A DNA stretch of 64,000 bases from positions 1-64,000 of the forward strand of contig CAIPKV010000085.1 of NCBI GenBank assembly GCA_903865745.1, read 5' to 3'. The notes under the pieces are model-generated. The model saw only the letters and a program-made list of their open reading frames with translations, made no database searches and was not told where the DNA came from. Below are positions 1 through 64,000 of the stretch, one piece after another. A program made the position numbers and the translations under genes. The DNA comes from an uncultured Verrucomicrobia subdivision 3 bacterium. Lineage in GTDB: Bacteria; Verrucomicrobiota; Verrucomicrobiia; Limisphaerales; UBA11358. How positions within the stretch are numbered: the stretch's first letter is position 1; each line of letters opens with the position of its first letter.

Positions 1-2
1 AT

Positions 3-1430
3 GGGCTGGTGGGCACGATTACGAACATCGTGACGACGAACAGCTATTGGACGAACCAGATTACGGGTGACTTTTATACGGTGCCGACGAACTGGTGCGG
101 GTATCAATTGATTGGGTTGGTGACCAACGGGTTGGTGGCGACGAACACGGTGGGGGCGACGAACCCTGCGGGTGTGGTGTTGCTGCCGGGCCAGCAATAT
201 GTGGGTACGACCTATTCGGTGGGGACCAACTATATTTATTCGCTGCGGCCTGGCTACTGCGAGCCGGCTTTATATTTTGCCACCAACTACACGACCAATG
301 TGGCTCCTCGATATAGTTACTATTTCGGGAGTATCGTCACAAACAGTTATTATACCAACAGTCCGGTGGTCGTCCTCACGACCAATCTTGCCATTTTGAC
401 CAATGGCCTTGTAGGCACGCTGACGAATATTGTTACTACGAACATAACTTACACCGGGGTGTCGGGCGACTTCTATATTCCAAATCCTGCCTGGTGTGCT
501 TATTCCGTGCTTAGTACCCAGCTGCAAACGACAGTTTATTTTACAAATACCTTCAGCGCCACAAACTTGCCGGGGGTTGTGGGTCTTGGTCAGCAATTCA
601 AACAGTATACGGTTTCGGATTATACCAATAATATTTTAGTGGTGCAGCCGTCCCTTTGTTCGCAGGGCACCCCGGTGACAAATCTGCGCCAAGGCGTTGG
701 CCGGGTGCAGTTCATCCGGGCCAACTATGATTCGTTGCTGGGCCAGTTTTTCCAGGCGCTCACCAATACCTACACCATGACCGTGATTAGCAATGGGCAG
801 CCCGTAGTGGAATATTACCAGCGTGTGGTGACTAAACCCGACTTCCTCTTTCAGGCGGCAGATTTGACCACTCCGCCTAATTACCCCGATTCAACGGTGA
901 CCACGCCCAATTTTGACCAAAGTGCTATTCAAGGTGGTTTGGCCGGTCCAGGCGCCATCATTCCTGGTACGACGATAGTGTTTAATGAGAATGAAAATAA
1001 TCTTTATTTGAATGGCAGCCAAAACCTGTATGGGTATTCGACCAACAACTTATTAAATCAGGACACCCAATCGTCGGTCGGGGCATGGGGTTCGTTTGAC
1101 GCCTCTACCAATTACCCCGTGGTTTATCCCTCTGGTACCAGCATTGCTAACCTGATGAATCAATTGGTGATTCAGGTCACCCCGTCGGCCATGCCTGATG
1201 GCACCAATGGCGTGGCTTATAGCGTTACGTTTACTGCCACTGGTGGCCAGCCGCCTTATACGTGGGCCGCGCCAAACTTTTCTACCCTCGTGCCGGGGTT
1301 GGTATTTAGTCCCAACACCGCTACCGTGTCCGGTACCCCGATTGGAGCGGGCACTTTTAACTTCACGCTCCAGTTGACCGATTCGGCCAACCGGTTGGTA
1401 AATTTTAATTATCCGATTACGATCCACTAA
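3..1430 (+). CDS. Thr/Asn-rich secreted repeat protein, 5' truncated
   Basis: The reading frame is already open at the window edge, so the true start lies upstream; the first in-window GTG (position 9) falls inside a repeat and is not a start. Two copies of a module of roughly 130 residues are visible. Each opens with GLVGT(I/L)TNIVTTN, continues through GDFY and a W-C-x-Y motif, and has a PGVV...GQQ segment (about nt 3-400 and 400-660). The C-terminal 85 residues (about nt 1160-1430) resemble a putative Ig (He_PIG) domain, with GGQPPYTW, a PGL-F-P segment, SGTP and a final beta strand. Low-complexity TN runs are typical of large exported verrucomicrobial proteins. The stop lies 3 nt before the next gene, so the two are probably co-transcribed. 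Function unknown; a surface or adhesin role is inference. Confidence 0.75.
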   Translation, partial: GLVGTITNIVTTNSYWTNQITGDFYTVPTNWCGYQLIGLVTNGLVATNTVGATNPAGVVLLPGQQYVGTTYSVGTNYIYSLRPGYCEPALYFATNYTTNVAPRYSYYFGSIVTNSYYTNSPVVVLTTNLAILTNGLVGTLTNIVTTNITYTGVSGDFYIPNPAWCAYSVLSTQLQTTVYFTNTFSATNLPGVVGLGQQFKQYTVSDYTNNILVVQPSLCSQGTPVTNLRQGVGRVQFIRANYDSLLGQFFQALTNTYTMTVISNGQPVVEYYQRVVTKPDFLFQAADLTTPPNYPDSTVTTPNFDQSAIQGGLAGPGAIIPGTTIVFNENENNLYLNGSQNLYGYSTNNLLNQDTQSSVGAWGSFDASTNYPVVYPSGTSIANLMNQLVIQVTPSAMPDGTNGVAYSVTFTATGGQPPYTWAAPNFSTLVPGLVFSPNTATVSGTPIGAGTFNFTLQLTDSANRLVNFNYPITIH

Positions 1431-1433
1431 GTT

Positions 1434-4400
1434 ATGGAACCATTTGTCCGCCCTGAATCCCTCCGGAGCTGTTGGCTAAAGGCTGCAGTGCTCGGGCTGG
1501 CCTTGATGTTGTTGGGCTGTGGCGTCGGGGCGCAAACCACGGCGAACCAGTTTGAGGTGGGTGCCAATGGCGTGGCTGACCCGCTGGTCAATTATTTGAC
1601 GCAGATTTATGCCACCAATTTTATTAATGGTGCCAACGGCCAGTTCTCACGGTTCGGCTTCAATTACTATACCGGTGCGCCGAACTGGCTGGGAGCGCTG
1701 TATCATAACTGGTATAACACAGTTAACTTTACGAACGTGGGCGAGCTGGATTCTGTAACCGGTTTTAATGTGGACACCCAGCCGTGGCCATATTCCCCGG
1801 ATCGCGCGGCCGCCAGCTTTTATAACATTGGCAGCATTAATTGCGGTACACAAACCAATGCCATTTACCTGTATCAATATGGCTTCACCTATATTGGGGG
1901 AATTTATTCTGGTGGCTACGGTGGTTACGGCGGGCTTAATGTTTGGGCCAAGAATATATTCTCCGGCAATAATAGCGCCATCAATCTCGGACCGAATGGC
2001 CTCGCCCGATTCGGGGGTAACACCGTAGTTTTCAGCAACACAGCTGTCAGTATCGAGGGGTCATATGCCATCGGGCGAAATGCCTCGGAGTATGCCAATG
2101 TTTCCGCCATCGGTCAGGCTGCCTATAATACCAATGGCTGGTATATCGGGGGCCTGAACCCGTTTTCAGCTTATGCTCCCCTGAATTCCTCGCCCGGCAG
2201 CATTGATTTGTTCCCGGCGGTTTCGTACTACCAGCAGGGTGGTAGTTCTTCCAATATTTTAGTGCGAATGATTTTTCTGGAAGATAATAGTCTAAACGTT
2301 ACCACTAATGTCTATATTGGTGGTGCTGGATTTTTCACCAATGGTGCGGGGACGGTCGAATGGGTGGGTACTTACACTAACCCGGTAACCGGTCAGGCCA
2401 GTACTCGTTACCTATACCTGAATAATAATTATGAACAGAGTGGCACCACCAACCTCTTGAGTTACGGTGATCCCGGCACCGGTGTGCCTGCCAATTTTGT
2501 TATTTATCCTTCGGACACCAAAATCAGTCTGGGTACTCCGCTCGTTAGCGCCTATTATCCCAACTTGGACGTGAATGACACCATCACCAATAATATTTAC
2601 TCCTACGTTGATGCGCAGTTTATCCCGACTTCGGTCCAGCTTAACCCTACTGGTGCCGGTGCGATTGCTTTAACTAACATCCCGGGGCGTATCGAAATCA
2701 CCGCCAGCAACGAATTGAATCTTTCCAAGGCCAGCTTTGCCGGCATGAACTATCTCCGGCTCAACAGCCCCAACCAGTTTGACTATGATGGTCGGGACCA
2801 GATTGCCGCGCCGTATGCGGACTTTTATCTCGGCAGCACTAACGGCAGTATGGCTATCACCAATTTGATTGAGCCCTCACTGCCCGTGTGGAGCGGCAGT
2901 TTGCAGGCATATTCCACCCGTTGGGGCTATACCAACGCGGGCATCAACTATGACTTCCGGGTGCTGCTGGTGCAGAGCCAGCTTAGTCCCGTCACGCCAT
3001 CTTCAGTCCAAGACTTTGTGCTCTACAGTTCGAACAACGTTGTTATCAGTGATGATCTCAATATCACGCGCACTTTCTCACTGAACTGTACCAATCTGCT
3101 GCTGACGACCAATGGTATTGGTGTCGGCGCTGGATCGCCGGATGGGGAACTAAACTTGGGTTTAGGCGTGACTAACTGGCAATACGCGGTGCCTCGGTTA
3201 AGCTGTCTGACTAATAATGGCGCCATTCGTATGTATTCGACCCCTGCTAACTTTGGCAGTCTGTCCACTCCGTATCTGGCACTGTTCAACACCGGACGAA
3301 TCAACAACGGTGGTAATATTTTTATTTTCTCAGGCGACCTCGAAAATTATGGGACAATTGTTGCTAGCGCTGGCTCTTTCACCGCCCAGACGCTAACCAC
3401 TACGATGACCAACGCGACGCTTCAGGCTACCACACCCGTTAGCTTGGCGGCCTCTAATTTGGTAATCAGCGGAACCTCGATTCAGTCCGGCAATTCGCTG
3501 ACGTTGGTAGCTACCAATTTGCTAACCGACAATGGCGTCAATAGCAGTAATTTTTGGTCGCTGGGAGTGAATGATACCAGTTATGGCTATTCTCAGGGAT
3601 TGAACCTGCCCCTCAAGCCGGCTTATGGCGACCTGCTCGGCACGACCATCACCAATCTTGCGCCTGTGGCCAACTCAATTGTCTATAATACTTGGGCGGG
3701 TCAAGACCGCGGATATTCGGTAGCCGGCTACCAGAATAATGCTGCCATTGGCCAGTTGGTGTTGGATGCCGTGACCAACACCACCCAGTTCTATTTTACG
3801 GGTACCAGTAGCGACGGCACCACTAATGCCATTTATGTTGACCGTCTAGTTCTCTTGGACTCGGCCGGATATTATGGTCTGGTAAATAGCGGCTATTTGC
3901 CGGGGTTAAATTTTAATACTAATCTGGTCATCTATTACGCCGAAGCAATCGACCGGAATTACGGTTCGGTGGCGGAAAAAATCAACGGGCTTAATGACAA
4001 CCATCTTCGCTGGGTGCCCAACTATGCTGGTCACTTTAGCTCGACCAATATTGTTTATCCAAATGGGACGACTAACTCTGTAAATGCCCCGCTGGCCAAC
4101 GCCTCAGATATTGATTCCGACCGCGACGGTAATAATAATTCTACTGACCCAACGCCCGTCTTGGTTCCGTCACAGTTAAACTTTACCTTGGCAGTGACCA
4201 ATGTGCCACCGTTGACTGCCCGAATTGGTTGGCGGACCATTCCGCTGGCGGGCAATTCCATCTACTATTGCACCAATTTGGCCACCACCAACTGGCTACC
4301 GTTCACCAGCTTCAGCAATTATTTTTATGGACCCGGCATCGCTGTTCCCAATCCGGCGCAGACCAACTACTTTGTTTCGCCGCAACCGTATGACGACACC

Positions 4401-4499
4401 CAGTCACCCGCGGATAACTGGGAAGCGACTAATGTCTGGGTGCTGGATCCGCTGACGAATTCGGTCCATTTTTACCGGATTGTGGTTCAGCCAAACTAA
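1434..4499 (+). CDS. Large secreted Thr/Asn-rich protein
   Basis: 1021 residues starting at an ATG 3 nt after the preceding stop. The N-terminus has a basic stretch and a hydrophobic core ending LMLLGCGVGAQ. This fits either a lipoprotein signal (LLGC lipobox) or a type I signal peptide cleaved near GAQ, so the protein is exported. The body is rich in TN, NNY and G-G-Y segments with no enzyme motif I recognise. Near residues 895-905 there is an acidic DSDRDGNNN segment like the calcium-binding thrombospondin type 3/dockerin-like loops that often precede C-terminal domains in such proteins. The last 100 residues contain an IYYCTNLATTNWLPF segment of the kind found in verrucomicrobial C-terminal modules. 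Probably in one operon with its neighbours. Precise function unknown. Confidence 0.75.
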   Translation: MEPFVRPESLRSCWLKAAVLGLALMLLGCGVGAQTTANQFEVGANGVADPLVNYLTQIYATNFINGANGQFSRFGFNYYTGAPNWLGALYHNWYNTVNFTNVGELDSVTGFNVDTQPWPYSPDRAAASFYNIGSINCGTQTNAIYLYQYGFTYIGGIYSGGYGGYGGLNVWAKNIFSGNNSAINLGPNGLARFGGNTVVFSNTAVSIEGSYAIGRNASEYANVSAIGQAAYNTNGWYIGGLNPFSAYAPLNSSPGSIDLFPAVSYYQQGGSSSNILVRMIFLEDNSLNVTTNVYIGGAGFFTNGAGTVEWVGTYTNPVTGQASTRYLYLNNNYEQSGTTNLLSYGDPGTGVPANFVIYPSDTKISLGTPLVSAYYPNLDVNDTITNNIYSYVDAQFIPTSVQLNPTGAGAIALTNIPGRIEITASNELNLSKASFAGMNYLRLNSPNQFDYDGRDQIAAPYADFYLGSTNGSMAITNLIEPSLPVWSGSLQAYSTRWGYTNAGINYDFRVLLVQSQLSPVTPSSVQDFVLYSSNNVVISDDLNITRTFSLNCTNLLLTTNGIGVGAGSPDGELNLGLGVTNWQYAVPRLSCLTNNGAIRMYSTPANFGSLSTPYLALFNTGRINNGGNIFIFSGDLENYGTIVASAGSFTAQTLTTTMTNATLQATTPVSLAASNLVISGTSIQSGNSLTLVATNLLTDNGVNSSNFWSLGVNDTSYGYSQGLNLPLKPAYGDLLGTTITNLAPVANSIVYNTWAGQDRGYSVAGYQNNAAIGQLVLDAVTNTTQFYFTGTSSDGTTNAIYVDRLVLLDSAGYYGLVNSGYLPGLNFNTNLVIYYAEAIDRNYGSVAEKINGLNDNHLRWVPNYAGHFSSTNIVYPNGTTNSVNAPLANASDIDSDRDGNNNSTDPTPVLVPSQLNFTLAVTNVPPLTARIGWRTIPLAGNSIYYCTNLATTNWLPFTSFSNYFYGPGIAVPNPAQTNYFVSPQPYDDTQSPADNWEATNVWVLDPLTNSVHFYRIVVQPN

Positions 4500-4581
4500 A
4501 AAATATATAAAAAAGCCGAATGAGATTTTTAGAAATCAATACGCGTGTTGCTTTCGGTTGCATAGCAAATGGAGATATGTT

Positions 4582-7500
4582 GTGAATACGATACTGAATA
4601 AAATTGCCGGCTTCTTGCCGTTAGGTCTGCGGGACAGCGCGGTCTCGCTAAAGCTGGCATTGTTGCTTGGATTGCTACTTGCCGCCGGAATGGCTGGCGC
4701 GCAGCCGGCCAATGATAACTTTACCAATGCTTGGGTCATTACCGGGCAATCTGGAACGACTAATGGGGACAATACTTTTGCCTCTTTGGAGTCTTGTGAA
4801 AATAACATTGTTAATAGCACAGAATTTGGTCCTGAGGCGATTACAAATACTGTTTGGTTTGCGTGGACCGCCACCGCCACTGGAACTTTGGAAGTCAATA
4901 ATGCCGGAAGCGCCAATGTGGATTTTGTACTGTCGGTTTGGACGAGCACTAATACTATTCCTACAATTTGTGATGGTAGTTTGACTAATATATTAGCGGA
5001 CGATGGTAATGGGGGTATTAGTCAACTAGACTTCTCGGTGGTTGCCGGAAAAACTTATTACATTTCACTATCTAGCTACGATGATGGTACTTCTCCAAAT
5101 GATAATGTGGGACCTTATGTTTTGAACTGGAATCAGTCCATTTCCCAATTTTCCAGCGGAAGCTTTCAGCTTTCCTCAGGCAATTATCTCGTTAGCGAGA
5201 GGGATTCCCAGAGTCCAAATGTTGCATATGATGGTAATACAGTTGATCCCAGTCTACTTGGGGCTCGAATAACGATAACCCGCCCGGCTCCAGGTTACGG
5301 TCGCGTTTTAGTAGATTATTCGGTTACAGATCCTGGTTATACCAACCTCATTATTACTAACATAACCGCGACCACCATTACCACGACATACAAATATCAA
5401 TATTATTATAATGGTCAATATTACAACTACACGCCTCCTGACTTGGTGGTTACCAATAATATGGGACTACCAGCCGGTATAACAATTTTCACTAATGTGG
5501 TGCCTGCATCAACGGACTTTACGCTGGTGACAAACACCGTTTCTTTTGACAACTATCAGTTGGGTCAGGATGTGTTGTTACCCTTAGTACAAAGAGGCGA
5601 GACAATTTCAATTTCAAATCAAACCTATCATTTGCCTGGAATGGCTGTAGTTACGCTATCCAACCCGCGGCCCGATCCGCAGGAGCCATCAATCTTAGCT
5701 CCGCCAACATTAAGCTTATCCTTAACTTCGGCAATTGTTAATACCGCCAGCACCACCTTTCCACAACCATCCGGCTCGCTTGGTTTAGCTTATTTAAATC
5801 TAGAGCGATCAACTTTTCGGGTAGATAAAGATGTATATAGTGGCAATGCTGTAATAAATGTAATCCGTACTGGTGGAAAGGCTGACCAGAGTATTTCTGT
5901 TGATTATATTATAGATCCAACCCCAGGAAACGGACTGACGCAGTATAGTCCCGCTAATACTTTCCCATTGCAGGCAGGTTCAGATTATGCCACGAAAAAC
6001 AGTGATTTCACGCCTGTAAGTGGAACTTTAACATGGGCGGCGTACGATACCACCCCCAAAATTATATCAATTCCAATTATCAACAATAGCAAGGTGGAAC
6101 AAAATGAAGACTTTTTGGTAAAGTTATACTTCCAGCCGAGTGAACAACACAATAACGAACAGGTTGGAGAAGTAAACCAAGCTAATGTTACCATACTTTT
6201 TGATGATACAGATGGTAAGCAGCAGCCAGCTGGAGCCTTGGATAGGACTTGGAACCAGAATGGGGTTAAATACTCTAATCCACCGTATCTGCCATATCCC
6301 GGCACTGCTGGTGGTGGTGGCACGGTTTATGCCGTGGCCGAACAGCCAGATGGTAAAGCAATTATTGCCGGAAGTTTTACTTCCTTTGATTCCCAACTTT
6401 ATAATCGCATAGCACGGGTTTTGAACAATGGCTTTCAGGATACGAGTTTTCTTGCTTCTCCCAATAGCGGGGCTAATGACTTCATCTCATCGCTAGCCTT
6501 GCAGCCAAATGGTAAAATTCTAATAGGCGGTAATTTTACCTCTTTTAATGGTTCTCCCCGCTATCATATCGCCCGTTTAAACAGTGATGGCTCCGTGGAC
6601 TCCACCTTCAACCCAGGCTTCGGCGCAAATGGCACGGTTTGGTGTATGATACTTCAGACTAATGGACAGGTGGTAATAGGTGGCAGTTTTACCTCTTATA
6701 ACGGAACTAATGTAAATAAAGTAGCCCGGATAAATGCTGATGGCTCGTTAGATACAACTTTTAATCCGGGGACCGGCCCAAATGATACTGTTAATGCTGT
6801 TGCAGTGGATTCCAGTGGGCGGGTCATTATTGGTGGCAGTTTTGATTCGGTGGCCGGCGTAAGCAACGGAGGCATATCCCGCTTAAATGTAGATGGCTCT
6901 TTGGATACTACTTTTACAGCAGGCATCGGCACCTATAATCCGGATTCAGATTCGACAGATCCAGTTTATGCCATAGCCGTACAGTCGGACGGAAAGATAT
7001 TGATTGGTGGTAGTTTCTCGTTTTTGGATTTGATTAACTATAATGGTTTGGCGCGATTGAATTCCGATGGGACCATCGATTTAAACTTTAAGCCGGGAAC
7101 CGGCACCTTGAATCCCGTTACGGGTCTAGCGGACACGATTTATAGTGTGTTGTTGCAAACTAACAATGAAATACTGATTGGCGGTGATCTTACTACCTTT
7201 AATCAAACCAGGCGAATTGGGGTGGCGCGGCTTTTTGGCGATGGCACCGTAGACACCAGCTTCATGGACTCAACTTATAATCAGTTTGCTGGATTGCCTA
7301 ATCAGTATTTTAATTCTCAGGCAGTATCAACCAACTATCCATACTATAACACCCGTAATGCAGTTTATGCCTTGGCACAAGAGGCTGGAGGTAATGTGAT
7401 TATAGGTGGTATCTTTCCGTGGGTGGGTGGCGGATATACGTACGATGATATTCGACCACGGAGTAATGTGGCCCGCTTGGTTGGCGGTTCAACACCTGGT

Positions 7501-10500
7501 CCGGGTAATATAGAATTTTCTTATGGTAGCTATTCTGTTAACAATAGTCAGGGCAGCCTCTACGTATCTTTGGTTCGCACTAATGGTAATTTGGGTATCG
7601 TATCTGCTACGTTTACCACTAATACCGATGGTACTGGTGCGGGAATTGCCAGTGGTGAAGATTTTTCGTTAAACCCGATTTATTCCAGCCCGACTTGGAC
7701 GACGGCTTGGTCTCAAAACGCTTGGATGTATGATGTAGGGGTTACAGGTCCTAATTACAACACAACTCCAGTGAATACGACTCAGGCTGATGTTTATGTC
7801 GGGGTTACCAACAGCGGTAATATTACCGGAAATCTCAGTGCGAATTTTAAGTTATCTAACCCAATCGGTAATTTCTCCTTGGGTGGCGAATACATTTCAC
7901 TGGGTGCAGCGCTGGGAGCTCAGGCGGCTGCCCCGTTGACTATAATTGATACAAGTATTAAGCCCGGGGTGCTTGGTTTCAGTTCGCCGACATATTCCGT
8001 GGTTCAAAATAGGAGCGTAGCTACAATAACGGTAACGCGTACCAACGGAAGTGATGGCATCGTTACCGTCTGGTACGCAGTCAGTAACGGTACTGCAACC
8101 AACGGAGTAGACTATACGGTGACAACTCCAAATCAACTTACGTTTGCAGTTGGCCAAACGAACGCGACTTTCACTATTCCCACCAAGAGTGCGACAACAA
8201 TACATCCGGATAAAATAGTTAATCTGCAGTTGTTTTCACCAGCCGGTGGGGCGACCTTGGGTCTCACTAATGCCATTTTAAATTTAATCAATGGTGTTTA
8301 CACATATGGTCATCTTGAGTTTTCTGCTGCGAATTATACGGTTAACGAAAACGGCGGGGCGGCAGTGGTTACAATTAATCGAGTGGGCGGCAGCACGGGA
8401 ACCCTAAATGTGACGATGATTACAGCTGATCAAACCGCAATTGACGGCACAAATTACATTGGCATAAGCACTAATTTGCAATGGAACAGCGGAGATGCTT
8501 CACCTCGAAATATCACTATTCCCGTTTTGGATGATGGGGTGGTGACGCCAAACTTAGTGGCTAATTTGCTGTTGACCAATTCATTCGTTAATACCACAAA
8601 TAATGTGGGGCCACTATCATTTGGTAACACCAATGCAACGCTGACTATTAACAATCTAGATTCTGCGGGAAGCGTTCAATTCAGTACATCATCCTATTCG
8701 GTTAAAAAATACGGAGGTTACGCCCTTATACCGGTCATTCGTACGGGAGGTTCTATCGGTACGGTTACGGTCGGTTACACTACGATTGACGGCTCGGCTC
8801 AGTCCGGTTCTAGCTATACCACAACTGCCGGCACCTTAACATTTAGTAATGGGGTGGTCAGCCAATCATTTTTGGTGCCGATAACAAATAACCCAGCCGT
8901 TACAGGCTTAGTATCATTGACGTTGCAGCTGAGCCCGCCTACTGGATTAGCCACGCTTGGCACACCCAATGTGGCTGTCTTGAATATAATTGATGGTGAT
9001 TCGGTTGATGAGACGCCTGGGTTACCGGATGTTACTTACGGCAGTGCAGTTAATGGGTTCAATGCTCCGGTTTATTGTCTGGCACTTCAGACAAACAATC
9101 GACTGATTGTCGGTGGTGATTTTACATTGGCAGACGGCGTCTATCGTCAACGTATAGCTAGGTTAAATGATGATGGTACCTTAGATTCTTCTTTCTTATT
9201 ACCATCCTCCACTATTGGTGCAGATAATTCAGTCCGAGCAATTGCCATTCAGTCTGATGGACGGGTTTTGGTTGGTGGAAAGTTCACAAATATGAACAGC
9301 CAAGTCGTTAATGGTATTGCTCGCCTTAATTATGACGGCACCTTGGACAGTTTGTTTAACGTTGGTTCCGGTGCTGACAGTCCAATTTATGCTTTGGCAC
9401 AGACTTTTGTAAACGGCAACGCGGCAATATTGGTGGGCGGTAGCTTTGCACACTTGGACGGCCAGCCGGCCAACTGCATTGGTCGCTTGACGGGCACTGG
9501 TTCACCCGACCCCAGCTTCAATACCGGAAGTGGTGCTAACGGAACTATTTATGCCCTCGCGGTTCAAGCAGATGGCCGGGTAATTATTGGTGGTGACTTT
9601 ACAGCCGTGAACGGAGTTTCCGTGGGTCACATTGCCCGTTTAAATTTAGACGGTTCAGTGGACCTTACATTTACCAACGGCACGGCTAATGATTCCGTGC
9701 GGGCCATTGCCATTCAGTTGGACGGTCAGATTCTCGCTGGCGGTCTATTCACCAGCGTTAATGGCAACACCAGCTATAACCACATCGTCCGGCTCAATAG
9801 TGCAGACGGATCCCCGGACAGTACTTTCAACCCGGGCCTAAACATTATTAGTCCTGGGCCAAATAATTCCGTCTTCAGCATTGCGGTGCAGACCGATGGT
9901 CGCATTGTTGTGGGGGGAACTTTCACTCAGGCGAATGGTGTAACCCGTAACCGAATTACCCGGTTAAATGCCAATGGTACAACTGATCCTACCATCAACT
10001 TTGGTGTGGGGGCTGACAGCTTTGTGGCGGCGATTGCAGTTGAAGAATCGACCATTGCGTCTTACCCCCCCAATGTGCCGGATGAAAAAATCATCATTGG
10101 CGGAGGATTTCTAAACTATTTTGGTGCCCCACACCCCTATCTAGCTCGCATCTATGGCGGTTCCGAGGGCGGTTCCGGGGCCTTCACCTTCTCCTCGGCT
10201 TTTTACGGCGTGAATGAAAACGGTACGAATGTAGTCATCACGGTGGAACGTACCGGCGGCACAAGCGGCACCAATGCGGATGGCTCTGGCAGCGTCTATG
10301 TTACCTTCGCTGCTACCAACGGGACAGCACAGGCTGGTGTAAATTATACTGCCGTTACCACCAATTTGAATTTTCCGATGGGTGAAGTTCTGGAAACGGT
10401 CACCATACCTGTGATGGATGACAACGTTATTTCAAACGATCTGACAGTTAACCTGTCATTGAACCCCACCGCACCTGCCCAATATGGTGATCAACCAACA

Positions 10501-12933
10501 GCCTTGCTGACAATTACCAATGTGGATAGTGCCATCAATTTCCAATTAGCTAATTATCAGGTCAATAAATATGCCAGTAATGTTTTGAATGGCTTTGCGC
10601 CCATATATATCAACCGCCTTGGCGCAACTTATGGTACTTCCACTGTCGTCTTTAACACCTCAACCAACGGAACAGCGACGCCCGGGTTAGATTATTTGGC
10701 TCAGACTAATGTGGTCGTAACGTTTGAGCCCGGCGTATCCAACGAACAGGTGAATATACCCATAATTAATGGTGTATCTGATGGAAATACCACTGTTGGC
10801 CTGCAGTTAACAAATGTCACGGGATCGGTGCTTTACAGCCCGTCCAATGCGGTGCTGACCATTCTGGATCAGACTCTGGCTAATGGTAGCTTCGCCTTTT
10901 CTGCCACCAACTATGTGGTTAGCGAAGGTGGCGGTTCTGGTTATACCAACGCTACAATCACTGTTTTGCGAACCAATGGTGCTTCGGGTATTGTGACGGT
11001 GGGCTATCAGACCGCGGATGGTTCGGCAATCGGTGGGGCAAAATATGTTCCCACCAGCGGCACTCTGACATTCGGTGACGGTGTGTTAAGCCAGAGTTTT
11101 GTGGTGCCGGTCATCAACACCACAACTATTGAACCCACCGAAAATTTCTCGGTTATCCTCACTAATCCCACCGGTGGCAGTAGCTTGGGGGTTTCGTCGA
11201 ATGCTAGCGTGACCATTTTGAATACCAACATTGGTGTTATGTTTGCTTCAGCCACCAATACATTCATCGAAACGCAGCCGTTTGCCACCATAAACGTAGT
11301 GCGCTACAACAACACTCAAGGTACCAGCACCGTAAATTATTCGACAACCAACGGTACGGCCTTAGCTGGAACTAACTACACCACTACCAGTGGCACATTG
11401 ATTTTCAACAATGGTGCTGCTCAAGCCGCCATTCTCATTCCACTCATTTATGACACGAATGTGACGGGTAATTTGCAATTTACAGTTGGACTGGCCAGTG
11501 CCAATCCCGGGGTGCAAATTGGGACGCCCGGAGTTAGTACCATAGTTTTACAGGATGCCGATGCCGGTATAAATTTCAGCACCAATGCTACCACCGTTCT
11601 AAAAAACATTGGCAGCGTGCTTATCACTGTCCTCTGTTCCAATACCAATGTTGAGCCTGTCTCGGTTAATTATGCTACCACGAATGGTACGGCTACGGCT
11701 GGCACGGATTACACGGCTGCCAGCGGCACCCTGACCTTCAGCAACGGAATCGCCACCAACACCTTCTCAATTCCGATAAGTAATAACAGTCTTGTTAACG
11801 GTAGTCGCTACTTTAATGTTGTGCTGTCGAACCCGACTAGCACAGGACATTTGATTTCACCGAGCCAACAGACGGTGACCATTGCCGACAGTAATTCCGG
11901 CATTAGCCTTTCTAGTTCAACTTACTCGGTGTACAAGACCCAAGGTGCGGCGGTTATAACGGTTAATCGAACCGACAACACCAACATCATTTCTACGGTA
12001 AACTTTGTTGCCACCAATGGCACGGCGGTTAACGGGCTCAACTATTACGCCACTAACGGCACTTTAGTCTTTACCAACGGTGTCACCAGCCAAACTTTCA
12101 GTATCCCCATCATTGCCACCACCAAGGTTCAGCCGGATTTAACTGTACAGTTGGCACTGTCAAATCCCACGAACGGAATTCTGCTTGCACCGACGGCGGC
12201 TACCCTGACCATCCGCGACAACACGGGTAGCTTTGTCATCCCGGCCGGTTCTCAAATGATTACCAATTACACTTCCCTGTCTGACTACACTAACGGCATC
12301 ATCGGCTCCAATGACATGGTGCAGGTACTATTCGCCTTGCGCGACGCTGCGGCGGGTAATGTCAATAATCTGGTTGCGACCTTGCTGGCTACCAACGGGG
12401 TAATCAGCCCAACGCCGGCGTCACAGACTTACGGCCCGCTGACTTACCATGGTCACTCGGTTTCCATGCCGTTTACGTTCACCGCCCGTGGCACCAATAA
12501 CCAGCAGATTGCCCCTACTTTCAATTTGCAAGACGGCACTACCAACATCGGTACGGCGATTTTCAGCTTTATTTTGGGCAGCACGACCACCGTTTTGTCT
12601 AATAACGCTGTCATTATTATTAATGATGACGCTGCCGCTTCCCCTTACCCGTCCGTCATCAATGTCAGTGGTGTGGGCGGTTCATTAATTAAGGCCACCG
12701 TGACGCTGAACAAGTTTGCGCACACCGATCCACATGACGTGTCTGCCCTCGTAGTGGCTCCGGCTGGTCCCAATACCTTGATTATGTCTCATGCCGGCGG
12801 TCATGGTTACGGGGTCACAAATCTGGTGCTAACCTTTGATGATGCCGCTACCAATAGCCTGCCGTTTGTTGGCGCCATCACCAATGGTACCTATAAGCCG
12901 ACCGCAACTAATCCGCCCGCTAAATTTCCCTGA
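4582..12933 (+). CDS. Giant Calx-beta/delta-60 repeat surface protein, C-terminal P domain cut in half
   Basis: About 2783 residues. The GTG at 4582 is chosen because GGAG lies 7 nt upstream and because it places a signal peptide at the start (hydrophobic LALLLGLLLAAG, cleavage near AGAQ); the longer frame from 4480 overlaps the previous gene and adds no signal. Domains in order: a PPC-like domain (about 42-195); a Calx-beta-like region (405-545); a block of delta-60 beta-propeller-type repeats with (I)IGG-F and ARL-DGS-D-F motifs (550-967); about four Calx-beta domains (970-1480); a second delta-60 block (1487-1863); six more Calx-beta domains (to about 2545); an unassigned domain; and a P-type domain first half (2687-2783). 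Calx-beta domains normally bind calcium. The P domain stops after its TYKP strand, and its missing half appears in the next gene. Likely a surface adhesin (inference). Confidence 0.85.
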   Translation: MNTILNKIAGFLPLGLRDSAVSLKLALLLGLLLAAGMAGAQPANDNFTNAWVITGQSGTTNGDNTFASLESCENNIVNSTEFGPEAITNTVWFAWTATATGTLEVNNAGSANVDFVLSVWTSTNTIPTICDGSLTNILADDGNGGISQLDFSVVAGKTYYISLSSYDDGTSPNDNVGPYVLNWNQSISQFSSGSFQLSSGNYLVSERDSQSPNVAYDGNTVDPSLLGARITITRPAPGYGRVLVDYSVTDPGYTNLIITNITATTITTTYKYQYYYNGQYYNYTPPDLVVTNNMGLPAGITIFTNVVPASTDFTLVTNTVSFDNYQLGQDVLLPLVQRGETISISNQTYHLPGMAVVTLSNPRPDPQEPSILAPPTLSLSLTSAIVNTASTTFPQPSGSLGLAYLNLERSTFRVDKDVYSGNAVINVIRTGGKADQSISVDYIIDPTPGNGLTQYSPANTFPLQAGSDYATKNSDFTPVSGTLTWAAYDTTPKIISIPIINNSKVEQNEDFLVKLYFQPSEQHNNEQVGEVNQANVTILFDDTDGKQQPAGALDRTWNQNGVKYSNPPYLPYPGTAGGGGTVYAVAEQPDGKAIIAGSFTSFDSQLYNRIARVLNNGFQDTSFLASPNSGANDFISSLALQPNGKILIGGNFTSFNGSPRYHIARLNSDGSVDSTFNPGFGANGTVWCMILQTNGQVVIGGSFTSYNGTNVNKVARINADGSLDTTFNPGTGPNDTVNAVAVDSSGRVIIGGSFDSVAGVSNGGISRLNVDGSLDTTFTAGIGTYNPDSDSTDPVYAIAVQSDGKILIGGSFSFLDLINYNGLARLNSDGTIDLNFKPGTGTLNPVTGLADTIYSVLLQTNNEILIGGDLTTFNQTRRIGVARLFGDGTVDTSFMDSTYNQFAGLPNQYFNSQAVSTNYPYYNTRNAVYALAQEAGGNVIIGGIFPWVGGGYTYDDIRPRSNVARLVGGSTPGPGNIEFSYGSYSVNNSQGSLYVSLVRTNGNLGIVSATFTTNTDGTGAGIASGEDFSLNPIYSSPTWTTAWSQNAWMYDVGVTGPNYNTTPVNTTQADVYVGVTNSGNITGNLSANFKLSNPIGNFSLGGEYISLGAALGAQAAAPLTIIDTSIKPGVLGFSSPTYSVVQNRSVATITVTRTNGSDGIVTVWYAVSNGTATNGVDYTVTTPNQLTFAVGQTNATFTIPTKSATTIHPDKIVNLQLFSPAGGATLGLTNAILNLINGVYTYGHLEFSAANYTVNENGGAAVVTINRVGGSTGTLNVTMITADQTAIDGTNYIGISTNLQWNSGDASPRNITIPVLDDGVVTPNLVANLLLTNSFVNTTNNVGPLSFGNTNATLTINNLDSAGSVQFSTSSYSVKKYGGYALIPVIRTGGSIGTVTVGYTTIDGSAQSGSSYTTTAGTLTFSNGVVSQSFLVPITNNPAVTGLVSLTLQLSPPTGLATLGTPNVAVLNIIDGDSVDETPGLPDVTYGSAVNGFNAPVYCLALQTNNRLIVGGDFTLADGVYRQRIARLNDDGTLDSSFLLPSSTIGADNSVRAIAIQSDGRVLVGGKFTNMNSQVVNGIARLNYDGTLDSLFNVGSGADSPIYALAQTFVNGNAAILVGGSFAHLDGQPANCIGRLTGTGSPDPSFNTGSGANGTIYALAVQADGRVIIGGDFTAVNGVSVGHIARLNLDGSVDLTFTNGTANDSVRAIAIQLDGQILAGGLFTSVNGNTSYNHIVRLNSADGSPDSTFNPGLNIISPGPNNSVFSIAVQTDGRIVVGGTFTQANGVTRNRITRLNANGTTDPTINFGVGADSFVAAIAVEESTIASYPPNVPDEKIIIGGGFLNYFGAPHPYLARIYGGSEGGSGAFTFSSAFYGVNENGTNVVITVERTGGTSGTNADGSGSVYVTFAATNGTAQAGVNYTAVTTNLNFPMGEVLETVTIPVMDDNVISNDLTVNLSLNPTAPAQYGDQPTALLTITNVDSAINFQLANYQVNKYASNVLNGFAPIYINRLGATYGTSTVVFNTSTNGTATPGLDYLAQTNVVVTFEPGVSNEQVNIPIINGVSDGNTTVGLQLTNVTGSVLYSPSNAVLTILDQTLANGSFAFSATNYVVSEGGGSGYTNATITVLRTNGASGIVTVGYQTADGSAIGGAKYVPTSGTLTFGDGVLSQSFVVPVINTTTIEPTENFSVILTNPTGGSSLGVSSNASVTILNTNIGVMFASATNTFIETQPFATINVVRYNNTQGTSTVNYSTTNGTALAGTNYTTTSGTLIFNNGAAQAAILIPLIYDTNVTGNLQFTVGLASANPGVQIGTPGVSTIVLQDADAGINFSTNATTVLKNIGSVLITVLCSNTNVEPVSVNYATTNGTATAGTDYTAASGTLTFSNGIATNTFSIPISNNSLVNGSRYFNVVLSNPTSTGHLISPSQQTVTIADSNSGISLSSSTYSVYKTQGAAVITVNRTDNTNIISTVNFVATNGTAVNGLNYYATNGTLVFTNGVTSQTFSIPIIATTKVQPDLTVQLALSNPTNGILLAPTAATLTIRDNTGSFVIPAGSQMITNYTSLSDYTNGIIGSNDMVQVLFALRDAAAGNVNNLVATLLATNGVISPTPASQTYGPLTYHGHSVSMPFTFTARGTNNQQIAPTFNLQDGTTNIGTAIFSFILGSTTTVLSNNAVIIINDDAAASPYPSVINVSGVGGSLIKATVTLNKFAHTDPHDVSALVVAPAGPNTLIMSHAGGHGYGVTNLVLTFDDAATNSLPFVGAITNGTYKPTATNPPAKFP

Positions 12934-12965
12934 GCAGCGGCAGGCTGACCTGAACCAATAATTTT

Positions 12966-15434
12966 ATGAGTAAGTTTTTTTTGAAGACGGGTCTCGGAAT
13001 GATTGCCTTTGCTGGCTTGACACTGGTAGCCATGGCAGCTATGCCGGAAAACTTTAAACCACTCCGCGGTCATGTGCCATTGGTGGTCTCTCAGCTCTCG
13101 CCTTTGGGTCGGCTGAATGCCACCAACCGGCTGCACCTTTCAATTGGTCTTCCCTTGCGCAATTTGGAGGGTTTGACGAATTTGCTAAAGCAGATCAATG
13201 ACCCGGCCAGCCAGAATTATCATCATTACTTGACCCCGGAGCAGTTCACGGAGCAATTTGGCCCTACCCCGGCGGATTATCAGTCAGTGCTTGATTTTGC
13301 CCGGACCAATGGTTTTAACGTGACACATACCCACGGCAACCGCATGCTCCTTGGGGTGGAAGGCATGGTTTCGGATGTGGAACGCTCGTTCCATGTTGCC
13401 CTCCACACCTATCACCACCCTAAAGAATCTCGTGATTTCTTCGCTCCCGATACCGAACCAACTGTGGACGCCCGTCTGCCAGTATTGTCGGTTCAAGGGT
13501 TGAATAATTATATTCAGCCACGGCCAATGCTGCACAAAAAACCAGCCTCCGTAAGCTCGCCGGCGAATGGGACAGGTCCTTTCGGCAGTTACTTGGGTTC
13601 GGATTTTAGGACGGCTTACGCCCCGGGTACGACCTTGAATGGGGCCGGCCAGATGGTTGGTCTTTTGCAATTTGATGGTTACTATCCAAGTGATATTGCT
13701 ACTTATGAAACCCTGGCCGGTTTGACTAATAATGTCCCGCTGATCAATGTTTTGCTGGATGGCTACGATGGCACGCCTGGACCGGGAAATGATGAAGTCT
13801 GTCTGGATATTGAAACATCCATGTCGATGGCGCCTGGTCTGGCGGCCATTGTCGTTTTTGAAGCGGGACCCTATGGCAATCCCAATGACATCCTCAGCAG
13901 CATGGTTGCTAGCAATCAAATTAAACAATTCAGTGCTTCTTGGGGTTATAGCATTGATCGCACCACCGAGCAGTTGTATCAACAGCTGGCCTTGCAAGGC
14001 CAGACCTTCTTGAACGCCTCTGGGGACGGTGATGCTTGGCTCGGTGCCATTCCCTACGGATCCTGTGAGGATCCTAATATCACCATAGTGGGCGGCACCA
14101 CCTTGACGATGAATGGCCACGCTGGTTCTTATGCCTCAGAAAAAGTCTGGAATTGGGGCAATGTTGGCGATTATGGCTGGAACCCTGATGGCTTTGCCGG
14201 TAGCAGCGGCGGTATCAGCACGGATGTTCTGATTCCGAGCTGGCAATTAAACGTTACCAACAATTCTCCGGTTAACCATGGTTCGACAACTTATCGCATG
14301 GTCCCCGATATCGCCCTGACGGGCGACAATGTGTTTGTGGTTTCTAGCGGCGGCAATGAGGGTGTTTTTGGTGGTACGAGTTGCGCTTCACCCCTATGGG
14401 CGGGGTTTATGGCGCTCGTCAATCAGCAGGTCGCGTTAAATGGTAAGCTGCCCATCGGCTTTTTGGCTCCGCAGGTTTATGCCCTCTCAAAAACCGCCGC
14501 CTATACAAACATTTTCCATGACATCACCATCGGTAACAACTATTGGGATCAAAGCCCGACTAACTTTCCCGCCGTGGCCGGCTATGATTTGGGCACAGGT
14601 CTGGGTACGCCCAACGGTACTAATTTGATAAACGCTTTGGCGGGAGCCGCCAGCACCACGCCGCCGAGCATTTCCGCCCCCTCACGGCCGTGGGGTAGTA
14701 CCCTTTCTGTGATGAATGGCAGCAACCCGAACGGCGATTGGTTTCTGTTTGTGCAGGACGATGTGACTCCTGACAGCGGGATCATAAACGCCGGCTGGTA
14801 TCTGACGCTTACCACCGCTTACCCCGTTGGCTATGCGGCGGATAATCAGCTTTACTTGAGTTCCTCCATAACTAACACCACGCCGGGCACCTTTTGGCCG
14901 GTTTCCTTGGCTGTTACTAATTATGGACCCTCTTCCTCTACCAATGTTTATGTCACTGACACATTGCCGCAGCCCGGTGCTGGCGTTACCTTGGTTTCTT
15001 CTAATTTGACCGCCGGTACGGTGTCCATCTTTGGCCAGACGCTGACTTGGTCAATTGGTAATTTACCCATTAACACTGGTGCCAGCCTGACTCTCAATTT
15101 CTACGCTGCCACCAACGCACTCAACCTTTACACCAATAGCGCCACGGTCTTTGCCACCACGAGTGATCCCAACCCGGATGATGATGCTGGCCTGATCACA
15201 CTCTTAGTTTCCGGTGCACCTTCTTCCCCGCCTCAGTTGACGCCTGGCTACAATCCCGCGACCGGTGCGTTCCAATTGACAGTAACCAGCCCCGCCGGCG
15301 AACCTGTAATTGTCCAAGCCTCGACCAATTTAGTCAGTTGGTTCCCGATTTCCACCAATGTGGTGCCCTTCACCAATTCTTACGCTACCACCAACTATCC
15401 GGAGCTATTCTATCGCGCGGTGGTTGGTCCGTAA
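12966..15434 (+). CDS. Sedolisin (S53, kumamolisin-like) protease fused to half P domain and DUF11
   Basis: 822 residues. A signal peptide covers about 1-26 (hydrophobic, ending AMAAM). A pro-kumamolisin activation domain follows (about 35-180, with NYHHYLTPEQF). The S53 catalytic domain (about 200-565) has all expected residues: E277 and D281 in ExxxD (EVCLD), oxyanion D354 in SGDGD, and S472 in GGTSCASP. The calcium-site region ends DLGTGLGTPNG. Such enzymes are acid-stable secreted serine-carboxyl peptidases. After NALAG the frame continues without a stop into a P-domain second half (about 571-618: PWGSTLSVMNG, NPNGDW, VQDD, GWYLTL). A DUF11-like domain (619-752) and a C-terminal VIVQASTNLVSW module complete the protein. 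This tail is the expected continuation of the upstream protein rather than of an S53 protease. No clear ribosome-binding site precedes the ATG. Confidence 0.9.
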   Translation: MSKFFLKTGLGMIAFAGLTLVAMAAMPENFKPLRGHVPLVVSQLSPLGRLNATNRLHLSIGLPLRNLEGLTNLLKQINDPASQNYHHYLTPEQFTEQFGPTPADYQSVLDFARTNGFNVTHTHGNRMLLGVEGMVSDVERSFHVALHTYHHPKESRDFFAPDTEPTVDARLPVLSVQGLNNYIQPRPMLHKKPASVSSPANGTGPFGSYLGSDFRTAYAPGTTLNGAGQMVGLLQFDGYYPSDIATYETLAGLTNNVPLINVLLDGYDGTPGPGNDEVCLDIETSMSMAPGLAAIVVFEAGPYGNPNDILSSMVASNQIKQFSASWGYSIDRTTEQLYQQLALQGQTFLNASGDGDAWLGAIPYGSCEDPNITIVGGTTLTMNGHAGSYASEKVWNWGNVGDYGWNPDGFAGSSGGISTDVLIPSWQLNVTNNSPVNHGSTTYRMVPDIALTGDNVFVVSSGGNEGVFGGTSCASPLWAGFMALVNQQVALNGKLPIGFLAPQVYALSKTAAYTNIFHDITIGNNYWDQSPTNFPAVAGYDLGTGLGTPNGTNLINALAGAASTTPPSISAPSRPWGSTLSVMNGSNPNGDWFLFVQDDVTPDSGIINAGWYLTLTTAYPVGYAADNQLYLSSSITNTTPGTFWPVSLAVTNYGPSSSTNVYVTDTLPQPGAGVTLVSSNLTAGTVSIFGQTLTWSIGNLPINTGASLTLNFYAATNALNLYTNSATVFATTSDPNPDDDAGLITLLVSGAPSSPPQLTPGYNPATGAFQLTVTSPAGEPVIVQASTNLVSWFPISTNVVPFTNSYATTNYPELFYRAVVGP

Positions 15435-15443
15435 TTGGGTCGC

Positions 15444-16058
15444 ATGAAACTCTGCGGTTTGACCGGCGGCGTTGGCATGGGCAAATCCACCGCTGCCGGT
15501 TTCTTTTCCCGGCACGGTGCCCGTGTCGTGGACACTGACGAGATTGCCCGCCAGTTAGTCCAGCCCGGTCAGCCTGCGTTGGCTGAAATCTGCGAGCATT
15601 TTGGTCCCAAGGTTATTGCGCCGGATGGCCGCCTCCTCCGCGACCAGTTGGCGCAAATAGTTTTTGCCGACTTGAAAGCCCGCCAGCAACTTGAAGCCAT
15701 CCTCCACCCGCGCATCCGCGCCGCTTGGCTCGCTCAAGTGAAAGCTTGGCGCGCTGCGCCAAAGCCAAGCGACGGCGGGCCGCTGGAAAATTGTGCGCTC
15801 GCCATCGTTGTCATCCCTCTGTTATTTGAGACCGCCGCCGAAAGTCAGTTTGACAAAATCATCTGCGCAGCCTGTTCACCGGCTACGCAGCAGGAACGTC
15901 TGGCCGCGCGTGGTTGGTCGCCCGAACAGTCCCGTCAGCGCATCGCCGCGCAGTTGCCTGTCGAACAAAAAATCGCGCGCGCCCATTTTGTCTTGTGGAC
16001 GGAAGGGAAATTGACCGCTCACGCGCAGCAGGCCGCCCGCGTTTTAAGCCGGATTTGA
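15444..16058 (+). CDS. coaE: Dephospho-CoA kinase
   Basis: 204 residues; phosphorylates dephospho-CoA at the 3'-hydroxyl of its ribose in the last step of coenzyme A synthesis (cytosolic). The Walker A loop is GGVGMGKST at residues 8-16. Further family segments are DTDEIARQLVQPG, LHPRIRAAW and VVIPLLFET. The ATG at 15444 is preferred over the in-frame TTG at 15435 because it gives the canonical N-terminus MKLCGLTGG. It begins 9 nt after the stop of the surface-protein block, so it could be the last gene of that transcript. A short insertion in the middle (PKPSDGGPLENC) is longer than in most family members. A clear terminator follows at 16191. Confidence 0.95.
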   Translation: MKLCGLTGGVGMGKSTAAGFFSRHGARVVDTDEIARQLVQPGQPALAEICEHFGPKVIAPDGRLLRDQLAQIVFADLKARQQLEAILHPRIRAAWLAQVKAWRAAPKPSDGGPLENCALAIVVIPLLFETAAESQFDKIICAACSPATQQERLAARGWSPEQSRQRIAAQLPVEQKIARAHFVLWTEGKLTAHAQQAARVLSRI

Positions 16059-16190
16059 ACTGGATACTTCGTTGTGGACAATTTTTTGGCTTGTACCCAG
16101 AAATGGTGACTCGCGGGAATTGGCTAAACAAGTATGCTGAGGACGTTGGAAGTAGTGAGCCAACCAGAAATTTAGTGTGTTGTTGCTATT

Positions 16191-16220
16191 GAGGCCGGAG
16201 TAGTGTCCGGCCTCTTTTCT
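16191..16220 (+). terminator. Rho-independent terminator after coaE
   Basis: A perfect 9-bp stem GAGGCCGGA / TCCGGCCTC with a 6-nt loop (GTAGTG), followed directly by a T-rich tract (TTTTCTTTTT). It ends transcription from the coaE side. Confidence 0.85.
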
Positions 16221-16702
16221 TTTTATCAGCGTGAATTGCCTTCGTATCCGCCACTTTGTCGCCGCGCCGGGCGTTCCCTAATCTCCGGCATATCCAAAAA
16301 AATTCCGGCGGAAAACTTCCGCGGCACCTTTAGCGGAGGTCTATGACCGCTGTTCGCATGCCGGCGCTGGGCTGGACTGTCTCTTTTTGATCACCGACCA
16401 CCAGAAAAAGTGCAAAAGCCCAGTTTTTTTGATGTTTTTGCCCTATCCGGTGCCACTTTAGCCTCGGCCGAGGCTCCATTAGTCGCGAGATATGGGGCAT
16501 TCGTCCCTACTGGTGAGGTATTCGTAGCTAGAGATGCGACAACAGTAGAGATGGATGAGGCACCAGAAGGGACTTAGGTGACGCCAGTGAGCGCGAACGG
16601 CGGATGAGTGAAATTTTCGGTCAGGCTCATCCAGTCAACCGTCCTGACAATGCCGTTTAAAAATCAATCGCTCCGGTCGCCGGGCTTTGTTATGGTTCTG
16701 GC
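16221..16702. other. Intergenic region with nested inverted repeats, no confident gene
   Basis: No recognisable RNA family or protein. Palindromic elements: GCGGAA-AAC-TTCCGC (16308-16322); the perfect palindrome AGCCTCGGCCGAGGCT (16460-16475); GGTGCC (16449-16454) paired with GGCACC (16559-16564); GTCGC (16482-16486) with GCGAC (16536-16540); and a 13-nt arm pair GTCCCTACTGGTG (16503-16515) / CACCAGAAGGGAC (16561-16573) with one mismatch. A weakly coding-like frame without ATG runs 16347-16577 on the plus strand (possible GTG start at 16409, 56 codons, ending GAFVPTGEVFVARD...EAPEGT). It may be a decayed gene or chance. The glgB promoter must lie in or near this region but none is clear. Confidence 0.4.
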
Positions 16703-18898
16703 ATGATTCTGACGCCTGACGAACTTCGCAGTCTGTTCGAACTTACCCATCAATCGCCCCACACGCTGCTCGGCATGCATCCGCTTGGCGATAAAGCCGG
16801 CCTCGTCGTTCGCGCCCTGCTCCCCGATGCCAAAAAAGTCGAGGTCCAGCCCGTTCATGAAAAGGATAAGCCCAAGTTTGAACTAAAGCGGATTCCCCAG
16901 ACCGATGTTTTCGAAGGTGTCACCACGCTGGCAAATTCGGTCTATGCTTACGACCTTGTCGTCACGGACAAGGCTGGCCAGGTGCGCCACACTCGCGATG
17001 CGTATTCCTTTCTGCCGACGCTAGGCGAAGCGGATTTGTTTTTGTTTGGCAAAGGCGATGAACGCAAAATTTACGACAAGCTCGGCGCGCAGCTTCGCAC
17101 GTTAGACGGCGTTCATGGTACCAGCTTCGCCGTCTGGGCACCGAACGCGCAGCGTGTCAGCGTCGTTGGCGATTTCAATAATTGGGATGGCCGCGTTCAT
17201 TCCCTGCGGCTGCTGGGGGCGTCCGGTGTTTGGGAAATTTTTATTCCGGGCGTGGGGCAAGGCGCACATTACAAATTTGAAATCCGCGACGCGCACGGTC
17301 ATGTCAAATTGAACACCGATCCGTTCGGGTTTTTCTTCGAAGTTGCGCCCAAGCAGGCGGCCATCGTTTGGGAAACTAAAAAGTTTCAGTGGAGCGACGA
17401 CGCCTGGCTAAAGCAACGCCGTGAGCGAGACGCTTTGCGCTCGCCGATGAGCGTCTATGAAATGCACATCGGCTCGTGGCAGAAAAAAACCGCCACCGAA
17501 TCGTGGAGCTATCGTGAGTTGGCCAAGCCACTCGTCGAATACGTCAAGCGTCTCGGTTTTACGCACGTCGAGTTCTTGCCGGTCGCGGAGCATGCGTTTT
17601 ATCCGTCTTGGGGCTATCAAGTCACCGGATTTTTTGCACCGACCAGCCGCTTTGGCACGCCGGAAGATTTTCAGTTTCTTGTCAACGCGTTGCACGAGGC
17701 CGGTATCGGGGTGATCGTAGACTGGGTGCCCGCGCATTTTCCGCGCGACGAATGGGCGCTCGCCAAATTTGACGGTACGGCGTTGTTCGAGCACGAAGAC
17801 CCGCGCAAAGGCGCCCATCAGGATTGGGGTACGCTCATCTTCAACTTCGGTCGGAATGAAGTCACTAATTTCCTCGTCGCCAACGCGTTATTCTGGTGCG
17901 AACGCTTTCACATTGACGGTCTGCGCGTAGACGCCGTTGCCTCGATGCTGTATCTCGATTACTCGCGCAAGGCCGGTGAATGGCTTCCTAATGAGTTCGG
18001 TGGCCGCGAGAATCTCGAAGCCATCGAATTCCTGAAGAAATTTAATCACATCACGCACACGGAATTTCCCGGCGTGATGACGATTGCCGAGGAATCCACC
18101 GCGTGGCCGCAGGTGACGCGTCCGCCTTACATCGGCGGGCTCGGTTTCTCCTTCAAGTGGAACATGGGCTGGATGCACGACACGCTTGGTTATTTCAAAC
18201 GCGAGCCGGTGCATCGCAAATACCATCAGAACGATCTCACGTTTGCGATGCTGTATCATCACAACGAAAACTTCGTACTGCCGCTCTCGCATGATGAAGT
18301 TGTCCACGGCAAAGGTTCGCTTATCACCCGGATGCCTGGTGATGATTGGCAGAAGTTTGCGAATCTGCGCACGCTGCTGGGTTATCAATGGCTGTTCCCT
18401 GGTAAAAAGCTATTGTTCATGGGTGGCGAGATTGGCCAGCGCGCCGAATGGAATGAGAACGCTCAACTCGACTGGTGGTTGCTGGATGCCGGACCTTTCC
18501 ACCGCGGCGCGCAGAAGTTCGTCACGGACTTGAATGCCCTTTACACCAAATCGCCTGCCTTCTGGTCGGCCGATTTTGACCATGCGGGCTTTAACTGGAT
18601 TGATTGCAATGATCGCGAAAACAGTGTGCTGTCTTTCCTGCGCCAGACGGCGGACGGGAAAAATCAATCGGTTGTTATTTTGAATCTTACACCCGTGCCG
18701 CGCCCCTTTTACCGGGTTGGTTTACCTCGTGGCGGTCAATGGAAGGAAGCTCTGAATAGCGACGCGCAGATTTACGGCGGCAGCAATCAGGGAAATCTTG
18801 GCGGCGTCACTGCGCAAAATGTTCCCATTCATAGCCAGCCGTACTCGGCGGAATTCAATCTGCCGCCGTTGAGCATTTTAGTCTTTCAGGCGGAATGA
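16703..18898 (+). CDS. glgB: 1,4-alpha-glucan branching enzyme
   Basis: 731 residues, close to the usual length. It creates alpha-1,6 branches in glycogen by cutting an alpha-1,4 chain and transferring it. Order: N-terminal N1 module (about 1-105), CBM48 (about 115-225, with FAVWAPNAQRVSVVGDFNNW), GH13 catalytic barrel, C-terminal beta domain. The four GH13 regions are visible: DWVPAHF, GLRVDAVASM (nucleophile D410), AEEST (acid/base E463) and LPLSHDEVVHGKGSL (D531). The ATG at 16703 is the only start giving the expected N-terminus. It overlaps xthA by 4 nt (ATGA), implying translational coupling. Together with the debranching enzyme at 33989 it indicates glycogen metabolism. Confidence 0.97.
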   Translation: MILTPDELRSLFELTHQSPHTLLGMHPLGDKAGLVVRALLPDAKKVEVQPVHEKDKPKFELKRIPQTDVFEGVTTLANSVYAYDLVVTDKAGQVRHTRDAYSFLPTLGEADLFLFGKGDERKIYDKLGAQLRTLDGVHGTSFAVWAPNAQRVSVVGDFNNWDGRVHSLRLLGASGVWEIFIPGVGQGAHYKFEIRDAHGHVKLNTDPFGFFFEVAPKQAAIVWETKKFQWSDDAWLKQRRERDALRSPMSVYEMHIGSWQKKTATESWSYRELAKPLVEYVKRLGFTHVEFLPVAEHAFYPSWGYQVTGFFAPTSRFGTPEDFQFLVNALHEAGIGVIVDWVPAHFPRDEWALAKFDGTALFEHEDPRKGAHQDWGTLIFNFGRNEVTNFLVANALFWCERFHIDGLRVDAVASMLYLDYSRKAGEWLPNEFGGRENLEAIEFLKKFNHITHTEFPGVMTIAEESTAWPQVTRPPYIGGLGFSFKWNMGWMHDTLGYFKREPVHRKYHQNDLTFAMLYHHNENFVLPLSHDEVVHGKGSLITRMPGDDWQKFANLRTLLGYQWLFPGKKLLFMGGEIGQRAEWNENAQLDWWLLDAGPFHRGAQKFVTDLNALYTKSPAFWSADFDHAGFNWIDCNDRENSVLSFLRQTADGKNQSVVILNLTPVPRPFYRVGLPRGGQWKEALNSDAQIYGGSNQGNLGGVTAQNVPIHSQPYSAEFNLPPLSILVFQAE

Positions 18899-19647
18899 AA
18901 CTGATTTCTTGGAACGTCAACGGCCTGCGCGCCGTACTGAAGAAAAACTTCCTGGAGTTTCTCGATGCGGAGAAACCGGACGTCCTGTGCTTGCAGGAAA
19001 CCAAATGCACGCCAGACCAAGTGGAACAATTGTGGCCGGCCACTTACACCACGTTTTGGAACTCTGCGGAAAAGAAGGGCTACTCCGGCACGGCAATTTT
19101 CACGAAGGAACGTCCGCTCAAAGTCACGCCGCACATTGGTATCGTTGAACACGATAAAGAAGGCCGGGTGCTGACGGCTGAATATAAAGATTTTTTCCTC
19201 GTCAACGTTTACACGCCGAACTCCAAGCGCGAACTGGAGCGGCTGCCCTATCGTCAGGTTTGGGACTGCGATTTTCTCGCTTACCTGAAGAAACTAGAGA
19301 AGAAAAAGCCCGTGATTTTCTGTGGCGATTTAAATGTGGCGCACACGGAAATTGATCTCGCCAATCCCAAGGCCAATGTTCGCAATCACGGTTTTACAAT
19401 CGAGGAGCGCAATGGTTTTAGCGCGTTTGTGAACGCCGGCTTTGTCGACACCTTCCGCGAGTTTGAAAAGGGCGGGGGGCATTACACTTGGTGGAGTCCC
19501 ATGAGTGGCGCGCGTTCCCGGAATGTCGGTTGGCGCATCGATTACTTTCTCATCTCATCGGCGCTACGCCCGCGACTCAAAAAGGCCTTCATCCGCCCCG
19601 CCGTTTTGGGCAGCGACCATTGTCCCGTGGGGATTGAGCTGGTCTGA
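18895..19647 (+). CDS. xthA: Exodeoxyribonuclease III (AP endonuclease)
   Basis: 250 residues. Mg-dependent exonuclease/AP endonuclease of the EEP superfamily acting in base excision repair. Family motifs in order: ISWNVNGLRA (metal-binding Asn), LCLQETK (metal Glu), VNVYTPNS, FCGDLNVAHTEIDLANPK (catalytic Asp/Asn), WWSPMSGARSRNVGWRIDY and the terminal GSDHCPV with the catalytic Asp-His. Full length. It starts within the glgB stop (ATGA overlap). Its stop abuts the convergent stop of the hemerythrin-like gene with no spacer. Confidence 0.96.
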   Translation: MKLISWNVNGLRAVLKKNFLEFLDAEKPDVLCLQETKCTPDQVEQLWPATYTTFWNSAEKKGYSGTAIFTKERPLKVTPHIGIVEHDKEGRVLTAEYKDFFLVNVYTPNSKRELERLPYRQVWDCDFLAYLKKLEKKKPVIFCGDLNVAHTEIDLANPKANVRNHGFTIEERNGFSAFVNAGFVDTFREFEKGGGHYTWWSPMSGARSRNVGWRIDYFLISSALRPRLKKAFIRPAVLGSDHCPVGIELV

Positions 19648-20088
19648 TTACTTGGAGACTTGCCGGCGCAGCAGCCACTCTTCGCCAAGCTCATTCAGCG
19701 TCTTAGCTTTGAGAATCCGTTCCGCCAGCGGGAATACGATGCGCTCTTCCTTGTCAAAATGTTTGCGCGAGCCGGCAATGGCGTTGAGCAATAACTTCTT
19801 CCCGTCCTTCAGCGTGCGCGCCTTTTGGACGCCGACCAGCGCGGCTTCGATGCGTTCGTGCTCGTCGTGAAAAGTTTCTTTCTGGCCCATCTGATCGAAG
19901 TACGGTTCCAGCGGCTCGATGAACAGGTCGTCCTCCGTTTTGGAATGCGGCCCGTGCAATTTCTCCACGAGGATGGCCAGGCCTTTCACTTCCGCCAAAG
20001 TTTTAACCTTCGGCACCGTGGTTTCAATGTGGTCGAACAGATTGTGAAAGACGGCGTGTTCCGCGCGCAAGACATCAGTGATTTTCAT
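19648..20088 (-). CDS. Hemerythrin HHE domain protein
   Basis: 146 residues. A four-helix HHE cation-binding protein whose His/Glu side chains form a non-haem di-iron site. The ligand pattern is visible: AEHAVFHNLFDHIE (helix 1), HSKTEDDLFIEP (helix 2, HxxxE), FHDEHERIEAA (helix 3) and SRKHFDKEERIVFPLAE (helix 4, HxxxE). Such proteins sense or buffer oxygen, NO or iron; which applies here cannot be told. The ATG start lies 9 nt after the stop of the upstream gcvP gene, so both may be on one transcript. Cytosolic, no signal peptide. Confidence 0.88.
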   Translation of the reverse strand: MKITDVLRAEHAVFHNLFDHIETTVPKVKTLAEVKGLAILVEKLHGPHSKTEDDLFIEPLEPYFDQMGQKETFHDEHERIEAALVGVQKARTLKDGKKLLLNAIAGSRKHFDKEERIVFPLAERILKAKTLNELGEEWLLRRQVSK

Positions 20089-20097
20089 GATTACAGT

Positions 20098-23019
<2,922 letters not shown>

Positions 23020-23070
23020 CCGACGAATCTAAATTCAGCGGATTAAAAAAGCGAGTTGGATTTCAAAATC

Positions 23071-23091
23071 AAACCGGTGGGACCGGTTTTT
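23071..23091 (+). terminator. Terminator-like hairpin upstream of gcvP
   Basis: AAACCGGT / ACCGGTTT, 8-bp stem with a GGG loop and a short T run. There is no plus-strand gene upstream for it to terminate, so it may shield gcvP from antisense transcription or be structural. A second hairpin GGCGGG / CCCGCC lies at 23131-23149. Confidence 0.35.
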
Positions 23092-23403
23092 GGTAAAATA
23101 TTTTGCCGCCCTATCATTAAATCTTTCCCCGGCGGGTTTTTCGCCCGCCAAAACAAGCCCAAGATTGAGCAATTTCTGATAAGTATATTTTTCCGCCTAC
23201 CCACAAGTTCAGGCTACTTGATAAGCGCGACGTTTTGCGGTGCAGTGTTTTCCCCGGCTGGGTTGGCCGCAGCGCGCCCCTTTAATCTTCCAGCCAGCTA
23301 CGAATGCCCGCCAGTTTCCGGTGGACACATCCGCCGCTCCGGCGAATCCTCCCCAGTCTGCCAGACACCCGTCCCGTTCTTTGCCGGCTGGCCGCCGGGA
23401 GCG

Positions 23404-23802
23404 GACGGTTCCGCGCCAGCCTGCCGGCAACTTTCGCCAGCCAGTGACGGTTCCACCCGACCCTTGGGCGGACTTGCCCGGGGCTTGGGCGGTTTCGCCA
23501 GACCCTCTGGAAGTTCCTACCCAGCATCGGGAGGAACCTCTGAGTCGTCTGGAAGTTTCTCTGAGTGGCTCAGAAGTTCCTCCGAGCCGTCTGGAAGTTT
23601 CCCTGAGCGGCTCAGAAGTTTCTCCGAGCCGTCTGGAGGTTTCCCTGAGTGGCTCAGAAGTTCCTCCGAGCCATCTGGAAGTTTCCCTGAGCGACTCAGA
23701 AGTTTCTCTGAGCCATCTGGAAGTTCCTACGAACCACTCAGAAGTTCCTACCAATGGCCTGGAAGTTCCCCGGAATCATGGGAAAAGTGCCAATTTCGTT
23801 TA
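23404..23802. repeat. 21-bp phased palindromic array 1
   Basis: Cores start at 23509, 23530, 23551 and every 21 bp to 23782 without any indel; degenerate older units continue upstream in the same phase to about 23404. That gives roughly 19 units. The core is GGAAGTT(T/C)CC or AGAAGTTTCT, an inverted repeat (GGAA/TTCC, AGAA/TTCT). Between cores, CTGAG-NGG-CTCAG forms a second inverted repeat. In the middle, units alternate so that a 42-bp higher-order period is seen, suggesting recent duplication of unit pairs. The stretch is open in several frames on both strands simply because 21 is a multiple of 3; I do not regard these frames as genes. A small helical+FnIII-like gene begins 84 bp downstream. 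Confidence 0.9.
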
Positions 23803-23886
23803 AAAAGGTCCGCCGGAGGCCAAAACGATCCTTTTCGGTCACGGTAAACGTCCACGCTAGAAAACTATTAGTTATAAATTGAACCT

Positions 23887-24582
23887 ATGAAAAGAGACCC
23901 GATTAAAAAAACTGACCTGGCCTTCGCGGCCCAGTTGCTCACCTGCAAGACCAACCTCCCGGCGCACGCGGCCACGCTGAAATTAACCCTCGAACAAGTG
24001 GCTTCGCAGGCGGCGGATGCCTTGGCCTTCAACTACTGGCTCAGTAGCAACACTGCCATGCACCGCGACGCCCAACAGTTCACCAAGTGGAAGAATTTGA
24101 TGCGCAACGGCGGCGCGGTGGGCATGGACAAGGAACCGGGCGTGCCGGTCTTGCCCGACCCCGTGCCGCCGGTGGACCCGGGCATTGAGGATCGGCACCG
24201 CGCCCTGATTGTGTCCTGCCATAACAATCCTGCGTACAACATCGCCATTGGCACGGCGTTGGACATGGAAGGCGCCGAGATTACGCCGCCGGATTTGACC
24301 CTGGTGATGCCGTTGCTCACGTTGACCATCAGCGGCAATCAGGTGGTCATCGGCTGCGGCTGGCAGGGGTATCAAGCCTATCTGGACCAGGTGGAACTCC
24401 AGGTGGACCGCACCGATGGCAAGGGTTACGTCCTGCTGACCTATTGCACCACGCCCGGCTTCACCGACCCCACGCCATTCCCCGCCGTGCCGACCAAATG
24501 GACTTACCGCGCCATCTTCCGCCTGAACAACGCGCAAGTCGGCCAATACAGCAGCCCCGTCAGCATCATGGTGGGAGTTTGA
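23887..24582 (+). CDS. Small helical + fibronectin-III-like protein linked to array 1
   Basis: 231 residues, no signal peptide or membrane segment. The N-terminal third is predicted alpha-helical and begins with a KTDLAFAAQLL motif shared with the protein at 33249 (SDLAFAAQM). The middle is a Pro-rich linker (PVLPDPVPPVDPGIED). The C-terminal half is beta-rich and fibronectin-III-like, with GWQGYQAYLDQVELQVDR, TPFPAVPTKWTYRAIF and a terminal VSIMVGV. The C-terminal half matches the 33249 protein closely (WQGYRTFLDLCEFQVDRRDG, TPFPAVPTIWQYRAIY, VSVTVGV), so the two are paralogues. It lies just downstream of array 1 in the same orientation. I do not recognise a function. Confidence 0.75.
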   Translation: MKRDPIKKTDLAFAAQLLTCKTNLPAHAATLKLTLEQVASQAADALAFNYWLSSNTAMHRDAQQFTKWKNLMRNGGAVGMDKEPGVPVLPDPVPPVDPGIEDRHRALIVSCHNNPAYNIAIGTALDMEGAEITPPDLTLVMPLLTLTISGNQVVIGCGWQGYQAYLDQVELQVDRTDGKGYVLLTYCTTPGFTDPTPFPAVPTKWTYRAIFRLNNAQVGQYSSPVSIMVGV

Positions 24583-24915
24583 TTCAAACGGGGCTGGCTC
24601 GACCAACCTTGGGCTGGATGATTCCATCCCGTTGGGATGGGCGGCCAACCCCGGACGATTTTCTTTTATGATTTCAGCGTATCGGAATGCGTGTTCATTC
24701 GTGGGATTCGTGTCTAAACTTGGCTTCCCGGCATTTCAAAATCTGAGTTTCATCTGTGCCCATCTGTGGCTAAATAAATTGGCCCGGTTTTAGGTCGCGT
24801 GGCGGGCTTTTAACGCTTCCGCCGAGCAATTTTTGATGCCACAAGGGGTTTGGTAGGCAAGCTTAATGCGCCACTACTAATGGTGTTTTTTATCCGAAAA
24901 ACCCGCAGTTTCGCA
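24583..24915. other. Intergenic region with dispersed short repeats
   Basis: No gene seen. It holds a hairpin CCATCCC-GTT-GGGATGG (24624-24640) just after the FnIII-like gene, a possible weak terminator without a T run. It also holds two dispersed tandem motifs. One is CGTGTTCATTCG followed by TGGGATTCGTGTC (24690-24714), related in inverted orientation to 32399-32426. The other is CATCTGTGCC-CATCTGTGGC (24751-24770), a 10-bp duplication. Confidence 0.5.
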
Positions 24916-24944
24916 TTGTGGTTTTGAGCGGTTTTTCATATATT
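24916..24944 (+). promoter_or_regulatory. Candidate sigma-70-type promoter of gyrB
   Basis: TTGTGG (-35) at 24916-24921, a 17-nt spacer, and TATATT (-10) at 24939-24944. This would place the transcript start near 24951, about 43 nt before the gyrB ATG. Based on consensus only. Confidence 0.4.
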
Positions 24945-24948
24945 TTAG

Positions 24949-27513
<2,565 letters not shown>

Positions 27514-27543
27514 GTTAAACCGCAATTTCCCGAAAAGAATTCC

Positions 27544-30207
27544 ATGCCAGACGAAACTGATTCCAATCTGAACCAACCGCAACCGAGTGGCGGCGCCTAC
27601 TCGCAGGGTGAGAAGATTGCCAAGATTAATGTCGCGGACGAGATCAAGAACTCGTTCCTCGACTACTCGATGTCCGTGATTATTTCGCGCGCGCTGCCGG
27701 ATGTGCGTGACGGGTTAAAACCTTCCCAGCGGCGCATTCTTTATGCGATGCACGAGCTATCGCTGTTCCCGGGTCGTAAGCCGTACAAGTGCGCGAAGAT
27801 CTGCGGTGACACGAGCGGTAACTACCATCCGCACGGCGAAGCGGTGATTTATCCGACGCTGGTTCACATGGCGCAGCCGTGGGCGATGCGCGAGCGGCTC
27901 GTGGAGGGTAAAGGCAATTTCGGTTCCATCGAAAACGATCCGCCGGCGGCGATGCGTTATACGGAAGCCCGCTTGACCCATCTCGGTGCGGCGCTGATGC
28001 AGGACATGGATCGTGACACGGTGGATTTTGTGCCGAACTACGACGAGCGCATGACGGAGCCGAAGGTGTTTCCGGCGGCATTCCCCAATTTGCTCGTCAA
28101 TGGCGGTACCGGCATCGCGGTGGGCATGGCCACGAACATGGCGCCCCATAATTTGGGCGAAGTGGTGGACGGTATCTGCGCGCAGATTGATAAACCGACC
28201 ATCACCATTCCGGAGTTGATGAAATTTATCAAGGGCCCGGATTTCCCGACGGGCGGCATCATCTGCGGCATTGAGGGCATCAAGAATTATTTCGAGACCG
28301 GCAAGGGCAGCGTGAAATTGCGCGGTCGCGTGGGTGTGGAGGAATTGAAGGGCAATCGCGAGCAGGTCATCATTACGGAGATTCCGTTCAACGTGAACCG
28401 CGCGGCGTTGGAAGAAAAGATTGCCGAGCTGGTGAATGAAAAAATCATCACGGAAATCTCCGCGATGCGAAATGAATCGGATGAGAACACGCGCCTCGTC
28501 ATCGAGCTCAAGCGCGATGCCAATCCGAAGGTGGTCATCAATAATCTTTTCCAACATACGCAGATGGAAGTGTCGTTCAGCGTCAATGCGCTGGCGATTG
28601 ATCATGGCCGGCCGAAGACGCTCAATCTTAAACAAATCATCCAGTGCTATATCGAGCATCGCCGCGAAGTTGTTTTGCGCCGCACGCGCTTCGAGTTGCG
28701 CAAGGCTGAAGAACGCGCCGAGTTGCTTGAAGGTTATCTTATTGCGCTGGCGAATCTGGACGAGTTCATCCACATCATTCGCTCGAGCAAGAACCGCGAT
28801 GAGGCGCGCATCAAGCTGTTGGCGTTTGAGTGGAGCCGGGCGCAGGTGGAGAAGTGGGGGATTTTGATTCGCAGCGAAGCGCGCATCGAGAACGGCCGCT
28901 ATGCGCTGACGGAGCGGCAGGTGGACGCAATTCTGGAATTGCGTTTGTATCAACTGACCGGCTTGGAAATTGATAAGGTCGAGGCGGAATACAAGGCCTT
29001 GATCGAAGTCATCAAGGACTTGCTCGATATTTTGGCGAAGGAATCCCGCGTGATGGCCATCATCAAGGCGGAGTTGAAAGCCATCAAGGAAAAGCATGCG
29101 ACGCCGCGCAAGACGGAAATTGTGCCGGACGAAGGCGAAATTGCCATCGAGGATTTGATCGCGAACGAGGGTGTCATCATCACGCTTACGCACGCGGGGC
29201 TCATCAAGCGCACGGCGGTCAGTTCGTATCGTGCGCAACGGCGCGGCGGCAAGGGCGTTATCGGTATGACCACCCGCGAAGGCGAGACAACCGCGGACAA
29301 TGATTTCGTGGAGCATCTGTTCACCGCGAGCACGCATGACTATCTGATGTTCTTCACGAGTACCGGTCGCGTGTACGTCGAGCGCGTCCACGAGATTCCC
29401 GATATGGGGCGCGCGGCGAAAGGCCGGAGCATCGCGAATCTTTTGGAATTGAAGGCGGACGAAAAAGTCGCCGCGCTCATTCGCATTTTGTCGAAGACCG
29501 ATGCGGACAAGAATGACGTGACGTGGTCGCAATCCGGTGAATTATTTTTTGCCACGCGGCAGGGCACCGTCAAAAAGACTTCGCTCAATGAATTCTCTAA
29601 CGTCCGCAAGGGTGGCATCATCGCCATTGGCATTGAACCGGGCGACACGTTGATCGAAGTGAAATTAACGCGCGGCAGCATCGTGGAAAATGACGATGTG
29701 AAAGATCCGGGCGACGATGTGGTGCTGATCACCAAGGACGGCATGAGTATCCGTTTTAGTGAAGCCGACGTGCGCTCAATGGGGCGCGCCGCCGGCGGCG
29801 TGCGCGGTATTACGCTGGAACCAGGCGATGCGCTGGTTGCGGCCACCGTAGTTATTCCGGATGCAGCGTTGCTCGTGGCCGGCGAAAATGGCATTGGCAA
29901 GCGTACCGGCTTTGACGAATACCGCGTTCAATCGCGCGGTGGCAAAGGCATCATCACTATGAAGACCGGCGACAAGACCGGGGGCGTGATTGGGGCGCTG
30001 ACGGTGCGCGACCACGACGAGATTATGATTATTACCACCGGCGGCCAGATGGTGCGCATTCCCGTGGCGGGAATCCGTGAGGCGGGTCGCAATACGCAGG
30101 GCGTCAAGCTCGTCAACCTGGATGCGGGCGACAAACTGCAGGCCATCGCGCCGGTGATTGGCGAAGACAAGGAAGAATCGGCCATCGCTGCTGAACCGGT
30201 AAAATAA
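27544..30207 (+). CDS. gyrA: DNA gyrase subunit A
   Basis: 887 residues. Breaks and rejoins DNA through the catalytic tyrosine Y139 (AAMRYTEARL). The C-terminal beta-pinwheel carries the GyrA-box QRRGGKG, which separates gyrase from topoisomerase IV. The N-terminal winged helix and quinolone-contact loop read HPHGEAVIYPTLVHMAQP. At positions equivalent to E. coli Ser83 and Asp87 this protein has Ala100 and Pro104, so both residues that anchor the quinolone water-metal bridge are absent. The ATG at 27544 follows gyrB by 30 nt. A strong terminator follows the stop. Confidence 0.97.
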   Translation: MPDETDSNLNQPQPSGGAYSQGEKIAKINVADEIKNSFLDYSMSVIISRALPDVRDGLKPSQRRILYAMHELSLFPGRKPYKCAKICGDTSGNYHPHGEAVIYPTLVHMAQPWAMRERLVEGKGNFGSIENDPPAAMRYTEARLTHLGAALMQDMDRDTVDFVPNYDERMTEPKVFPAAFPNLLVNGGTGIAVGMATNMAPHNLGEVVDGICAQIDKPTITIPELMKFIKGPDFPTGGIICGIEGIKNYFETGKGSVKLRGRVGVEELKGNREQVIITEIPFNVNRAALEEKIAELVNEKIITEISAMRNESDENTRLVIELKRDANPKVVINNLFQHTQMEVSFSVNALAIDHGRPKTLNLKQIIQCYIEHRREVVLRRTRFELRKAEERAELLEGYLIALANLDEFIHIIRSSKNRDEARIKLLAFEWSRAQVEKWGILIRSEARIENGRYALTERQVDAILELRLYQLTGLEIDKVEAEYKALIEVIKDLLDILAKESRVMAIIKAELKAIKEKHATPRKTEIVPDEGEIAIEDLIANEGVIITLTHAGLIKRTAVSSYRAQRRGGKGVIGMTTREGETTADNDFVEHLFTASTHDYLMFFTSTGRVYVERVHEIPDMGRAAKGRSIANLLELKADEKVAALIRILSKTDADKNDVTWSQSGELFFATRQGTVKKTSLNEFSNVRKGGIIAIGIEPGDTLIEVKLTRGSIVENDDVKDPGDDVVLITKDGMSIRFSEADVRSMGRAAGGVRGITLEPGDALVAATVVIPDAALLVAGENGIGKRTGFDEYRVQSRGGKGIITMKTGDKTGGVIGALTVRDHDEIMIITTGGQMVRIPVAGIREAGRNTQGVKLVNLDAGDKLQAIAPVIGEDKEESAIAAEPVK

Positions 30208-30227
30208 TTTATAAAATCCGCTTGCTC

Positions 30228-30265
30228 TGGCCGCACAAATCGTGTTTTTTGTGCGGCCATTTTTT
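30228..30265 (+). terminator. Rho-independent terminator after gyrA
   Basis: TGGCCGCACAAA / TTTGTGCGGCCA, a perfect 12-bp stem with an 8-nt loop, followed by six or more T. It ends only about 5 nt before the ATG of the next gene. Confidence 0.92.
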
Positions 30266-30270
30266 ATCAG

Positions 30271-31119
30271 ATGAAAAAAACTATTGCCATTCTAACGATT
30301 GCCGCCACTGGTCTAGGGTTGTCTGCCTTTCCCGCCTTGGCGCAAACTAATATTTACACAGTCACCAATGTCGTGACGGTGCTGGTGACCAATCTGGTTA
30401 CCGTGACAAATGTGGTTGCGAATGCACCCGCCGCCACGCCGGCCACGCCTGCTACCGTGGACATGGTAAAGAAATATCCGTGGGCAAGCTCGCTTTCCAC
30501 CGGTCTGACCCTGACGCGCGGTAACAGTCACTCGCTGCTTTTTTCCGCCGATATCGAAACCAAGAAAAAAACGCCGGACAATGAATATTCGTTGGGGGCA
30601 TCGGGCGCGTATGGCAGCCAGAACTCCGTGCAGAACATCAATAATTATGGGGCCTTTAGCCAGTGGAACCACCTGTTCACCGACCGGTTTTATGGTTATG
30701 CCCGCGTGGACGCCCTGCGCGATGTCATTGCCGACCTGGACTATCGGTTCAACGTAGGCCCCGGTGCCGGTTACTATTTTATCAAAGGCACCAACACCAC
30801 GCTGTCGGCTGAAGCGGGTGCTGGTTATCAGGATGAGCATCTGGGCGGCATATATGATTCCTTTGCCACCGCGCGGTTGGCGGAAAACTTTGAACACAAG
30901 TTTAATGAACGTGCCCGGCTGTGGGAGAAGGCTGAAATCCTGCCCCAGGTGGATAAGTTTGAGAACTACGCCGTCAATTTTGAAATTGGCATCGAAGCTT
31001 CCATCACGAAATCATTCAGCTTGAAAACTTATCTGGATGACAATTATCAGAGCGAGCCTGCGGCCGGCCATTATCGCAACGATGTGAAGCTCGTCAGCGG
31101 CATCGCCTACAAATTCTAA
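30271..31119 (+). CDS. DUF481-family outer-membrane beta-barrel protein
   Basis: 282 residues. The signal peptide MKKTIAILTIAATG...FPALA-Q is clear. Then comes a low-complexity T/N/V linker (TNVVTVLVTNLVTVTNVV) and a DUF481-type beta-barrel of about 210 residues with alternating amphipathic strands (SLSTGLTLTRGNSHS, YSLGASGAYGS, FYGYARVDALRD, GAGYYF, AEAGAGYQDEH). It ends in aromatic YKF, as expected for BAM-dependent insertion. Function beyond an outer-membrane barrel is unknown. The ATG directly abuts the gyrA terminator, leaving no room for a normal leader. Either transcription starts at or next to the ATG (leaderless) or some transcripts read through. It converges on pdxH with 4 nt between stops. 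Confidence 0.85.
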   Translation: MKKTIAILTIAATGLGLSAFPALAQTNIYTVTNVVTVLVTNLVTVTNVVANAPAATPATPATVDMVKKYPWASSLSTGLTLTRGNSHSLLFSADIETKKKTPDNEYSLGASGAYGSQNSVQNINNYGAFSQWNHLFTDRFYGYARVDALRDVIADLDYRFNVGPGAGYYFIKGTNTTLSAEAGAGYQDEHLGGIYDSFATARLAENFEHKFNERARLWEKAEILPQVDKFENYAVNFEIGIEASITKSFSLKTYLDDNYQSEPAAGHYRNDVKLVSGIAYKF

Positions 31120-31123
31120 AAGT

Positions 31124-31828
31124 TCACGGCGACAGGCGCTCCAGCTTCCACAAATTGTCCGCCTGACGAGTGTAGGAAAAGCGGTCGTGTAGACGGCTCG
31201 GTCGCCCCTGCCAGAACTCGATTCGTTCGGGGCGCAAAATAAATCCGCCCCAGTTTGGCGGTAGCGGAATCTCCTGTGGAAACTTCTTTTCCAACTCGCG
31301 CCATTTTGCCTCCAGCGTGGCGCGGTCGGGAACCGACGCGCTTTGGTTGGAGGCCCACGCGGCGAGTTGGCTGCCGCGCGGCCGGCTCTTGAAATACGTT
31401 TCCGATTCCGTCACTGGCAATTTCGTCACCGTACCTGCCACGCAGACCTGCCGCTCCAACTCCGACCAGAAGAAGGTCAGCGCTGCATTGGGATTATCCG
31501 CCAGCTCGCGGCCTTTGCGGCTGTCGTAGTTCGTGAAGAAGATAAAGCCGCGTTCGTCCACCGATTTCAGCAGCACTGTGCGCGTTGAAGGCTTGCCGTC
31601 TTTATCCACCGTCGCCAATGTCATCGCGTTGATGTCAGCGGGACGATGGTTGCAGATGGCGCTCCAGAGTTTGTAGAGCGCGATGCCGATTTTGCGCCAA
31701 CGGCTCTGGCCGCCATCGCCCGTGGCTTCGCGGAACCACGTTTCAAACTGTGAAAGGGGATTGGCGTCCAGCCCCGCGCGGTCAAGCGCGCCCCGCCGGT
31801 AATCTTCGCGGAAATCACCCAGATTCAT
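31124..31828 (-). CDS. pdxH: Pyridoxamine 5'-phosphate oxidase
   Basis: 234 residues. FMN enzyme that oxidises pyridoxamine- or pyridoxine-5'-phosphate to PLP. Typical motifs: MTLATVDKDGKPSTRTVLLK, FFTNYDSRKGRELADNP, FFWSELERQVCVAG, SRPRGSQLAAWAS, PPNWGGFILRPERIEFWQGR and the terminal RLHDRFSYTR..W..ERLSP. Compared with E. coli PdxH there is an extra segment of about 20-25 residues before the first strand (GGQSRWRKIGIALYKLWS). PLP made here serves GcvP among others. Its ATG lies 1 nt after the stop of the upstream membrane-protein gene, so the two are co-transcribed. Confidence 0.95.
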   Translation of the reverse strand: MNLGDFREDYRRGALDRAGLDANPLSQFETWFREATGDGGQSRWRKIGIALYKLWSAICNHRPADINAMTLATVDKDGKPSTRTVLLKSVDERGFIFFTNYDSRKGRELADNPNAALTFFWSELERQVCVAGTVTKLPVTESETYFKSRPRGSQLAAWASNQSASVPDRATLEAKWRELEKKFPQEIPLPPNWGGFILRPERIEFWQGRPSRLHDRFSYTRQADNLWKLERLSP

Positions 31829-31829
31829 C

Positions 31830-32390
31830 TTACATCCCCCGGAACACCGTCAGGCCGAGGCCAATTACAAATACCGCGAACGCCAGCCGCAGGCCGCTGC
31901 CAATGCGGATGCGCGTTTCGTTCGCCGTGGCAAATTCCAGCAGGTCGCGCAGTTTCCACGGCATGACCGTGAACCAGATGCCGCCGATGACCAGGACGTA
32001 GGCCCAGGTCTGGATGACCAGCACGAACGGCGATTCGCCGAGGTGCGGCCGGCCCGTATCCACCATCAATTTGGCGAGCAGCAGCAGCACGACCGCCAGC
32101 CCGCGCGCCGCCAGGAAATCGCGGACGAAGATGCACGCGAGCACACCCACCGCCGTGAAGCCCGCGAGCATCGCCGGTTTATAGGCCGAGAAATCCGCGA
32201 TCGGCTCGTTATTCACGATCCAGACGAACCAGCCCGTTGCGAGGAGCATGAGGACGAGGCCAGCAGCATAATTGCGCGGAAACTTGCGGGCGGTGGCGGT
32301 AAATTCTTTGGGTCGCGCGAGCGCGAAGATTTGCGGCACGCTCAGGCCGGCACCGAGCAAAATGGACAGCAGAGACAGTTTCATCGTCAC
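31830..32390 (-). CDS. Multi-pass membrane protein of unknown function
   Basis: 186 residues with five or six hydrophobic segments (around 5-22, 43-61, 72-88, 95-108, 122-142 and 165-182). Charged loops include RPKEFTATARKFPRN and PWKLRDLLEFATANETR. No family recognised. It is the first gene of a two-gene unit with pdxH (1-nt gap). Confidence 0.7.
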   Translation of the reverse strand: MTMKLSLLSILLGAGLSVPQIFALARPKEFTATARKFPRNYAAGLVLMLLATGWFVWIVNNEPIADFSAYKPAMLAGFTAVGVLACIFVRDFLAARGLAVVLLLLAKLMVDTGRPHLGESPFVLVIQTWAYVLVIGGIWFTVMPWKLRDLLEFATANETRIRIGSGLRLAFAVFVIGLGLTVFRGM

Positions 32391-32398
32391 AAATTAAA

Positions 32399-32426
32399 CC
32401 ATGAATCCACGTGAATGGACACGAAG
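32399..32426. repeat. Dispersed short repeat copy
   Basis: CCATGAATCCACGTGAATGG followed by ACACGAAG. This is an inverted-orientation relative of the CGTGTTCATTCG...ATTCGTGTC motif at 24690-24714. Confidence 0.45.
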
Positions 32427-32558
32427 AAAAATAAGCCGTTCAGTATGCTGTGGCCTTTCGCGCTGGACAGGCATAGGCGGGAGAAATAATGTCGCTGTAT
32501 GAAACAAATGGATCGACGGCAAAACCGGGCGGCGATTGTCTGGTAGGCCATCATTCTT

Positions 32559-32813
32559 ATGTGGCAAAGATACATTTTTGGGATGCACTGGAAGCATGGC
32601 GACAAGATGTATTATGATGAGTTGCCAGCCGACTCAAAAGAGGAGGCGGCGTTATATTTTATAGACCACAAGCGCGACGACGTTTCGTTGGTCAAAGTCG
32701 AGCCAATCGGCCCAGATGATTGTGGTGTTCGAGAGTTTGCACATTCGCCGCTTTCGCCTTTTGACCCATTGAAGGCACGTCGCAGGTTAGACAAGGACGA
32801 GGATGCCAGATGA
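32559..32813 (+). CDS. Small conserved-looking hypothetical protein
   Basis: 84 residues, hydrophilic and charged, no signal peptide. It contains SKEEAALYFIDHKRDD and an SPLSPFDPLKARRRLDKDED tail. The sequence looks genuinely coding: compact, with no stop-bounded overlap by a better gene. An internal ATG at residue 9 is an alternative start. No function recognised. It stands alone between the pdxH unit and array 2. Confidence 0.5.
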   Translation: MWQRYIFGMHWKHGDKMYYDELPADSKEEAALYFIDHKRDDVSLVKVEPIGPDDCGVREFAHSPLSPFDPLKARRRLDKDEDAR

Positions 32814-32943
32814 ACCACGACGCTAATCCAAGTCCAGTTTGTGAACTTTTCCTGTAGCCACCTCGCTTTTCCCTCGCGGCGGTCATCGATTAAGAATCTT
32901 TTCCTCATCCGCCCAGCCTAAAAGCGTCGTCGGCAGCCGTTAC

Positions 32944-33132
32944 TTCTCATCCCTCGGATTCGGAGGAACATCCTTGAGACTTAGAGGGATATTCCCCGGA
33001 TTTTGCGGGACGTTCCTAGCATTCCGAGGGATATCCCTAGGGTTATCAGGAACGTCCCCCGTCTTTCTAGGGACGTCCCTAAAACTACGGGGGACGTCCC
33101 CTGTAATCCGAGGGATGAGCATTTTAGCCGGA
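32944..33132. repeat. 21-bp phased palindromic array 2
   Basis: Cores start at 32965, 32986, 33007, 33028, 33049, 33070, 33091 and 33112, exactly 21 bp apart, with a degenerate unit at 32944. Core: GGGACGTCCC, a perfect 10-bp palindrome. Variants include GGGATATCCC (still a perfect palindrome), GGAACGTCCC, GGGACGTTCC and GGGATATTCC. The remaining 11 nt differ from unit to unit. It precedes the helical+FnIII-like gene at 33249 by about 117 bp in the same orientation. Confidence 0.9.
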
Positions 33133-33248
33133 TGTTGAGCTGGAAATGAGTTAAAATCGTTCATTTAGCCGAGTTTAACCATTATTCAGACGATTTAGCT
33201 TGTTGCCCGGGGTTTTCGGCGCATGCTGCTGGATACACCCCAAAAACC

Positions 33249-33959
33249 ATGCCCAAAAAAGATTTGATTCCCCAAAGCGACCTCGCCTTCGCGGCGCAGA
33301 TGCGGACGTTCCAGCGCAATATCGCCAGCCACGCCGCCAATCTCAACGTCACCGCTGAGCAGGTGGCAGGGCAGTCGGCGGATTCGGACCACTACAATTA
33401 CGTCGTGATGAGCCAGCAACAGATGCTCAACGTCAGCAAAGCGTGGACGATCTGGCGGAAATCGGTCCGCAAGGGTGATTCGACGACGGACGGCACCGGG
33501 CTGGAGCAGACCATGCCCAACACCATTCTGTCACCGGCCCCGCCGGCGGTGTTGCCGGGTGTGGAAAAGCGGTTTCGCGCGCTGCTGCGCCAGATCAAGG
33601 CCAGCCCGAATTATAAATACACCATTGGCGTGGAGCTGGGCATTGAGGCGGCGAGTTTGACCGCGCCGGACTCTGCCGTGCTCCAGCCAAATATCATCGT
33701 ACGCGTCGTTGGTAGCCGGGTGCAGTTGGTCTGGGATTGGCAGGGCTACCGGACGTTTCTGGACTTGTGCGAGTTTCAGGTGGACCGTCGCGATGGCTTG
33801 GGTTTTGTGCCGTTGACGCATAGCGTTCACCCCGGTGGCTGGGATTTAACGCCGTTTCCCGCCGTGCCGACAATCTGGCAATACCGCGCCATCTACCACG
33901 CGAACGGCCAACGCATCGGCCTCTGGAGTCAGATTGTAAGTGTCACCGTGGGAGTTTAA
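33249..33959 (+). CDS. Small helical + fibronectin-III-like protein linked to array 2
   Basis: 236 residues, soluble, no signal peptide. N-terminal helical region with PQSDLAFAAQMRTFQRNI, Pro-rich linker (SPAPPAVLPGVEKRF), then a beta-rich C-terminal half with VWDWQGYRTFLDLCEFQVDR, TPFPAVPTIWQYRAIY and VSVTVGV. It is a clear paralogue of the 23887 protein, with about the same length and the same three-part plan. It is followed 29 nt later by the convergent end of the debranching-enzyme gene. Function not recognised; the link to a 21-bp array is positional. Confidence 0.75.
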   Translation: MPKKDLIPQSDLAFAAQMRTFQRNIASHAANLNVTAEQVAGQSADSDHYNYVVMSQQQMLNVSKAWTIWRKSVRKGDSTTDGTGLEQTMPNTILSPAPPAVLPGVEKRFRALLRQIKASPNYKYTIGVELGIEAASLTAPDSAVLQPNIIVRVVGSRVQLVWDWQGYRTFLDLCEFQVDRRDGLGFVPLTHSVHPGGWDLTPFPAVPTIWQYRAIYHANGQRIGLWSQIVSVTVGV

Positions 33960-33988
33960 CTGACGACGTCCGTCGGGGGAAATCGCGG

Positions 33989-36900
33989 CTAAGCCAGTAG
34001 TTGCCAGACGCGCAGGGCCTCGGTCACGCCCCAGGCTTGCGCGTCGCAACCGCGTTGGGTGTGCGGGGCGTCGCCGTCGAGGATTTCGGGAATCTGGCCG
34101 AGACAACCTTCGTTCAACAATTTCTCCGAGCTGCCCAAATACGCCTTGGCTGCCGCGCTGGCGACCGGTGAAAAATCCCACGCCCGCGCGAGCGCTTCGC
34201 AAAAAGTCGGGAACGTCCACGTCCACGCGGTGCCATTGTGATAGGCGGGCTTGCGGCGCGTGTCTTCGTCGCCCGCGTAATGTGGATAATACGGTTCGCT
34301 CGGGTTATTAAGCAAATGGCCGTCGCGCCAGATGGGCAGCGGCACGGTCACCGGCAGCGGCGCGAGCGAGCGCAAGGCGCCGGGCACGATGAGATATTTG
34401 CGGGCCGCCGCGACACAGCGCCGGGCGCGTTCGCCGGTGACGAGCCCGAGGCTGACGGCGAAGAGGCAATTGCTCCGCAAGGCGTCGCTGGCCGTGGCAT
34501 CGCGAGCGATGACGTTGGCTTTGGCAATCAACACGTCGGCGAACCAGCCTTCGTTCTCGAGCCAGAACAATTTTTCAAAGGAAGCCGTCGCGTGATCGGC
34601 GAGGTCGCGCCATTTCTTTTGGTCGGGCTTGGCGGAAATCTTTTCCAGCAATCGCAACAGCCGGATCCACAGCACCTGGATCTCGACGGGATAACCTTCG
34701 CGCGGCGTGCCGGCGGGATAATTGGTGTCCATCCACGTGAAATGGCTCGGGCTCCAGATGAGTGCGGAATCGGCGTCCATGCGGATGCCGTTGGGCGTGC
34801 CTTTGGCATAATTCTCCGCGATGCTCGTGAGGACGTCGCGGAGGGTGCGGCTGCCATCCGCGCGCACATTGAAAAACTTCTTATCCGCCAAGTCGTCACA
34901 CACGACGGCGAACCACAGCGGTGCGTCGGAGGTGTCGCGATTCGAAACGTCGTTGCCATGAATTGTGTTGGGCAGCGTGCCGTCCTTTTCAAACTTGGCG
35001 AAGGTGAGAAGCAGTTGCTTCACGTCGTCCGTCAGGCCCGCCGCCAGCAACCCGCGCGCGCTGATGAGCGAGTCGCGGCCCCAGTCCAGAAACCACGGAT
35101 AACCGGCGATGACCGTCTTGCCGTCGTCGCGGCGCACGACGAATTGTTTGGCTGCGCGGGCGAGTTGCGCGGGGAAATTTCCGATTTCCGATTTCCGATT
35201 TCCGATTTCGGGGATGGCGGTGGAATTATTCAACTCCGCTGTAAGGACGAGCGTCGCGTCGGCGCCTTTGGTTAAGGGGATTTCAAACCAGCCGGGGCTG
35301 TACGCGTCGCCGCTGCCGGTCTGGCCGCGCGTCTGCTCGACGGGATGCGGGATGTTCTCGCACCATTCCGGCTGCGGATGATATTCGCCCGCGTCAGCGA
35401 AAACGTGCAACTGGCGGTCAACAGCGGGCGTGAAGGCAAAGCCGGTGAAGTTTTGAGTTTTGAGTTTTGAGTTTTGAGTGGCGTGGCAGTTCGAGGAGAA
35501 ATGGTAGTCTGCACCGCCGTTGCGTTTGGTCTCGCCATGGAAATTCCGGTCCTCGATGTCCACGCGCACGGTCAGGCGGACGTCGGCGTCGGCGGGCAAT
35601 TGTTTGCCGCGCGCCAGTTTTGCCGTCGGGCGGCGGAACTGAAAGACGGTCGTGTTTTTACCATCCACCATTTCGGCGCGAAGCTCGATTTCCACCGTAC
35701 GGCTATCGCCGGCGTTCGCGACAAAATTCCAGATGGCGGGCGCACCGGACTGGAACGACGCGAGGTTTTTGAAATCGAGCGGCGAAAGAAAACCGTCGGC
35801 GTTCACCCAGACGCGGAGGCGCTTCACAAACACGTGGCGATCTACGGGAACAGTGGGGTTCAGGTTCGCGCCGAGAGCGCAGTCGTATTTGGAATTGATG
35901 CGGCCGAGATCAACGCCAAGCCGCGCCATGCCGCCGATACCGTTCGTGAGCAAAACCAGGTCGGTGGGGCGAGGATGGAGGATGGAGGATGGAGGATCGT
36001 TGGCGAGAAAGCGCACGGCCGCCGAAACTTTTTGCGAGGTCGTGGCGTAGCGCTCCAAGGTCAAATCCGCTTCCGCCGCCGAATCGCGCGGGGCGAAGCA
36101 GGCGATATGGCGGTTGCCCACGGCAATGGACTGGACATGAACCGCTCCTGGTTTTCCATTCTGTATTCTGCCTTCTTCCTTCTGCATTTCCAACGTCGCC
36201 CGGAACGGCGCGCTGTCCTCCACCAGCAGCCAGTGACCTGGTGGCACGAGCGTGACGCGGCGGGCATCGAGCAAGGTCCAGCCGATGACGCGCGGGAAAA
36301 CGTTTCCAGCGGCAACCTCGGACAACACTGCGGCGAACGACGTTTTGATTGTGCGGGCGGCGAACTCGCTGGCGGCGGCGAGAAAATTCTCCGGCGAACT
36401 TTCAACTTGTTGCGCCAGCCAGCGCCAGTCGAGATCGTCCGCGGTTTCGGCGGGCATGATTTGGTTCAACGACTCCAGCGCCCACGCCGCCTGCGCGCGG
36501 GTGCGACGATAGGCATCGCCTGCCAGACCGACCGGCTGCTCGGTCGGCGCGAGACAGTAAGCCGCGCCCGGCATCAGTATGAACTCGGTTGCAGCGTTGG
36601 TGACGGACAGTTTCGGCAAGGGCTGGCCGAGCAGGTCAGTTATGAGTTTTGAATTTTGAGTTTTGAGTTCAGGCAGCGGCAGCGTGTTTTCTCTTTCAAG
36701 GTCCGTGTTTATCAGTACCAGCACGGTGTCCTTGCCCTCGGCGGATTCGCGGAGCAGGGCATAGACGGGTGACTCGGGGGCGCTTAGGCGCGTGAGCTTT
36801 GCGCCATCGAAGAAACACGGATGGTCGGCGATGAGCGTGTTCAATCGCGCGAGTTCGGGGACGAGGTTGGCGACGTTGTCCCAGTTCAAGCCGGTGTTGC

Positions 36901-38296
36901 CGTGGACGCGGATTTTTTCGGTGGCCAGCCATTCCACGCCGTTGGTGAAGCCGAACCCACCGCTCGGACTCGTGAGCGCACACAGGCGGTTGCGCAGGAG
37001 CGACCACGCGTAGCCGCGTTTCGCGAGGCGGTCGTTATCATGCGTCTCGGAATAATGGACGTAGGTGCCGACGCGCTCGTTCTGGCGGTTCGCGTAATCC
37101 AGATACCACGCGACTTCCTTGCCGCTATAATTTTGAAAGAGTTCGGAGTACGCCCATTGCATCCCGCCTTCGGTCAGCAATAGTTCCGTGGCGTCCCAGG
37201 AACCGCCCAGACCTTCGAGCAGAAAAATGGTTTCCGGAAATTCCTCTTGCACGCGGGCGACGATGTATTGCCACGCAGGCGCGGGCACCTTATAGCCGGC
37301 ATCGCAGCGGAAACCGTCCACGCCGCGCCGGCACCAGGTGATGAGCGAGTCGGCGATGAGGTCCCACAGCTTGACATCGTGCTGTTCGAGTTCCACCAAA
37401 TCTTCCCACACGGTGCCCCACGCGCCGGGGCTGGCGAATTCGCCATCGGGCTGTTTCAGGAAGAACTCGGGATGATTCTCCTGCAAGGTCGAGCCCCAGC
37501 CGGTGTGGTTGATGACAATATCGATGAACACGCGCGCACCGAGCGAATGCGCGGCGTAGGTCAGCTCGCAAAACTGGTCAATGCCCGTGGTGCGCTTATC
37601 GAACTCCACGAGCGCGGGATCAACCGCCGTCAAATCGAGCGCGGCATAGGGACTGCCAAAACGTCCGAAGCGCGCATAAGTCGTCGGCGTGGGATGCACC
37701 GGCAGCAGATGAATAATGCGGCAGCCGAGCCGGTTGATGATGAAGGGAAGTTGCTTGGTAAGGTCGCGGAATTTCCCCGAAGGCGGCAGCGTGGCGTAAC
37801 CTTCAGCCTCAAGGGATTTTAATTGGATGTCCAGTTTTTCATCGGCAGTCGCGGCGAGCGTTTTGGTGGCGCCGAACAAGCGCGTGAAGGCGCAATAGAT
37901 GGTGTTGGCGGTGCGGGAAAAGTTCGGGTGGACGGAAATGCCCACGTCCGAACCGTCCGGCCAGTGCTGCCAGTTTTTATCGTCGAGCAGATAGGCTTTG
38001 GCTTTGAAGTAGCCGACCTCGGCGAACGGCAGTTCGAGCGTCCAGCCATCGGCGGTGGGCTGCATGGGAATATCGCGCCAGGAAGAATTAGCGACGACCG
38101 ACTGGCCGGCGTGGGCGGAGATGATTTCCTGGCGGCGGGCGGCGGCGCGACCGAGATTGGTACGGAGCCGGGCGGCCCGGTATTTGGGCGCACCCGGACT
38201 TTTATCCGTGCGAATGGTGAAAGTGATTTTGTCGCCGACGAAGCGCACAAGGCGGTCGCCGGCGGCCGGAGACATGACTGGTTTGGGTAAATCCAC
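33989..38296 (-). CDS. Two-domain glycogen debranching enzyme (GH13-like + GH133)
   Basis: 1435 residues. The N-terminal half is a GH13 alpha-amylase-type domain: DIVINHTG, GVDGFRCDAGY (nucleophile D332), LLEGLGG (acid/base E361) and HYSETHDNDR. The C-terminal part is a GH133 amylo-alpha-1,6-glucosidase (WGRDSLISARGLL with D1075, NTIHGNDVSNRDTSDAPLW). The plan resembles the bifunctional eukaryotic debranching enzyme: transfer a short oligosaccharide, then hydrolyse the remaining alpha-1,6 branch. Bifunctionality is inferred. With glgB it makes a branching/debranching pair. At least five in-frame heptanucleotide repeats are translated in linkers: PEIGNRKSEIGN, QNSKLKTQNF, PPSSILHPR, MQKEEGRIQNGK and LKTQNSKLI. 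No signal peptide; cytosolic. Confidence 0.92.
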   Translation of the reverse strand: MDLPKPVMSPAAGDRLVRFVGDKITFTIRTDKSPGAPKYRAARLRTNLGRAAARRQEIISAHAGQSVVANSSWRDIPMQPTADGWTLELPFAEVGYFKAKAYLLDDKNWQHWPDGSDVGISVHPNFSRTANTIYCAFTRLFGATKTLAATADEKLDIQLKSLEAEGYATLPPSGKFRDLTKQLPFIINRLGCRIIHLLPVHPTPTTYARFGRFGSPYAALDLTAVDPALVEFDKRTTGIDQFCELTYAAHSLGARVFIDIVINHTGWGSTLQENHPEFFLKQPDGEFASPGAWGTVWEDLVELEQHDVKLWDLIADSLITWCRRGVDGFRCDAGYKVPAPAWQYIVARVQEEFPETIFLLEGLGGSWDATELLLTEGGMQWAYSELFQNYSGKEVAWYLDYANRQNERVGTYVHYSETHDNDRLAKRGYAWSLLRNRLCALTSPSGGFGFTNGVEWLATEKIRVHGNTGLNWDNVANLVPELARLNTLIADHPCFFDGAKLTRLSAPESPVYALLRESAEGKDTVLVLINTDLERENTLPLPELKTQNSKLITDLLGQPLPKLSVTNAATEFILMPGAAYCLAPTEQPVGLAGDAYRRTRAQAAWALESLNQIMPAETADDLDWRWLAQQVESSPENFLAAASEFAARTIKTSFAAVLSEVAAGNVFPRVIGWTLLDARRVTLVPPGHWLLVEDSAPFRATLEMQKEEGRIQNGKPGAVHVQSIAVGNRHIACFAPRDSAAEADLTLERYATTSQKVSAAVRFLANDPPSSILHPRPTDLVLLTNGIGGMARLGVDLGRINSKYDCALGANLNPTVPVDRHVFVKRLRVWVNADGFLSPLDFKNLASFQSGAPAIWNFVANAGDSRTVEIELRAEMVDGKNTTVFQFRRPTAKLARGKQLPADADVRLTVRVDIEDRNFHGETKRNGGADYHFSSNCHATQNSKLKTQNFTGFAFTPAVDRQLHVFADAGEYHPQPEWCENIPHPVEQTRGQTGSGDAYSPGWFEIPLTKGADATLVLTAELNNSTAIPEIGNRKSEIGNFPAQLARAAKQFVVRRDDGKTVIAGYPWFLDWGRDSLISARGLLAAGLTDDVKQLLLTFAKFEKDGTLPNTIHGNDVSNRDTSDAPLWFAVVCDDLADKKFFNVRADGSRTLRDVLTSIAENYAKGTPNGIRMDADSALIWSPSHFTWMDTNYPAGTPREGYPVEIQVLWIRLLRLLEKISAKPDQKKWRDLADHATASFEKLFWLENEGWFADVLIAKANVIARDATASDALRSNCLFAVSLGLVTGERARRCVAAARKYLIVPGALRSLAPLPVTVPLPIWRDGHLLNNPSEPYYPHYAGDEDTRRKPAYHNGTAWTWTFPTFCEALARAWDFSPVASAAAKAYLGSSEKLLNEGCLGQIPEILDGDAPHTQRGCDAQAWGVTEALRVWQLLA
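35177..35211. repeat. Heptanucleotide repeat (ATTTCCG type)
   Basis: ATTTCCG four times and ATTTCGG once, inside the debranching-enzyme gene; translated on the minus strand as EIGNRKSEIGN. Confidence 0.9.
35451..35478. repeat. Heptanucleotide repeat (TTTTGAG type)
   Basis: Four perfect TTTTGAG units inside the debranching-enzyme gene; translated as QNSKLKTQN. Confidence 0.9.
35971..35998. repeat. Heptanucleotide repeat (GAGGATG type)
   Basis: GAGGATG three times and GAGGATC once, inside the debranching-enzyme gene (PPSSILHP). The same unit recurs at 47519 and 49669. Confidence 0.9.
36157..36191. repeat. Degenerate heptanucleotide repeat (CATTCTG type)
   Basis: CATTCTG, TATTCTG, CCTTCTT, CCTTCTG, CATTTCC inside the debranching-enzyme gene (EMQKEEGRIQNG). 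Confidence 0.7.
36641..36668. repeat. Heptanucleotide repeat (TTTGAGT type)
   Basis: TATGAGT, TTTGAAT, TTTGAGT, TTTGAGT inside the debranching-enzyme gene (KTQNSKLI), the same unit family as at 35451. Confidence 0.8.
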
Positions 38297-38582
38297 CTGC
38301 GAAAGTTTTAACAGGAAGCGGTGCGGGGCGAAATGAAAATTGAAGGGGCGAACCCAATGAATTTTAAAACCAAGAACGCGTTGGAGGATTCCGGCGCATT
38401 GCGAGTTTATGCCGGGACTTTATCCGCAATTTTAAAAGATGAACGCAGGTTTTGTTTTTTAATCGGCGGAATCGGCATCCTCTGCGGGAAAAACCAAGTC
38501 AAGGTTTGTGAAATGTAGAATCCCACTTCTTTTTGCGGCACGCGCGGTCGTTGGGACGCCGGCTTTATCTGTTTTGCTGCCG
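38297..38582. other. Intergenic sequence before array 3
   Basis: Nothing gene-like recognised; it leads directly into array 3. Confidence 0.4.
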
Positions 38583-38960
38583 GGCAAACGTGGTTTCTTG
38601 CTGGGTAAACGGGTTTGCTTGGCAGGCAAAGGTGTTTGCTGGCCGAGAAAAGGTGATTTCCCGGCGGGCGAATGGAATAACCCAGCGGGCAAGCCAGCTT
38701 GCCGCGCGGGCAAAGCCGTTTACCGGCTGGGCAAGCGTGTTTTCCCCTCGGGCAAGCGCAATAATCTCGCGGGCAAACGGAATTACTTGCCGGGCAAAGC
38801 GGTTTGCTAGGCAGGCAAAGGCGTTTGCTTGCCGAGAAAACGAATTTTCCCTTCAGGCAAAGCTGATTTCCCTGCGGGTAAACGGGTTTACCGCGCGGGC
38901 AAAGACGTTTTCCCTCGGGGCAAACGCGTTTGCCTGAGGGGAAAAGACGTTTGCCCGAGC
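38583..38960. repeat. 21-bp phased palindromic array 3 (18 units)
   Basis: Eighteen units begin at 38583, 38604, 38625 and every 21 bp to 38940 with no indel. Consensus: a 6-nt arm GGCAAA, four variable nt, the complementary arm TTTGCC, five variable nt. Arms co-vary in several units: GGTAAA/TTTACC (38877), GGCAAG/CTTGCC (38688), and GGCAAA/TTTGCC forming the perfect palindrome GGCAAACGCGTTTGCC (38919). A transcript would be a chain of 6-bp tetraloop hairpins. Frames through it (heptad pattern such as GKR-PAGK) are by-products of the 21-bp period. Unlike the other arrays, no helical+FnIII-like gene follows; the next gene is at 39292. Confidence 0.92.
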
Positions 38961-39291
38961 CTTAATATGCCAAAAACACCCTCCAAACGGCAAAATCTGC
39001 CACTTTTAGCCGTAAACTGGCCAAACTGACAAGCAAGTGGCGATAGTTGAACACTTAATTTGGTTTCGGAGGTACCGCCGGAAATAGTCTAGGTTTTTGT
39101 CGCCGGATTAAATTCGCAAACCTTTCTAGTCCAGCGGGGCGGTGGACGACCTAAAGTCATTCACACAGGTTTCGTGTATTTAGCGTCTTTAGCGGTAAAA
39201 CCTTTCCCTCCAAAATCAATTAGCCCTTTCTTTGGGTTGCGTTGACGGCGGGTGCGCTTTAACTTGGCAACGAATTTGCTGATTTTCATCA
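38961..39291. other. Intergenic sequence after array 3
   Basis: No gene seen. It contains the CACTTTTAGCCG motif at 39001-39012; a similar CATTTTAGCCGG follows array 2 at 33120-33131. The promoter for the 39292 gene should be here but is not obvious. Confidence 0.35.
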
Positions 39292-40143
39292 ATGGCGACG
39301 CCTACATTAAATCCCGGTGAAGAAGCTCAATTGTTGCAGACAATTGAGATGTTCGAGGTGATTGTGCAGTCGCAATCGGGCGACACGCAATCTTTGGAAA
39401 TCTTGAAGGAGGCTTACTCGAAGCTGGGGCGCGAGGATGACGTGGTCAATACGTCCAAACGGATTGCGCAGGCGTACCTCCAGCAGGGGCAGTTGTCGTC
39501 GGCCATCCTGGAATATGAGACGGTCTTGCAGCGCCGCCCGGATGATGCGGATGTGCGCACGGCGCTGAAGCAGATTGAGGATAAGGCCAGCAGCGCCGTA
39601 GTACAGCCATCGCAGGAATCCGCCCCCGTAGCTTCCGTCGCCGATAACGCCAATGCCGCCGCGCGCCGCAAGGTAAAGCTGGCGGGGGATGAGGTGGATG
39701 ATGGGCGCAAGACGATGTATAAGGTTTTCGTCGAGAGCAAAATCATTACGGCGGGGGATTTTGATCTGTGCTGGCGTAATGTGGATATGACGCTGCCGCC
39801 CACGGACCCAATCGAGCCGTTTATCCAAATGCTGCATGAGAAGGGGATTTACCTGATCGATAAATCGCTGCGGTTGCTGTCGGATAAGTCGCGTCTGGCG
39901 TATCTGCCGATGGAACGTTACGACGTGGAGATGGATCTGGTGCGCGGGTTTCCGGCGGATGTGTGCCGGCGCTGGTGCGTGCTGCCTTTCGACCGCATGA
40001 GTAAGGCGATTTTGGTGGCGACGGCGAATCCGTTTAATCAGCAGGCGGCCAAAGAACTCGGTGAGGCGACCACGCACCGGTTGCTGTGGTACATCTCGCC
40101 GCCAAATGACATCGTGGCCAACCTGCGCAAAGCTTTCCGCTGA
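39292..40143 (+). CDS. TPR protein with GspE/PilB N-terminal (MshEN-like) domain
   Basis: 283 residues, soluble. The N-terminal half has tetratricopeptide-like helices (about 12-110: SLEILKEAYSKLGREDDVV, AYLQQGQLSSAILEYETVL). After a flexible linker, the C-terminal part (about 135-283) resembles the N-terminal domain of type II secretion/type IV pilus ATPases (LPMERYDVEMDLVRGFP, CVLPFDRMSKAILVATANPFN). MshEN domains can bind c-di-GMP; whether this one does is not shown. The gap to the ATPase gene is only 2 nt, so the two are coupled. Probably a regulatory or adaptor partner of the motor (inference). Confidence 0.8.
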   Translation: MATPTLNPGEEAQLLQTIEMFEVIVQSQSGDTQSLEILKEAYSKLGREDDVVNTSKRIAQAYLQQGQLSSAILEYETVLQRRPDDADVRTALKQIEDKASSAVVQPSQESAPVASVADNANAAARRKVKLAGDEVDDGRKTMYKVFVESKIITAGDFDLCWRNVDMTLPPTDPIEPFIQMLHEKGIYLIDKSLRLLSDKSRLAYLPMERYDVEMDLVRGFPADVCRRWCVLPFDRMSKAILVATANPFNQQAAKELGEATTHRLLWYISPPNDIVANLRKAFR

Positions 40144-40145
40144 CC

Positions 40146-41891
40146 ATGGCTAAAATCAAATCATTCGCGGAACGCATCGCCGACGCCCTCGTCGAGGACG
40201 GGCTGTTGAGTCCGAACCAGATTGAGGAGCTATTGGAGCGCCAGAAAAAAGAGGGCGCGCGGCTGGTGAAATTGCTGGTCGACAAAGATCGTCAATACGT
40301 CAGCCCCGATGACTTGGCGGTCTGCATGGGCCGCGTGTTGAACGTTTCGCCGGTCAATCTGGCGCGCGTCAACATTTTGCCGGACGTGGTGGAGTTGTTG
40401 CCGCGCGAGACGGCGCACAACCACAAGGTGGTTCCTGTCAGCCGGCTGGACAACCGGTTGTTCCTCGCGATGGCCGATCCGCTCAACGTCATGGCGCTGG
40501 ATGACGTTAAGCGCATCACCAAGCTGGATATCGCGCCGCTCATCGCCTCGGAGAAAGCCATAACTGACAAACTGAATGCGCTCGACGCGGCCAAGACCGG
40601 GTCGATGGAAGACATTATTCAGGATGCGCAAAAGCGCAGCGACGCCGAGGGCGAGGCGGACGACATCGAGGCGGTCAAAGAATCGCGCGACGAAGTTAAT
40701 TTGGACCAGCTCGCTGCGTCCAGCGAAGAAGCGCCGGTCATCAAGCTGGCCAATTTGATTGTACTGCAAGCCATCAAAGACCGTGCGAGCGATATTCACC
40801 TCGAGCCGTTTGAAAAAGTGATGCGTCTGCGCTATCGCATTGACGGCGTCTTGCAGGATGCCACGCCGCCGCCGAAGCAGATGCAGCTCGCGCTGTCCTC
40901 GCGCTTCAAGATCATGTCGAACCTCGACATCGCTGAGCGCCGGTTGCCGCAGGACGGACGCATGCGGGTCAAGGTGGGTGGTCGCGACTTCGATTTGCGC
41001 GTCTCCATTTTGCCGACGGTACATGGCGAGAAAATCGTGCTGCGTGTACTGGACAAATCCAATTTGTCCGCGAGCCTCGACAAGCTGGGGCTCGATGACT
41101 CGACCTTCAAACAGTTCAAGAGCGCGATTGACGCGCCGCACGGTTTGATTCTGGTCACCGGCCCGACGGGTTCTGGTAAGACGACCACGCTGTATTCTGC
41201 GCTTAACGAACTGAACAATCCGACTTGGAATATCATTACCGTCGAAGACCCGGTGGAATTCCAAATCCCCGGCATTAATCAGGTGCCGACGAAAAAGGAT
41301 ATCGGGCTTTCCTTTGCCAACGCGCTGCGTTCCATTTTGCGCCAAGACCCGGACATCATCATGATTGGGGAAATCCGTGATACCGAGACGGCCGAAATCG
41401 CCATTGAGGCCGCGCTGACTGGCCATCAAGTGCTCTCTACGATGCACTGTAACGATGCGCCTGGCGCCATCGCCCGTCTGGATGACATGGGGATTGCGCC
41501 CTTCTTGATTTCGTCCTCAGTGATCTTGTCGTGCGCCCAGCGGCTGATGCGGCGTATCTGTTCGCACTGCAAGGAGCCCGTGACTTATCCGGCGAAAATG
41601 TACGAAGACCTCGGCATTGACCCGATTATGTTCGATGGCGTGCAGCTGTACCGGGGGCGTGGTTGCGACCGTTGTAAGAATTCAGGCTACGTCGGTCGTA
41701 TGGCAATTATTGAAGCCATGACCATCTCCGACCAGATTCGCAAACTCATTATCTCGCGCTCCAGCACGCGTGAAATGGCTAAGCTCGCCGTTAATCAGGG
41801 CATGCGCACACTGCGCATGGTGGCGCTCGACCGCGCCCGCGATGGAATTTCCACACTGGAGCAGGTCATGCTCGGTACTTCCGCCTATTAA
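40146..41891 (+). CDS. pilB: GspE/PilB family secretion or type IV pilus assembly ATPase
   Basis: 581 residues. Hexameric cytoplasmic ATPase that powers type IV pilus extension or type II secretion. N-terminal MshEN-type domain (about 1-150), then the ATPase core: Walker A GPTGSGKTT (339-347), Asp box and Walker B (RQDPDIIMIGEIRD), His box (TGHQVLSTMHCNDAP). It keeps the zinc tetracysteine motif C472-x2-C475 ... C507-x2-C510, which is typical of PilB/GspE and absent from PilT. Its stop overlaps by 3 nt the stop of the convergent gene. Assignment to PilB versus GspE is uncertain because pilM-Q or gsp genes are outside the window. Confidence 0.93.
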   Translation: MAKIKSFAERIADALVEDGLLSPNQIEELLERQKKEGARLVKLLVDKDRQYVSPDDLAVCMGRVLNVSPVNLARVNILPDVVELLPRETAHNHKVVPVSRLDNRLFLAMADPLNVMALDDVKRITKLDIAPLIASEKAITDKLNALDAAKTGSMEDIIQDAQKRSDAEGEADDIEAVKESRDEVNLDQLAASSEEAPVIKLANLIVLQAIKDRASDIHLEPFEKVMRLRYRIDGVLQDATPPPKQMQLALSSRFKIMSNLDIAERRLPQDGRMRVKVGGRDFDLRVSILPTVHGEKIVLRVLDKSNLSASLDKLGLDDSTFKQFKSAIDAPHGLILVTGPTGSGKTTTLYSALNELNNPTWNIITVEDPVEFQIPGINQVPTKKDIGLSFANALRSILRQDPDIIMIGEIRDTETAEIAIEAALTGHQVLSTMHCNDAPGAIARLDDMGIAPFLISSSVILSCAQRLMRRICSHCKEPVTYPAKMYEDLGIDPIMFDGVQLYRGRGCDRCKNSGYVGRMAIIEAMTISDQIRKLIISRSSTREMAKLAVNQGMRTLRMVALDRARDGISTLEQVMLGTSAY

Positions 41892-42871
41892 TAGGACCAG
41901 TTGGGCTTCGCTTGCGGTCCGAGTATCGTCCACGGTGGTGGCTGCGCCTGCCAGCTAGGGCGGACCGTCGGCGGAGCAGGCGGCGGAGTGTTGATGCCGG
42001 GCATTTGCTGGATACCGGCAGGCTTGGAAAATGAGCTCCCCAGTGGTTCTAGGCCGCGTCCCGCTGGGTTCACCGATGGCGACGCCTGAAGAAATGGATC
42101 CGGAGTGGGAGCTGGGGCTGCGGCAAAGCGAGTTTGCACGACCGGCTGTACCGGTTCAGGGGTTGGCTCCATTAACGCGCGAAACCGTTCCATGTCTGCC
42201 AGCTGTTCGGTCGTCGGCTTGGGCTGGCTGGGCTGGGTGAAGGCAGAGTTCCAAGTTGAACCTTGATTTTGCTCTGATCGGGGCTCCGGTCTGGACGCAC
42301 TTAATAATCCATTGAAGAATTTAGCACCTGGTTCTTCCTTTTGCTCCGATTGGTGATAAGAGCCGTAATAATCGGGTTTTTCCGCAGTGCTAAAGAAGCC
42401 GTCCTTGTCCATGGTCCGTCCGCTAGTGCTGTTCGCCGGCTCTTTATTGTGGTTTTTTTCAAAGGCCGCGTTTTCACGTAACAAAAACTGTTCCTCCAGC
42501 GACAATTTCTTATCTTCGGCGTTCTTGTCCGGGAGCCCGAGGGTTTGTTCGGGGGTCTGAATTCCGAGAATTTGTTCTGGGGTCAGGAGCGTCCAATTCT
42601 TCTGCCGGTTCATGGCAGCCATTGCCTCTGCGTTGTTATTATTGTTCACCGGAGGTCTGGGCATCGGCTGGTTTGGCATAGGGTCATTGAACCAAACGCG
42701 AGGCGCATTAAAATCCTTGGCGCGGTAGCTGATAGTGGGGACGTATGGTTTGGCCTTTTCTGCCGGGACGTCGGCCGGCTTAGAAAAAACAATCGTCTGC
42801 TGCGCCAGTGCGGCGTTAGCAAAAAACGCCAGCGCAAGCACAACAATCAATCTATACATGTGAAAAAACAT
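41888..42871 (-). CDS. Exported proline/asparagine-rich hypothetical protein
   Basis: 327 residues. Signal peptide (MYRLIVVLALAFFANAALA-QQ); the ATG five codons in (42859) may be the true start. The mature part is disordered-looking and rich in Pro, Asn and Gln (PMPNQPMPRPPVNNNNN, GINTPPPAPPTVRP), with a short LTPEQILGIQTPEQTLG duplication. No family recognised. It converges on pilB with overlapping stops. Possibly periplasmic or envelope associated; function unknown. Confidence 0.65.
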   Translation of the reverse strand: MFFHMYRLIVVLALAFFANAALAQQTIVFSKPADVPAEKAKPYVPTISYRAKDFNAPRVWFNDPMPNQPMPRPPVNNNNNAEAMAAMNRQKNWTLLTPEQILGIQTPEQTLGLPDKNAEDKKLSLEEQFLLRENAAFEKNHNKEPANSTSGRTMDKDGFFSTAEKPDYYGSYHQSEQKEEPGAKFFNGLLSASRPEPRSEQNQGSTWNSAFTQPSQPKPTTEQLADMERFRALMEPTPEPVQPVVQTRFAAAPAPTPDPFLQASPSVNPAGRGLEPLGSSFSKPAGIQQMPGINTPPPAPPTVRPSWQAQPPPWTILGPQAKPNWSY

Positions 42872-42998
42872 CTTGGTATATATACCCTAAAATAATTGAC
42901 AACCACCGTCAAAATGAATTCAAACAAGAATCGGTTGAACGGTTGAAATAAAATGATTGGATGTCTGTTCCGTTTCAACCGTTTAAGGATTTGACCAA

Positions 42999-43244
42999 TC
43001 ATTGCCGTTCATATTCGCCCTTGCCAAGCCGTTTGTAGACTTGGAAGCCCGACTTCTTCGCATCCGTGATCGAGAGCGGTTTAAGCTTATGCGGCGTGCT
43101 GAAGCCGGAAATGATTTTGCGTACCGGCTTCTTGCAGGCCGGGCAGTTCGTTAACGGTTTGGCCGACAGCGGACGGTTCAGCGTGAACGTCCCACCACAG
43201 ACCTTGCACTCACCTTCGCAGATTTCGTATTCGTAAAGCGGCAT
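42999..43244 (-). CDS. FmdB-like zinc ribbon protein
   Basis: 81 residues. Starts MPLYEYEICEGECKVCGGTF and continues with NCPACKKPVRKIISGF, giving two CxxC pairs of the FmdB/CxxC-CxxC-SSSS putative regulatory family. These pairs normally bind one zinc. The canonical start MPxYEY is intact, but the first CxxC is preceded by an extra Cys-containing turn. It lies 3 nt after the slipin gene, so they share an operon. Function of the family is poorly defined. Confidence 0.85.
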   Translation of the reverse strand: MPLYEYEICEGECKVCGGTFTLNRPLSAKPLTNCPACKKPVRKIISGFSTPHKLKPLSITDAKKSGFQVYKRLGKGEYERQ

Positions 43245-43247
43245 GGT

Positions 43248-44024
43248 TTATTTTTTCAAAAAAGCACTGAATAAATCAATCGGCAATGGCAGGAAGGTGG
43301 TCGTGTTGTGCTCGCTCGCCATTTCACGCATGGTCTGTAGATAACGTAGTTGCAGCGCTATCGGCTCCTTGGCAATCAGCGCGGCGGCTTGCACCATTTT
43401 CTCGGCGGCCTGGAATTCCCCCTCGGCGTTGACGACTTTCGCGCGGCGTTCACGTTCGGCTTCAGCCTGTTTGGCCATCGCACGCTTCATGCTATCGGGC
43501 AGCGATACTTCCTTCACTTCGACCGAGGTGACCTTGATGCCCCACGGCTCAGTCTGCTTATCAATAATCTCCTGTAGCTTCAGGTTAATGACGTCGCGCT
43601 GGGATAGCAGTTCGTCCAGCGCGGACTGGCCGAGCACACTGCGCAAGGTCGTCTGGCCGATGAGCGAGGTCGCCTTCCAATAGTTTTCCACCTTCACCAC
43701 CGCCGCGTTCGGGTCTACGACGCGGAAATACATCACCGCATCCACCGTGGCCGGCACGTTGTCCTTGGTCATAATCTCCTGCTTCGGCACGTCAATGGTC
43801 ACGACTCGCAGATCCATCCGCACCATCTTGTCCACGACTGGAATGAGGAAAATGATGCCCGGCCCCTTCGCCCCTTGTAGTTTGCCAAGCCGGAATATCA
43901 CACCGCGCTCGTATTCGCGCAGGATGCGGACCGCCTGCGGTAAGACAAAGACGACCGCGATGACGATGATAACAATGACGGACATAAGTCCGCCCCGCAA
44001 TGCTAGGGTGATGAGTTCATTCAT
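43248..44024 (-). CDS. Slipin (stomatin-like SPFH/band 7 membrane protein)
   Basis: 258 residues. One N-terminal transmembrane helix (about 13-32), then an SPFH/band 7 domain (VRILREYERGVIFRLGKLQGAKGPG, DLRVVTIDVPKQEIMTKDNVPATVDAV). An alpha-helical C-terminus has EVSLPDSMKRAMAKQAEAERERRAKV. Such slipins form membrane microdomain scaffolds and are normally paired with an NfeD-family serine protease encoded next door. Here the neighbouring nfeD is only an N-terminal remnant (44060-44263), so the partner is missing locally. Confidence 0.92.
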   Translation of the reverse strand: MNELITLALRGGLMSVIVIIVIAVVFVLPQAVRILREYERGVIFRLGKLQGAKGPGIIFLIPVVDKMVRMDLRVVTIDVPKQEIMTKDNVPATVDAVMYFRVVDPNAAVVKVENYWKATSLIGQTTLRSVLGQSALDELLSQRDVINLKLQEIIDKQTEPWGIKVTSVEVKEVSLPDSMKRAMAKQAEAERERRAKVVNAEGEFQAAEKMVQAAALIAKEPIALQLRYLQTMREMASEHNTTTFLPLPIDLFSAFLKK

Positions 44025-44059
44025 AAATATATTTCAGTTTTTTGGTTTAACTTGCAATT

Positions 44060-44263
44060 TTAGTCCGCTAGGTCACCCCGTGTATTGAACTGGGAGATGT
44101 AGAGTTTGTCCCTTTGGTCTGCCGCCACATCAAGCGCGCGGTCGATGTGGCTGGCAGTGGCTGGGCCGATGACGCCGTCAAATTTAATCAGCCCTACTTG
44201 TGCCGCGTTGACTGTCACGCTGAAAAAGATTCCAACCACTGCGATGAAACGCCAGAGCTGCAT
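44060..44263 (-). pseudogene. Truncated NfeD-family (ClpP-class) protease remnant
   Basis: 67 codons. Signal peptide-like start (LWRFIAVVGIFFSVTVNA), then VGLIKFDGVIGPATASHIDRA and LYISQFNTRGDLAD, followed by a stop. This matches the first 60 or so residues of NfeD/SppA-like proteases, which read IDG-IGPAT..I..A and then IQLDTPGG. The TPGG loop has become TRGD and everything after it (catalytic Ser/Lys, membrane part, OB fold) is gone. It lies 35 nt upstream of the slipin in the normal nfeD-slipin order. A short functional peptide cannot be excluded. Confidence 0.65.
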
Positions 44264-44385
44264 AAATTATCTATCCAATCCAAATTAACAAATGCTGCCG
44301 CCGCTGCAAATGAAACTTATCGCTGGGCCTATGGATAATTTTACCTTTTCTTTCGCAGCCTGAAGTTTAATTTGCGCGGACGCAA

Positions 44386-45804
44386 ATGGCCTTGAAACTG
44401 TTTAACACGTTGACTCGCTCGGTACAGGAATTCGCGCCCCTCGACCCGGCCGGCAAAAAGGTGGGCATGTATTGCTGCGGGCCGACGGTTTATGACTTTG
44501 CGCACATTGGCAACTGGCGCACGTTTGTCTTCGCCGACTTCGTCCGCCGCACGCTCGAATTTTCCGGCTACGACGTGCAGCACGTCATGAACATCACCGA
44601 CGTGGAGGACAAAATCATCAAGCGCGTCCGCGAAAACAAAACGACTCTGCGCGATTTCACAGGCAAGTATGAAACCGCTTTTCTCGACGACCTGAAAGCG
44701 CTTGGCTGCCGCGAGCCGCATCAGAAACCGTGCGCTACGGATCACATTCCTGAAATCATCGCGCTCATCGAAAAGCTCGTGACGCGCGGCGTCGCCTACC
44801 AAGCCAGCGACGGCTCAGTCTATTTCAGTATCGAAAAGTATCGCGGCTGCGGCTGCCATTACGGTCAGTTGCTCAAGCTGAATCTCGACGAGCTGCGCAC
44901 CGGCGAACGCGTCGCTGCCGACGAATACGAAAAGGAATCGGTTGCCGACTTCGCGCTCTGGAAGGCCCGGGTGCCGGACGATGGCGACGTGTTCTGGCCG
45001 AGTCCGTTTGGCGAGGGCCGTCCCGGCTGGCACATTGAATGTTCCGCGATGAGCATCAAGGCGCTCGGCGAGACTTTCGATCTGCACCTTGGCGGTGAGG
45101 ATTTGAAGTTTCCGCATCATGAGGACGAAATCGCCCAGAGCGAAGGCGCGACCGGCAAACCGTTCGTGAAATTCTGGCTCCATGGCGCGCATCTGCTCGT
45201 TGAAGGTAAGAAGATGAGCAAGTCGCTTGGAAACTTCTTCACGCTGCGCGATTTGCTGGCGAAAGGTTTTACTGGTCGCGAAGTGCGTTATCTGCTGCTG
45301 ACCGCGCATTACCGCGAAACCTTTAATTTTACAATCGACGGTCTGCATGGCGCGAAGTCGGCGCTGGCGCGCATTGATGAGTGCGTCGGCAAGCTACGCG
45401 AGTTGGCCGAGAGTCCAAAGTCCAAAATCCAAAATCCAAAGCCGGAGGCAGCGCTGATTGACAGATTCACCGCCGCGCTCGCGGATGACCTGAATATTTC
45501 CGCCGCGTGGGCTGCGGTCTTCGAGTGGGTGCGCGAGATCAACAAGCGTCTCGCCGATAGTTCGTTATCGGCCGGCGACGCAGGCGCTGCGCTCGCTGCG
45601 TGGGAGAAAGTTGAATCTGTTCTTGGTATCGGTGTAAAAGCAGATGCCGAAATACCCGCCGAAATTACCGCGCTCGCCGAGGAACGCACCGCTGCAAAAA
45701 AGGCGAAAGATTTTAAGCGCAGCGACGTCATCCGCGATGAGTTGAAGGCCAAAGGCTGGGTCATCGAAGACACACCGAAGGGAATCAAGTTGAAAAAGAT
45801 TTGA
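44386..45804 (+). CDS. cysS: Cysteinyl-tRNA synthetase
   Basis: 472 residues. Class I aminoacyl-tRNA synthetase charging tRNA-Cys. The HIGH-type motif is FAHIGNWR following CCGPTVYD (zinc-ligand Cys). Further zinc-site residues lie in GWHIECSAM and FPHHEDEIAQSE. The KMSKS motif is K276-MSKS. Full length, with the C-terminal DALR-like helical domain (DLNISAAWAAVFEWVREINK). Four heptanucleotide units at 45412-45439 are translated as a linker (ESPKSKIQNPKPEA) between the catalytic core and the C-terminal domain. tmk follows after 40 nt that are partly heptamer repeats. Confidence 0.97.
   Translation: MALKLFNTLTRSVQEFAPLDPAGKKVGMYCCGPTVYDFAHIGNWRTFVFADFVRRTLEFSGYDVQHVMNITDVEDKIIKRVRENKTTLRDFTGKYETAFLDDLKALGCREPHQKPCATDHIPEIIALIEKLVTRGVAYQASDGSVYFSIEKYRGCGCHYGQLLKLNLDELRTGERVAADEYEKESVADFALWKARVPDDGDVFWPSPFGEGRPGWHIECSAMSIKALGETFDLHLGGEDLKFPHHEDEIAQSEGATGKPFVKFWLHGAHLLVEGKKMSKSLGNFFTLRDLLAKGFTGREVRYLLLTAHYRETFNFTIDGLHGAKSALARIDECVGKLRELAESPKSKIQNPKPEAALIDRFTAALADDLNISAAWAAVFEWVREINKRLADSSLSAGDAGAALAAWEKVESVLGIGVKADAEIPAEITALAEERTAAKKAKDFKRSDVIRDELKAKGWVIEDTPKGIKLKKI
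45412..45439. repeat. Heptanucleotide repeat inside cysS (AGTCCAA type)
   Basis: AGTCCAA, AGTCCAA, AATCCAA, AATCCAA, translated as SPKSKIQNP within cysS. Confidence 0.9.
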
Positions 45805-45819
45805 TTTACTCGCCGCCGC

Positions 45820-45847
45820 GTAAATCGTAAATCGTAAATCATAAATG
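45820..45847. repeat. Heptanucleotide repeat supplying the tmk start codon
   Basis: GTAAATC three times followed by ATAAATG; the ATG of the last unit is the tmk start at 45845. No Shine-Dalgarno sequence is seen, so tmk translation begins directly from the repeat. Confidence 0.85.
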
Positions 45848-46501
45848 GCCAAGGGACTGTTCATCACGTTTGAAGGCACCGAGGGTTGCGGCAAATCCAC
45901 GCAGATCAAACTGCTCGCCGAGCATCTGCAGGCCATTGGTCATCGCGTGCGGATGCTGCGCGAGCCGGGCGGCACACCCATCGGCGAGGAAATCCGCCAC
46001 ACCCTCAAACACAGCGAGCAGAACCATGCCATGACCGCCGAGGCGGAACTGCTCCTGATGAATGCCAGCCGCGCGCAGATCGTCCGCGAAGTCATCCGCC
46101 CAGCGCTCGCCGCTGGCGAAATGGTTTTGTGCGACCGCTTTTATGATTCCACCACGGCGTATCAGGGCTACGGCCGCGAACTGGATTTGGATAAAGTGAA
46201 ATCCATCATCGAATTTGCCATCGGCGGAACAAAGCCGGACCTGACTTTGTTTCTCCGTGTTTCGGCGGAGGTTAGCGCCGAACGGTTACGCTCGCGTCAA
46301 TCTACACTGCCGTTTGTTCGCGATCGCATCGAGGAGGCCGACCGGAAGTTTTTCGAGCGTGTCGGCCATGGTTATGATGTCATCGCCGCCAATGAACCCG
46401 AGCGCGTGAAATTTATTAATGGCGCGCAGCCGGTGGATGCCGTATGCCGGACCATCTGGGAGGTCGTCCAGCCACGGCTGCCTAAGGTTGGCCGGTGGTG
46501 A
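45845..46501 (+). CDS. tmk: Thymidylate kinase
   Basis: 218 residues. Phosphorylates dTMP to dTDP. P-loop FEGTEGCGKSTQ (residues 8-19), dTMP-binding REPGGTPIGEEIRHTL, DRFYDSTTAYQGYGR and a DLTLFLRVSAEVSAER strand with a following lid. The ATG start gives the canonical MAKGLFITFEG N-terminus and lies in the last unit of a heptanucleotide repeat. Downstream of cysS in the same orientation; probably co-transcribed. Confidence 0.97.
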   Translation: MAKGLFITFEGTEGCGKSTQIKLLAEHLQAIGHRVRMLREPGGTPIGEEIRHTLKHSEQNHAMTAEAELLLMNASRAQIVREVIRPALAAGEMVLCDRFYDSTTAYQGYGRELDLDKVKSIIEFAIGGTKPDLTLFLRVSAEVSAERLRSRQSTLPFVRDRIEEADRKFFERVGHGYDVIAANEPERVKFINGAQPVDAVCRTIWEVVQPRLPKVGRW

Positions 46502-46545
46502 TTTTGTTTGCCGGAATTAAAACGCAGGTTAAGTTGCTTTAAAAC

Positions 46546-46878
46546 ATGATTGAAAAAACCATCAGTGAGATTGAGGCGAAAATCAGCGGCGTGGAATCCG
46601 TCAGCGCCGAGCGCAAGGCGGAATTGCTAAAATTGCTGGGCACATTGAAGATGGAAATCGCCAAGCTCTCTGAAACCCACGGTGAACAGGCCGACAGCAT
46701 CGCCGGCTTCGCCAAGCTATCGGCCCATGAAGCCACCCGCACCGAGCCGAACCCGCAGTTGCGCGAGCTTTCTAATAAAGGGTTGCTGTCGTCCGTGGAT
46801 GGCATCGAGCAATCGCATCCCCGCCTCGTTCAGATCGTCAACGCCATCAGCAAGACGCTCGCGGACTTGGGGATTTAA
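46546..46878 (+). CDS. DUF4404-like small helical protein
   Basis: 110 residues, all-helical with likely coiled coil (ISEIEAKISGVESVSAERK, LLGTLKMEIAKLSETH). The C-terminal pattern (L.SSVDGIEQSHPRLVQIVN..SKTLADLGI) is that of DUF4404 proteins. Cytosolic; function unknown. Its stop overlaps the convergent plsC stop by 4 nt. Confidence 0.75.
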   Translation: MIEKTISEIEAKISGVESVSAERKAELLKLLGTLKMEIAKLSETHGEQADSIAGFAKLSAHEATRTEPNPQLRELSNKGLLSSVDGIEQSHPRLVQIVNAISKTLADLGI

Positions 46879-47513
46879 TCCGCCTTCGGTTCCAGCTTGG
46901 CAATGGCCGCCATGATTTCGTCGGCGATTTGCTGGTAAATTTCCTTTAGCCGGGCTTTGTCGCAAGTTTTCGCTTCCGCGCGCAAGGCTTCAAATTTCAT
47001 CGGCTGCCCGTATTTCACCGCAACCCGATGCGGGCGCGGGAATTTGTGGTTTCGCCCGTAAGCTTCAAACGTTCCGAACACGCGTACCGGCACCACTGGT
47101 GCCGTTGACTTGATGACCGTTAGACCAATGCCTGAACGCGCTGGCTGTAATTGGCCATCGTTTGTCCGTGTTCCTTCGGGAAACAAGATGATGCCATTGC
47201 CCTGAAGCAGACGGTCTAAAATAATTTTCAATCCCTTGGCACCCCCGCCGTCGCGGTCCACCGGCACCGCATTCCAAGAACGCAGCAAGGCGCCGATGCC
47301 CGGAAAACGAAAGAGGCTTTCGCGGGCGAGATAATTGATATCACGTTTTAGCGCGGAGCCGACCAGCGGCGGATCGAGAAAGCTGGCATGGTTTGAGGCC
47401 AGAATCACGCCGCCTTGCAGCGGTACGCGTTCCGCATTGAAGACCTGCCACCGGAAATAGGTGGCATACATCACGCGGAAACAAGTCCAGCCGAGGCGAT
47501 AGCTTAAATTCAT
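46875..47513 (-). CDS. plsC: 1-acyl-sn-glycerol-3-phosphate acyltransferase
   Basis: 212 residues. Acylates lysophosphatidic acid to phosphatidic acid at the inner membrane. Acyltransferase motif I NHASFLDPP (catalytic His/Asp), motif II FRFPGIGALLR region, motif III FPEGTRTNDG and the motif IV-like VVPVRVFGT are present. Hydrophobic N-terminal segment (GWTCFRVMYATYF). Downstream of cmk on the minus strand, separated by a heptamer-built hairpin. Assignment to PlsC within the LPLAT superfamily is by motif, so another acyl acceptor is possible. Confidence 0.9.
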   Translation of the reverse strand: MNLSYRLGWTCFRVMYATYFRWQVFNAERVPLQGGVILASNHASFLDPPLVGSALKRDINYLARESLFRFPGIGALLRSWNAVPVDRDGGGAKGLKIILDRLLQGNGIILFPEGTRTNDGQLQPARSGIGLTVIKSTAPVVPVRVFGTFEAYGRNHKFPRPHRVAVKYGQPMKFEALRAEAKTCDKARLKEIYQQIADEIMAAIAKLEPKAD

Positions 47514-47518
47514 AAGGC

Positions 47519-47599
47519 GAGGATGGCGAATGGAGGATGGAAGCTGGAAAGCGGCCGACGTGATGATTTGCCATTCTCCATCTTCAATCCTCCATCATC
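47519..47599. repeat. Heptamer-built hairpin element between cmk and plsC
   Basis: Left arm units GAGGATG, GCGAATG, GAGGATG, GAAGCTG (47519-47546). Right arm CATTCTC, CATCTTC, AATCCTC, CATCATC (47572-47599), complementary in inverse order. The right arm contains the cmk stop codon. The element is related to 49662-49753, sharing the GATTTG-CCATTCTCCATC segment before the right arm. Confidence 0.75.
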
Positions 47600-48266
47600 G
47601 CTTGGCTGCCATCAGCTTGCGAATCTCTGCCAGCAGTAACTGGCTGGTTTGCTCCGAAGTCATGCTGGAGTTGTTGATGACCTTGGCCCCGAGGGCGATC
47701 ATCAGCGGGGCAACCGCGCGCTGGCTGTCGCGTTGATCGCGTGCGGCCAGATTTTCATTCACGCCGTCGGCGGTGCGCCGCGCCGTACGTTCGGCCAAGG
47801 TGGCATCAAGGTAAAACTTGAAGTCGGTTTCCGGGAAAACATTCGTGCCGATGTCACGGCCTTCCATCACGAGGTTGCCGAACTGGATACAGTCGCGTTG
47901 CGTCTTCTTCATCCACTCGCGGACTTTCGGCACGGCGGCAACGTGCGCCACGGCGGCGGCGGTCTCAGGCATGCGGATTTCCTTCTCGGGAAAATAACCG
48001 TCCACCAGCAGACGCACTGCGCGCAAGCCGTCCTTCTCGGCGCATTCCAATTTCGTTTTCCATTTGCGGCAAGCAGCGGCGACGGCTTTCTCGTCGTTCA
48101 CATCCACGTGTTTGAGCAGGCAATACCAGGCCAGCGTGCGATACATCGCGCCGGTGTCCACATAAACGTAGCCGAGCGCGCGGGCGACGAGCTTGGCGTT
48201 CGTGCTTTTGCCGCTGGCGCTGGTACCGTCCAAGGCGATGACAATGGGATGATTTTTCAAGTTCAA
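47595..48266 (-). CDS. cmk: Cytidylate kinase
   Basis: 223 residues. Phosphorylates CMP and dCMP. P-loop ALDGTSASGKST (residues 10-21), ARALGYVYVDTGAMYRTLAW, GRDIGTNVFPETDFKFYLDA and NSSMTSEQ near the C-terminus. Full length. It lies downstream of aroA, an order (aroA then cmk) seen in other bacteria. A long palindrome (48277-48333) separates them. Confidence 0.95.
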   Translation of the reverse strand: MNLKNHPIVIALDGTSASGKSTNAKLVARALGYVYVDTGAMYRTLAWYCLLKHVDVNDEKAVAAACRKWKTKLECAEKDGLRAVRLLVDGYFPEKEIRMPETAAAVAHVAAVPKVREWMKKTQRDCIQFGNLVMEGRDIGTNVFPETDFKFYLDATLAERTARRTADGVNENLAARDQRDSQRAVAPLMIALGAKVINNSSMTSEQTSQLLLAEIRKLMAAKR

Positions 48267-48276
48267 ATTCTGGTTT

Positions 48277-48333
48277 AGACAGGATGAACAGGATTTTCAG
48301 GATTAAATCCTGTCAATCTTGTTCATCCTGTCT
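48277..48333. repeat. 57-bp palindrome between aroA and cmk
   Basis: Outer arms AGACAGGATGAACA (48277-48290) and TGTTCATCCTGTCT (48320-48333) are perfect 14-bp complements. An inner CAGGATT / AATCCTG pair (48298-48312) makes a second stem. The motif family (ACAGGATGAACAGGATT) resembles short dispersed repeats seen in many bacteria. Confidence 0.9.
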
Positions 48334-48336
48334 CTA

Positions 48337-49653
48337 TTAATCCGCAAACAATTCTTCGTGCGTCAATTTCCGTCCCGTTTTCACGTCCAAAATCTCCGCA
48401 CCCAGACCGTGCGGTGGCACGGCTGCGAGCTTCTGGAAGAAATTGGGGAATGTTTTCTTCACGCAGGCGGGATTCTTGATTTTTATGCCGGGTACTTTCA
48501 ATCCTAGAATCGCAAAACACATCGCCATGCGATGGTCGTTGTAAGTTTCAATCTCCGCGCCGTGCAACTCTTCCAGCTTTGAGGGATAAACCGTCAGAGT
48601 GTCGCCTTCCTCGATGACTTTTGTACCGCACTTGGTCAACTCTGTCCGTAACGCAACCACGCGTTCGCATTCTTGCACGCGCAGACGGCCGAGGTCGGTG
48701 AAATGGATTGCTTGACCGGCAAACGGCGCGAGAACAATTGCCGTCATAATGCTATCAGCTAGTTCGTTCAGCCGAGAAATGGATGACTTCATTCCAGCAT
48801 TATTTCCGATGCCAACCCAACCTCTAAATTGCGCATCAAGCTGCCATTGCGATTCAGTTCTCGGCCAGTCAAAAACTCTAATGTGATCCTTAAAACCGGC
48901 TCGCTCGAAAAGATAGGCGACTCCCCAAAAATAACTCCCGCTGCTGGCATCCGGCTCGATTTGGAATTCGCCGCCTTTAGGAAACGCTTCGATGAGTTTG
49001 CTCGTCATCGCCACATACGGCGACTCCTCGGCATTCTCTCCTATGATATTAATCTTCCAGCCGCCGTGCTTGGCTGACAGCAATAGTGCCGAAGCGAACT
49101 GTGAGCTTTCCTCGATGCTGACGTGGCAACGTCCTTTCTTCGCACCTTCACCAAAAATCTTTACCGGCAGCTTGTCATTACCTTTTTCGGATTCCAAGCG
49201 ATAGCCGAGTTCGCGTAGCGCTGAAAACAACGCCGCCTGCGGACGTTCGTGCATTCGTGGCACGCCGTGCAAACGGTAAACGCCGCTGCCAAGGCAGAGA
49301 AACGGTGCGAGAAACCGTGCCGCCGTGCCGGCATTGCCCACGAATAAATCCAGTGGCTGTGTTTCCGTGCCGCCGCGTGGCACCACACCGCCGTTGCCAT
49401 AAACGGTTATGGTGCGGTTGCAGGGTTCGGCTGGATCGCCCTCCACATTCACCATGAAGCCGAGTTCCTGCAAACACTCGACCATGATTTGCGTGTCCTC
49501 GCTCCAGAGCGCACCTTTCAAAACCGTCTCGCCATCGGCTAATGCCGCGAGAATCAACGCGCGGTTGGTAATGCTTTTTGACCCAGGTACGGTGATTTCC
49601 GCTTGAACGGGCTGGTCGAGCGGGACGATTTCAATGAGATCGGGCAGGGCCAT
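48337..49653 (-). CDS. aroA: 3-phosphoshikimate 1-carboxyvinyltransferase (EPSP synthase)
   Basis: 438 residues. Joins shikimate-3-phosphate and PEP in the shikimate pathway. Motifs: GSKSITNRALILAALA, FVGNAGTAARFL, HERPQAALFSALRELGY, SSGSYFWGVAYL, RVQECERVVALRTELTK and TYNDHRMAMCFAIL. The ATG at 49653 (MALPDLIEIVPLDQP) is chosen. A longer frame runs upstream to 49728, but only through a heptamer hairpin that encodes an unrelated tail. The enzyme lies between tyrA and cmk on one strand, giving an aromatic amino-acid cluster. Confidence 0.96.
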   Translation of the reverse strand: MALPDLIEIVPLDQPVQAEITVPGSKSITNRALILAALADGETVLKGALWSEDTQIMVECLQELGFMVNVEGDPAEPCNRTITVYGNGGVVPRGGTETQPLDLFVGNAGTAARFLAPFLCLGSGVYRLHGVPRMHERPQAALFSALRELGYRLESEKGNDKLPVKIFGEGAKKGRCHVSIEESSQFASALLLSAKHGGWKINIIGENAEESPYVAMTSKLIEAFPKGGEFQIEPDASSGSYFWGVAYLFERAGFKDHIRVFDWPRTESQWQLDAQFRGWVGIGNNAGMKSSISRLNELADSIMTAIVLAPFAGQAIHFTDLGRLRVQECERVVALRTELTKCGTKVIEEGDTLTVYPSKLEELHGAEIETYNDHRMAMCFAILGLKVPGIKIKNPACVKKTFPNFFQKLAAVPPHGLGAEILDVKTGRKLTHEELFAD

Positions 49654-49661
49654 TTCAGGGC

Positions 49662-49753
49662 GATGATAGAGGATGGAAGATGGAGGATAGAAGCCGCAAT
49701 TCTCCGCCGCGCACGATTTGTCTGCCATTCTCCATCATCAATCCTCCATCCTC
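49662..49753. repeat. Heptamer-built hairpin element between tyrA and aroA
   Basis: Left arm GATGATA, GAGGATG, GAAGATG, GAGGATA, GAAGCCG (49662-49696). Right arm CATTCTC, CATCATC, AATCCTC, CATCCTC (49726-49753). Same design and partly the same sequence as 47519-47599, including GATTTG before CCATTCTCC. Confidence 0.8.
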
Positions 49754-49758
49754 ATTTT

Positions 49759-50643
49759 CTATTCAGACGAAGGCGAGGCACAGCACGCACACCAGTCATC
49801 GCGGCGTTCCTTCGCGCTGGTAAAGAAGGCTTCGACAGCCTTCACATCATTTTTCTTAAGTGCCGTCTGGAATTTTTTAAGTTCGCCGACAAAGGCGTCC
49901 ACGGACTGTGATACATTTTTTCGGTTGGCCAGCGCAATGTCGCGCCACATTTCCGGTGAGCCGGACGCAATCCGCGTCGTGTCACGAAAACCGGTCGCGC
50001 AGAGTCCCGCCTGCGCCTTAGGGTTTGCGGGATTCAACACCAGATTCGCCAGCGCCGCTGCGGTGATATGTGGCAAGTGGCTGGTTCGGCTGACCAGCAA
50101 ATCATGCTGGGCTGCGTCCAGCCGGAGCGTCCGCGCACCGAGCGATTGCCAGAACTGCTCAAGTTTGCGGACGGCAGCCGGATTGGATTTCTTCGTCGGG
50201 GTAAGAATATTGACGGCGCACTTGAACAAATCGGCGCGCGCGGCCAGCACCCCCATTTTTTCGCCACCCGCCATCGGATGGCTGCCAATGAAATGTGCGC
50301 CCGCCTTGGCGATGATTGATTCCAGTTCGCGCACGACCTCGGCTTTAACGCTGCCAACATCGGTGACAATTGCGCCACGTTTGAGCGCGGGCAGAATTTG
50401 TTCCGCGAGCGAACGCATTTGTGCGAGTGGCGTGCAAAGGAAGATTAAATCAGCATTGGAAACCGTCGCGAGCAGGTCGGTTGTGGCAAAATCCACCGCG
50501 CCGGCTTTCTCGCAATCCTTCAGACTAGCCTTGCGCCGGACGTAGCCAGCGACTTCGCCGGCCAGTCGCCGCTGCCGCGCGGCCAGCCCGATGGAGCCGC
50601 CCAGCAGGCCGACGCCGACGATGGTGATTTTCCGAAATTGCAC
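49759..50643 (-). CDS. tyrA: Prephenate dehydrogenase
   Basis: 294 residues. NAD(P)-dependent oxidation of prephenate to 4-hydroxyphenylpyruvate for tyrosine. Rossmann loop GVGLLGGSIG at the N-terminus, LIFLCTPLAQM, TDVGSVKAEVV and the catalytic-region HFIGSHPMAGGEKMG. The C-terminal helical part has RTSHLPHITAAALANL. No fused chorismate mutase or ACT domain. Cyclohexadienyl (arogenate) specificity cannot be excluded. First of an apparent tyrA-aroA-cmk-plsC series. Confidence 0.94.
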   Translation of the reverse strand: MQFRKITIVGVGLLGGSIGLAARQRRLAGEVAGYVRRKASLKDCEKAGAVDFATTDLLATVSNADLIFLCTPLAQMRSLAEQILPALKRGAIVTDVGSVKAEVVRELESIIAKAGAHFIGSHPMAGGEKMGVLAARADLFKCAVNILTPTKKSNPAAVRKLEQFWQSLGARTLRLDAAQHDLLVSRTSHLPHITAAALANLVLNPANPKAQAGLCATGFRDTTRIASGSPEMWRDIALANRKNVSQSVDAFVGELKKFQTALKKNDVKAVEAFFTSAKERRDDWCACCASPSSE

Positions 50644-50673
50644 GGCGAAAAGATAACGGAAGCGGTGTGATTC

Positions 50674-50755
50674 GTGAATTGTTAAATCGTTGAATTGTTG
50701 TTTCCGCTTCGTGGAAGCCGATGAAATGATTCAACCCTTCACAATTCAACAGATT
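50674..50755. repeat. AT-rich hairpin element between tyrA and the oxidoreductase
   Basis: TTGAATTGT (50690-50698) pairs with ACAATTCAA (50741-50749). An inner GCTTC/GAAGC hairpin is visible around 50706-50717. Left part is GTGAATT, GTTAAAT and further ATT/GTTG units. It overlaps the 3' end of the oxidoreductase gene. Confidence 0.55.
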
Positions 50756-51815
50756 TTCCAGTGCGCCCGGCTTCGAGGCATGCATCCAAAACAGTTTGCG
50801 TTTTCCGTGCCCACATCGGCCAGTCGTCGTTCAGCTTGCCGGAGAAGATCTGGTTGGCGAAGTTTCGCCACATCCGGGTGTCCTGCGCCGTGGCGTGACC
50901 TTGGGGAATTGGGTCGACTCCCGGTGGACATTTCACGTCGCTGGTGACGGTGAGAAATTTTTCGTTCACCTCGAATTCGGGTTCATAGCTGTTCAGCGGA
51001 TGTACGAAGTCCGGCAGCCGCAGCCAGCCGTTCTGGCCGCTGACGTGAACCCATTGCTGCCGGCCGGTGAGAAAAGAGCTGTAAAATTCGACCGACACGC
51101 CGCCGTCAAAAAACAGTTCGCCGGAAAATTCCGTTGGCGTTGGCGTGCGGCCATCGGTGGTAGGCGATTGCGCCAGAATTTTCCCCGTGACCCAGTGCGG
51201 CAATTGCCAGTTCAGGGTCCAGAGCGCGAAGCGGATGGAATACCAGCCCAGATCGCCGAGACAACCGGCGGGCTCCAGCGCCCCATCAGCGCGGATGTTG
51301 CCCTGAAAGAAAGCTTCACCGGGATAAAAACTAAACGCCGAGGAAAGGCGCCGCAGGCGGCCGACGCTTTTGTGGTCATCCAGAACTTCCCGGATGCGGG
51401 CGAGTCGCGGACTGTGCATGAACATGACGCCATCCATAAACTGCACCGAATTCTTCCGGCACACCGTGAGCATTTCCTCCAGTTCCGCAGAATTTATTGC
51501 ACAAGGTTTTTCGCAGAGGATATGTTTTCCGTTCTGCGCGGCGCGGATGACTAATTCCTTGCGCAGCCCAGTTGGGAGCGGGACGTAAACGGCATCCACC
51601 TCGGGTGACGCGATTAATTCCGCGTAGCTGCCAAACGCGCGCGGCGATTCAGCGAAGGTGAACTCGCGCTGGCACTCTTCAATGTATTGGCGGCTTTTCA
51701 ACAGATCGCGGCTGGCGACTGCGGCGACGACCGCATTGCCGGAATGAAAAATCGCCTTCCAGTTCTTTCGGCCGATACCGGCGGTGCTCAAGAATCCGAT
51801 GCGTAACTTCTTCAT
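50739..51815 (-). CDS. Gfo/Idh/MocA family oxidoreductase
   Basis: 358 residues. NAD(P)-binding Rossmann N-terminus (KKLRIGFLSTAGIGRKNW, VAAVASRD), AVYVPLPTGLRKEL, the family EKP motif (ILCEKPCAINSAEL) and MDGVMFMHSPR. A C-terminal alpha/beta domain includes GDLGWYSIRFALW. Such enzymes act on sugars, inositols or similar; the substrate cannot be read from sequence. The ATG at 51815 is preferred (MKKLRIGF); it lies 4 nt after the stop of the chelatase-like gene, so they are co-transcribed. Cytosolic. Confidence 0.88.
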   Translation of the reverse strand: MKKLRIGFLSTAGIGRKNWKAIFHSGNAVVAAVASRDLLKSRQYIEECQREFTFAESPRAFGSYAELIASPEVDAVYVPLPTGLRKELVIRAAQNGKHILCEKPCAINSAELEEMLTVCRKNSVQFMDGVMFMHSPRLARIREVLDDHKSVGRLRRLSSAFSFYPGEAFFQGNIRADGALEPAGCLGDLGWYSIRFALWTLNWQLPHWVTGKILAQSPTTDGRTPTPTEFSGELFFDGGVSVEFYSSFLTGRQQWVHVSGQNGWLRLPDFVHPLNSYEPEFEVNEKFLTVTSDVKCPPGVDPIPQGHATAQDTRMWRNFANQIFSGKLNDDWPMWARKTQTVLDACLEAGRTGKSVEL

Positions 51816-51819
51816 AAAA

Positions 51820-52701
51820 TCATATTGCCGCTTCGTTTGCGCGTTCCAAAACCACGTCGGCCAGCAGTGGTTCGGTGCCGACGGATGCAGCATACCAGAC
51901 GAGTTTTCCATCCCGCTCCGTTGGGTTGCGCCAGGTCGGCTGGCCAGCGGCGAGGCGTTCCTTCACGAGTCGCTCCGGTTCGCCAAGCAGCACCGGAATA
52001 TCCTCGACGGCGTGCAAGCCATCGCTGATAAAAAACGGCACCACGATGAGATTCTTGGTTTTCACGTTTTGCCAGCAGCCTTTGATGAAGGGCGCTTCTT
52101 CCATGAAAATCGCGCCGACATCGCCATAAGTGTTCAGACCGCGAATCAGTTCCGCCTGCCGCTCGACGGCTTTGCGGGAATTGGCGTTTCGCCCCGTGCC
52201 GTGGCCCGCGATGAACAGTGTCGTGTCCGCCGGTTTGGGGGTGCGTGGAAAAGGAAATTGTTTCGCCACCTCGGCTGCACGGGCGAGAATCACCTGGGTC
52301 ATCAAATCGTGCGAACCGACCGGGCGACAGTAGTGGAGTTCTGAATTCTGAGTTTTTACTTTTAAGTTATCAGGAAATTGAAAGCCCAGTTCCTGCGGGA
52401 TAACTTCAGTACTAAAATACCCTTCGCTGATGAAGAGCGGGACGATGAAGACCCGCGGCGTGATGATTTCCCCGATTACATTTTTGATGTGCGGTTCCTG
52501 TTTCCAAAAACCTTCCCGGACCTCGGCAAAAATCTTCCGGCGACGCAGTTCCGCCGCGTGCTGATATACCGGCGCGGCGGATTCCGCATTCAGCATCGTG
52601 CCATGGCCGAGGATGATCAGCGCGGCATCGGAGAAATCTTTACTTTGCACGCCACAGATTTTGCCGGAACCGCGTCTGCTCGCAAGGCGGCTAATGCACA
52701 T
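51820..52701 (-). CDS. CbiX-like (sirohydrochlorin/cobalt) chelatase family protein
   Basis: About 293 residues with two tandem CbiX-type halves. The first has ALIILGHGTMLNAES (metal-ligand His region), VIGEIITPRVFIVPLFISEGYF. The second has LFIAGHGTGRNANSRKAVE, NLIVVPFFISDGLHAVEDIP. Family members insert cobalt, nickel or iron into sirohydrochlorin, or act in related tetrapyrrole steps; the actual metal is unknown. The ATG at 52701 is chosen; a longer frame overlaps the divergent cytochrome gene. A degenerate heptamer repeat (52338-52372) is translated as LKVKTQNSELH between the halves. Confidence 0.8.
   Translation of the reverse strand: MCISRLASRRGSGKICGVQSKDFSDAALIILGHGTMLNAESAAPVYQHAAELRRRKIFAEVREGFWKQEPHIKNVIGEIITPRVFIVPLFISEGYFSTEVIPQELGFQFPDNLKVKTQNSELHYCRPVGSHDLMTQVILARAAEVAKQFPFPRTPKPADTTLFIAGHGTGRNANSRKAVERQAELIRGLNTYGDVGAIFMEEAPFIKGCWQNVKTKNLIVVPFFISDGLHAVEDIPVLLGEPERLVKERLAAGQPTWRNPTERDGKLVWYAASVGTEPLLADVVLERANEAAI
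52338..52372. repeat. Degenerate heptanucleotide repeat inside the chelatase-like gene
   Basis: GTTCTGA, ATTCTGA, GTTTTTA, CTTTTAA, GTTATCA; translated as VKTQNSE, resembling peptides coded by TTTTGAG repeats in the debranching enzyme. Confidence 0.6.
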
Positions 52702-52761
52702 TTTTAGTGAAACCTTTTGACGCCGGCAGGGTCTATCCTTCAAATTATTGCCGACTCAACC

Positions 52762-53172
52762 ATGAAAAAGACCAACCTGATTATCCTAACCCTGACCTCA
52801 ATTGTCGCGGCGGCCACCGGAGCCTTGGCTCAGGAAGCCACGCTGCCACCGGCCTCGACGCAGACCGGTGTGACTTATGCCACCGACATTAAGCCCATCT
52901 TTGATGCCTCCTGTGTGAAATGCCACACGGGCGACCGCCCCAAGGCGCACCTGCACATGGACACCCTCGCCGGCGTCCTCAAAGGCACCAAGATGGGACC
53001 GATCGTGAAGCCCGGCGACAGCGCCAACAGCTTCCTGATCAAGGCCGTCGCGCATCTCACCAAAGATTCCGATGCCTGGATGCCGCCGCTGCACAACAAG
53101 GCTGGCATCAAGGCACTCACGCCGGAACAAATCGGTTTGATTCGCGCGTGGATTGATCAGGGCGCCAAATAA
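52762..53172 (+). CDS. Exported mono-haem cytochrome c-like protein (PSCyt1 type)
   Basis: 136 residues. Signal peptide (KKTNLIILTLTSIVAAATGALA-Q), then YATDIKPIFDASCVKCHTG with one CxxCH haem site. A C-terminal PEQIGLIRAWIDQGAK segment is typical of the planctomycete-type cytochrome module (PSCyt1). A Met in DAWMPPL could be the distal ligand. The ATG at 52762 is chosen because it starts the signal peptide. Divergent from the chelatase-like gene, about 60 bp apart. Periplasmic redox role inferred. Confidence 0.88.
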   Translation: MKKTNLIILTLTSIVAAATGALAQEATLPPASTQTGVTYATDIKPIFDASCVKCHTGDRPKAHLHMDTLAGVLKGTKMGPIVKPGDSANSFLIKAVAHLTKDSDAWMPPLHNKAGIKALTPEQIGLIRAWIDQGAK

Positions 53173-53196
53173 ATTAAAATAACCTGAAGAAATTGC

Positions 53197-53235
53197 ACCG
53201 GCGACGTCCGCAAGGATGTCGCCGGTTTATTTTTC
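53197..53235 (+). terminator. Terminator after the cytochrome gene
   Basis: ACCGGCGACGTCC / GGATGTCGCCGGT, 13-bp stem with one G-T pair and a GCAA loop, followed by TTATTTTTCT. It sits between convergent genes and may serve dnaG as well. Confidence 0.85.
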
Positions 53236-55041
53236 TAATTGGGAAAGGGGCAGCCGCTTCTGTTCCTTGAGCTTCATCTGTTCGCGAAGCAGGGCAACTT
53301 TCTCCTCGTCGCCGGTCTGCGGCTGGCTGATTTTTTGCGTGAGGCTGCCAATTTGCCGGTCCAGAAACTGATTCCGCAATTTTAGAGTCACGTCCGCCAG
53401 CTGCGTTTCGGGGTTGGGAATTTTCCGGTCTTCGGCCACCGCCTCGGTGATGAGGTTGCGCTGTTCCGGCGATTCGCACGTGTCGAGAAATTCTGCCAGG
53501 TTGTGCCAGGTCTCATGTTCCTGGGCAGCGAGGCGCAAATCGACGATCTGCCGGATGTGCGGATGTAATATCCAGTTCACGTCCAGATGCAGCGCCGCCC
53601 AAGGCACGAATTCATCCTGCGATAACAGCAGTTTCAGCAGGTGAAATTCCAGCGGCGAGGGTGGGGTCAAGGTTTCTGGTTCCGCATTTAACATTTCTTC
53701 ATCATCCGGCTCCGTGCCCTGAACCCTGAGCTCGGAATTCTTAACCTTTGAAAATTCCTGACGGACGGCTTCCACCGTCACCCCAAGTCGCAACGCCGTC
53801 TTTTGGGCGTAAGTATCCACCAGAACTGAATTGCCGGTCTTGTGGACGGCCTCGGCCATGGCGCGCAAAATTGCCAGCCGGCCTTTGTCGGAGCTGACTT
53901 CATTCGTCGCGCACAAGCGGCCTAAATAATAGTCAAAGAAGCCTTCCGCCTTTTTGATGAGCTGGTTGAACGCTTCGCCGCCGTTTGTTTTGATGTAGCT
54001 ATCCGGGTCATGCGGGGCAGGCACCACGGCCACGCGTACCGCGAGACCGGAAGCCAGCAGATGATCGAGCGAACGCACGATGGCGTTCTGCCCGGCGTTG
54101 TCGGAATCGAAGCACAGCACGGCCTCGTTGGTGTAGCGCTTGAGCAGCCGCGCGTGTTGGTCAGTAAAGGCCGTGCCCTGCGGCGCAACGATGTTCTGCA
54201 CGCCATTCGTGAAGCACGCAATCAAATCCAACTGACCTTCGCAGATGATGGCGAACCCGGCGTCGAGAATGGCGCGTTTGGATTTATCGAGTCCGAAGAA
54301 AATCTTACTCTTGGTAAAGATGGGTGTCTCCGGCGAGTTAACGTATTTAGCGGTCTTCTCGTCGCCGGACAATACACGCCCGCTGAAACCAATCACACGG
54401 CCTTGCTCGTCGCAGATGGGAAACATCAGGCGTCCGCGGAAACGGTCGTAGTAGCGGTCCGTTTCCTCTTTGCGGATGATGAGGCCGGCCTTCTCGACGG
54501 TGGTGAGGTCAAAGTTTTTGCTGCGCGCCCAGTTTACCGTGTCGTCCCACAATTCCGGCGCGGCCCCGATGCGAAATAGTTTTATCGCCTCCGCCGAGAC
54601 GCCGCGCTTGGCCAGATAATCGCGGGCGACCTGGCCGGCGGCTTCGTTCGCGAGGCAGTTTTGCCAGCGCGTCGTGAGCTGTTCGTGGATGTCGAGCAAC
54701 TGATCCTTGAGGTGCCGCGATTCCTGCGCGCCGGGCGTGTTCTCAAACTCCAGCGGAATCTTCGCGCGTTCGGCCAGCCGGCGCACCGCATCCATGAAGC
54801 CGATGTTTTCGTAATCTTTTACAAAGGTAAAAACGTCCCCGCCCTTGTGGCAGCCGAAGCAGTGGAAGATCTGCTTGTGCGGGTTGACGTTGAAGCTAGG
54901 CGACTTCTCTTTATGGAACGGGCAGAGCGCGGTGAAGTTGGCGCCATTTTTCTTAAGCGGGACGTAGGCGCCGATGATGTCAACAATGTCGCTCGCAGCG
55001 CGAATCTGTTCTCGCGTGGCAGGGGATAGGAAGCCGGCCAT
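53227..55041 (-). CDS. dnaG: DNA primase
   Basis: 604 residues. Makes RNA primers at the replication fork. N-terminal CHC2 zinc ribbon (ALCPFHKEKSPSF, IFHCFGCHKGGDVF). Core with GFSGRVLSGDEKTAKYVNSPETP and the TOPRIM region with EGQLDLIACF, VLCFDSDNAGQNA and DPDSYIKTNGG. The C-terminal helicase-binding domain is present but divergent. A degenerate heptamer stretch (53715-53749) is translated as a linker (KVKNSELRVQGTEP) just before that domain. It is in an apparent series with the CvpA gene upstream (18-nt gap). Confidence 0.96.
   Translation of the reverse strand: MAGFLSPATREQIRAASDIVDIIGAYVPLKKNGANFTALCPFHKEKSPSFNVNPHKQIFHCFGCHKGGDVFTFVKDYENIGFMDAVRRLAERAKIPLEFENTPGAQESRHLKDQLLDIHEQLTTRWQNCLANEAAGQVARDYLAKRGVSAEAIKLFRIGAAPELWDDTVNWARSKNFDLTTVEKAGLIIRKEETDRYYDRFRGRLMFPICDEQGRVIGFSGRVLSGDEKTAKYVNSPETPIFTKSKIFFGLDKSKRAILDAGFAIICEGQLDLIACFTNGVQNIVAPQGTAFTDQHARLLKRYTNEAVLCFDSDNAGQNAIVRSLDHLLASGLAVRVAVVPAPHDPDSYIKTNGGEAFNQLIKKAEGFFDYYLGRLCATNEVSSDKGRLAILRAMAEAVHKTGNSVLVDTYAQKTALRLGVTVEAVRQEFSKVKNSELRVQGTEPDDEEMLNAEPETLTPPSPLEFHLLKLLLSQDEFVPWAALHLDVNWILHPHIRQIVDLRLAAQEHETWHNLAEFLDTCESPEQRNLITEAVAEDRKIPNPETQLADVTLKLRNQFLDRQIGSLTQKISQPQTGDEEKVALLREQMKLKEQKRLPLSQLEK
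53715..53749. repeat. Degenerate heptanucleotide repeat inside dnaG
   Basis: TGCCCTG, AACCCTG, AGCTCGG, AATTCTT, AACCTTT; it codes for the linker before the C-terminal DnaB-binding domain. Confidence 0.55.
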
Positions 55042-55059
55042 GTCTCGACGCCGTGCGGT

Positions 55060-55746
55060 TTATTTTCCGAAGTATATGACCGGGTGGGTGGTCGGCGGGG
55101 CGATGGAAGTGCCGGTCTTCACAAGCAACCCGGAAAGGTTGTTCTTGATGAACGGCCCGGCTAGCGATTCTTTGAAGACGCTCGTCTGCACCTCGCTCAA
55201 GGTCGGAAAAAAATCACCGCTGTAGCCAGACACGCCGCCGCCGAACCAGCGGTTGCTGAATTCCTTCGACGCCATGATGTCCGCCTGCGAATAGTACGGC
55301 GCATTCAGCAGCGCCAAGGCAAAAATCACCATGCACAGGTAGCGTAGCATCCCCGAAATCATGCCGAAGTAATACTCCCGGGAGCCGAAGAAGCTGCTGC
55401 CTTCGAGCCGGTGCTTAATCCGGTGTTTAATGAGCGAAAACACGAGGCACACCACGGCGACGATGACGACATAACTGGTGACAAACGCCGCCGTCTCTTC
55501 CGTGATGCTTTTACCGAAGACGGTCTTGATGTAGCCCCGGTCAATCAGCTCGCGACCCAGCGCATGGTAGCCGGCGGCGCCCGAAATCACGACGGTCAGC
55601 CATTGCACGAGGGGCACTAATTCCTTGGTCATCCCGTTTCGACGACCGCGCCAGAAGCCAAACGCCAGCACGAGGACCAGCACTACGTCAAACCAGTTGA
55701 AGAGCATTTTGCCAGTGGCGAATTGTTGGGTGGCGGCCGCAATCAT
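55060..55746 (-). CDS. CvpA family membrane protein
   Basis: 228 residues. FNWFDVVLVLVLAFGFWRGRRNGMTKELVPL at the start is the CvpA signature (here split over helices 1 and 2), with four predicted transmembrane helices up to about residue 150 and a soluble tail. An internal ATG (55707, MLFNWFDVV) may be the true start. Relatives are linked to colicin V production or to cell-envelope homeostasis; the role here is unknown. It lies 18 nt upstream of dnaG. Confidence 0.8.
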   Translation of the reverse strand: MIAAATQQFATGKMLFNWFDVVLVLVLAFGFWRGRRNGMTKELVPLVQWLTVVISGAAGYHALGRELIDRGYIKTVFGKSITEETAAFVTSYVVIVAVVCLVFSLIKHRIKHRLEGSSFFGSREYYFGMISGMLRYLCMVIFALALLNAPYYSQADIMASKEFSNRWFGGGVSGYSGDFFPTLSEVQTSVFKESLAGPFIKNNLSGLLVKTGTSIAPPTTHPVIYFGK

Positions 55747-55806
55747 GGCTCAATCATTAGGTTCTCCGCCCTCAAAGGCCAGCGAATTTTTTGCTGGCGT
55801 TCAGTC

Positions 55807-56412
55807 TTAAAGGGTTTCGGCGGCAATCTGCTTGAGGTCGGCAACCACATTATCCGTGGCGTCCGCCGGCACGCTGGCAGCGGTAAGAATTTTTTTTACG
55901 CTGTTGAGCAGGGTCTGGGTTTGCGTGGCGGAAAGATGCGCGCCGTTGAACAGTGCATGGATATTCCGGGCCAGAGTGAGGTTTTGCGGGATGAGGTGCT
56001 TGTGGCCACTGACGGCCGTAATCAGATGACCAGTCAGCGCCTTGATGGAAGTGGCGGAAGCCTTTTTATCAAGGGACGCCGCCGCCGAAAGATGGGTCAT
56101 CAGCGCCGGCCGCTGGTCGGCGCCGGCCGAAGCATCAGCGGCCTGACAGAGCACATCCAGGTCCGTGTGGAGATCGGCAATATTTTGCAACGTGGCCGCC
56201 AGCGCCGGATTGACTGGCGGAGCCGTTTGCGCCGGCGGCGCGCTTGGGGTGGCGGGTGCGGAAGGCGGCGTCTGGTTGTCGCCGCCTTGGGAGGCCGCCG
56301 TGGTTTGATTCACGGCGCGTTTGGCCTGACCGATGGCGAGGTTATAGTTCACATCGGCCAAGGCACTGCTGACGAATGCCAGAGTCACGGCCAAAATAAC
56401 TAACGCCTTCAT
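55807..56412 (-). CDS. Exported alanine-rich helical hypothetical protein
   Basis: 201 residues. Signal peptide (KALVILAVTLAFVSSALA-D), a Pro/Ala/Thr-rich linker (PSAPATPSAPPAQTAPP), then a helical C-terminal domain (ATLQNIADLHTDLDVLCQAAD, LLNSVKKILTAASVPADA). No family recognised. It begins 6 nt after the protease stop, so it is probably co-transcribed. A hairpin GCCAGC/GCTGGC at 55778-55798 follows its stop. Confidence 0.65.
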   Translation of the reverse strand: MKALVILAVTLAFVSSALADVNYNLAIGQAKRAVNQTTAASQGGDNQTPPSAPATPSAPPAQTAPPVNPALAATLQNIADLHTDLDVLCQAADASAGADQRPALMTHLSAAASLDKKASATSIKALTGHLITAVSGHKHLIPQNLTLARNIHALFNGAHLSATQTQTLLNSVKKILTAASVPADATDNVVADLKQIAAETL

Positions 56413-56418
56413 GAAAAC

Positions 56419-58716
56419 TTACGGGTTGGTGGTCGCCGGGCTGCCTTTGCCGAGCAGCGCAATATAATCCAGCAGGATGCGCTGGGTTTCATCGAAGATC
56501 GGGTCAAACGGCGGGGGCGATTTCTTGTCGGCCACCGCCGATTTCACGGTATTGGTGGCGGTGACGGTGCTGACCTTGTTGGTGTCTGCGTTAGCGGTGG
56601 CGGAGACGGAGTTCGTATCCACACCGTCTTCCTTCAAGCCTGGCAGCGCGGCGTTTTCCACAGTGATATTATAGACCTTCACGCCGCTTGGTTTGCGCGC
56701 AGAACGCTCCGCATCGCGGACGAGGCTCTGACGGAAGACGCGTTCCCGTTCCTTAAGCGTCTCGTGCTCGTTGATGGAGGCGGTCTTGTCGGCCTGCATT
56801 TTTACGAACTGGTCAATGTCCTGTTTCACGTAGATAAAATCCTGATTCGTGGCAATCCGCTCGTCGGAATGCGCCTTGAGCGTCGCGAGATACGGCTGAA
56901 CGAGATTAAACTTCTCGTAGTTTGCGGGCTGGATGGTGTCCCACGGCAATGGATTATCGAGCGAGACTTCGCCGACTTGCGTGGAATAGTTCAGCACGTC
57001 CGGCAAAATGATATCCGGCTCCACGCCCTTGAGCTGGGTGGACGCACCGCTCACCCGATAGAATTTTCGGATGGTAATCTTGATGGTGCCGGGATCATTC
57101 GAGTTCCCCTTGTCGGCCGATAACATGTAAGGCTTCAGCGGGTTCAAGTTTTGAACCGTGCCCTTGCCGTGCGTCGAGATGTCGCCAATGACGAGCGCCC
57201 GGCCGTAATCCTGCAACGCCGCCGCCGCAATCTCCGAGGCGGACGCACTAAACCGATTGATCATTACCGCGAGCGGGCCGTCATAAAGTTGCGCCGGATC
57301 CGGCACGGTATCCACTTGCACCTGACCATCGGGATTGCGCGCGAGCACCACCGGGCCGCCCTTGATGAACAGGCCGGTGAACCTGATGGCTTCTTCCAGC
57401 GAGCCGCCCGGATTCGAGCGCAGGTCAATGATAATGCCGGACACCTTCTCCGCCTTTAACCGGTTAATCAGCTTCGTCACGTCCGCCGTCGTGCTTTTAG
57501 GCGTCGTCTGACCGTCATTGCCCAGATTCACCGTGGCGTAGAATGATGGCAGGTCAATGACGCCAATGCGCTGGCCATCGGGGAATTGCAACAGCTTCGC
57601 CTTGGCCTCCGAATCTTCCAGCTTGATTTCATCGCGGATGAGCGTGACCACCTTGCGCGTCGTATGGTCCGGCGCGAGGCTCAGCGTCAGGCGCACTTCA
57701 GTCCCTTTCGGGCCGCGGATTTGCTGAACCACCTTCTCCAAATCCATGTCCACCACATCCACCGGTGTTTTGTCGCCCTGCGCCACGGCCACGATGCGGT
57801 CTTTCTCGTGAACCTGCTTGCTCTTCATCGCCGGACCGCCGGGCACCAGCGAGCGGATGGTGCAATAGCCATCGTCCTCGCCCAGTTGCGCGCCGATGCC
57901 AAACAGCGAGAGGTTCATGCCAATGGAAAAGTCCTGCGCGTGCGGCGCACTGAAATAATCCGAGTGCGGATCGTAGGCATGACAAAGCCCGTTGAGATAA
58001 GCCTGCAAGACGCCGTCGCTATCCCAGTTCGTGGTCATGTGCAGGTTCCACTTATAATGCTTCTCCAACGTCGCCGGAATATCCTTCGCTGCATTCGACG
58101 GCAGCTTCACGACAAAGTTATCGTTCGTCTCAATGATTTCGCGGCCCAACTTTTCCTGCAAATACTCATAGCGCAGGCGCTGCCGCCAGAGCGCTTCCGC
58201 CTCCGTCAAATCTTTCGGGAAAGGCGCGTGCCGCCGGTCCAGGACAATCTTTTCATCGGTGTTGAACTTGAACTTGTCATGCTTCAACAAATCCGTCACA
58301 TACGCGTCGTGCTGTTCGATGCGCTCCGCGAAGCGGTCATACACCGCGAACGCCGGCGTCAAATCCGCCGTGCCATGTTCCAGCGTCAGCTTGTCGAGAT
58401 TCGTCCGGTAGATGGCGAACTCGTCGATATCGCTTTGGAGAAAGTTTTCGTGGCGCGGATCGAGCGAATCAATGTAGCCGTCGAAGAACTTTTCCGACAA
58501 CGCTTCATCCAGCGGATGCTGCGAATAATGGTATTCCTCCAGCAACCGGGCGGCCACGTGGGCGATGCGCGGGTCATTCGGGCCGGGTTTCAGGGCTGTG
58601 GGCGGCAGGGCGGGCAGGGCGGGGACATCCGACTGGCTGGTCTCGCAACCGGCCCAGATGGCGAGCGCGATGGCCGGGATTAGCAGCGCCAGCGAGAAGT
58701 TTCTAATACGGAACAT
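56419..58716 (-). CDS. prc: C-terminal processing protease (Tsp/Prc, S41)
   Basis: 765 residues. Periplasmic serine protease that trims or degrades proteins from the C-terminus. Lipoprotein-like signal (LALLIPAIALAIWAGC-ET). Helical N-terminal region with SLDPRHENFLQSDIDEF; PDZ domain around VPGGPAMKSKQVHEKDRIVAVAQ; S41 core with VSGIIIDLRSNPGGSLEEAI, NRFSASASEIAAAALQDYGRA and THGKGTVQ (Ser/Lys dyad region). The C-terminal Tsp-type DUF3340-like region ends near KVYNIT. The ATG at 58716 is taken because it starts directly at the signal; in-frame ATG at 58728 and TTG at 58746 are alternatives. Followed by the alanine-rich exported protein. Confidence 0.92.
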   Translation of the reverse strand: MFRIRNFSLALLIPAIALAIWAGCETSQSDVPALPALPPTALKPGPNDPRIAHVAARLLEEYHYSQHPLDEALSEKFFDGYIDSLDPRHENFLQSDIDEFAIYRTNLDKLTLEHGTADLTPAFAVYDRFAERIEQHDAYVTDLLKHDKFKFNTDEKIVLDRRHAPFPKDLTEAEALWRQRLRYEYLQEKLGREIIETNDNFVVKLPSNAAKDIPATLEKHYKWNLHMTTNWDSDGVLQAYLNGLCHAYDPHSDYFSAPHAQDFSIGMNLSLFGIGAQLGEDDGYCTIRSLVPGGPAMKSKQVHEKDRIVAVAQGDKTPVDVVDMDLEKVVQQIRGPKGTEVRLTLSLAPDHTTRKVVTLIRDEIKLEDSEAKAKLLQFPDGQRIGVIDLPSFYATVNLGNDGQTTPKSTTADVTKLINRLKAEKVSGIIIDLRSNPGGSLEEAIRFTGLFIKGGPVVLARNPDGQVQVDTVPDPAQLYDGPLAVMINRFSASASEIAAAALQDYGRALVIGDISTHGKGTVQNLNPLKPYMLSADKGNSNDPGTIKITIRKFYRVSGASTQLKGVEPDIILPDVLNYSTQVGEVSLDNPLPWDTIQPANYEKFNLVQPYLATLKAHSDERIATNQDFIYVKQDIDQFVKMQADKTASINEHETLKERERVFRQSLVRDAERSARKPSGVKVYNITVENAALPGLKEDGVDTNSVSATANADTNKVSTVTATNTVKSAVADKKSPPPFDPIFDETQRILLDYIALLGKGSPATTNP

Positions 58717-58801
58717 GGTGGATGGCATGAGCACAATTTGACCCAAGATAACTCAAACCGTTCAGCGGGGAAACCAAATTGCGCGCGATTTTGGTTTTGA
58801 G

Positions 58802-58930
58802 ATGATAACGGGCTGCCCAAGCCGTTGGGCTCAAATCAAGGAGATGGACGGACGCGCGCTCCGTGTTAAATTGCTGCCGGATGGCGAGACCATCCACAAC
58901 GCGTTTTTTGACCGCGATTTTGAATTATGA
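58802..58930 (+). CDS. Short ORF coupled to the DUF2283 gene
   Basis: 42 codons, ATG at 58802 (an internal ATG at 58844 follows AAGGAG too closely to be a typical start). It encodes WAQIKEMDGRALRVKLLPDG and ends FFDRDFEL. Its TGA overlaps the ATG of the DUF2283 gene (ATGA), the usual sign of translational coupling. DUF2283 genes often have a small partner gene upstream in toxin-antitoxin-like pairs; whether this is such a partner is unproven. It may be a truncated version of a longer protein, since the frame is open upstream without a start. Confidence 0.5.
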   Translation: MITGCPSRWAQIKEMDGRALRVKLLPDGETIHNAFFDRDFEL

Positions 58931-59124
58931 AGATTCGCTACTTTCAGGACACCGATACGCTGCACATCGAGTTCAAGCCCGCCGCCGTGGCCGAGACGCG
59001 CGACTTGGATGAGAACACGCTATTGGACTTGGACCAGCGCGGACAGATTCTGGCCATCACCATGGAACACGCGAGCCAGCGCACGGATGCCCCCCAATTT
59101 TCCTACGAACAGGTAACCGCCTGA
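58927..59124 (+). CDS. DUF2283 family protein
   Basis: 65 residues. MKIRYFQDTDTLHIEF..., ETRDLDENTLLDLDQRGQILAITMEHAS is the DUF2283 pattern (short beta-rich protein with Y-x-x-x-D-x-L-x-I start). Overlaps the preceding 42-codon ORF by ATGA. In other bacteria DUF2283 genes pair with DUF4258 genes as putative toxin-antitoxin modules; no DUF4258 is seen here. Confidence 0.85.
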   Translation: MKIRYFQDTDTLHIEFKPAAVAETRDLDENTLLDLDQRGQILAITMEHASQRTDAPQFSYEQVTA

Positions 59125-59337
59125 TTTTTTAGTCTGCAAGACCTGTCGCTTCACCCCGATATTACCCCGCCCTCGGCTGACCCACAGGTCAGCCCTACCG
59201 GCGTGCACGCCCAACCGCTCGCCACCATCCTCTTTGAATTGCATGATGACGGCTCCCGTTTCCAGCCGCCTGACTGCGTGGCTAAAGTAGATCCCGCTGA
59301 AACTTCATTGCGCGATATATCCGGCGATGCCCTTTGA
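59125..59337 (+). other. Open frame continuing past the DUF2283 stop
   Basis: The 71 codons after the DUF2283 TGA stay open in the same frame to a TGA at 59335 but contain no ATG. The translation (LATILFELHDDGSRFQPPD, VDPAETSLRDISGDAL) looks moderately protein-like. It may be a decayed gene, readthrough extension or chance. The promoter for the 59368 regulator would also lie here. Confidence 0.3.
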
Positions 59338-59367
59338 CTATTCAAAGCGTTCCGCTAGAGTGCCGGA

Positions 59368-60345
59368 ATGCCCCCAACCCTGGCTTACGCGGTCAAGGCG
59401 CGCAAAGGAAAACCCCGGCTCAAAACGGCGCTCCTCACCTCGCTCCTGGCCCCGTCTGCGCAAACGGGCGTGCGTGACCTTAACCTGGCTGAAAAAATGG
59501 TGGCTTCAAAAATCTACCGCGATTACGAATCGGCCTTTAGCAGTCTCACGGGCATGCCGCTGGCTTTTCAACCCGTCGACTCGTGGCAGTTGCCGCACCA
59601 TGGCAAACCCGATGAAAATGCCCTGTGCCGCTTGATGACGGAGAAAAGTGGTTCGTGTTCATTTTGCCTGCAGGCGCATGACCAGCTCAACCGGCTGGCG
59701 CTCAAGAAAGCTAAAACGATGACCTGCGCCCTGGGGCTTTCCGATTCCGCAGTGCCGGTGCGTCTGAATAACCGCGTGATTGGTTTCTTTCAAGTCGGCC
59801 AGGTATTCCGGACCAAGCCGACCGCCAGACAATTTAAAAAAGTCCTTAAGCTGGCCAAGCAGCTGGGGATCAAGGCGCGCCCCGCCACCCTGAAAAAAGC
59901 GTTCTATTCCGGCCGCGTCCTCACCCCGGCCAAATATGCGGGCGCAATCAATCTGCTCAAAGTTTTTGCACAACATCTGGGGTCATTGAGCCACCAGATT
60001 TTCATCCAACAGAATGTAGCGGAGCTAAAAGTCATCACCAAAGCGCGCACTTACATTCACGATCATCTGACCGACCAGATGAAGCTGGGCGAGGTGGCCC
60101 GGGCCGTGAACATGAGCACTTTTTATTTCTGCAAGACCTTCAAACGCTATGCCGGCATTAATTTTACCGATTATGTCTCCCGGGTGCGCATCGAGAAAGC
60201 CAAGAACCTGTTGTTGAATCCCAATCTCCGGGTTAGCGAAATCGCCTTTGAAATCGGGTTCCAGTCCCTCACCCATTTCAATCGCCGGTTCTATACCCAC
60301 GTTGGCTTATCCCCCTCAAAATACCGCGAGCAATTGGCGCATTAA
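59368..60345 (+). CDS. PocR-domain AraC-type transcriptional regulator
   Basis: 325 residues. The N-terminal part (about 40-190) is a PocR-type sensory domain: SKIYRDYESAFSSLTGMPLAF, ALCRLMTEKSGSCSFCLQAH with a Cys cluster (CxxxxxxxxCxxC), TMTCALGLSDSAVPV, VIGFFQVGQVF. The C-terminal 100 residues hold two helix-turn-helix motifs of the AraC family (MKLGEVARAVNMSTFYFCKTFKR and VSEIAFEIGFQSLTHFNRRF). Probably binds a small ligand through the PocR domain and activates genes; targets unknown. A Lys-rich segment (KPTARQFKKVLKLAKQLG) joins the halves. It stands alone next to the restriction-modification cassette. Confidence 0.9.
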   Translation: MPPTLAYAVKARKGKPRLKTALLTSLLAPSAQTGVRDLNLAEKMVASKIYRDYESAFSSLTGMPLAFQPVDSWQLPHHGKPDENALCRLMTEKSGSCSFCLQAHDQLNRLALKKAKTMTCALGLSDSAVPVRLNNRVIGFFQVGQVFRTKPTARQFKKVLKLAKQLGIKARPATLKKAFYSGRVLTPAKYAGAINLLKVFAQHLGSLSHQIFIQQNVAELKVITKARTYIHDHLTDQMKLGEVARAVNMSTFYFCKTFKRYAGINFTDYVSRVRIEKAKNLLLNPNLRVSEIAFEIGFQSLTHFNRRFYTHVGLSPSKYREQLAH

Positions 60346-60387
60346 ATAGCCGGGCAACCCGGCGCCTGTTTTTTCTGCTGGTCACTT

Positions 60388-60478
60388 TGTGAAATCCGGG
60401 TCTGACTCTCGTTGGAAAGCCCACTCGAGCCGCTGGACCATTTATTTAGTTTGTACCCGAAGTCAGTTCTCATTCTAC
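60388..60478. repeat. Left imperfect direct repeat flanking the restriction-modification cassette
   Basis: The core 60414-60478 (GGAAAGCCC ... CGAGCCGCTGG ... TTTATTTAGTT ... GTACCCGAAG ... CTCAT) aligns without gaps to 62241-62305 with about a dozen differences in 65 nt. The segment before it (GTGAAATCCGGGTCTG, 60389-60404) is also related to 62551-62566 (GTGAAATTCGGGTCTG). Confidence 0.75.
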
Positions 60479-60546
60479 TTGTAGTGAAAAATCTTCGAAG
60501 TTCACTTGGCGATTTTTGCAAAATCATCTAATGTCCTCATAGCTAA

Positions 60547-61500
60547 ATGCCAAAACAGTTTTCCATTGCTCAGAAATTTACTCCCGACGCACGTGCGGTA
60601 CTTCATGAAGGCGATTGTTTGGATATGCTCCGAGCTATTCCAAACGAGGCTATCCAACTGATTGTCACCTCACCGCCTTACAATTTGGGCAAGGAGTATG
60701 AGGCAAAACTTCATGTGGATGTTTACGTTGAAGAGCAAAGAAAGGTCATCACGGAATGTTTTCGCGTATTGGCTGACGGAGGAAGTATCTGCTGGCAAGT
60801 GGGAAATTTCGTCGAGGACGGGGCAATTATACCGATCGATACTTTGCTTTACCCTATTTTTTCTGGTTTGGGATTGAAAATGCGCAATCGGATAGTCTGG
60901 CATTTTGAACATGGATTACACTGCTCTCGCCGTTTGTCGGGGCGTTATGAAACAATCATTTGGTTTACGAAAGGGGACAAATACGTATTTAATGTTGATC
61001 CGATCCGAGTGCCGCAAAAATATCCCGGCAAGAAATATTTCAGGGGACCAAAGGTTGGTCAGTATTCTTGCAATCCACTTGGAAAAAATCCCGGGGATGT
61101 TTGGACGGTACCAAATGTTAAGAGCAACCACGTAGAGAAAACTGGACATCCCTGCCAGTTTCCAGTTGAACTTATCGAGAGGTTGGTTCTGTCACTTACG
61201 CAAGTGAATGATTGGGTTTTGGATCCGTTTCTTGGAACCGGAACATCCATCATTGCTGCTATTCGTAATGGAAGAAGAGGCGTTGGCGCTGAAATTTTGA
61301 GGAAGTATATCGAACTTGCCAAAACGCGAATTAATTTGGCGGCAAATGGTGAGCTTCCAGTTCGCCCAATGGCCAAGCCGGTTTTTGATCCTAAGTATGC
61401 GGGTAAAAACCTTCTTACAGCACCATGGCTGGTTGATGATACTTTACCTGAACAATCAATACTTTTAGAAAAGACTACGCCATACAGAATACGCAAATGA
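60547..61500 (+). CDS. Type II beta-class DNA methyltransferase (BstYI/BglII type)
   Basis: 317 residues. Motif IV TSPPYNLG (residues 40-47) precedes motif I (DPFLGTGTS, near 227-235), giving the beta order. TSPPY suggests N4-cytosine methylation, though N6-adenine is not excluded. AdoMet-dependent; protects the host site from the partner nuclease. Further motifs: HEGDCLDMLRAIPNEAIQLIV and GAEILRKYIELAKTRI. Its TGA overlaps the ATG of the endonuclease gene by 4 nt. The pair is visibly AT-richer than its neighbours and uses A/T-ending codons, indicating transfer. Direct repeats flank the pair. Confidence 0.92.
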   Translation: MPKQFSIAQKFTPDARAVLHEGDCLDMLRAIPNEAIQLIVTSPPYNLGKEYEAKLHVDVYVEEQRKVITECFRVLADGGSICWQVGNFVEDGAIIPIDTLLYPIFSGLGLKMRNRIVWHFEHGLHCSRRLSGRYETIIWFTKGDKYVFNVDPIRVPQKYPGKKYFRGPKVGQYSCNPLGKNPGDVWTVPNVKSNHVEKTGHPCQFPVELIERLVLSLTQVNDWVLDPFLGTGTSIIAAIRNGRRGVGAEILRKYIELAKTRINLAANGELPVRPMAKPVFDPKYAGKNLLTAPWLVDDTLPEQSILLEKTTPYRIRK

Positions 61501-62108
61501 AAATCGTTCAGACATACTCACACTTGAATGGACTAGAATATTTGCTGGTTCATAAAAAGAAACTGTGGCAACAAGTTCAGGAAGTGATCAAATCCGTCGA
61601 TGCCACTGCCTGTAAGACCAAGATTAGCAAAGAAAAGGGCATGGTGGGGGATGTTCTTTTTAGTCCGATTGACATGAATTCTGCCTTTTCAAAGTTACTA
61701 AAAGATTATCAATGGAAAGAAAGCCGGGTAAACTATTGGGTAACACAAAACGAAAAGCTCATTCGCCAGACAATTACAAAGACAGCCGAACAACAGAAAG
61801 CTGAAATTGAGGCCGCTGGTGAGGTTCCCATCTTTAGCTATAACCAGACCGATTTTGTAAAAGATCGTGTAGCCATTGAAGTTCAATTCGGTAAATATGC
61901 TTTCGTTGCATACGATCTATTCGTAAAACACCTCGCATTTTATGTTCGTGACCAGATTGATGTCGGGATAGAGATTCTCGCCATGAAATCTCTGCAATCC
62001 CAAATGTCCTCCGGTCCTGGTTACTACGAAGGCGAGCTTTACAACATAATCCGCAATGGCCGTGGCGTTCCAGCCGTGCCCTTGGTGATTATTGGCGTAG
62101 AACCCTGA
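61497..62108 (+). CDS. BstYI/BglII-family type II restriction endonuclease
   Basis: 203 residues. Begins MKIVQTYSHLNGLEYLLVH and carries NQTDFVKDRVAIEVQFGKY, which holds the BglII-type catalytic cluster D119 ... E128-x-Q130 (BglII D84, E93, Q95 with the same spacing). SSGPGYYEGELYNIIR and PAVPLVIIG complete the family signature. Close relatives cut RGATCY (BstYI) or AGATCT (BglII); the BstYI-like length and motifs favour RGATCY, but specificity is inferred. Coupled to the methyltransferase by an ATGA overlap with the methyltransferase first, which favours methylation before restriction on entry to a new host. AT-rich. Confidence 0.93.
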   Translation: MKIVQTYSHLNGLEYLLVHKKKLWQQVQEVIKSVDATACKTKISKEKGMVGDVLFSPIDMNSAFSKLLKDYQWKESRVNYWVTQNEKLIRQTITKTAEQQKAEIEAAGEVPIFSYNQTDFVKDRVAIEVQFGKYAFVAYDLFVKHLAFYVRDQIDVGIEILAMKSLQSQMSSGPGYYEGELYNIIRNGRGVPAVPLVIIGVEP

Positions 62109-62240
62109 CAACCGCGACTTTCTCACTCAGCCAAAGCGCACCGTCTGGCGGCTGCCGTAGTCTTAGGAAATCGCCCGGCCCGACTTGGTAGGGATGGCGC
62201 GCTGCGCCGTCCGCTGGCCGGCGCGTTCCCTGTCCCCGCC

Positions 62241-62305
62241 GGAAAGCCCGCCCGAGCCGCTGGCCAATTTATTTAGTTGGTACCCGAAGCTCGCCCTCAT
62301 CCTAA
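62241..62305. repeat. Right imperfect direct repeat flanking the restriction-modification cassette
   Basis: Gap-free counterpart of 60414-60478; together they bracket the methyltransferase-endonuclease pair. Confidence 0.75.
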
Positions 62306-62412
62306 CCTTCTCCCCCAAGGAGAAGGAACCGGTAGCGGACGCTTCAAGATTCCCGGTAGCTTATTCGTTCAATCCCAGCGCGGGTATTTCCCAAGCCGCG
62401 GCGAACGTTTCT

Positions 62413-62496
62413 CCCTCTCCTCGCCCGCCTACGCTGTGCTTCGGCGTGGTTTGTCGATGGTCGCGTCGTAGCGAAGCGAAGACGGAGAGGAGAGGG
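62413..62496. repeat. Long hairpin
   Basis: CCCTCTCCTC (62413-62422) and GAGGAGAGGG (62487-62496) form a perfect 10-bp stem around a loop of about 64 nt; part of a larger CCCTCATCC...GGGTGAGGACG inverted arrangement (62293-62514). Confidence 0.6.
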
Positions 62497-62661
62497 CAGG
62501 GGTGAGGACGGTCTTCCCAACCTCTGACTAAAAATCCCTTCGTGCCAATGGGTGAAATTCGGGTCTGTCCCAACCCAAAAACCGCAGATTCGGCCTAAGC
62601 CCACCATTGCCAACGGCTTAACCATATTTACCGTCCGCCAACTGTTGTTTTCTATACACGT

Positions 62662-62880
62662 AAGCTCCCGCTTGCGTCGCACAAGCTCCCGCTTGCATGA
62701 CAAAAGCTCCCGCTTATGACGCGCAAGCTCCCGCTTCGGCCGTCTAAGCTCCCGCTTGTGTGACAAAAGCTCCCGCTTGGCTCACGCAAGCTCCCGCTTG
62801 TGACGTTCAAGCTCCCGCTTTAATCAGCCAAGCTCCCGCTTTGGCGACCCAAGCTCCCGCTTAATGGCCGCAAGGGAGTC
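62662..62880. repeat. 21-bp phased array 4: invariant 12-mer plus variable 9-mers
   Basis: AAGCTCCCGCTT (arms AAGC/GCTT, TCCC loop) occurs ten times without a mismatch at 62662 and every 21 bp to 62851, then a degenerate terminal copy AAGGGAGTC at 62872. The ten 9-nt intervals are all different: GCGTCGCAC, GCATGACAA, ATGACGCGC, CGGCCGTCT, GTGTGACAA, GGCTCACGC, GTGACGTTC, TAATCAGCC, TGGCGACCC, AATGGCCGC. The pattern (fixed repeat, unique intervals, degenerate last repeat) is CRISPR-like in form but much shorter, and no cas gene is present. It is followed about 420 bp later by the helical+FnIII-like gene at 63302. Confidence 0.95.
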
Positions 62881-63301
62881 AGTCCGGGCGGATGGCTCAC
62901 CCCGCAAAACCACCCGCCGCCGGAAAACTCCACGGTGGCCGTTCGCCGTCGGCTGCGGATTCTTCATCGGGCTTAAATGACCGCTTGGTTGGGAAAGTGC
63001 AATATCCGGCTGGACCGCAGACCGCCCCTGGGCGGCACCCGCCATGATCCAAACCCGAATACCCCTTTGTTTACCCCGTTTTAGGGTGCCGACCAGCCCT
63101 ATTTTGGTATTCCTTTCGCAACTTATGAACAGTTGTAAGTTATTTATAATCAATTAATTATAATAAAATAAATCGTGACAATCGGGGTGGAGGCAGGCTA
63201 TGATAAAAAGCGTGAGCCAACTGGCATCATCAAAGCCCCGTAGGGTATAGTGGGATTTGAGATGAAACAGGTCCGTTCACAAATAAGGACAAAAGAAAGT
63301 T
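62881..63301. other. Leader region between array 4 and the FnIII-like gene
   Basis: No gene recognised. An AT-rich stretch (63140-63175) is followed by a run that includes AAAAAGCGTGAGCC and CCCCGTAGGG before the gene. A purine-rich AAGAAAG lies 4 nt upstream of the ATG and may act as ribosome-binding site. Confidence 0.4.
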
Positions 63302-63916
63302 ATGGACCATGTAGGTTTAGACTTCGCAAACAAAAAGCCGAACGACCTGTTCAAGTTCGGCGATAAAGTTCACACCGCCCAGTTGGCCAATGTCCCGTTG
63401 TATGCCGGGTGTTTGATTACGGCGGTGATGCTCAACACGGCCAATCAGGATTACGGTGCCAAGATTGATGCAAGAGCCGAGGGCGGACCCATCTCAACGA
63501 AGGTCGCGTTAGCTTCCCGTGCGGTGCTCCTCGGCCTGCTCTATCAAATTGCCGCGTGGCTCGAAGGCAAGGCGGCCGGCAACGCGGATACCATCAACCT
63601 CGCCGGTTTTGATACCGTTGAACACGTTTACTCGCCCCAGACGATTCTGCTTACGCCAGCCATCAAGGCCATCCTGAACTTCATGACCACGCAATTGAAA
63701 TTGCGCGTCACGACGGTGCCCAATGCGAATTCCTTCGAGGCGCAATATCGCATCGCCGGTGGCGCGTGGGTGCCGTGCGGTTCCTTCCCCAACTCCCGTG
63801 CCATCATCATCACCGGACTGGTGCCGGGCGTGATGTACGAATTCCGCGTGCGCGCCGTGGGCGGCCTCACGGGTTGGTCGGCCTGGAGCGATACCGCCAG
63901 CCACATGTGCATGTAA
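63302..63916 (+). CDS. Helical + fibronectin-III protein linked to array 4
   Basis: 204 residues, no signal peptide. The N-terminal 125 residues are mainly helical (YAGCLITAVMLNTANQDYG, VALASRAVLLGLLYQIAAWLEG). The C-terminal part is a fibronectin type III domain (PNANSFEAQYRIAGGAWVPC, RAIIITGLVPGVMYEFRVRA, GGLTGWSAWSD). The N-terminus is not obviously homologous to the 23887 and 33249 proteins, but length, helical-then-FnIII plan, orientation and position downstream of a 21-bp array are the same. Function unknown. A clear terminator follows. Confidence 0.75.
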   Translation: MDHVGLDFANKKPNDLFKFGDKVHTAQLANVPLYAGCLITAVMLNTANQDYGAKIDARAEGGPISTKVALASRAVLLGLLYQIAAWLEGKAAGNADTINLAGFDTVEHVYSPQTILLTPAIKAILNFMTTQLKLRVTTVPNANSFEAQYRIAGGAWVPCGSFPNSRAIIITGLVPGVMYEFRVRAVGGLTGWSAWSDTASHMCM

Positions 63917-63939
63917 GTTTGACCGCAGCCCCCACCCCG

Positions 63940-63972
63940 CCGCCGGAGCCAGATTTGGTTCCGGCGGTTTTT
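63940..63972 (+). terminator. Terminator after the array-4 FnIII-like gene
   Basis: CCGCCGGAGCC / GGTTCCGGCGG, 11-bp stem with one G-T pair, loop AGATTT, followed by five T. Confidence 0.88.
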
Positions 63973-64000
63973 AGTTACAAAATTTGCGGGATGATGCCTT

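Follow-up and report, generated by a model that had tools for sequence, protein, structure and literature searches.

Among certain uncultured bacteria of lakes and bogs, a P domain is broken in two: a giant secreted protein stops after two thirds of the domain, and the last third is encoded on the following gene, where it is fused to a protease. We consider it probable, if well short of certain, that this state arose by insertional fission and that the two halves now re-assemble, docking the protease on the giant. The stretch analyzed here, which we call the window, comprises 64,000 nucleotides of contig C85 in the 87-contig genome G000. Relatives whose named records hold the same arrangement are metagenome-assembled genomes, mostly labelled Verrucomicrobia subdivision 3 or Limisphaerales.

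Layout of the locus and identity of the two halves

The genes concerned and their parts are as follows, in window coordinates:

4582-12933, plus strand: giant secreted protein, 2783 aa, with DUF5122/delta-60 propeller repeats, Calx-beta repeats and, terminally, the N-terminal part of a P domain (open reading frame and Pfam)
12643-12930, plus strand: P domain N-terminal part (P_N), 96 aa, ending in KFP before the TGA (alignment to unbroken and split relatives)
12934-12965, plus strand: intergenic gap between the giant and the second gene, 32 nucleotides
12966-15434, plus strand: second gene, 822 aa, with signal peptide, S53 protease, P domain C-terminal part, DUF11 and C-terminal module
12966-13043, plus strand: signal peptide, about residues 1-26 (by eye)
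13104-13508, plus strand: pro-kumamolisin activation domain PF09286, residues 47-181 (Pfam)
13590-14639, plus strand: S53 catalytic domain, residues 209-558 (kumamolisin match and alignment)
14670-14819, plus strand: P domain C-terminal part (P_C), residues 569-618 (weak Pfam match and alignment)
14853-15191, plus strand: DUF11 domain, residues 630-742 (Pfam match at 639-742)
15207-15431, plus strand: C-terminal module, ..STNL..W..FYRAV.., residues 748-822
15444-16058, plus strand: coaE-like gene (named from reading the sequence, without a family search)

The coding part of the giant runs from 4582 to 12930, with its TGA stop at 12931-12933, and Pfam recognizes ten Calx-beta and 13 DUF5122 stretches in it. 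The second gene starts with an ATG and a signal peptide of its own and reads on past its S53 domain without a stop; the match of this domain to kumamolisin (1t1e, E 1e-35) reaches residue 558-567, about nucleotide 14640. In these respects the first-pass annotation of the window was accurate: it had described a 2783-residue protein ending midway in a P domain, and the missing half, with DUF11 and the C-terminal module, at the end of an S53 protein with its own start and signal peptide, whose protease domain ends near 14640 with no stop. Both open reading frames are as it described; Pfam and alignment bear out the transferred tail, and alignment and profile the truncated N-terminal half.

The coaE-like gene begins 9 nucleotides past the second gene, and it comes after the tail in split loci. 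On the other side, a gene of 1021 aa (window 1434-4499) with zero Pfam matches lies upstream of the giant, as it does in many split loci. Elsewhere in the window, G+C falls to 0.46 and 0.43 at 60001-62000, against about 0.55 around.

Taken alone, the P_N of the window has no Pfam match. Its P_C matches positions 47-85 of PF01483 at residues 575-614 (E 0.007), with 16.8 bits against a family cut-off of 21; the unbroken P domain of G233, a genome of the same genus, reaches 25.1 bits, above this cut-off. We recognized P_N by alignment to unbroken P domains and by a profile built from these together with the split halves; with this profile, 60 of 64 loci score 71-142 bits. The AlphaFold model of an unbroken homologue (L122) is a confident P fold (pLDDT 94.2) and superimposes on the furin P domain with Z 13.0 and 1.7 Å over 113 residues. 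In the alignment the halves are exactly complementary: unbroken domains read ..FP-APAPAGPYG.., and split ones read ..FP followed by the stop on one gene and ..SAPxPPYG.. on the other. Because the junction sequences match up in this way, almost nothing was lost at the cut. A search of both proteins for an intein or split-intein family at the break (Pfam at E up to 1; NCBIfam) found none.

Distribution of the split and of the unbroken state

The giant stops at the same P domain residue in all 27 split genomes with a readable giant end, and in each of these 27 loci the domain is spread over two genes instead of forming one continuous polypeptide. The last residues are FP in 26 of them and FH in one (G239); the stop codon is TGA in 26 and TAA in one. 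G010, whose contig begins inside the S53 domain, is excluded from these left-end counts. When 59 relatives were searched with the second protein and the giant end, the matches adjoined, with order kept, in many genomes of the genus. P_C is carried on a protease in 28 of the 49 genomes of the genus, 27 times on an S53 protease and once on a metalloprotease (G035). A tail-only search of the same 49 genomes added G035, with the metalloprotease in place of S53, and G233, whose tail lies within an unbroken giant; weaker matches, at E 5e-13 and above, fall on other parts. Across 320 genomes of the order, a full S53-to-P_C match (1-154/155 of 155 positions, at least 225 bits) occurs in 27, all of the window's genus, and the junction was not found outside it: the next match (159 bits) ends at model position 93 and covers S53 only. 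The split is old and retained in 28 of 49 genomes, and neither a recent event nor one private to a single genome is supported. The split tail was not found in the other 21; the genus can therefore do without the pair.

The recurrence of the arrangement also disposes of misassembly, which the first-pass annotation had named among the results that would overturn its reading. The arrangement is common to 27 assemblies whose left ends go down to about 43% identity to that of the window, and the 18 split stretches checked hold zero runs of N. A single product made by frameshift or read-through might be suggested by the prevalence of TGA as the stop, but the stop-to-start gaps vary without keeping frame, which rules it out, and a separate signal peptide precedes the protease. 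We give next to no credence to an artefact or to a single product. The hexamer ATTTCC, noted earlier at both junctions, is indeed there in the window; an equivalent hexamer is shared in only one of the 27 split loci, the window itself, so that the repeat is due to chance and is rejected as a target-site duplication.

Six other P domains of the genus (L001, L186-L190) are unbroken and no further split one was found, with L002, L191 and L192 giving no usable left match in this check; nor is P_C present on other S53 paralogues in the 17 stretches scanned (L164-L167, L169-L171, L173, L174 and L176-L183; L168, L172 and L175 lay outside the scan). L002 (G000:C71:8424-11567), from the same genome as the window, holds a P-type domain that matches PF01483 at 4-52 only and, by eye, seems to contain an in-frame domain of roughly 230 aa within the same loop. 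This suggests that the P domain loop may tolerate insertions.

Scanning named genomes with the left half gave 64 loci, of which 41 are unbroken in one frame, 21 are split and two (L158 and L160) are unclear. Of note, one unbroken P domain lies on a scaffold labelled Neobacillus citreus (L128) and is 52% identical to the half in the window; the record may be contaminated. An uninterrupted domain, for which alignment to orthologues had been proposed as a check on the split, is present at these 41 loci, and in G233 it occurs at the same locus within the genus. There the upstream gene is followed by a giant whose 3246 aa include an uninterrupted P domain, DUF11 and the C-terminal module, and coaE lies directly behind this giant: this is the empty site. 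Both halves of the G233 domain group with the split clade (100/99 in both trees). Outside the genus, G046 and G047, of other families, have a single unbroken giant directly before coaE. Together with the stops at one residue in 27 of 27 loci, these unbroken relatives bear out the claim of a P domain split by a protease gene, with the tail of the giant now on the protease.

The G233 giant could also be a later re-fusion, in which the protease was lost, instead of the original state. It lies among the rows of clade A, one of the clades of split loci, in the 245-residue left tree and in the tail tree, as re-fusion would have it; the best tree at 563 columns, however, places it outside all split rows, though with weak support (58/30), and the shorter alignments do not reject that position (p 0.36 and 0.50). 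On balance we favor a G233 gene that was unbroken from the start and regard re-fusion as the less likely course.

Another route would start from an ancestor with two neighboring P-domain genes, the first of which lost its end and the second its middle, so that the halves now come from different P domains. Such neighborhoods exist. A giant is followed by a second gene with P domains at L082, L085, L087, L114, L122 and L132; in some other families this second gene stands between the giant and coaE, as in G043, G054 and G057 (L082, L085 and L087), and the G043 version is S53-headed. Kinship of the split tail with the tails of the giants in two-gene neighborhoods is rejected (AU p 0.0058), and kinship with the last P domain of the second gene is not (p 0.217). 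These neighborhoods and kinship tests leave such a reciprocal truncation a small share of probability. Against it, G233 holds both orthologous halves in one protein within the same genus, G046 and G047 also have a single unbroken giant before coaE, and the route requires that separate deletions in two domains happened to stop at one and the same residue; we judge it improbable.

The protease between the halves

The proteases at the split site do not share the history of the P domain halves. In a tree of 64 S53 domains they do not form one group, and the starred branches require three changes or more. Among 26 split loci, a deep 11/15 division is common to the tree of giant ends (99/98) and the tree of tails (100/99); the S53 tree rejects it (AU p 2.8e-89). 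Conversely, S53 groups H3 and H4 are rejected as clades by the left data (p 3.8e-33 and 6.0e-125) and by the tail data (p 3.6e-5 and 1.6e-42), although head types H1-H4 were named after the tree had been viewed, so that these p-values do not test groups strictly fixed beforehand. By parsimony there are 11 and 12 head changes, on trees that are themselves poorly resolved; the supported 11/15 division forces only the presence of H3 and H4 on both sides, plus one metalloprotease. G032 is an example: its left half comes closest to that of G012, and its S53 domain to those of G232, G005 and the window.

The metalloprotease of G035, left out of the S53 trees (as the partial S53 of L123 was left out of trees), takes the position of S53 and is joined to an identical arrangement of half domain and tail. 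It is of metzincin type, with a match to Reprolysin_3 (E 7e-6) and the motif HEVGHNLGLHH, which we take to be the metzincin zinc motif; domains resembling it (33-37% identity) occur in other large proteins of the genus. In the split clade that we call B, the gap between the genes measures 31-34 nucleotides in 14 of 16 split loci, and most loci share a signal peptide of the type MSKxFxK..G.LA whichever protease follows; a similar one, MHNVFVKTIFGLLAV, stands ahead of the G035 metalloprotease. Since gap and signal peptide recur with differing heads, the exchanged part lies between the signal peptide and P_C. Both halves and, in this one clade, the signal peptide stayed in place while the protease between the halves was exchanged repeatedly, once for a metzincin-type metalloprotease. 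It follows that today's S53 protease need not be the one first inserted.

Membership of the S53 family is supported by the pro-kumamolisin prodomain, the kumamolisin match and residues E277, D281, D354 and S472, the Glu/Asp/Asp/Ser catalytic set of S53 (kumamolisin/sedolisin) proteases. All four are invariant in the 20 aligned second genes, and for this reason the protease is probably active. Its role can be guessed at: it may serve in feeding on protein or in maturing the giant. As a separate observation, the giant of G009 (L063, G009:C43:9500-27500), an open frame of 3685 aa, itself starts with an S53 domain.

Putative docking and comparison with known systems

Conservation is higher in the two halves than in what adjoins them. 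Mean pairwise identity is 0.61 for P_C, a level that few other parts of its protein reach, against 0.44 for DUF11 and 0.46 for the C-terminal module, and 0.57 for P_N against 0.54 for the preceding Calx part; the linkers at the cut are at about 0.20. The glycine/tryptophan/PNG core of P_C is invariant in 20 aligned genes. Judged by conservation, both pieces appear to be under purifying selection.

In the L122 model the cut falls at residue 110, in the loop between strand 96-99 and turn 122-125, and the P_C part supplies strands 132-140 and 153-160. When the second protein of the window was modelled alone (AlphaFold on the 822 aa, 20 rows, a single chain, mean pLDDT 72.5), residues 561-622 had pLDDT 30-37 and zero secondary structure; other stretches of this model are weak as well, so that the weakness of P_C is not unique.

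Correlations of evolutionary distances also associate the two halves. Among pairs of seven segments, P_N and P_C have the highest correlation (0.57), which remains at a partial r of 0.56 given coaE, with none of 2000 permutations as high; P_C and S53 correlate at 0.05, and the same measure in unbroken P domains gives 0.47. With the Calx part cut in two (27 loci), P_N-P_C at 0.56 is barely ahead of CalxB-DUF11 at 0.55. Clade B gives 0.55 for P_N-P_C and 0.13 for P_C-DUF11, with CalxA-CalxB higher at 0.64, and clade A only 0.22 for P_N-P_C. The pair ranks first in 215 of 500 subsamples. Given its weakness in clade A, the near tie and this last count, we take the signal of co-evolution as suggestive only.

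From these data we infer the following course of events. A secreted-protease gene would have inserted, without a stop codon, into the P domain of the giant Calx-beta/propeller protein, in the loop preceding the last two strands. From then on, two secreted proteins would have shared the domain: the giant would carry its first strands, and the protease its last two together with the giant's old tail, DUF11 and the C-terminal module. Both proteins would be exported, and P_C, unstructured alone, may fold onto P_N outside the cell; this would complete the beta-sandwich, dock the protease on the giant and return the tail to it. The docking site would be constant and the protease head exchangeable.

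It may also be that the fission is real and the halves no longer meet, P_C being retained only as a spacer, or for stability, between the protease and its secretion or anchoring tail, and P_N being a harmless stump. DUF11 and the C-terminal module alone could account for retention of the tail, and the giant of G239 has lost its final proline, with FH for FP. However, stump and spacer are better conserved than the adjoining domains while the linkers at the cut have drifted, the P_C core is invariant, and the metalloprotease version retained the same P_C. To us a loss of contact is rather doubtful, and re-assembly of the halves is the reading we retain.

The locus might be seen as a natural, evolving tag-and-catcher: the unfinished beta-sandwich of the giant would be a socket, and the missing strand pair a plug acquired by unrelated families of secreted proteases, so that the surface enzyme could be replaced with the dock unchanged. 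On this wider reading we are evenly divided. Engineered split beta-sandwich domains such as SpyTag/SpyCatcher work through a short strand segment at the end of one protein, which completes the domain of a partner with a covalent link. The likeness lies in a strand segment on one protein completing a domain on another; those pairs are engineered and covalent, whereas the present one is natural, putative and presumably non-covalent. The P domain of furin/kexin type (PF01483; in bacteria, for example, the Aeromonas sobria protease, 3hjr) has the same fold with a weak sequence match. It forms one piece beside an S8 catalytic domain, whereas that of the window is divided between two proteins, one of which has an S53 domain.

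Our literature search found no report of a split P domain or of a protease docked by one, and no description of an enzyme attached as payload to one of two halves and replaced while the halves remain. Re-assembling split proteins are known mostly from inserted nucleases, organelles and engineering. As far as the published account goes, insertion of homing endonucleases gave genes in pieces in phage Aeh1 (nrdA), phage 25 (DNA polymerase 43A/43B) and the T4 topoisomerase, and the pieces of nrdA and of 43A/43B are reported to work together (PMC2988022). There too a gene inserted in a functional region splits its host gene into two coding regions (PMC2988022); the insert described is a separate nuclease gene, whereas here a secreted protease is fused in frame to the second half, the domain that was split is a surface domain without catalytic function, and the inserted head has been replaced over time. 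In Campsomeris/Dielis wasps, an insertion divided mitochondrial cox2 into two complementary genes, and the products of these apparently pair as a heterodimer (PMC5374615). This is likewise insertional fission into two complementary genes, but in a mitochondrial membrane protein, with an insert of several ORFs between the genes and, in that description, no payload on a half (PMC5374615).

Insertional gene fission with re-assembly is thus the known kind to which our case would belong, and the exchangeable protease payload fused to one half is what is new. A chromosomal insertion appears to have converted a broken domain into a conserved means of docking, in which two or more kinds of protease have used one plug. 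If the halves do bind, the pair would offer a natural, non-covalent strand complementation suited to surface display and would clearly illustrate, in a form open to testing, how gene fission can create a two-part machine.

Follow-up and report, generated by a model that had tools for sequence, protein, structure and literature searches.

A 21-bp palindrome array and the helical-plus-Fn3 gene behind it: a candidate two-part cassette in a Verrucomicrobia subdivision 3 genome

We analyzed a stretch of 64,000 nucleotides (the window) from an uncultured Verrucomicrobia subdivision 3 bacterium. We found that a row of 21-bp palindromic units, array A2, lies just upstream of a gene for a 236-aa protein, and that this union of array and gene is almost certainly a real and conserved unit. 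Our preferred, still tentative, reading treats A2 as the 5' component of a cassette with two parts, a palindrome array with a 21-bp pitch and a helical-plus-Fn3 gene, and names the cassette's own protein as the likeliest reader of the array. As far as the libraries searched show, the array-gene unit has no name, domain annotation or function in databases and open-access literature; that no earlier description was found in the latter is weak evidence of absence. The parts of the A2 locus are as follows.

32936–33124, no strand: array A2, nine units of 21 bp, core GGRAYRTYCC (sequence and unit table)
33125–33248, plus strand: leader between A2 and the partner gene, 124 bp (coordinates of array and ORF)
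33249–33959, plus strand: partner gene of A2 (ORF), 236-aa protein with an N-terminal helical domain and a C-terminal Fn3 fold

The preliminary description of A2 had counted eight or nine in-phase units, and the array does contain seven good and two decayed units in 21-bp steps. In register, the first five read TTCTCATCCC, GGAACATCCT, GGGATATTCC, GGGACGTTCC and GGGATATCCC, and the sixth to ninth GGAACGTCCC, GGGACGTCCC, GGGACGTCCC and GGGATGAGCA. Exact GGRAYRTYCC sites begin at 32986, 33007, 33028, 33049, 33070 and 33091, and the site at 32965 has a single mismatch; the pitch of these seven good sites (32965–33100) is exactly 21 bp. The end units, at 32944 and 33112, have four and three mismatches. 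At no more than one mismatch, the core occurs seven times in the 189 bp of A2, against 0.09 expected, and the window holds no exact match beyond A2's six. An 84-aa ORF upstream of the array (32559–32813, plus strand) had no Pfam match; its DNA is about 72–79% identical in several congeners that have no A2 array at that place.

The host assembly comprises 3.63 Mb in 87 contigs. The window contig, C85, looks chromosomal, with gyrase and housekeeping genes. In the 1.35 Mb (37%) scanned, period 21 gave 75 arrays, whereas any other period from 13 to 32 gave 0–5; the refuting outcome named in the preliminary description, period-21 palindromes at chance frequency, was not obtained. Seventy-one arrays could be delimited, with a median of 13 units, and extrapolation gives about 190–200 arrays per genome. 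Most arrays of the scanned part have a dyad-symmetric consensus, and their information content is highest around the dyad. Successive cores are spaced by 21 bp in 925 cases, 42 bp in 35, 63 bp in eight and other distances in 11; these counts are an upper bound on rigidity, as the detector requires period 21 and is biased against indels. The window itself has three further arrays.

23447–23782, no strand: array A1, 16 alternating 21-bp units (super-period 42 bp), in front of a paralogous gene
38542–38961, no strand: array A3, 20 units, core GGGCAAA-N4-TTTGCCC, orphan
62647–62877, no strand: array A4, core AAGCTCCCGCTT

These have the period of A2 and different cores, as had been described. The common design of period 21 with a two-fold symmetric core, and the many private core families within one genome, recur throughout the 37% scanned. 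A3 stands between the genes 33989–38296 (minus strand) and 39292–40143 (plus strand; TPR/MshEN domains).

The symmetry belongs to the consensus, and individual units are not protected against asymmetry. Only three of the seven good A2 sites are perfect palindromes. In the three arrays with the A2 core, changes at core positions 3 and 8 are one-sided (A..C seven times, G..T six times, A..T never). The central dinucleotide of A2 and two same-core arrays is of the YR type (CG 11, CA 5, TA 5, TG 4), and its two positions show no departure from independence (p = 0.40). The exchange of a central CG for TA, on which the preliminary description had built, is thus present in A2 as GGGATATCCC, but it is merely one form of an unlinked YR center. 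Over 46 arrays, compensatory covariation was absent (2,276 complementary cells observed against 2,263.6 expected, of 4,044). Given the one-sided departures and the unlinked center, the claim that the units stay palindromic when they mutate is unsupported. RNA hairpins were rejected, since there is no covariation. All ten full units of A4 have an identical 12-bp core, AAGCTCCCGCTT, and free variation is seen in the 9-bp spacers. Conserved cores, free spacers, a pitch of two helical turns and the lack of compensation together point to putative duplex binding sites and not to hairpins, and we consider it probable that the arrays are platforms for binding in duplex form.

The period of seven codons raises the question of whether the arrays encode a heptapeptide-repeat protein. 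A stop-free frame in the gene sense is present in 38 of 50 arrays, and stop-free plus frames number 23/24/24 against 13/11/13 expected. Yet there is no consistent start codon, and amino-acid conservation shows no strand difference beyond the column null (best-frame z 4.13 against 3.93, p = 0.34). With neither start codon nor codon-level constraint, the array as coding sequence was rejected; the idea is very improbable. The gene-sense strand of gene-linked arrays is rich in C (C 4,446, G 3,545, T 3,116, A 2,795), with scarce stop codons and no coding signs, and its palindromes tend to have a purine arm followed by a pyrimidine arm.

The link to one gene family, which had been overlooked, was established by several searches. 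Of the matches in the relatives search, 10 lie in the own genome and 19 in others, and every full-length match has a period-21 array upstream, weakly so in L035 and L038. A profile search found 12 family loci in the own genome and patchy copy numbers in congeners (12, 12, 8, 6, 6, 5 and so on, often 0). A scan of 84,980 species genomes found 63 family loci; the carriers, named as on their MAG records, belong to several Verrucomicrobia groups, Methylococcales, Flavobacterium, Chitinophagaceae, other Bacteroidetes and Ignavibacteria. Among the 53 loci with enough upstream DNA, a period-21 signal lies within 800 bp upstream in 46 and downstream in three (Fisher p 1.6e-18). In the 37% of the host genome that was scanned, all 10 array-adjacent family genes follow their array in the same reading direction. 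The density of palindromic arrays tracks family copy number across 15 genomes (Spearman 0.73, p = 0.002; samples outside G000 are small), and genomes with zero family genes yielded one palindromic array in roughly 0.6–0.7 Mb.

The partner gene of A2 starts about 124–125 bp past the array, and it has a paralog in the window behind A1.

23887–24582, plus strand: gene for a 231-aa paralog of the A2 partner (identity about 42%), 105 bp past A1

The AF2 model of the 236-aa protein (pLDDT 90.9) predicts helices at residues 11–28, 36–75, 105–118 and 124–130 and an Fn3 fold at about 140–236. The C-terminal domain of the model compares well with the Fn3 beta-sandwich, matching many Fn3 chains (VIA Z 10.7–11.6, rmsd 2.0–3.3 over 84–94 residues). 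For the N-terminal helical domain alone, no PDB counterpart was found (best Foldseek E 4.5; VIA Z at most 4.2), which does not make its fold new. Sequence searches of Pfam, NCBIfam, PADLOC and the PDB gave no match to the family, and PHROGs gave only trivial ones, two weak single-member hits. A phage, viral or plasmid origin was rejected, as viral contig, phage and plasmid collections (the last with 72,556 records) contain no relative. The family genes are under purifying selection; in the pair L058/L060, 11 amino-acid changes stand against 37 synonymous codons.

A further array-following protein was found at the end of the window.

63302–63916, plus strand: 204-aa protein, weak fn3 match, 425 bp past A4

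It resembles the array-following proteins L156:3559-4188 and L177:8329-8955. Proteins of this type (about 205 aa, with Fn3 C-termini) form a second array-linked family.

Tandem repeats directly upstream of a gene, with a specificity that changes with the array, and a sense strand that is pyrimidine-rich and poor in stop codons would also suit an RNA repeat system like type III toxin-antitoxin, in which repeat RNAs transcribed from the array would bind the protein encoded behind it. ToxIN, a system of this kind, has a tandem repeat array directly upstream of its partner gene (PMC8860590). The ToxI repeats, however, are RNA pseudoknots that inhibit an endoribonuclease, whereas the repeats studied here are palindromes of the DNA type, which lack both a loop and compensatory changes, and gene-free arrays occur in gaps of all gene orientations (17 tandem, nine convergent and seven divergent). 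No match to a ToxN-type endoribonuclease was found in Pfam, NCBIfam or PADLOC. We regard this explanation as quite improbable. Rfam gave a single match, Acido-Lenti-1 RNA (RF01687) at L146:16534-16579; it lies on no array, a short way beyond the end of an array-following, distant member of the family (L146:16706-17368, minus strand).

Pairwise profile comparison showed that 34 array pairs lie beyond the 99.9th percentile of a symmetry-preserving null, against 1.5 expected. These core-sharing pairs include orphans that match the arrays of the A2, L056, L060 and L061 genes; the A2 core, for example, recurs in an ordinary intergenic gap at C12:5999-6229 (similarity 0.92). The array at C28:53351 matches A4 with 85.6% identity along 395 bp, and the unit order is kept. 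Flanks of 100–155 bp are common to arrays with different cores, such as A4 and C52:75093 (L136:15093). This copy, together with shared flanks around different cores, shows that arrays are copied through the genome and their content is exchanged between conserved flanks.

Exchange was also seen in recent paralogs. In L058/L060 (own genome), the genes are 90.7% identical in DNA and a 412-bp upstream block 86.2%, and the arrays between them have unrelated cores. The arrays are likewise unrelated in L052/L055 (both G014; gene 91.7%, upstream block 85.9%) and L041/L047 (own genome; 81.7% identity, with 133 bp at 92.5%). The array was kept in the cross-species pairs L055/L059, L104/L110 and L073/L075 and in the same-genome pair L075/L076, so swapping is frequent and no rule. 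The cassettes are therefore related by descent, whereas the array that they contain is subject to exchange. The preliminary description had deduced that the arrays share architecture and not ancestry by simple copying. This is only half right: the common architecture and the differing cores stand, but arrays are in fact copied, and its palindromy of every unit does not hold.

Array swaps are accompanied by change at the N-terminus of the protein. In three independent swapped pairs, and with residues 1–30 picked after inspection, amino-acid and synonymous changes number 21 and 10 in these residues and 51 and 100 in the rest (OR 4.1, p = 0.0006). The array-keeping pairs have 22 and 44 in residues 1–30 and 174 and 284 in the rest (OR 0.8, p = 0.5). 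A conversion tract is disfavored by the synonymous divergence, which shows no increase at the 5' end. Over all pairs with an identity of at least 0.55 in the rest of the protein, N-terminal similarity follows array similarity (rho 0.53, p 9e-4); significance is lost when L075/L076 are left out (permutation p 0.16). These two paralogs in one genome share a core, so orthogonality is not strict.

The arrays could be selfish minisatellites, non-functional slippage repeats that hitch-hike with mobile cassettes and repeat-rich flanks and owe their symmetry to hairpin-assisted amplification. Their patchy presence between congeners, the array copies with shared flanks and the lack of compensatory covariation agree with this, as does the loss of homology right at the stop codon in two of three swapped paralog pairs. 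Terminal inverted repeats and target duplications were looked for at the cassette ends, and none were found. But cores are conserved while spacers saturate (A4, and the information peak at the dyad), spacing is held at 21 bp with hardly any indels, placement upstream of one gene family holds across phyla, and swaps go with N-terminal change. None of this is expected of neutral satellites, and we consider the explanation rather unlikely.

The arrays could also be banks of operators through which a dimeric regulator, for instance of the XRE HTH type, controls the gene behind them. Sites of two-fold symmetry that share one face of the helix immediately ahead of a gene would be suitable, and at 11 of 66 family loci the array is immediately preceded by an XRE-type HTH gene (Pfam HTH_3 E 6e-12), which in every case has the same direction. 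These genes are of two classes and occur at L035, L043, L052, L055, L057, L059, L060, L068, L081, L089 and L091; L058 retains just the 3' end of one. Most loci lack such a gene, however, A2 included (about 1.2 kb checked), and the class II HTH proteins of L052, L055 and L059 keep GVSRQMLGGVEDD, although the array core differs in L052. Same-core orphan arrays show no promoter bias either: the gene-free arrays are distributed roughly like the comparison intergenic regions of at least 300 bp (120 tandem, 34 convergent, 45 divergent). An operator bank is thus an unlikely explanation, and the XRE HTH protein was rejected as universal binder on account of its presence at 11 of 66 loci.

A small ORF of about 50–60 aa with WDSG and EPGDPGYV-like motifs lies between array and gene at about a dozen loci, and at L038, L039, L044, L049, L068, L071, L074, L075 and L100 it ends at the partner start codon. 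It is absent from the A2 locus. A common leader motif, TTTACCGTYCRCCAMC, gave two clear matches only and was weak against shuffles.

In the two-part cassette that we prefer, about 8–20 palindromic sites at a rigid 21-bp pitch would form duplex DNA bound by a protein of two-fold symmetry. As 21 bp make two helical turns, all sites lie on one face, and dimers could align in a regular row, perhaps cooperatively. The likeliest reader of the core would be the protein encoded in the same cassette, or a complex that includes this protein, and specificity would lie within or close to its N-terminal 30 residues. The host genome holds roughly a dozen cassettes plus many gene-free arrays, and those of the same core would be further targets of the cassette protein. 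After duplication of a cassette, one copy would gain a new array and its N-terminal segment would change alongside, leaving orthogonal array-protein pairs within one genome. For the cell or the element, the bound rows may serve to spread or maintain the arrays, or to package or mark DNA.

That the partner protein reads the array is plausible, but we put it forward with reserve. A DNA-binding fold was not recognized in it, Fn3 domains usually bind proteins or glycans, and the XRE-type HTH protein is an alternative binder at its 11 loci. There are more core families than family genes, so many arrays have no known partner. We hold it possible, though somewhat doubtful, that the cassettes represent a new class of chromosomal element, in which an N-terminal segment reads a private phased palindrome, dispersed arrays serve as targets and orthogonal pairs arise by swapping. 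If the protein does read the array, the natural pairs and swapped paralogs would be a series for learning how new DNA specificity arises, gained here by a protein with no recognized DNA-binding fold. They would also be a second, protein-unrelated solution beside REP/RAYT for seeding palindromes through a genome.

Plasmid iterons are repeats of about 20 bp at a two-turn pitch, upstream of their binder's gene and private to each replicon. The 21-bp arrays differ from them in being chromosomal and in having palindromic, not directional, sites; Pfam revealed no Rep domain in the partner, and the plasmid collection no relative.

REP/RAYT systems consist of dispersed intergenic palindromes in private classes, and repeats of its own class flank the gene; how abundant the repeats are depends on the presence of the gene, and gene duplication is followed by a new repeat class (PMC3686654). 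Private classes, gene-tied abundance and new classes after duplication are also seen with the 21-bp arrays, where abundance follows the cognate gene (the Spearman coefficient given above, with its small samples outside G000) and orphans share gene-linked cores. REPs, however, are single or paired elements of 20–40 bp whose 5' motif is GTAG/GTGG and which a HuH/tyrosine transposase processes in single-stranded form (PMC8266576, PMC3686654), whereas here we have duplex-style phased rows and a helical-plus-Fn3 protein. A RAYT gene encodes a HuH/tyrosine (Y1) transposase from among the IS200/IS605 relatives; no transposase match was found for 41 family members in Pfam (at E 0.01) or for 14 members in NCBIfam and PHROGs, and the invariant columns of the family include no histidine. 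In a REP, an imperfect palindrome comes after the 5' tetranucleotide; the unit consensi of A2 and other arrays have no common tetranucleotide.

The geometry recalls partition centromeres, which are tandem inverted-repeat sites at a fixed pitch; parS adjoins the gene of its cognate dimeric binder, and parS/sopC of the F plasmid has twelve repeats of 43 bp, within which lie ten inverted repeats of 16 bp (PMC6238139). In contrast, the partner family has no ParA/ParB-type domain and no plasmid relative, and many arrays and cores share one chromosome. By these analogies, the unit resembles REP/RAYT in its population pattern (PMC3686654) and partition arrays in its geometry (PMC6238139), and is a member of neither, because a RAYT transposase and a ParB-type binder are absent.

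Shorter repeats were seen as well. Tandem repeats of 7 bp (TTGGACC, ATTTCCG, AGTTTTG, GAGGATG and others) occur in the window at 21565–21592, 21816–21863, 35177–35209, 35449–35479, 35971–35997, 36638–36669, 45412–45441 and 45819–45846, and several of them sit in the long ORF 33989–38296, where they read as heptapeptide stretches. Repeats of period 16/24 (8 bp) lie farther upstream than the 21-bp array at L070, L079, L088, L096, L102 and L120, mostly in Verrucomicrobiaceae and neighbors.

Follow-up and report, generated by a model that had tools for sequence, protein, structure and literature searches.

A strand-symmetric, period-locked 21-bp array in a Verrucomicrobiota genome: a dispersed element whose units may be kept alike by exchange on both strands

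REP, BIME and REPIN sequences, which are associated with RAYT transposases, are dispersed extragenic palindromes that occur in many copies, and REPs share one sequence genome-wide and track a RAYT. CRISPR arrays are regular, and combine palindromic repeats with variable parts and a conserved block at one end, while heptanucleotide and other bacterial simple sequence repeats (SSRs) and minisatellites are tandem repeats of the slippage type. The nearest described system, judging from the portion of its published account drawn on here, is that of the palindromic amphipathic repeat coding elements (PARCEL), dyad-symmetric tandem repeats of patchy distribution which are thought to have spread within and between genomes (PMC2996958). 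The LIMP palindromic repeats of Lobosphaera mitochondria are dispersed, and the part of their description used here reports shared or reverse-complemented flanks for some of them (PMC4524435).

The array considered in the present work lies in a Verrucomicrobiota genome, within a window by which is meant the whole 64-kb stretch of DNA that was analysed, and is best read as a period-locked, strand-symmetric, dispersed array element. The array and its surroundings comprise the following features.

33989-38296, minus strand: left neighbour, glycogen debranching enzyme (GDE_N, GDE_C, alpha-amylase)
38342-39227, no strand: ~885-bp stretch containing the array, which several relatives lack at this intergenic position
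38569-38581, no strand: left-end box CTGTTTTGCTGCC, resembling the left ends of the C79, C59 and C13 arrays by eye, from printed sequences
38583-38960, no strand: strand-symmetric 21-bp array of 18 units, the array under study
38982-39053, no strand: right-end block common to the C79, C49 and C13 array copies, with a weak conserved stem CCACTT...AAGTGG
39292-40143, plus strand: right neighbour, TPR and MshEN protein, followed by a PilB/T2SSE ATPase

PARCEL and the 21-bp arrays both have repeat DNA with dyad symmetry, but PARCEL, in the portion of its account drawn on here, consists of a 25-residue amphipathic motif within open reading frames, one recognisable protein motif, whereas the present arrays are mostly intergenic and have no shared sequence, and their period is 21 bp rather than the 75 bp that a 25-residue coding unit requires, with stop codons in five of the six frames of 38583-38960. 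The resemblance to REP and REPIN sequences is that of dispersed, multi-copy extragenic palindromes; here, however, the units differ between arrays, so that no one palindrome is common to all copies, and the genome contains only two Y1 transposase genes, one of which has a lag-21 region nearby (L238, C16). Spread driven by a RAYT was rejected because there are only these two genes. LIMP repeats are likewise dispersed and palindromic, some with shared flanks, but they are organellar, and neither a 21-bp period nor a linked gene family is among the traits given in the part of their description used here. CRISPR arrays resemble the present array in regularity, palindromic repeats, variable parts and a block conserved at one end, but its repeats are not identical, and in place of unique spacers of repeat-like length there is a variable part of ~9-10 nt at most. 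Degeneration marks the outermost units on either side alike (0.51 and 0.54, versus 0.75 in mid-array), and an age gradient was rejected, no CRISPR-like polarity being seen. SSRs are also tandem repeats, and 7-bp SSRs occur in the window, but the array is palindromic and gives no lag-7 or lag-14 signal. These 7-bp repeats, three of them perfect and one 88%, lie within the glycogen debranching gene, at 35177-36669. No description of such 21-bp arrays was found in the titles and abstract openings listed by searches of the open-access literature.

The preliminary description of the array, which reported 18 units at an exact spacing of 21 bp with zero indels, is borne out. The identity at lag 21 is 0.63, compared with 0.257 in shuffles (the maximum of 2000 shuffles being 0.325), and the strongest lags are 21, 42 and 63. 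The consensus unit, CGGGCAAACG|CGTTTGCCCG+g, has 10/10 complementary pairs and one unpaired base (+g), a degree of palindromy with P = 0.0005 under column permutation with the axis re-optimised. Since all ten pairs are complementary, the parts of the unit that had been regarded as a “centre” and a “spacer” also belong to the palindrome, nor is variation restricted to that 4-nt centre and 5-nt spacer, as had been proposed, because arm columns 1, 3, 4, 6, 11, 13, 14, 15 and 16 vary too. Conservation is more unequal between columns than in 60/60 simulations of neutral tandem duplication. The array also contains a near-duplication of nine units (189 bp), visible as an identity of 0.693 at a unit distance of 9 versus 0.57-0.63 at distances 1-8.

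The preliminary description had further claimed that where one arm of a unit changes the other changes to match, and this does not hold. GGCAAA is altered in the left arm of nine of the 18 units, and an exactly complementary right arm accompanies the change in two of the nine, units 6 and 15; perfect 6-bp dyads are present in 3/18 units (6, 15 and 17), and within-unit pairing (80/108) is close to the value obtained with the arms permuted (77.4 +/- 2.1, P = 0.16). A test over 76 trimmed array cores gives no excess of pairing within units: the difference between within-unit and distant pairing is -0.002 (P = 0.67), although an imposed compensation of 5% would have yielded P = 0.01 and one of 10% P = 1e-8. 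In the same cores, swapping half units among units leaves the predicted fold energy unchanged (lower in 37/76, P = 0.90), and 44 palindromic arrays show no difference in pairing between near arms and far ones (near exceeding far in 24/44, P = 0.195). Untrimmed arrays do fold better than column-permuted versions of themselves in 75/88 cases, as do trimmed cores in 60/76, but because half-unit permutation abolishes the effect, this signal is read as the result of linked half-unit variants and degenerate end units, and not of pairing. The proposed dyad exists at the level of the array, and its arms differ compensatorily between homologous copies, but the inference of RNA-hairpin selection fails. 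On the reading favoured here, the arms match because the whole array is kept alike on both strands, and not because hairpins in individual units mutate in step.

The homologous copies can be recognised from their ends. The right-end block recurs after arrays on C79, C49 (reverse) and C13; its identity to the C79 copy is 77-82% for the block at 38982-39053 and for C13, and 88-89% for C49. The pattern AACGGCAAAAN{1,8}CCAC occurs at exactly four sites, which are the array under study and the C79, C49 and C13 copies, and the core AAACG|CGTTT is common to all four. The arms differ from copy to copy: they are GGC/GCC at 38583-38960, GGT/ACC in C79, GCA/TGC in C49 and CT/AG in C13, so that, in that order, the sixth pair from the centre is C-G, T-A, A-T and T-A, and the seventh G-C, G-C, C-G and C-G, while at pairs eight and nine the three other copies depart in places from Watson-Crick pairing. 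The kinship of the C59 array to this set is only loose. Folded as a consensus RNA, the right-end block has 12 pairs, of which one is compensated among the four sequences, too little to claim. Between the recent duplicates L018 and L019 the gene and flanks are 86-91% identical and the array body is wholly rewritten, with array lengths that differ by one 21-bp unit.

If exchange within an array operates in both orientations, then linked variants in left half units should recur in the reverse-complemented right half units of other units, and this was the subject of a two-strand test. In 52 palindromic arrays the nearest-neighbour identity of inverted half-unit haplotypes is 0.740 versus 0.714, with inverted sharing in 38/52 (P = 3.7e-5), individually in 24/52; in non-palindromic arrays the sharing is absent (11/24, P = 0.86). 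The control with a wrong axis gives a weak positive result (31/52, P = 0.042), and the array at 38583-38960 by itself gives no significant signal (P = 0.35). The occurrence of half-unit variants on both strands fits homogenisation of the two strands together, and arm changes produced by exchange between units, which the preliminary description had named as the observation that would count against it, therefore provide the better account.

The element is not confined to one site. A scan of the window at lags 6-63 picks out five regions, and only at lags 21, 42 and 63; besides the array under study they are the following.

16430-16594, no strand: weak, degenerate sister array between dephospho-CoA-kinase-like and glgB-like genes (names by eye)
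23434-23815, no strand: sister array upstream of an FN3-like gene (23887-24582, plus strand)
32933-33139, no strand: sister array upstream of an FN3-like gene (33249-33959, plus strand)
62600-62917, no strand: sister array upstream of an fn3 protein gene (63302-63916, plus strand)

In the last of these, at 62663-62873, ten units combine an invariant AGCTCCCGCTT with a highly variable 10-nt remainder. Across 20 stretches of the same genome, covering 398 kb of 3.63 Mb, 20 regions were found at lag 21 and almost nothing at other lags; two of the 20 are a single array split by a 1-bp shift (L199), one (L206:15051), judging by eye from the translation, encodes a coiled coil, and one (L198:17105) is weak, which gives a corrected count of ~17 arrays, or ~150-160 if extrapolated genome-wide. 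Four congeners have 0 (G001), 0 (G009), 1 (G013) and 0 (G020) lag-21 regions per 100 kb. Among other relatives there is one region in 260 kb of G292, one in 80 kb of G014 and four in 60 kb of G041, at least two of which resemble simple-sequence repeats by eye; the samples from relatives are mostly non-random, and in the case of G014 and G041 entirely so, being stretches of contigs chosen for the family gene or another earlier match. The high density of 21-bp arrays is mostly a property of this genome. A palindromic terminator-like repeat (GGCGCGAAGAGG..., for example at L185:5560-5600) is likewise scattered through this genome and those of many congeners.

Unit sequences differ from array to array, and the 21-bp period is kept in nearly all. 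Neighbouring units are only 57% identical, yet the phase is seldom broken: clear 1-bp phase shifts occur in 2/34 arrays of this genome, a fairer check than the 1/616 blocks with phase changes, a count which is biased by the selection of arrays. When columns are permuted and the axis is re-optimised each time, 44/65 non-redundant arrays are palindromic at P < 0.05 and 36/65 at P < 0.01, the remaining 21/65 lacking significant palindromy; within this genome 24/35 arrays are palindromic. Conservation is symmetric about the dyad axis in 64/88 arrays (P = 4e-7). The core motif of the array under study is found in three arrays only and never as a single site, and a regulon of single sites was therefore rejected.

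Three of the window arrays lie directly upstream of small genes, at 23887, 33249 and 63302, the first two of which are paralogues with 42% identity. The product of the first is the following.

23887-24582, plus strand: array-linked protein with N-terminal helices and a C-terminal FN3-like sandwich in the predicted model (pLDDT 93, pTM 0.65)

Its Foldseek matches with meaningful overlap are FN3 domains, with phage tail proteins at low coverage; profile searches gave no convincing E-value for any PDB relative, the two paralogues of the window match no Pfam family, and eight array-linked proteins are without a PADLOC match. A two-row profile identifies ten family copies in the genome, and all ten have an adjoining 21-bp array, upstream in each case. 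Once relatives and the 75 loci obtained by scanning named genomes are included, there are 128 gene-bearing loci, of which 90, full-length and non-duplicate, were used and 38 were dropped before the count. Identity at lag 21 reaches at least 0.55 upstream of the gene in 61 of the 82 loci with at least 400 bp of upstream sequence, and the best lag is 21, 42 or 63 in 73/82; none of 89 downstream regions passes the lag-21 test. Exceptions include L127 (Haloferula luteola), with a near-identical array of 22-bp period upstream of the gene, and L126 and L151, with 8-bp SSRs. Conversely, 7/25 regions of this genome lie, by our reading, upstream of an FN3-like gene (window 23437, 32933 and 62605; L190; L198:7476; L205:2994; L206:8336); beside window 62605 the region listing gives array-overlapping open reading frames, and the gene at 63302 comes from a separate analysis.

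No gene of the FN3-like family lies between 38960 and 39292, so that the array under study is a solo copy. The start of the glycogen debranching gene and the leader of the TPR-MshEN gene form blocks which are at most 18 bp apart in at least 5/18 relatives (L022, L025, L027, L031, L035), and these orthologous sites are free of the array. In G009 there is a different insert of ~450 bp, and in G005 another array lies upstream of the orthologous gene, with the debranching gene start not found next door. Since the ~885-bp insertion exceeds the length of the array, the array may have arrived with other sequence; no target-site duplication was seen in the examined junctions. A candidate link to type IV pili, three solo arrays being close to pilus-type genes (some of them named by eye), could be chance. 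Arrays also occur within a gene: in the alaS of this genome (C59, L204:2005-2342) an array is in frame and gives rise to a run of heptapeptide repeats in AlaRS, and the same loop holds other arrays in 2/29 other alaS loci scanned, in G017 (L210) and G020 (L215). In G026 and G013 (L216, L220) the loop contains a candidate C-terminal part of a RAYT/Y1 transposase, by eye.

The explanation which the evidence on balance somewhat favours is that of a dispersed element, each copy of which would be a tandem array of ~12-18 units of 21 bp, the unit being nearly its own reverse complement. Exchange within the array in both orientations, by template switching, fold-back or inverted gene conversion, would keep the units alike, and a variant that wins in one arm would also win in the other. 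Each copy would therefore drift to its own palindromic unit, with arms that agree array-wide and not unit by unit, while the spacing stays at 21 bp, equal to two turns of B-DNA, and the sequence is free to change. Insertion, or local origin, would have placed arrays in many intergenic regions, frequently right at the 5' side of small FN3-like genes, and the array at 38583-38960, a solo copy between the glycogen debranching gene and the pilus-type gene, would most likely be a passenger with no specific function at that site. Array palindromy, the absence of unit-level covariation, inverted sharing, symmetric conservation, the shared right end with different arms in four copies, the rewriting between L018 and L019, the array-free sites, the density relative to congeners and the alaS arrays all count in favour of this explanation. 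Against it count the lack of a direct sign of movement, of a target-site duplication and of a responsible transposase (the search being for Y1 genes), together with the non-significant result for the array itself, the wrong-axis control, the non-palindromic arrays and an insertion longer than the array. Some selected role is suggested by the unequal columns at 38583-38960 and by the placement of arrays upstream of FN3-like genes, where they may be kept as phased leader DNA.

Selection of another kind would be at work if the array were a set of operators, with a dimeric DNA-binding protein or filament on dyads two helical turns apart, as the preliminary description also envisaged. Such sites are possible, and this explanation, while unlikely, carries appreciable weight: if each half site is selected alone, then the arms will match the half site of the array without unit-level compensation, and the 21-bp phase, the dyads and their symmetric conservation, column inequality that none of the 60 simulations reached, and the position upstream of FN3-like genes would all follow. 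The half sites vary between arrays, however, so that many readers would be needed; the core motif is nowhere single, one array lies inside alaS, half-unit variants are common to both strands, and no regulator was found beside the array at 38583-38960. It is improbable that the arrays represent a new class of element, period-locked but free in sequence and expanded to well over a hundred in this genome, rewritten on both strands at once by dedicated machinery and serving as private palindromic addresses, two helical turns apart, that are read by, or regulate, the paired FN3-like protein. An ordinary neutral minisatellite, grown from palindromic seeds by direct tandem duplication and drift with neither two-strand exchange nor function, is also improbable; it would account for internal duplications and for the fact that only 15/88 arrays exceed the neutral model in column heterogeneity, but not for symmetric conservation, inverted haplotype sharing, arms rewritten together between near-identical duplicates, or a phase seldom broken among such dissimilar neighbouring units. 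Translation into heptapeptide repeats, which would account for the 3n period, is very improbable: it is realised in alaS, in frame here and in G017 and G020, and stop-free frames number 205 against 173 expected, but coding in general is unsupported, since the array under study has no gene model and carries stops in all but one frame (1, 1, 6, 1, 4, 0), 1-bp shifts occur in arrays of this genome, and the period is 22 bp at L127. Least probable of all are hairpins with a 6-bp stem and tetraloop, selected in RNA or single-strand DNA of a transcript, which despite the perfect consensus palindrome, matching units 6 and 15 and the better folding of whole arrays over column-permuted ones are rejected by the absence of unit-level pairing in the array itself, in the 44 palindromic arrays and in the 76 cores, by fold energies indifferent to half-unit permutation, by zero Rfam matches to a described RNA family within the window and by the absence of a promoter-like site at the array.

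If the favoured explanation is right, then two-strand homogenisation can mimic compensatory covariation in tandem arrays in which no hairpin is selected, which calls for caution in applying covariation tests to repeats. The analysis also links 21-bp arrays to an uncharacterised family of FN3-like genes across the Verrucomicrobiota, and it raises the testable question of why two helical turns should be kept when every base may change.
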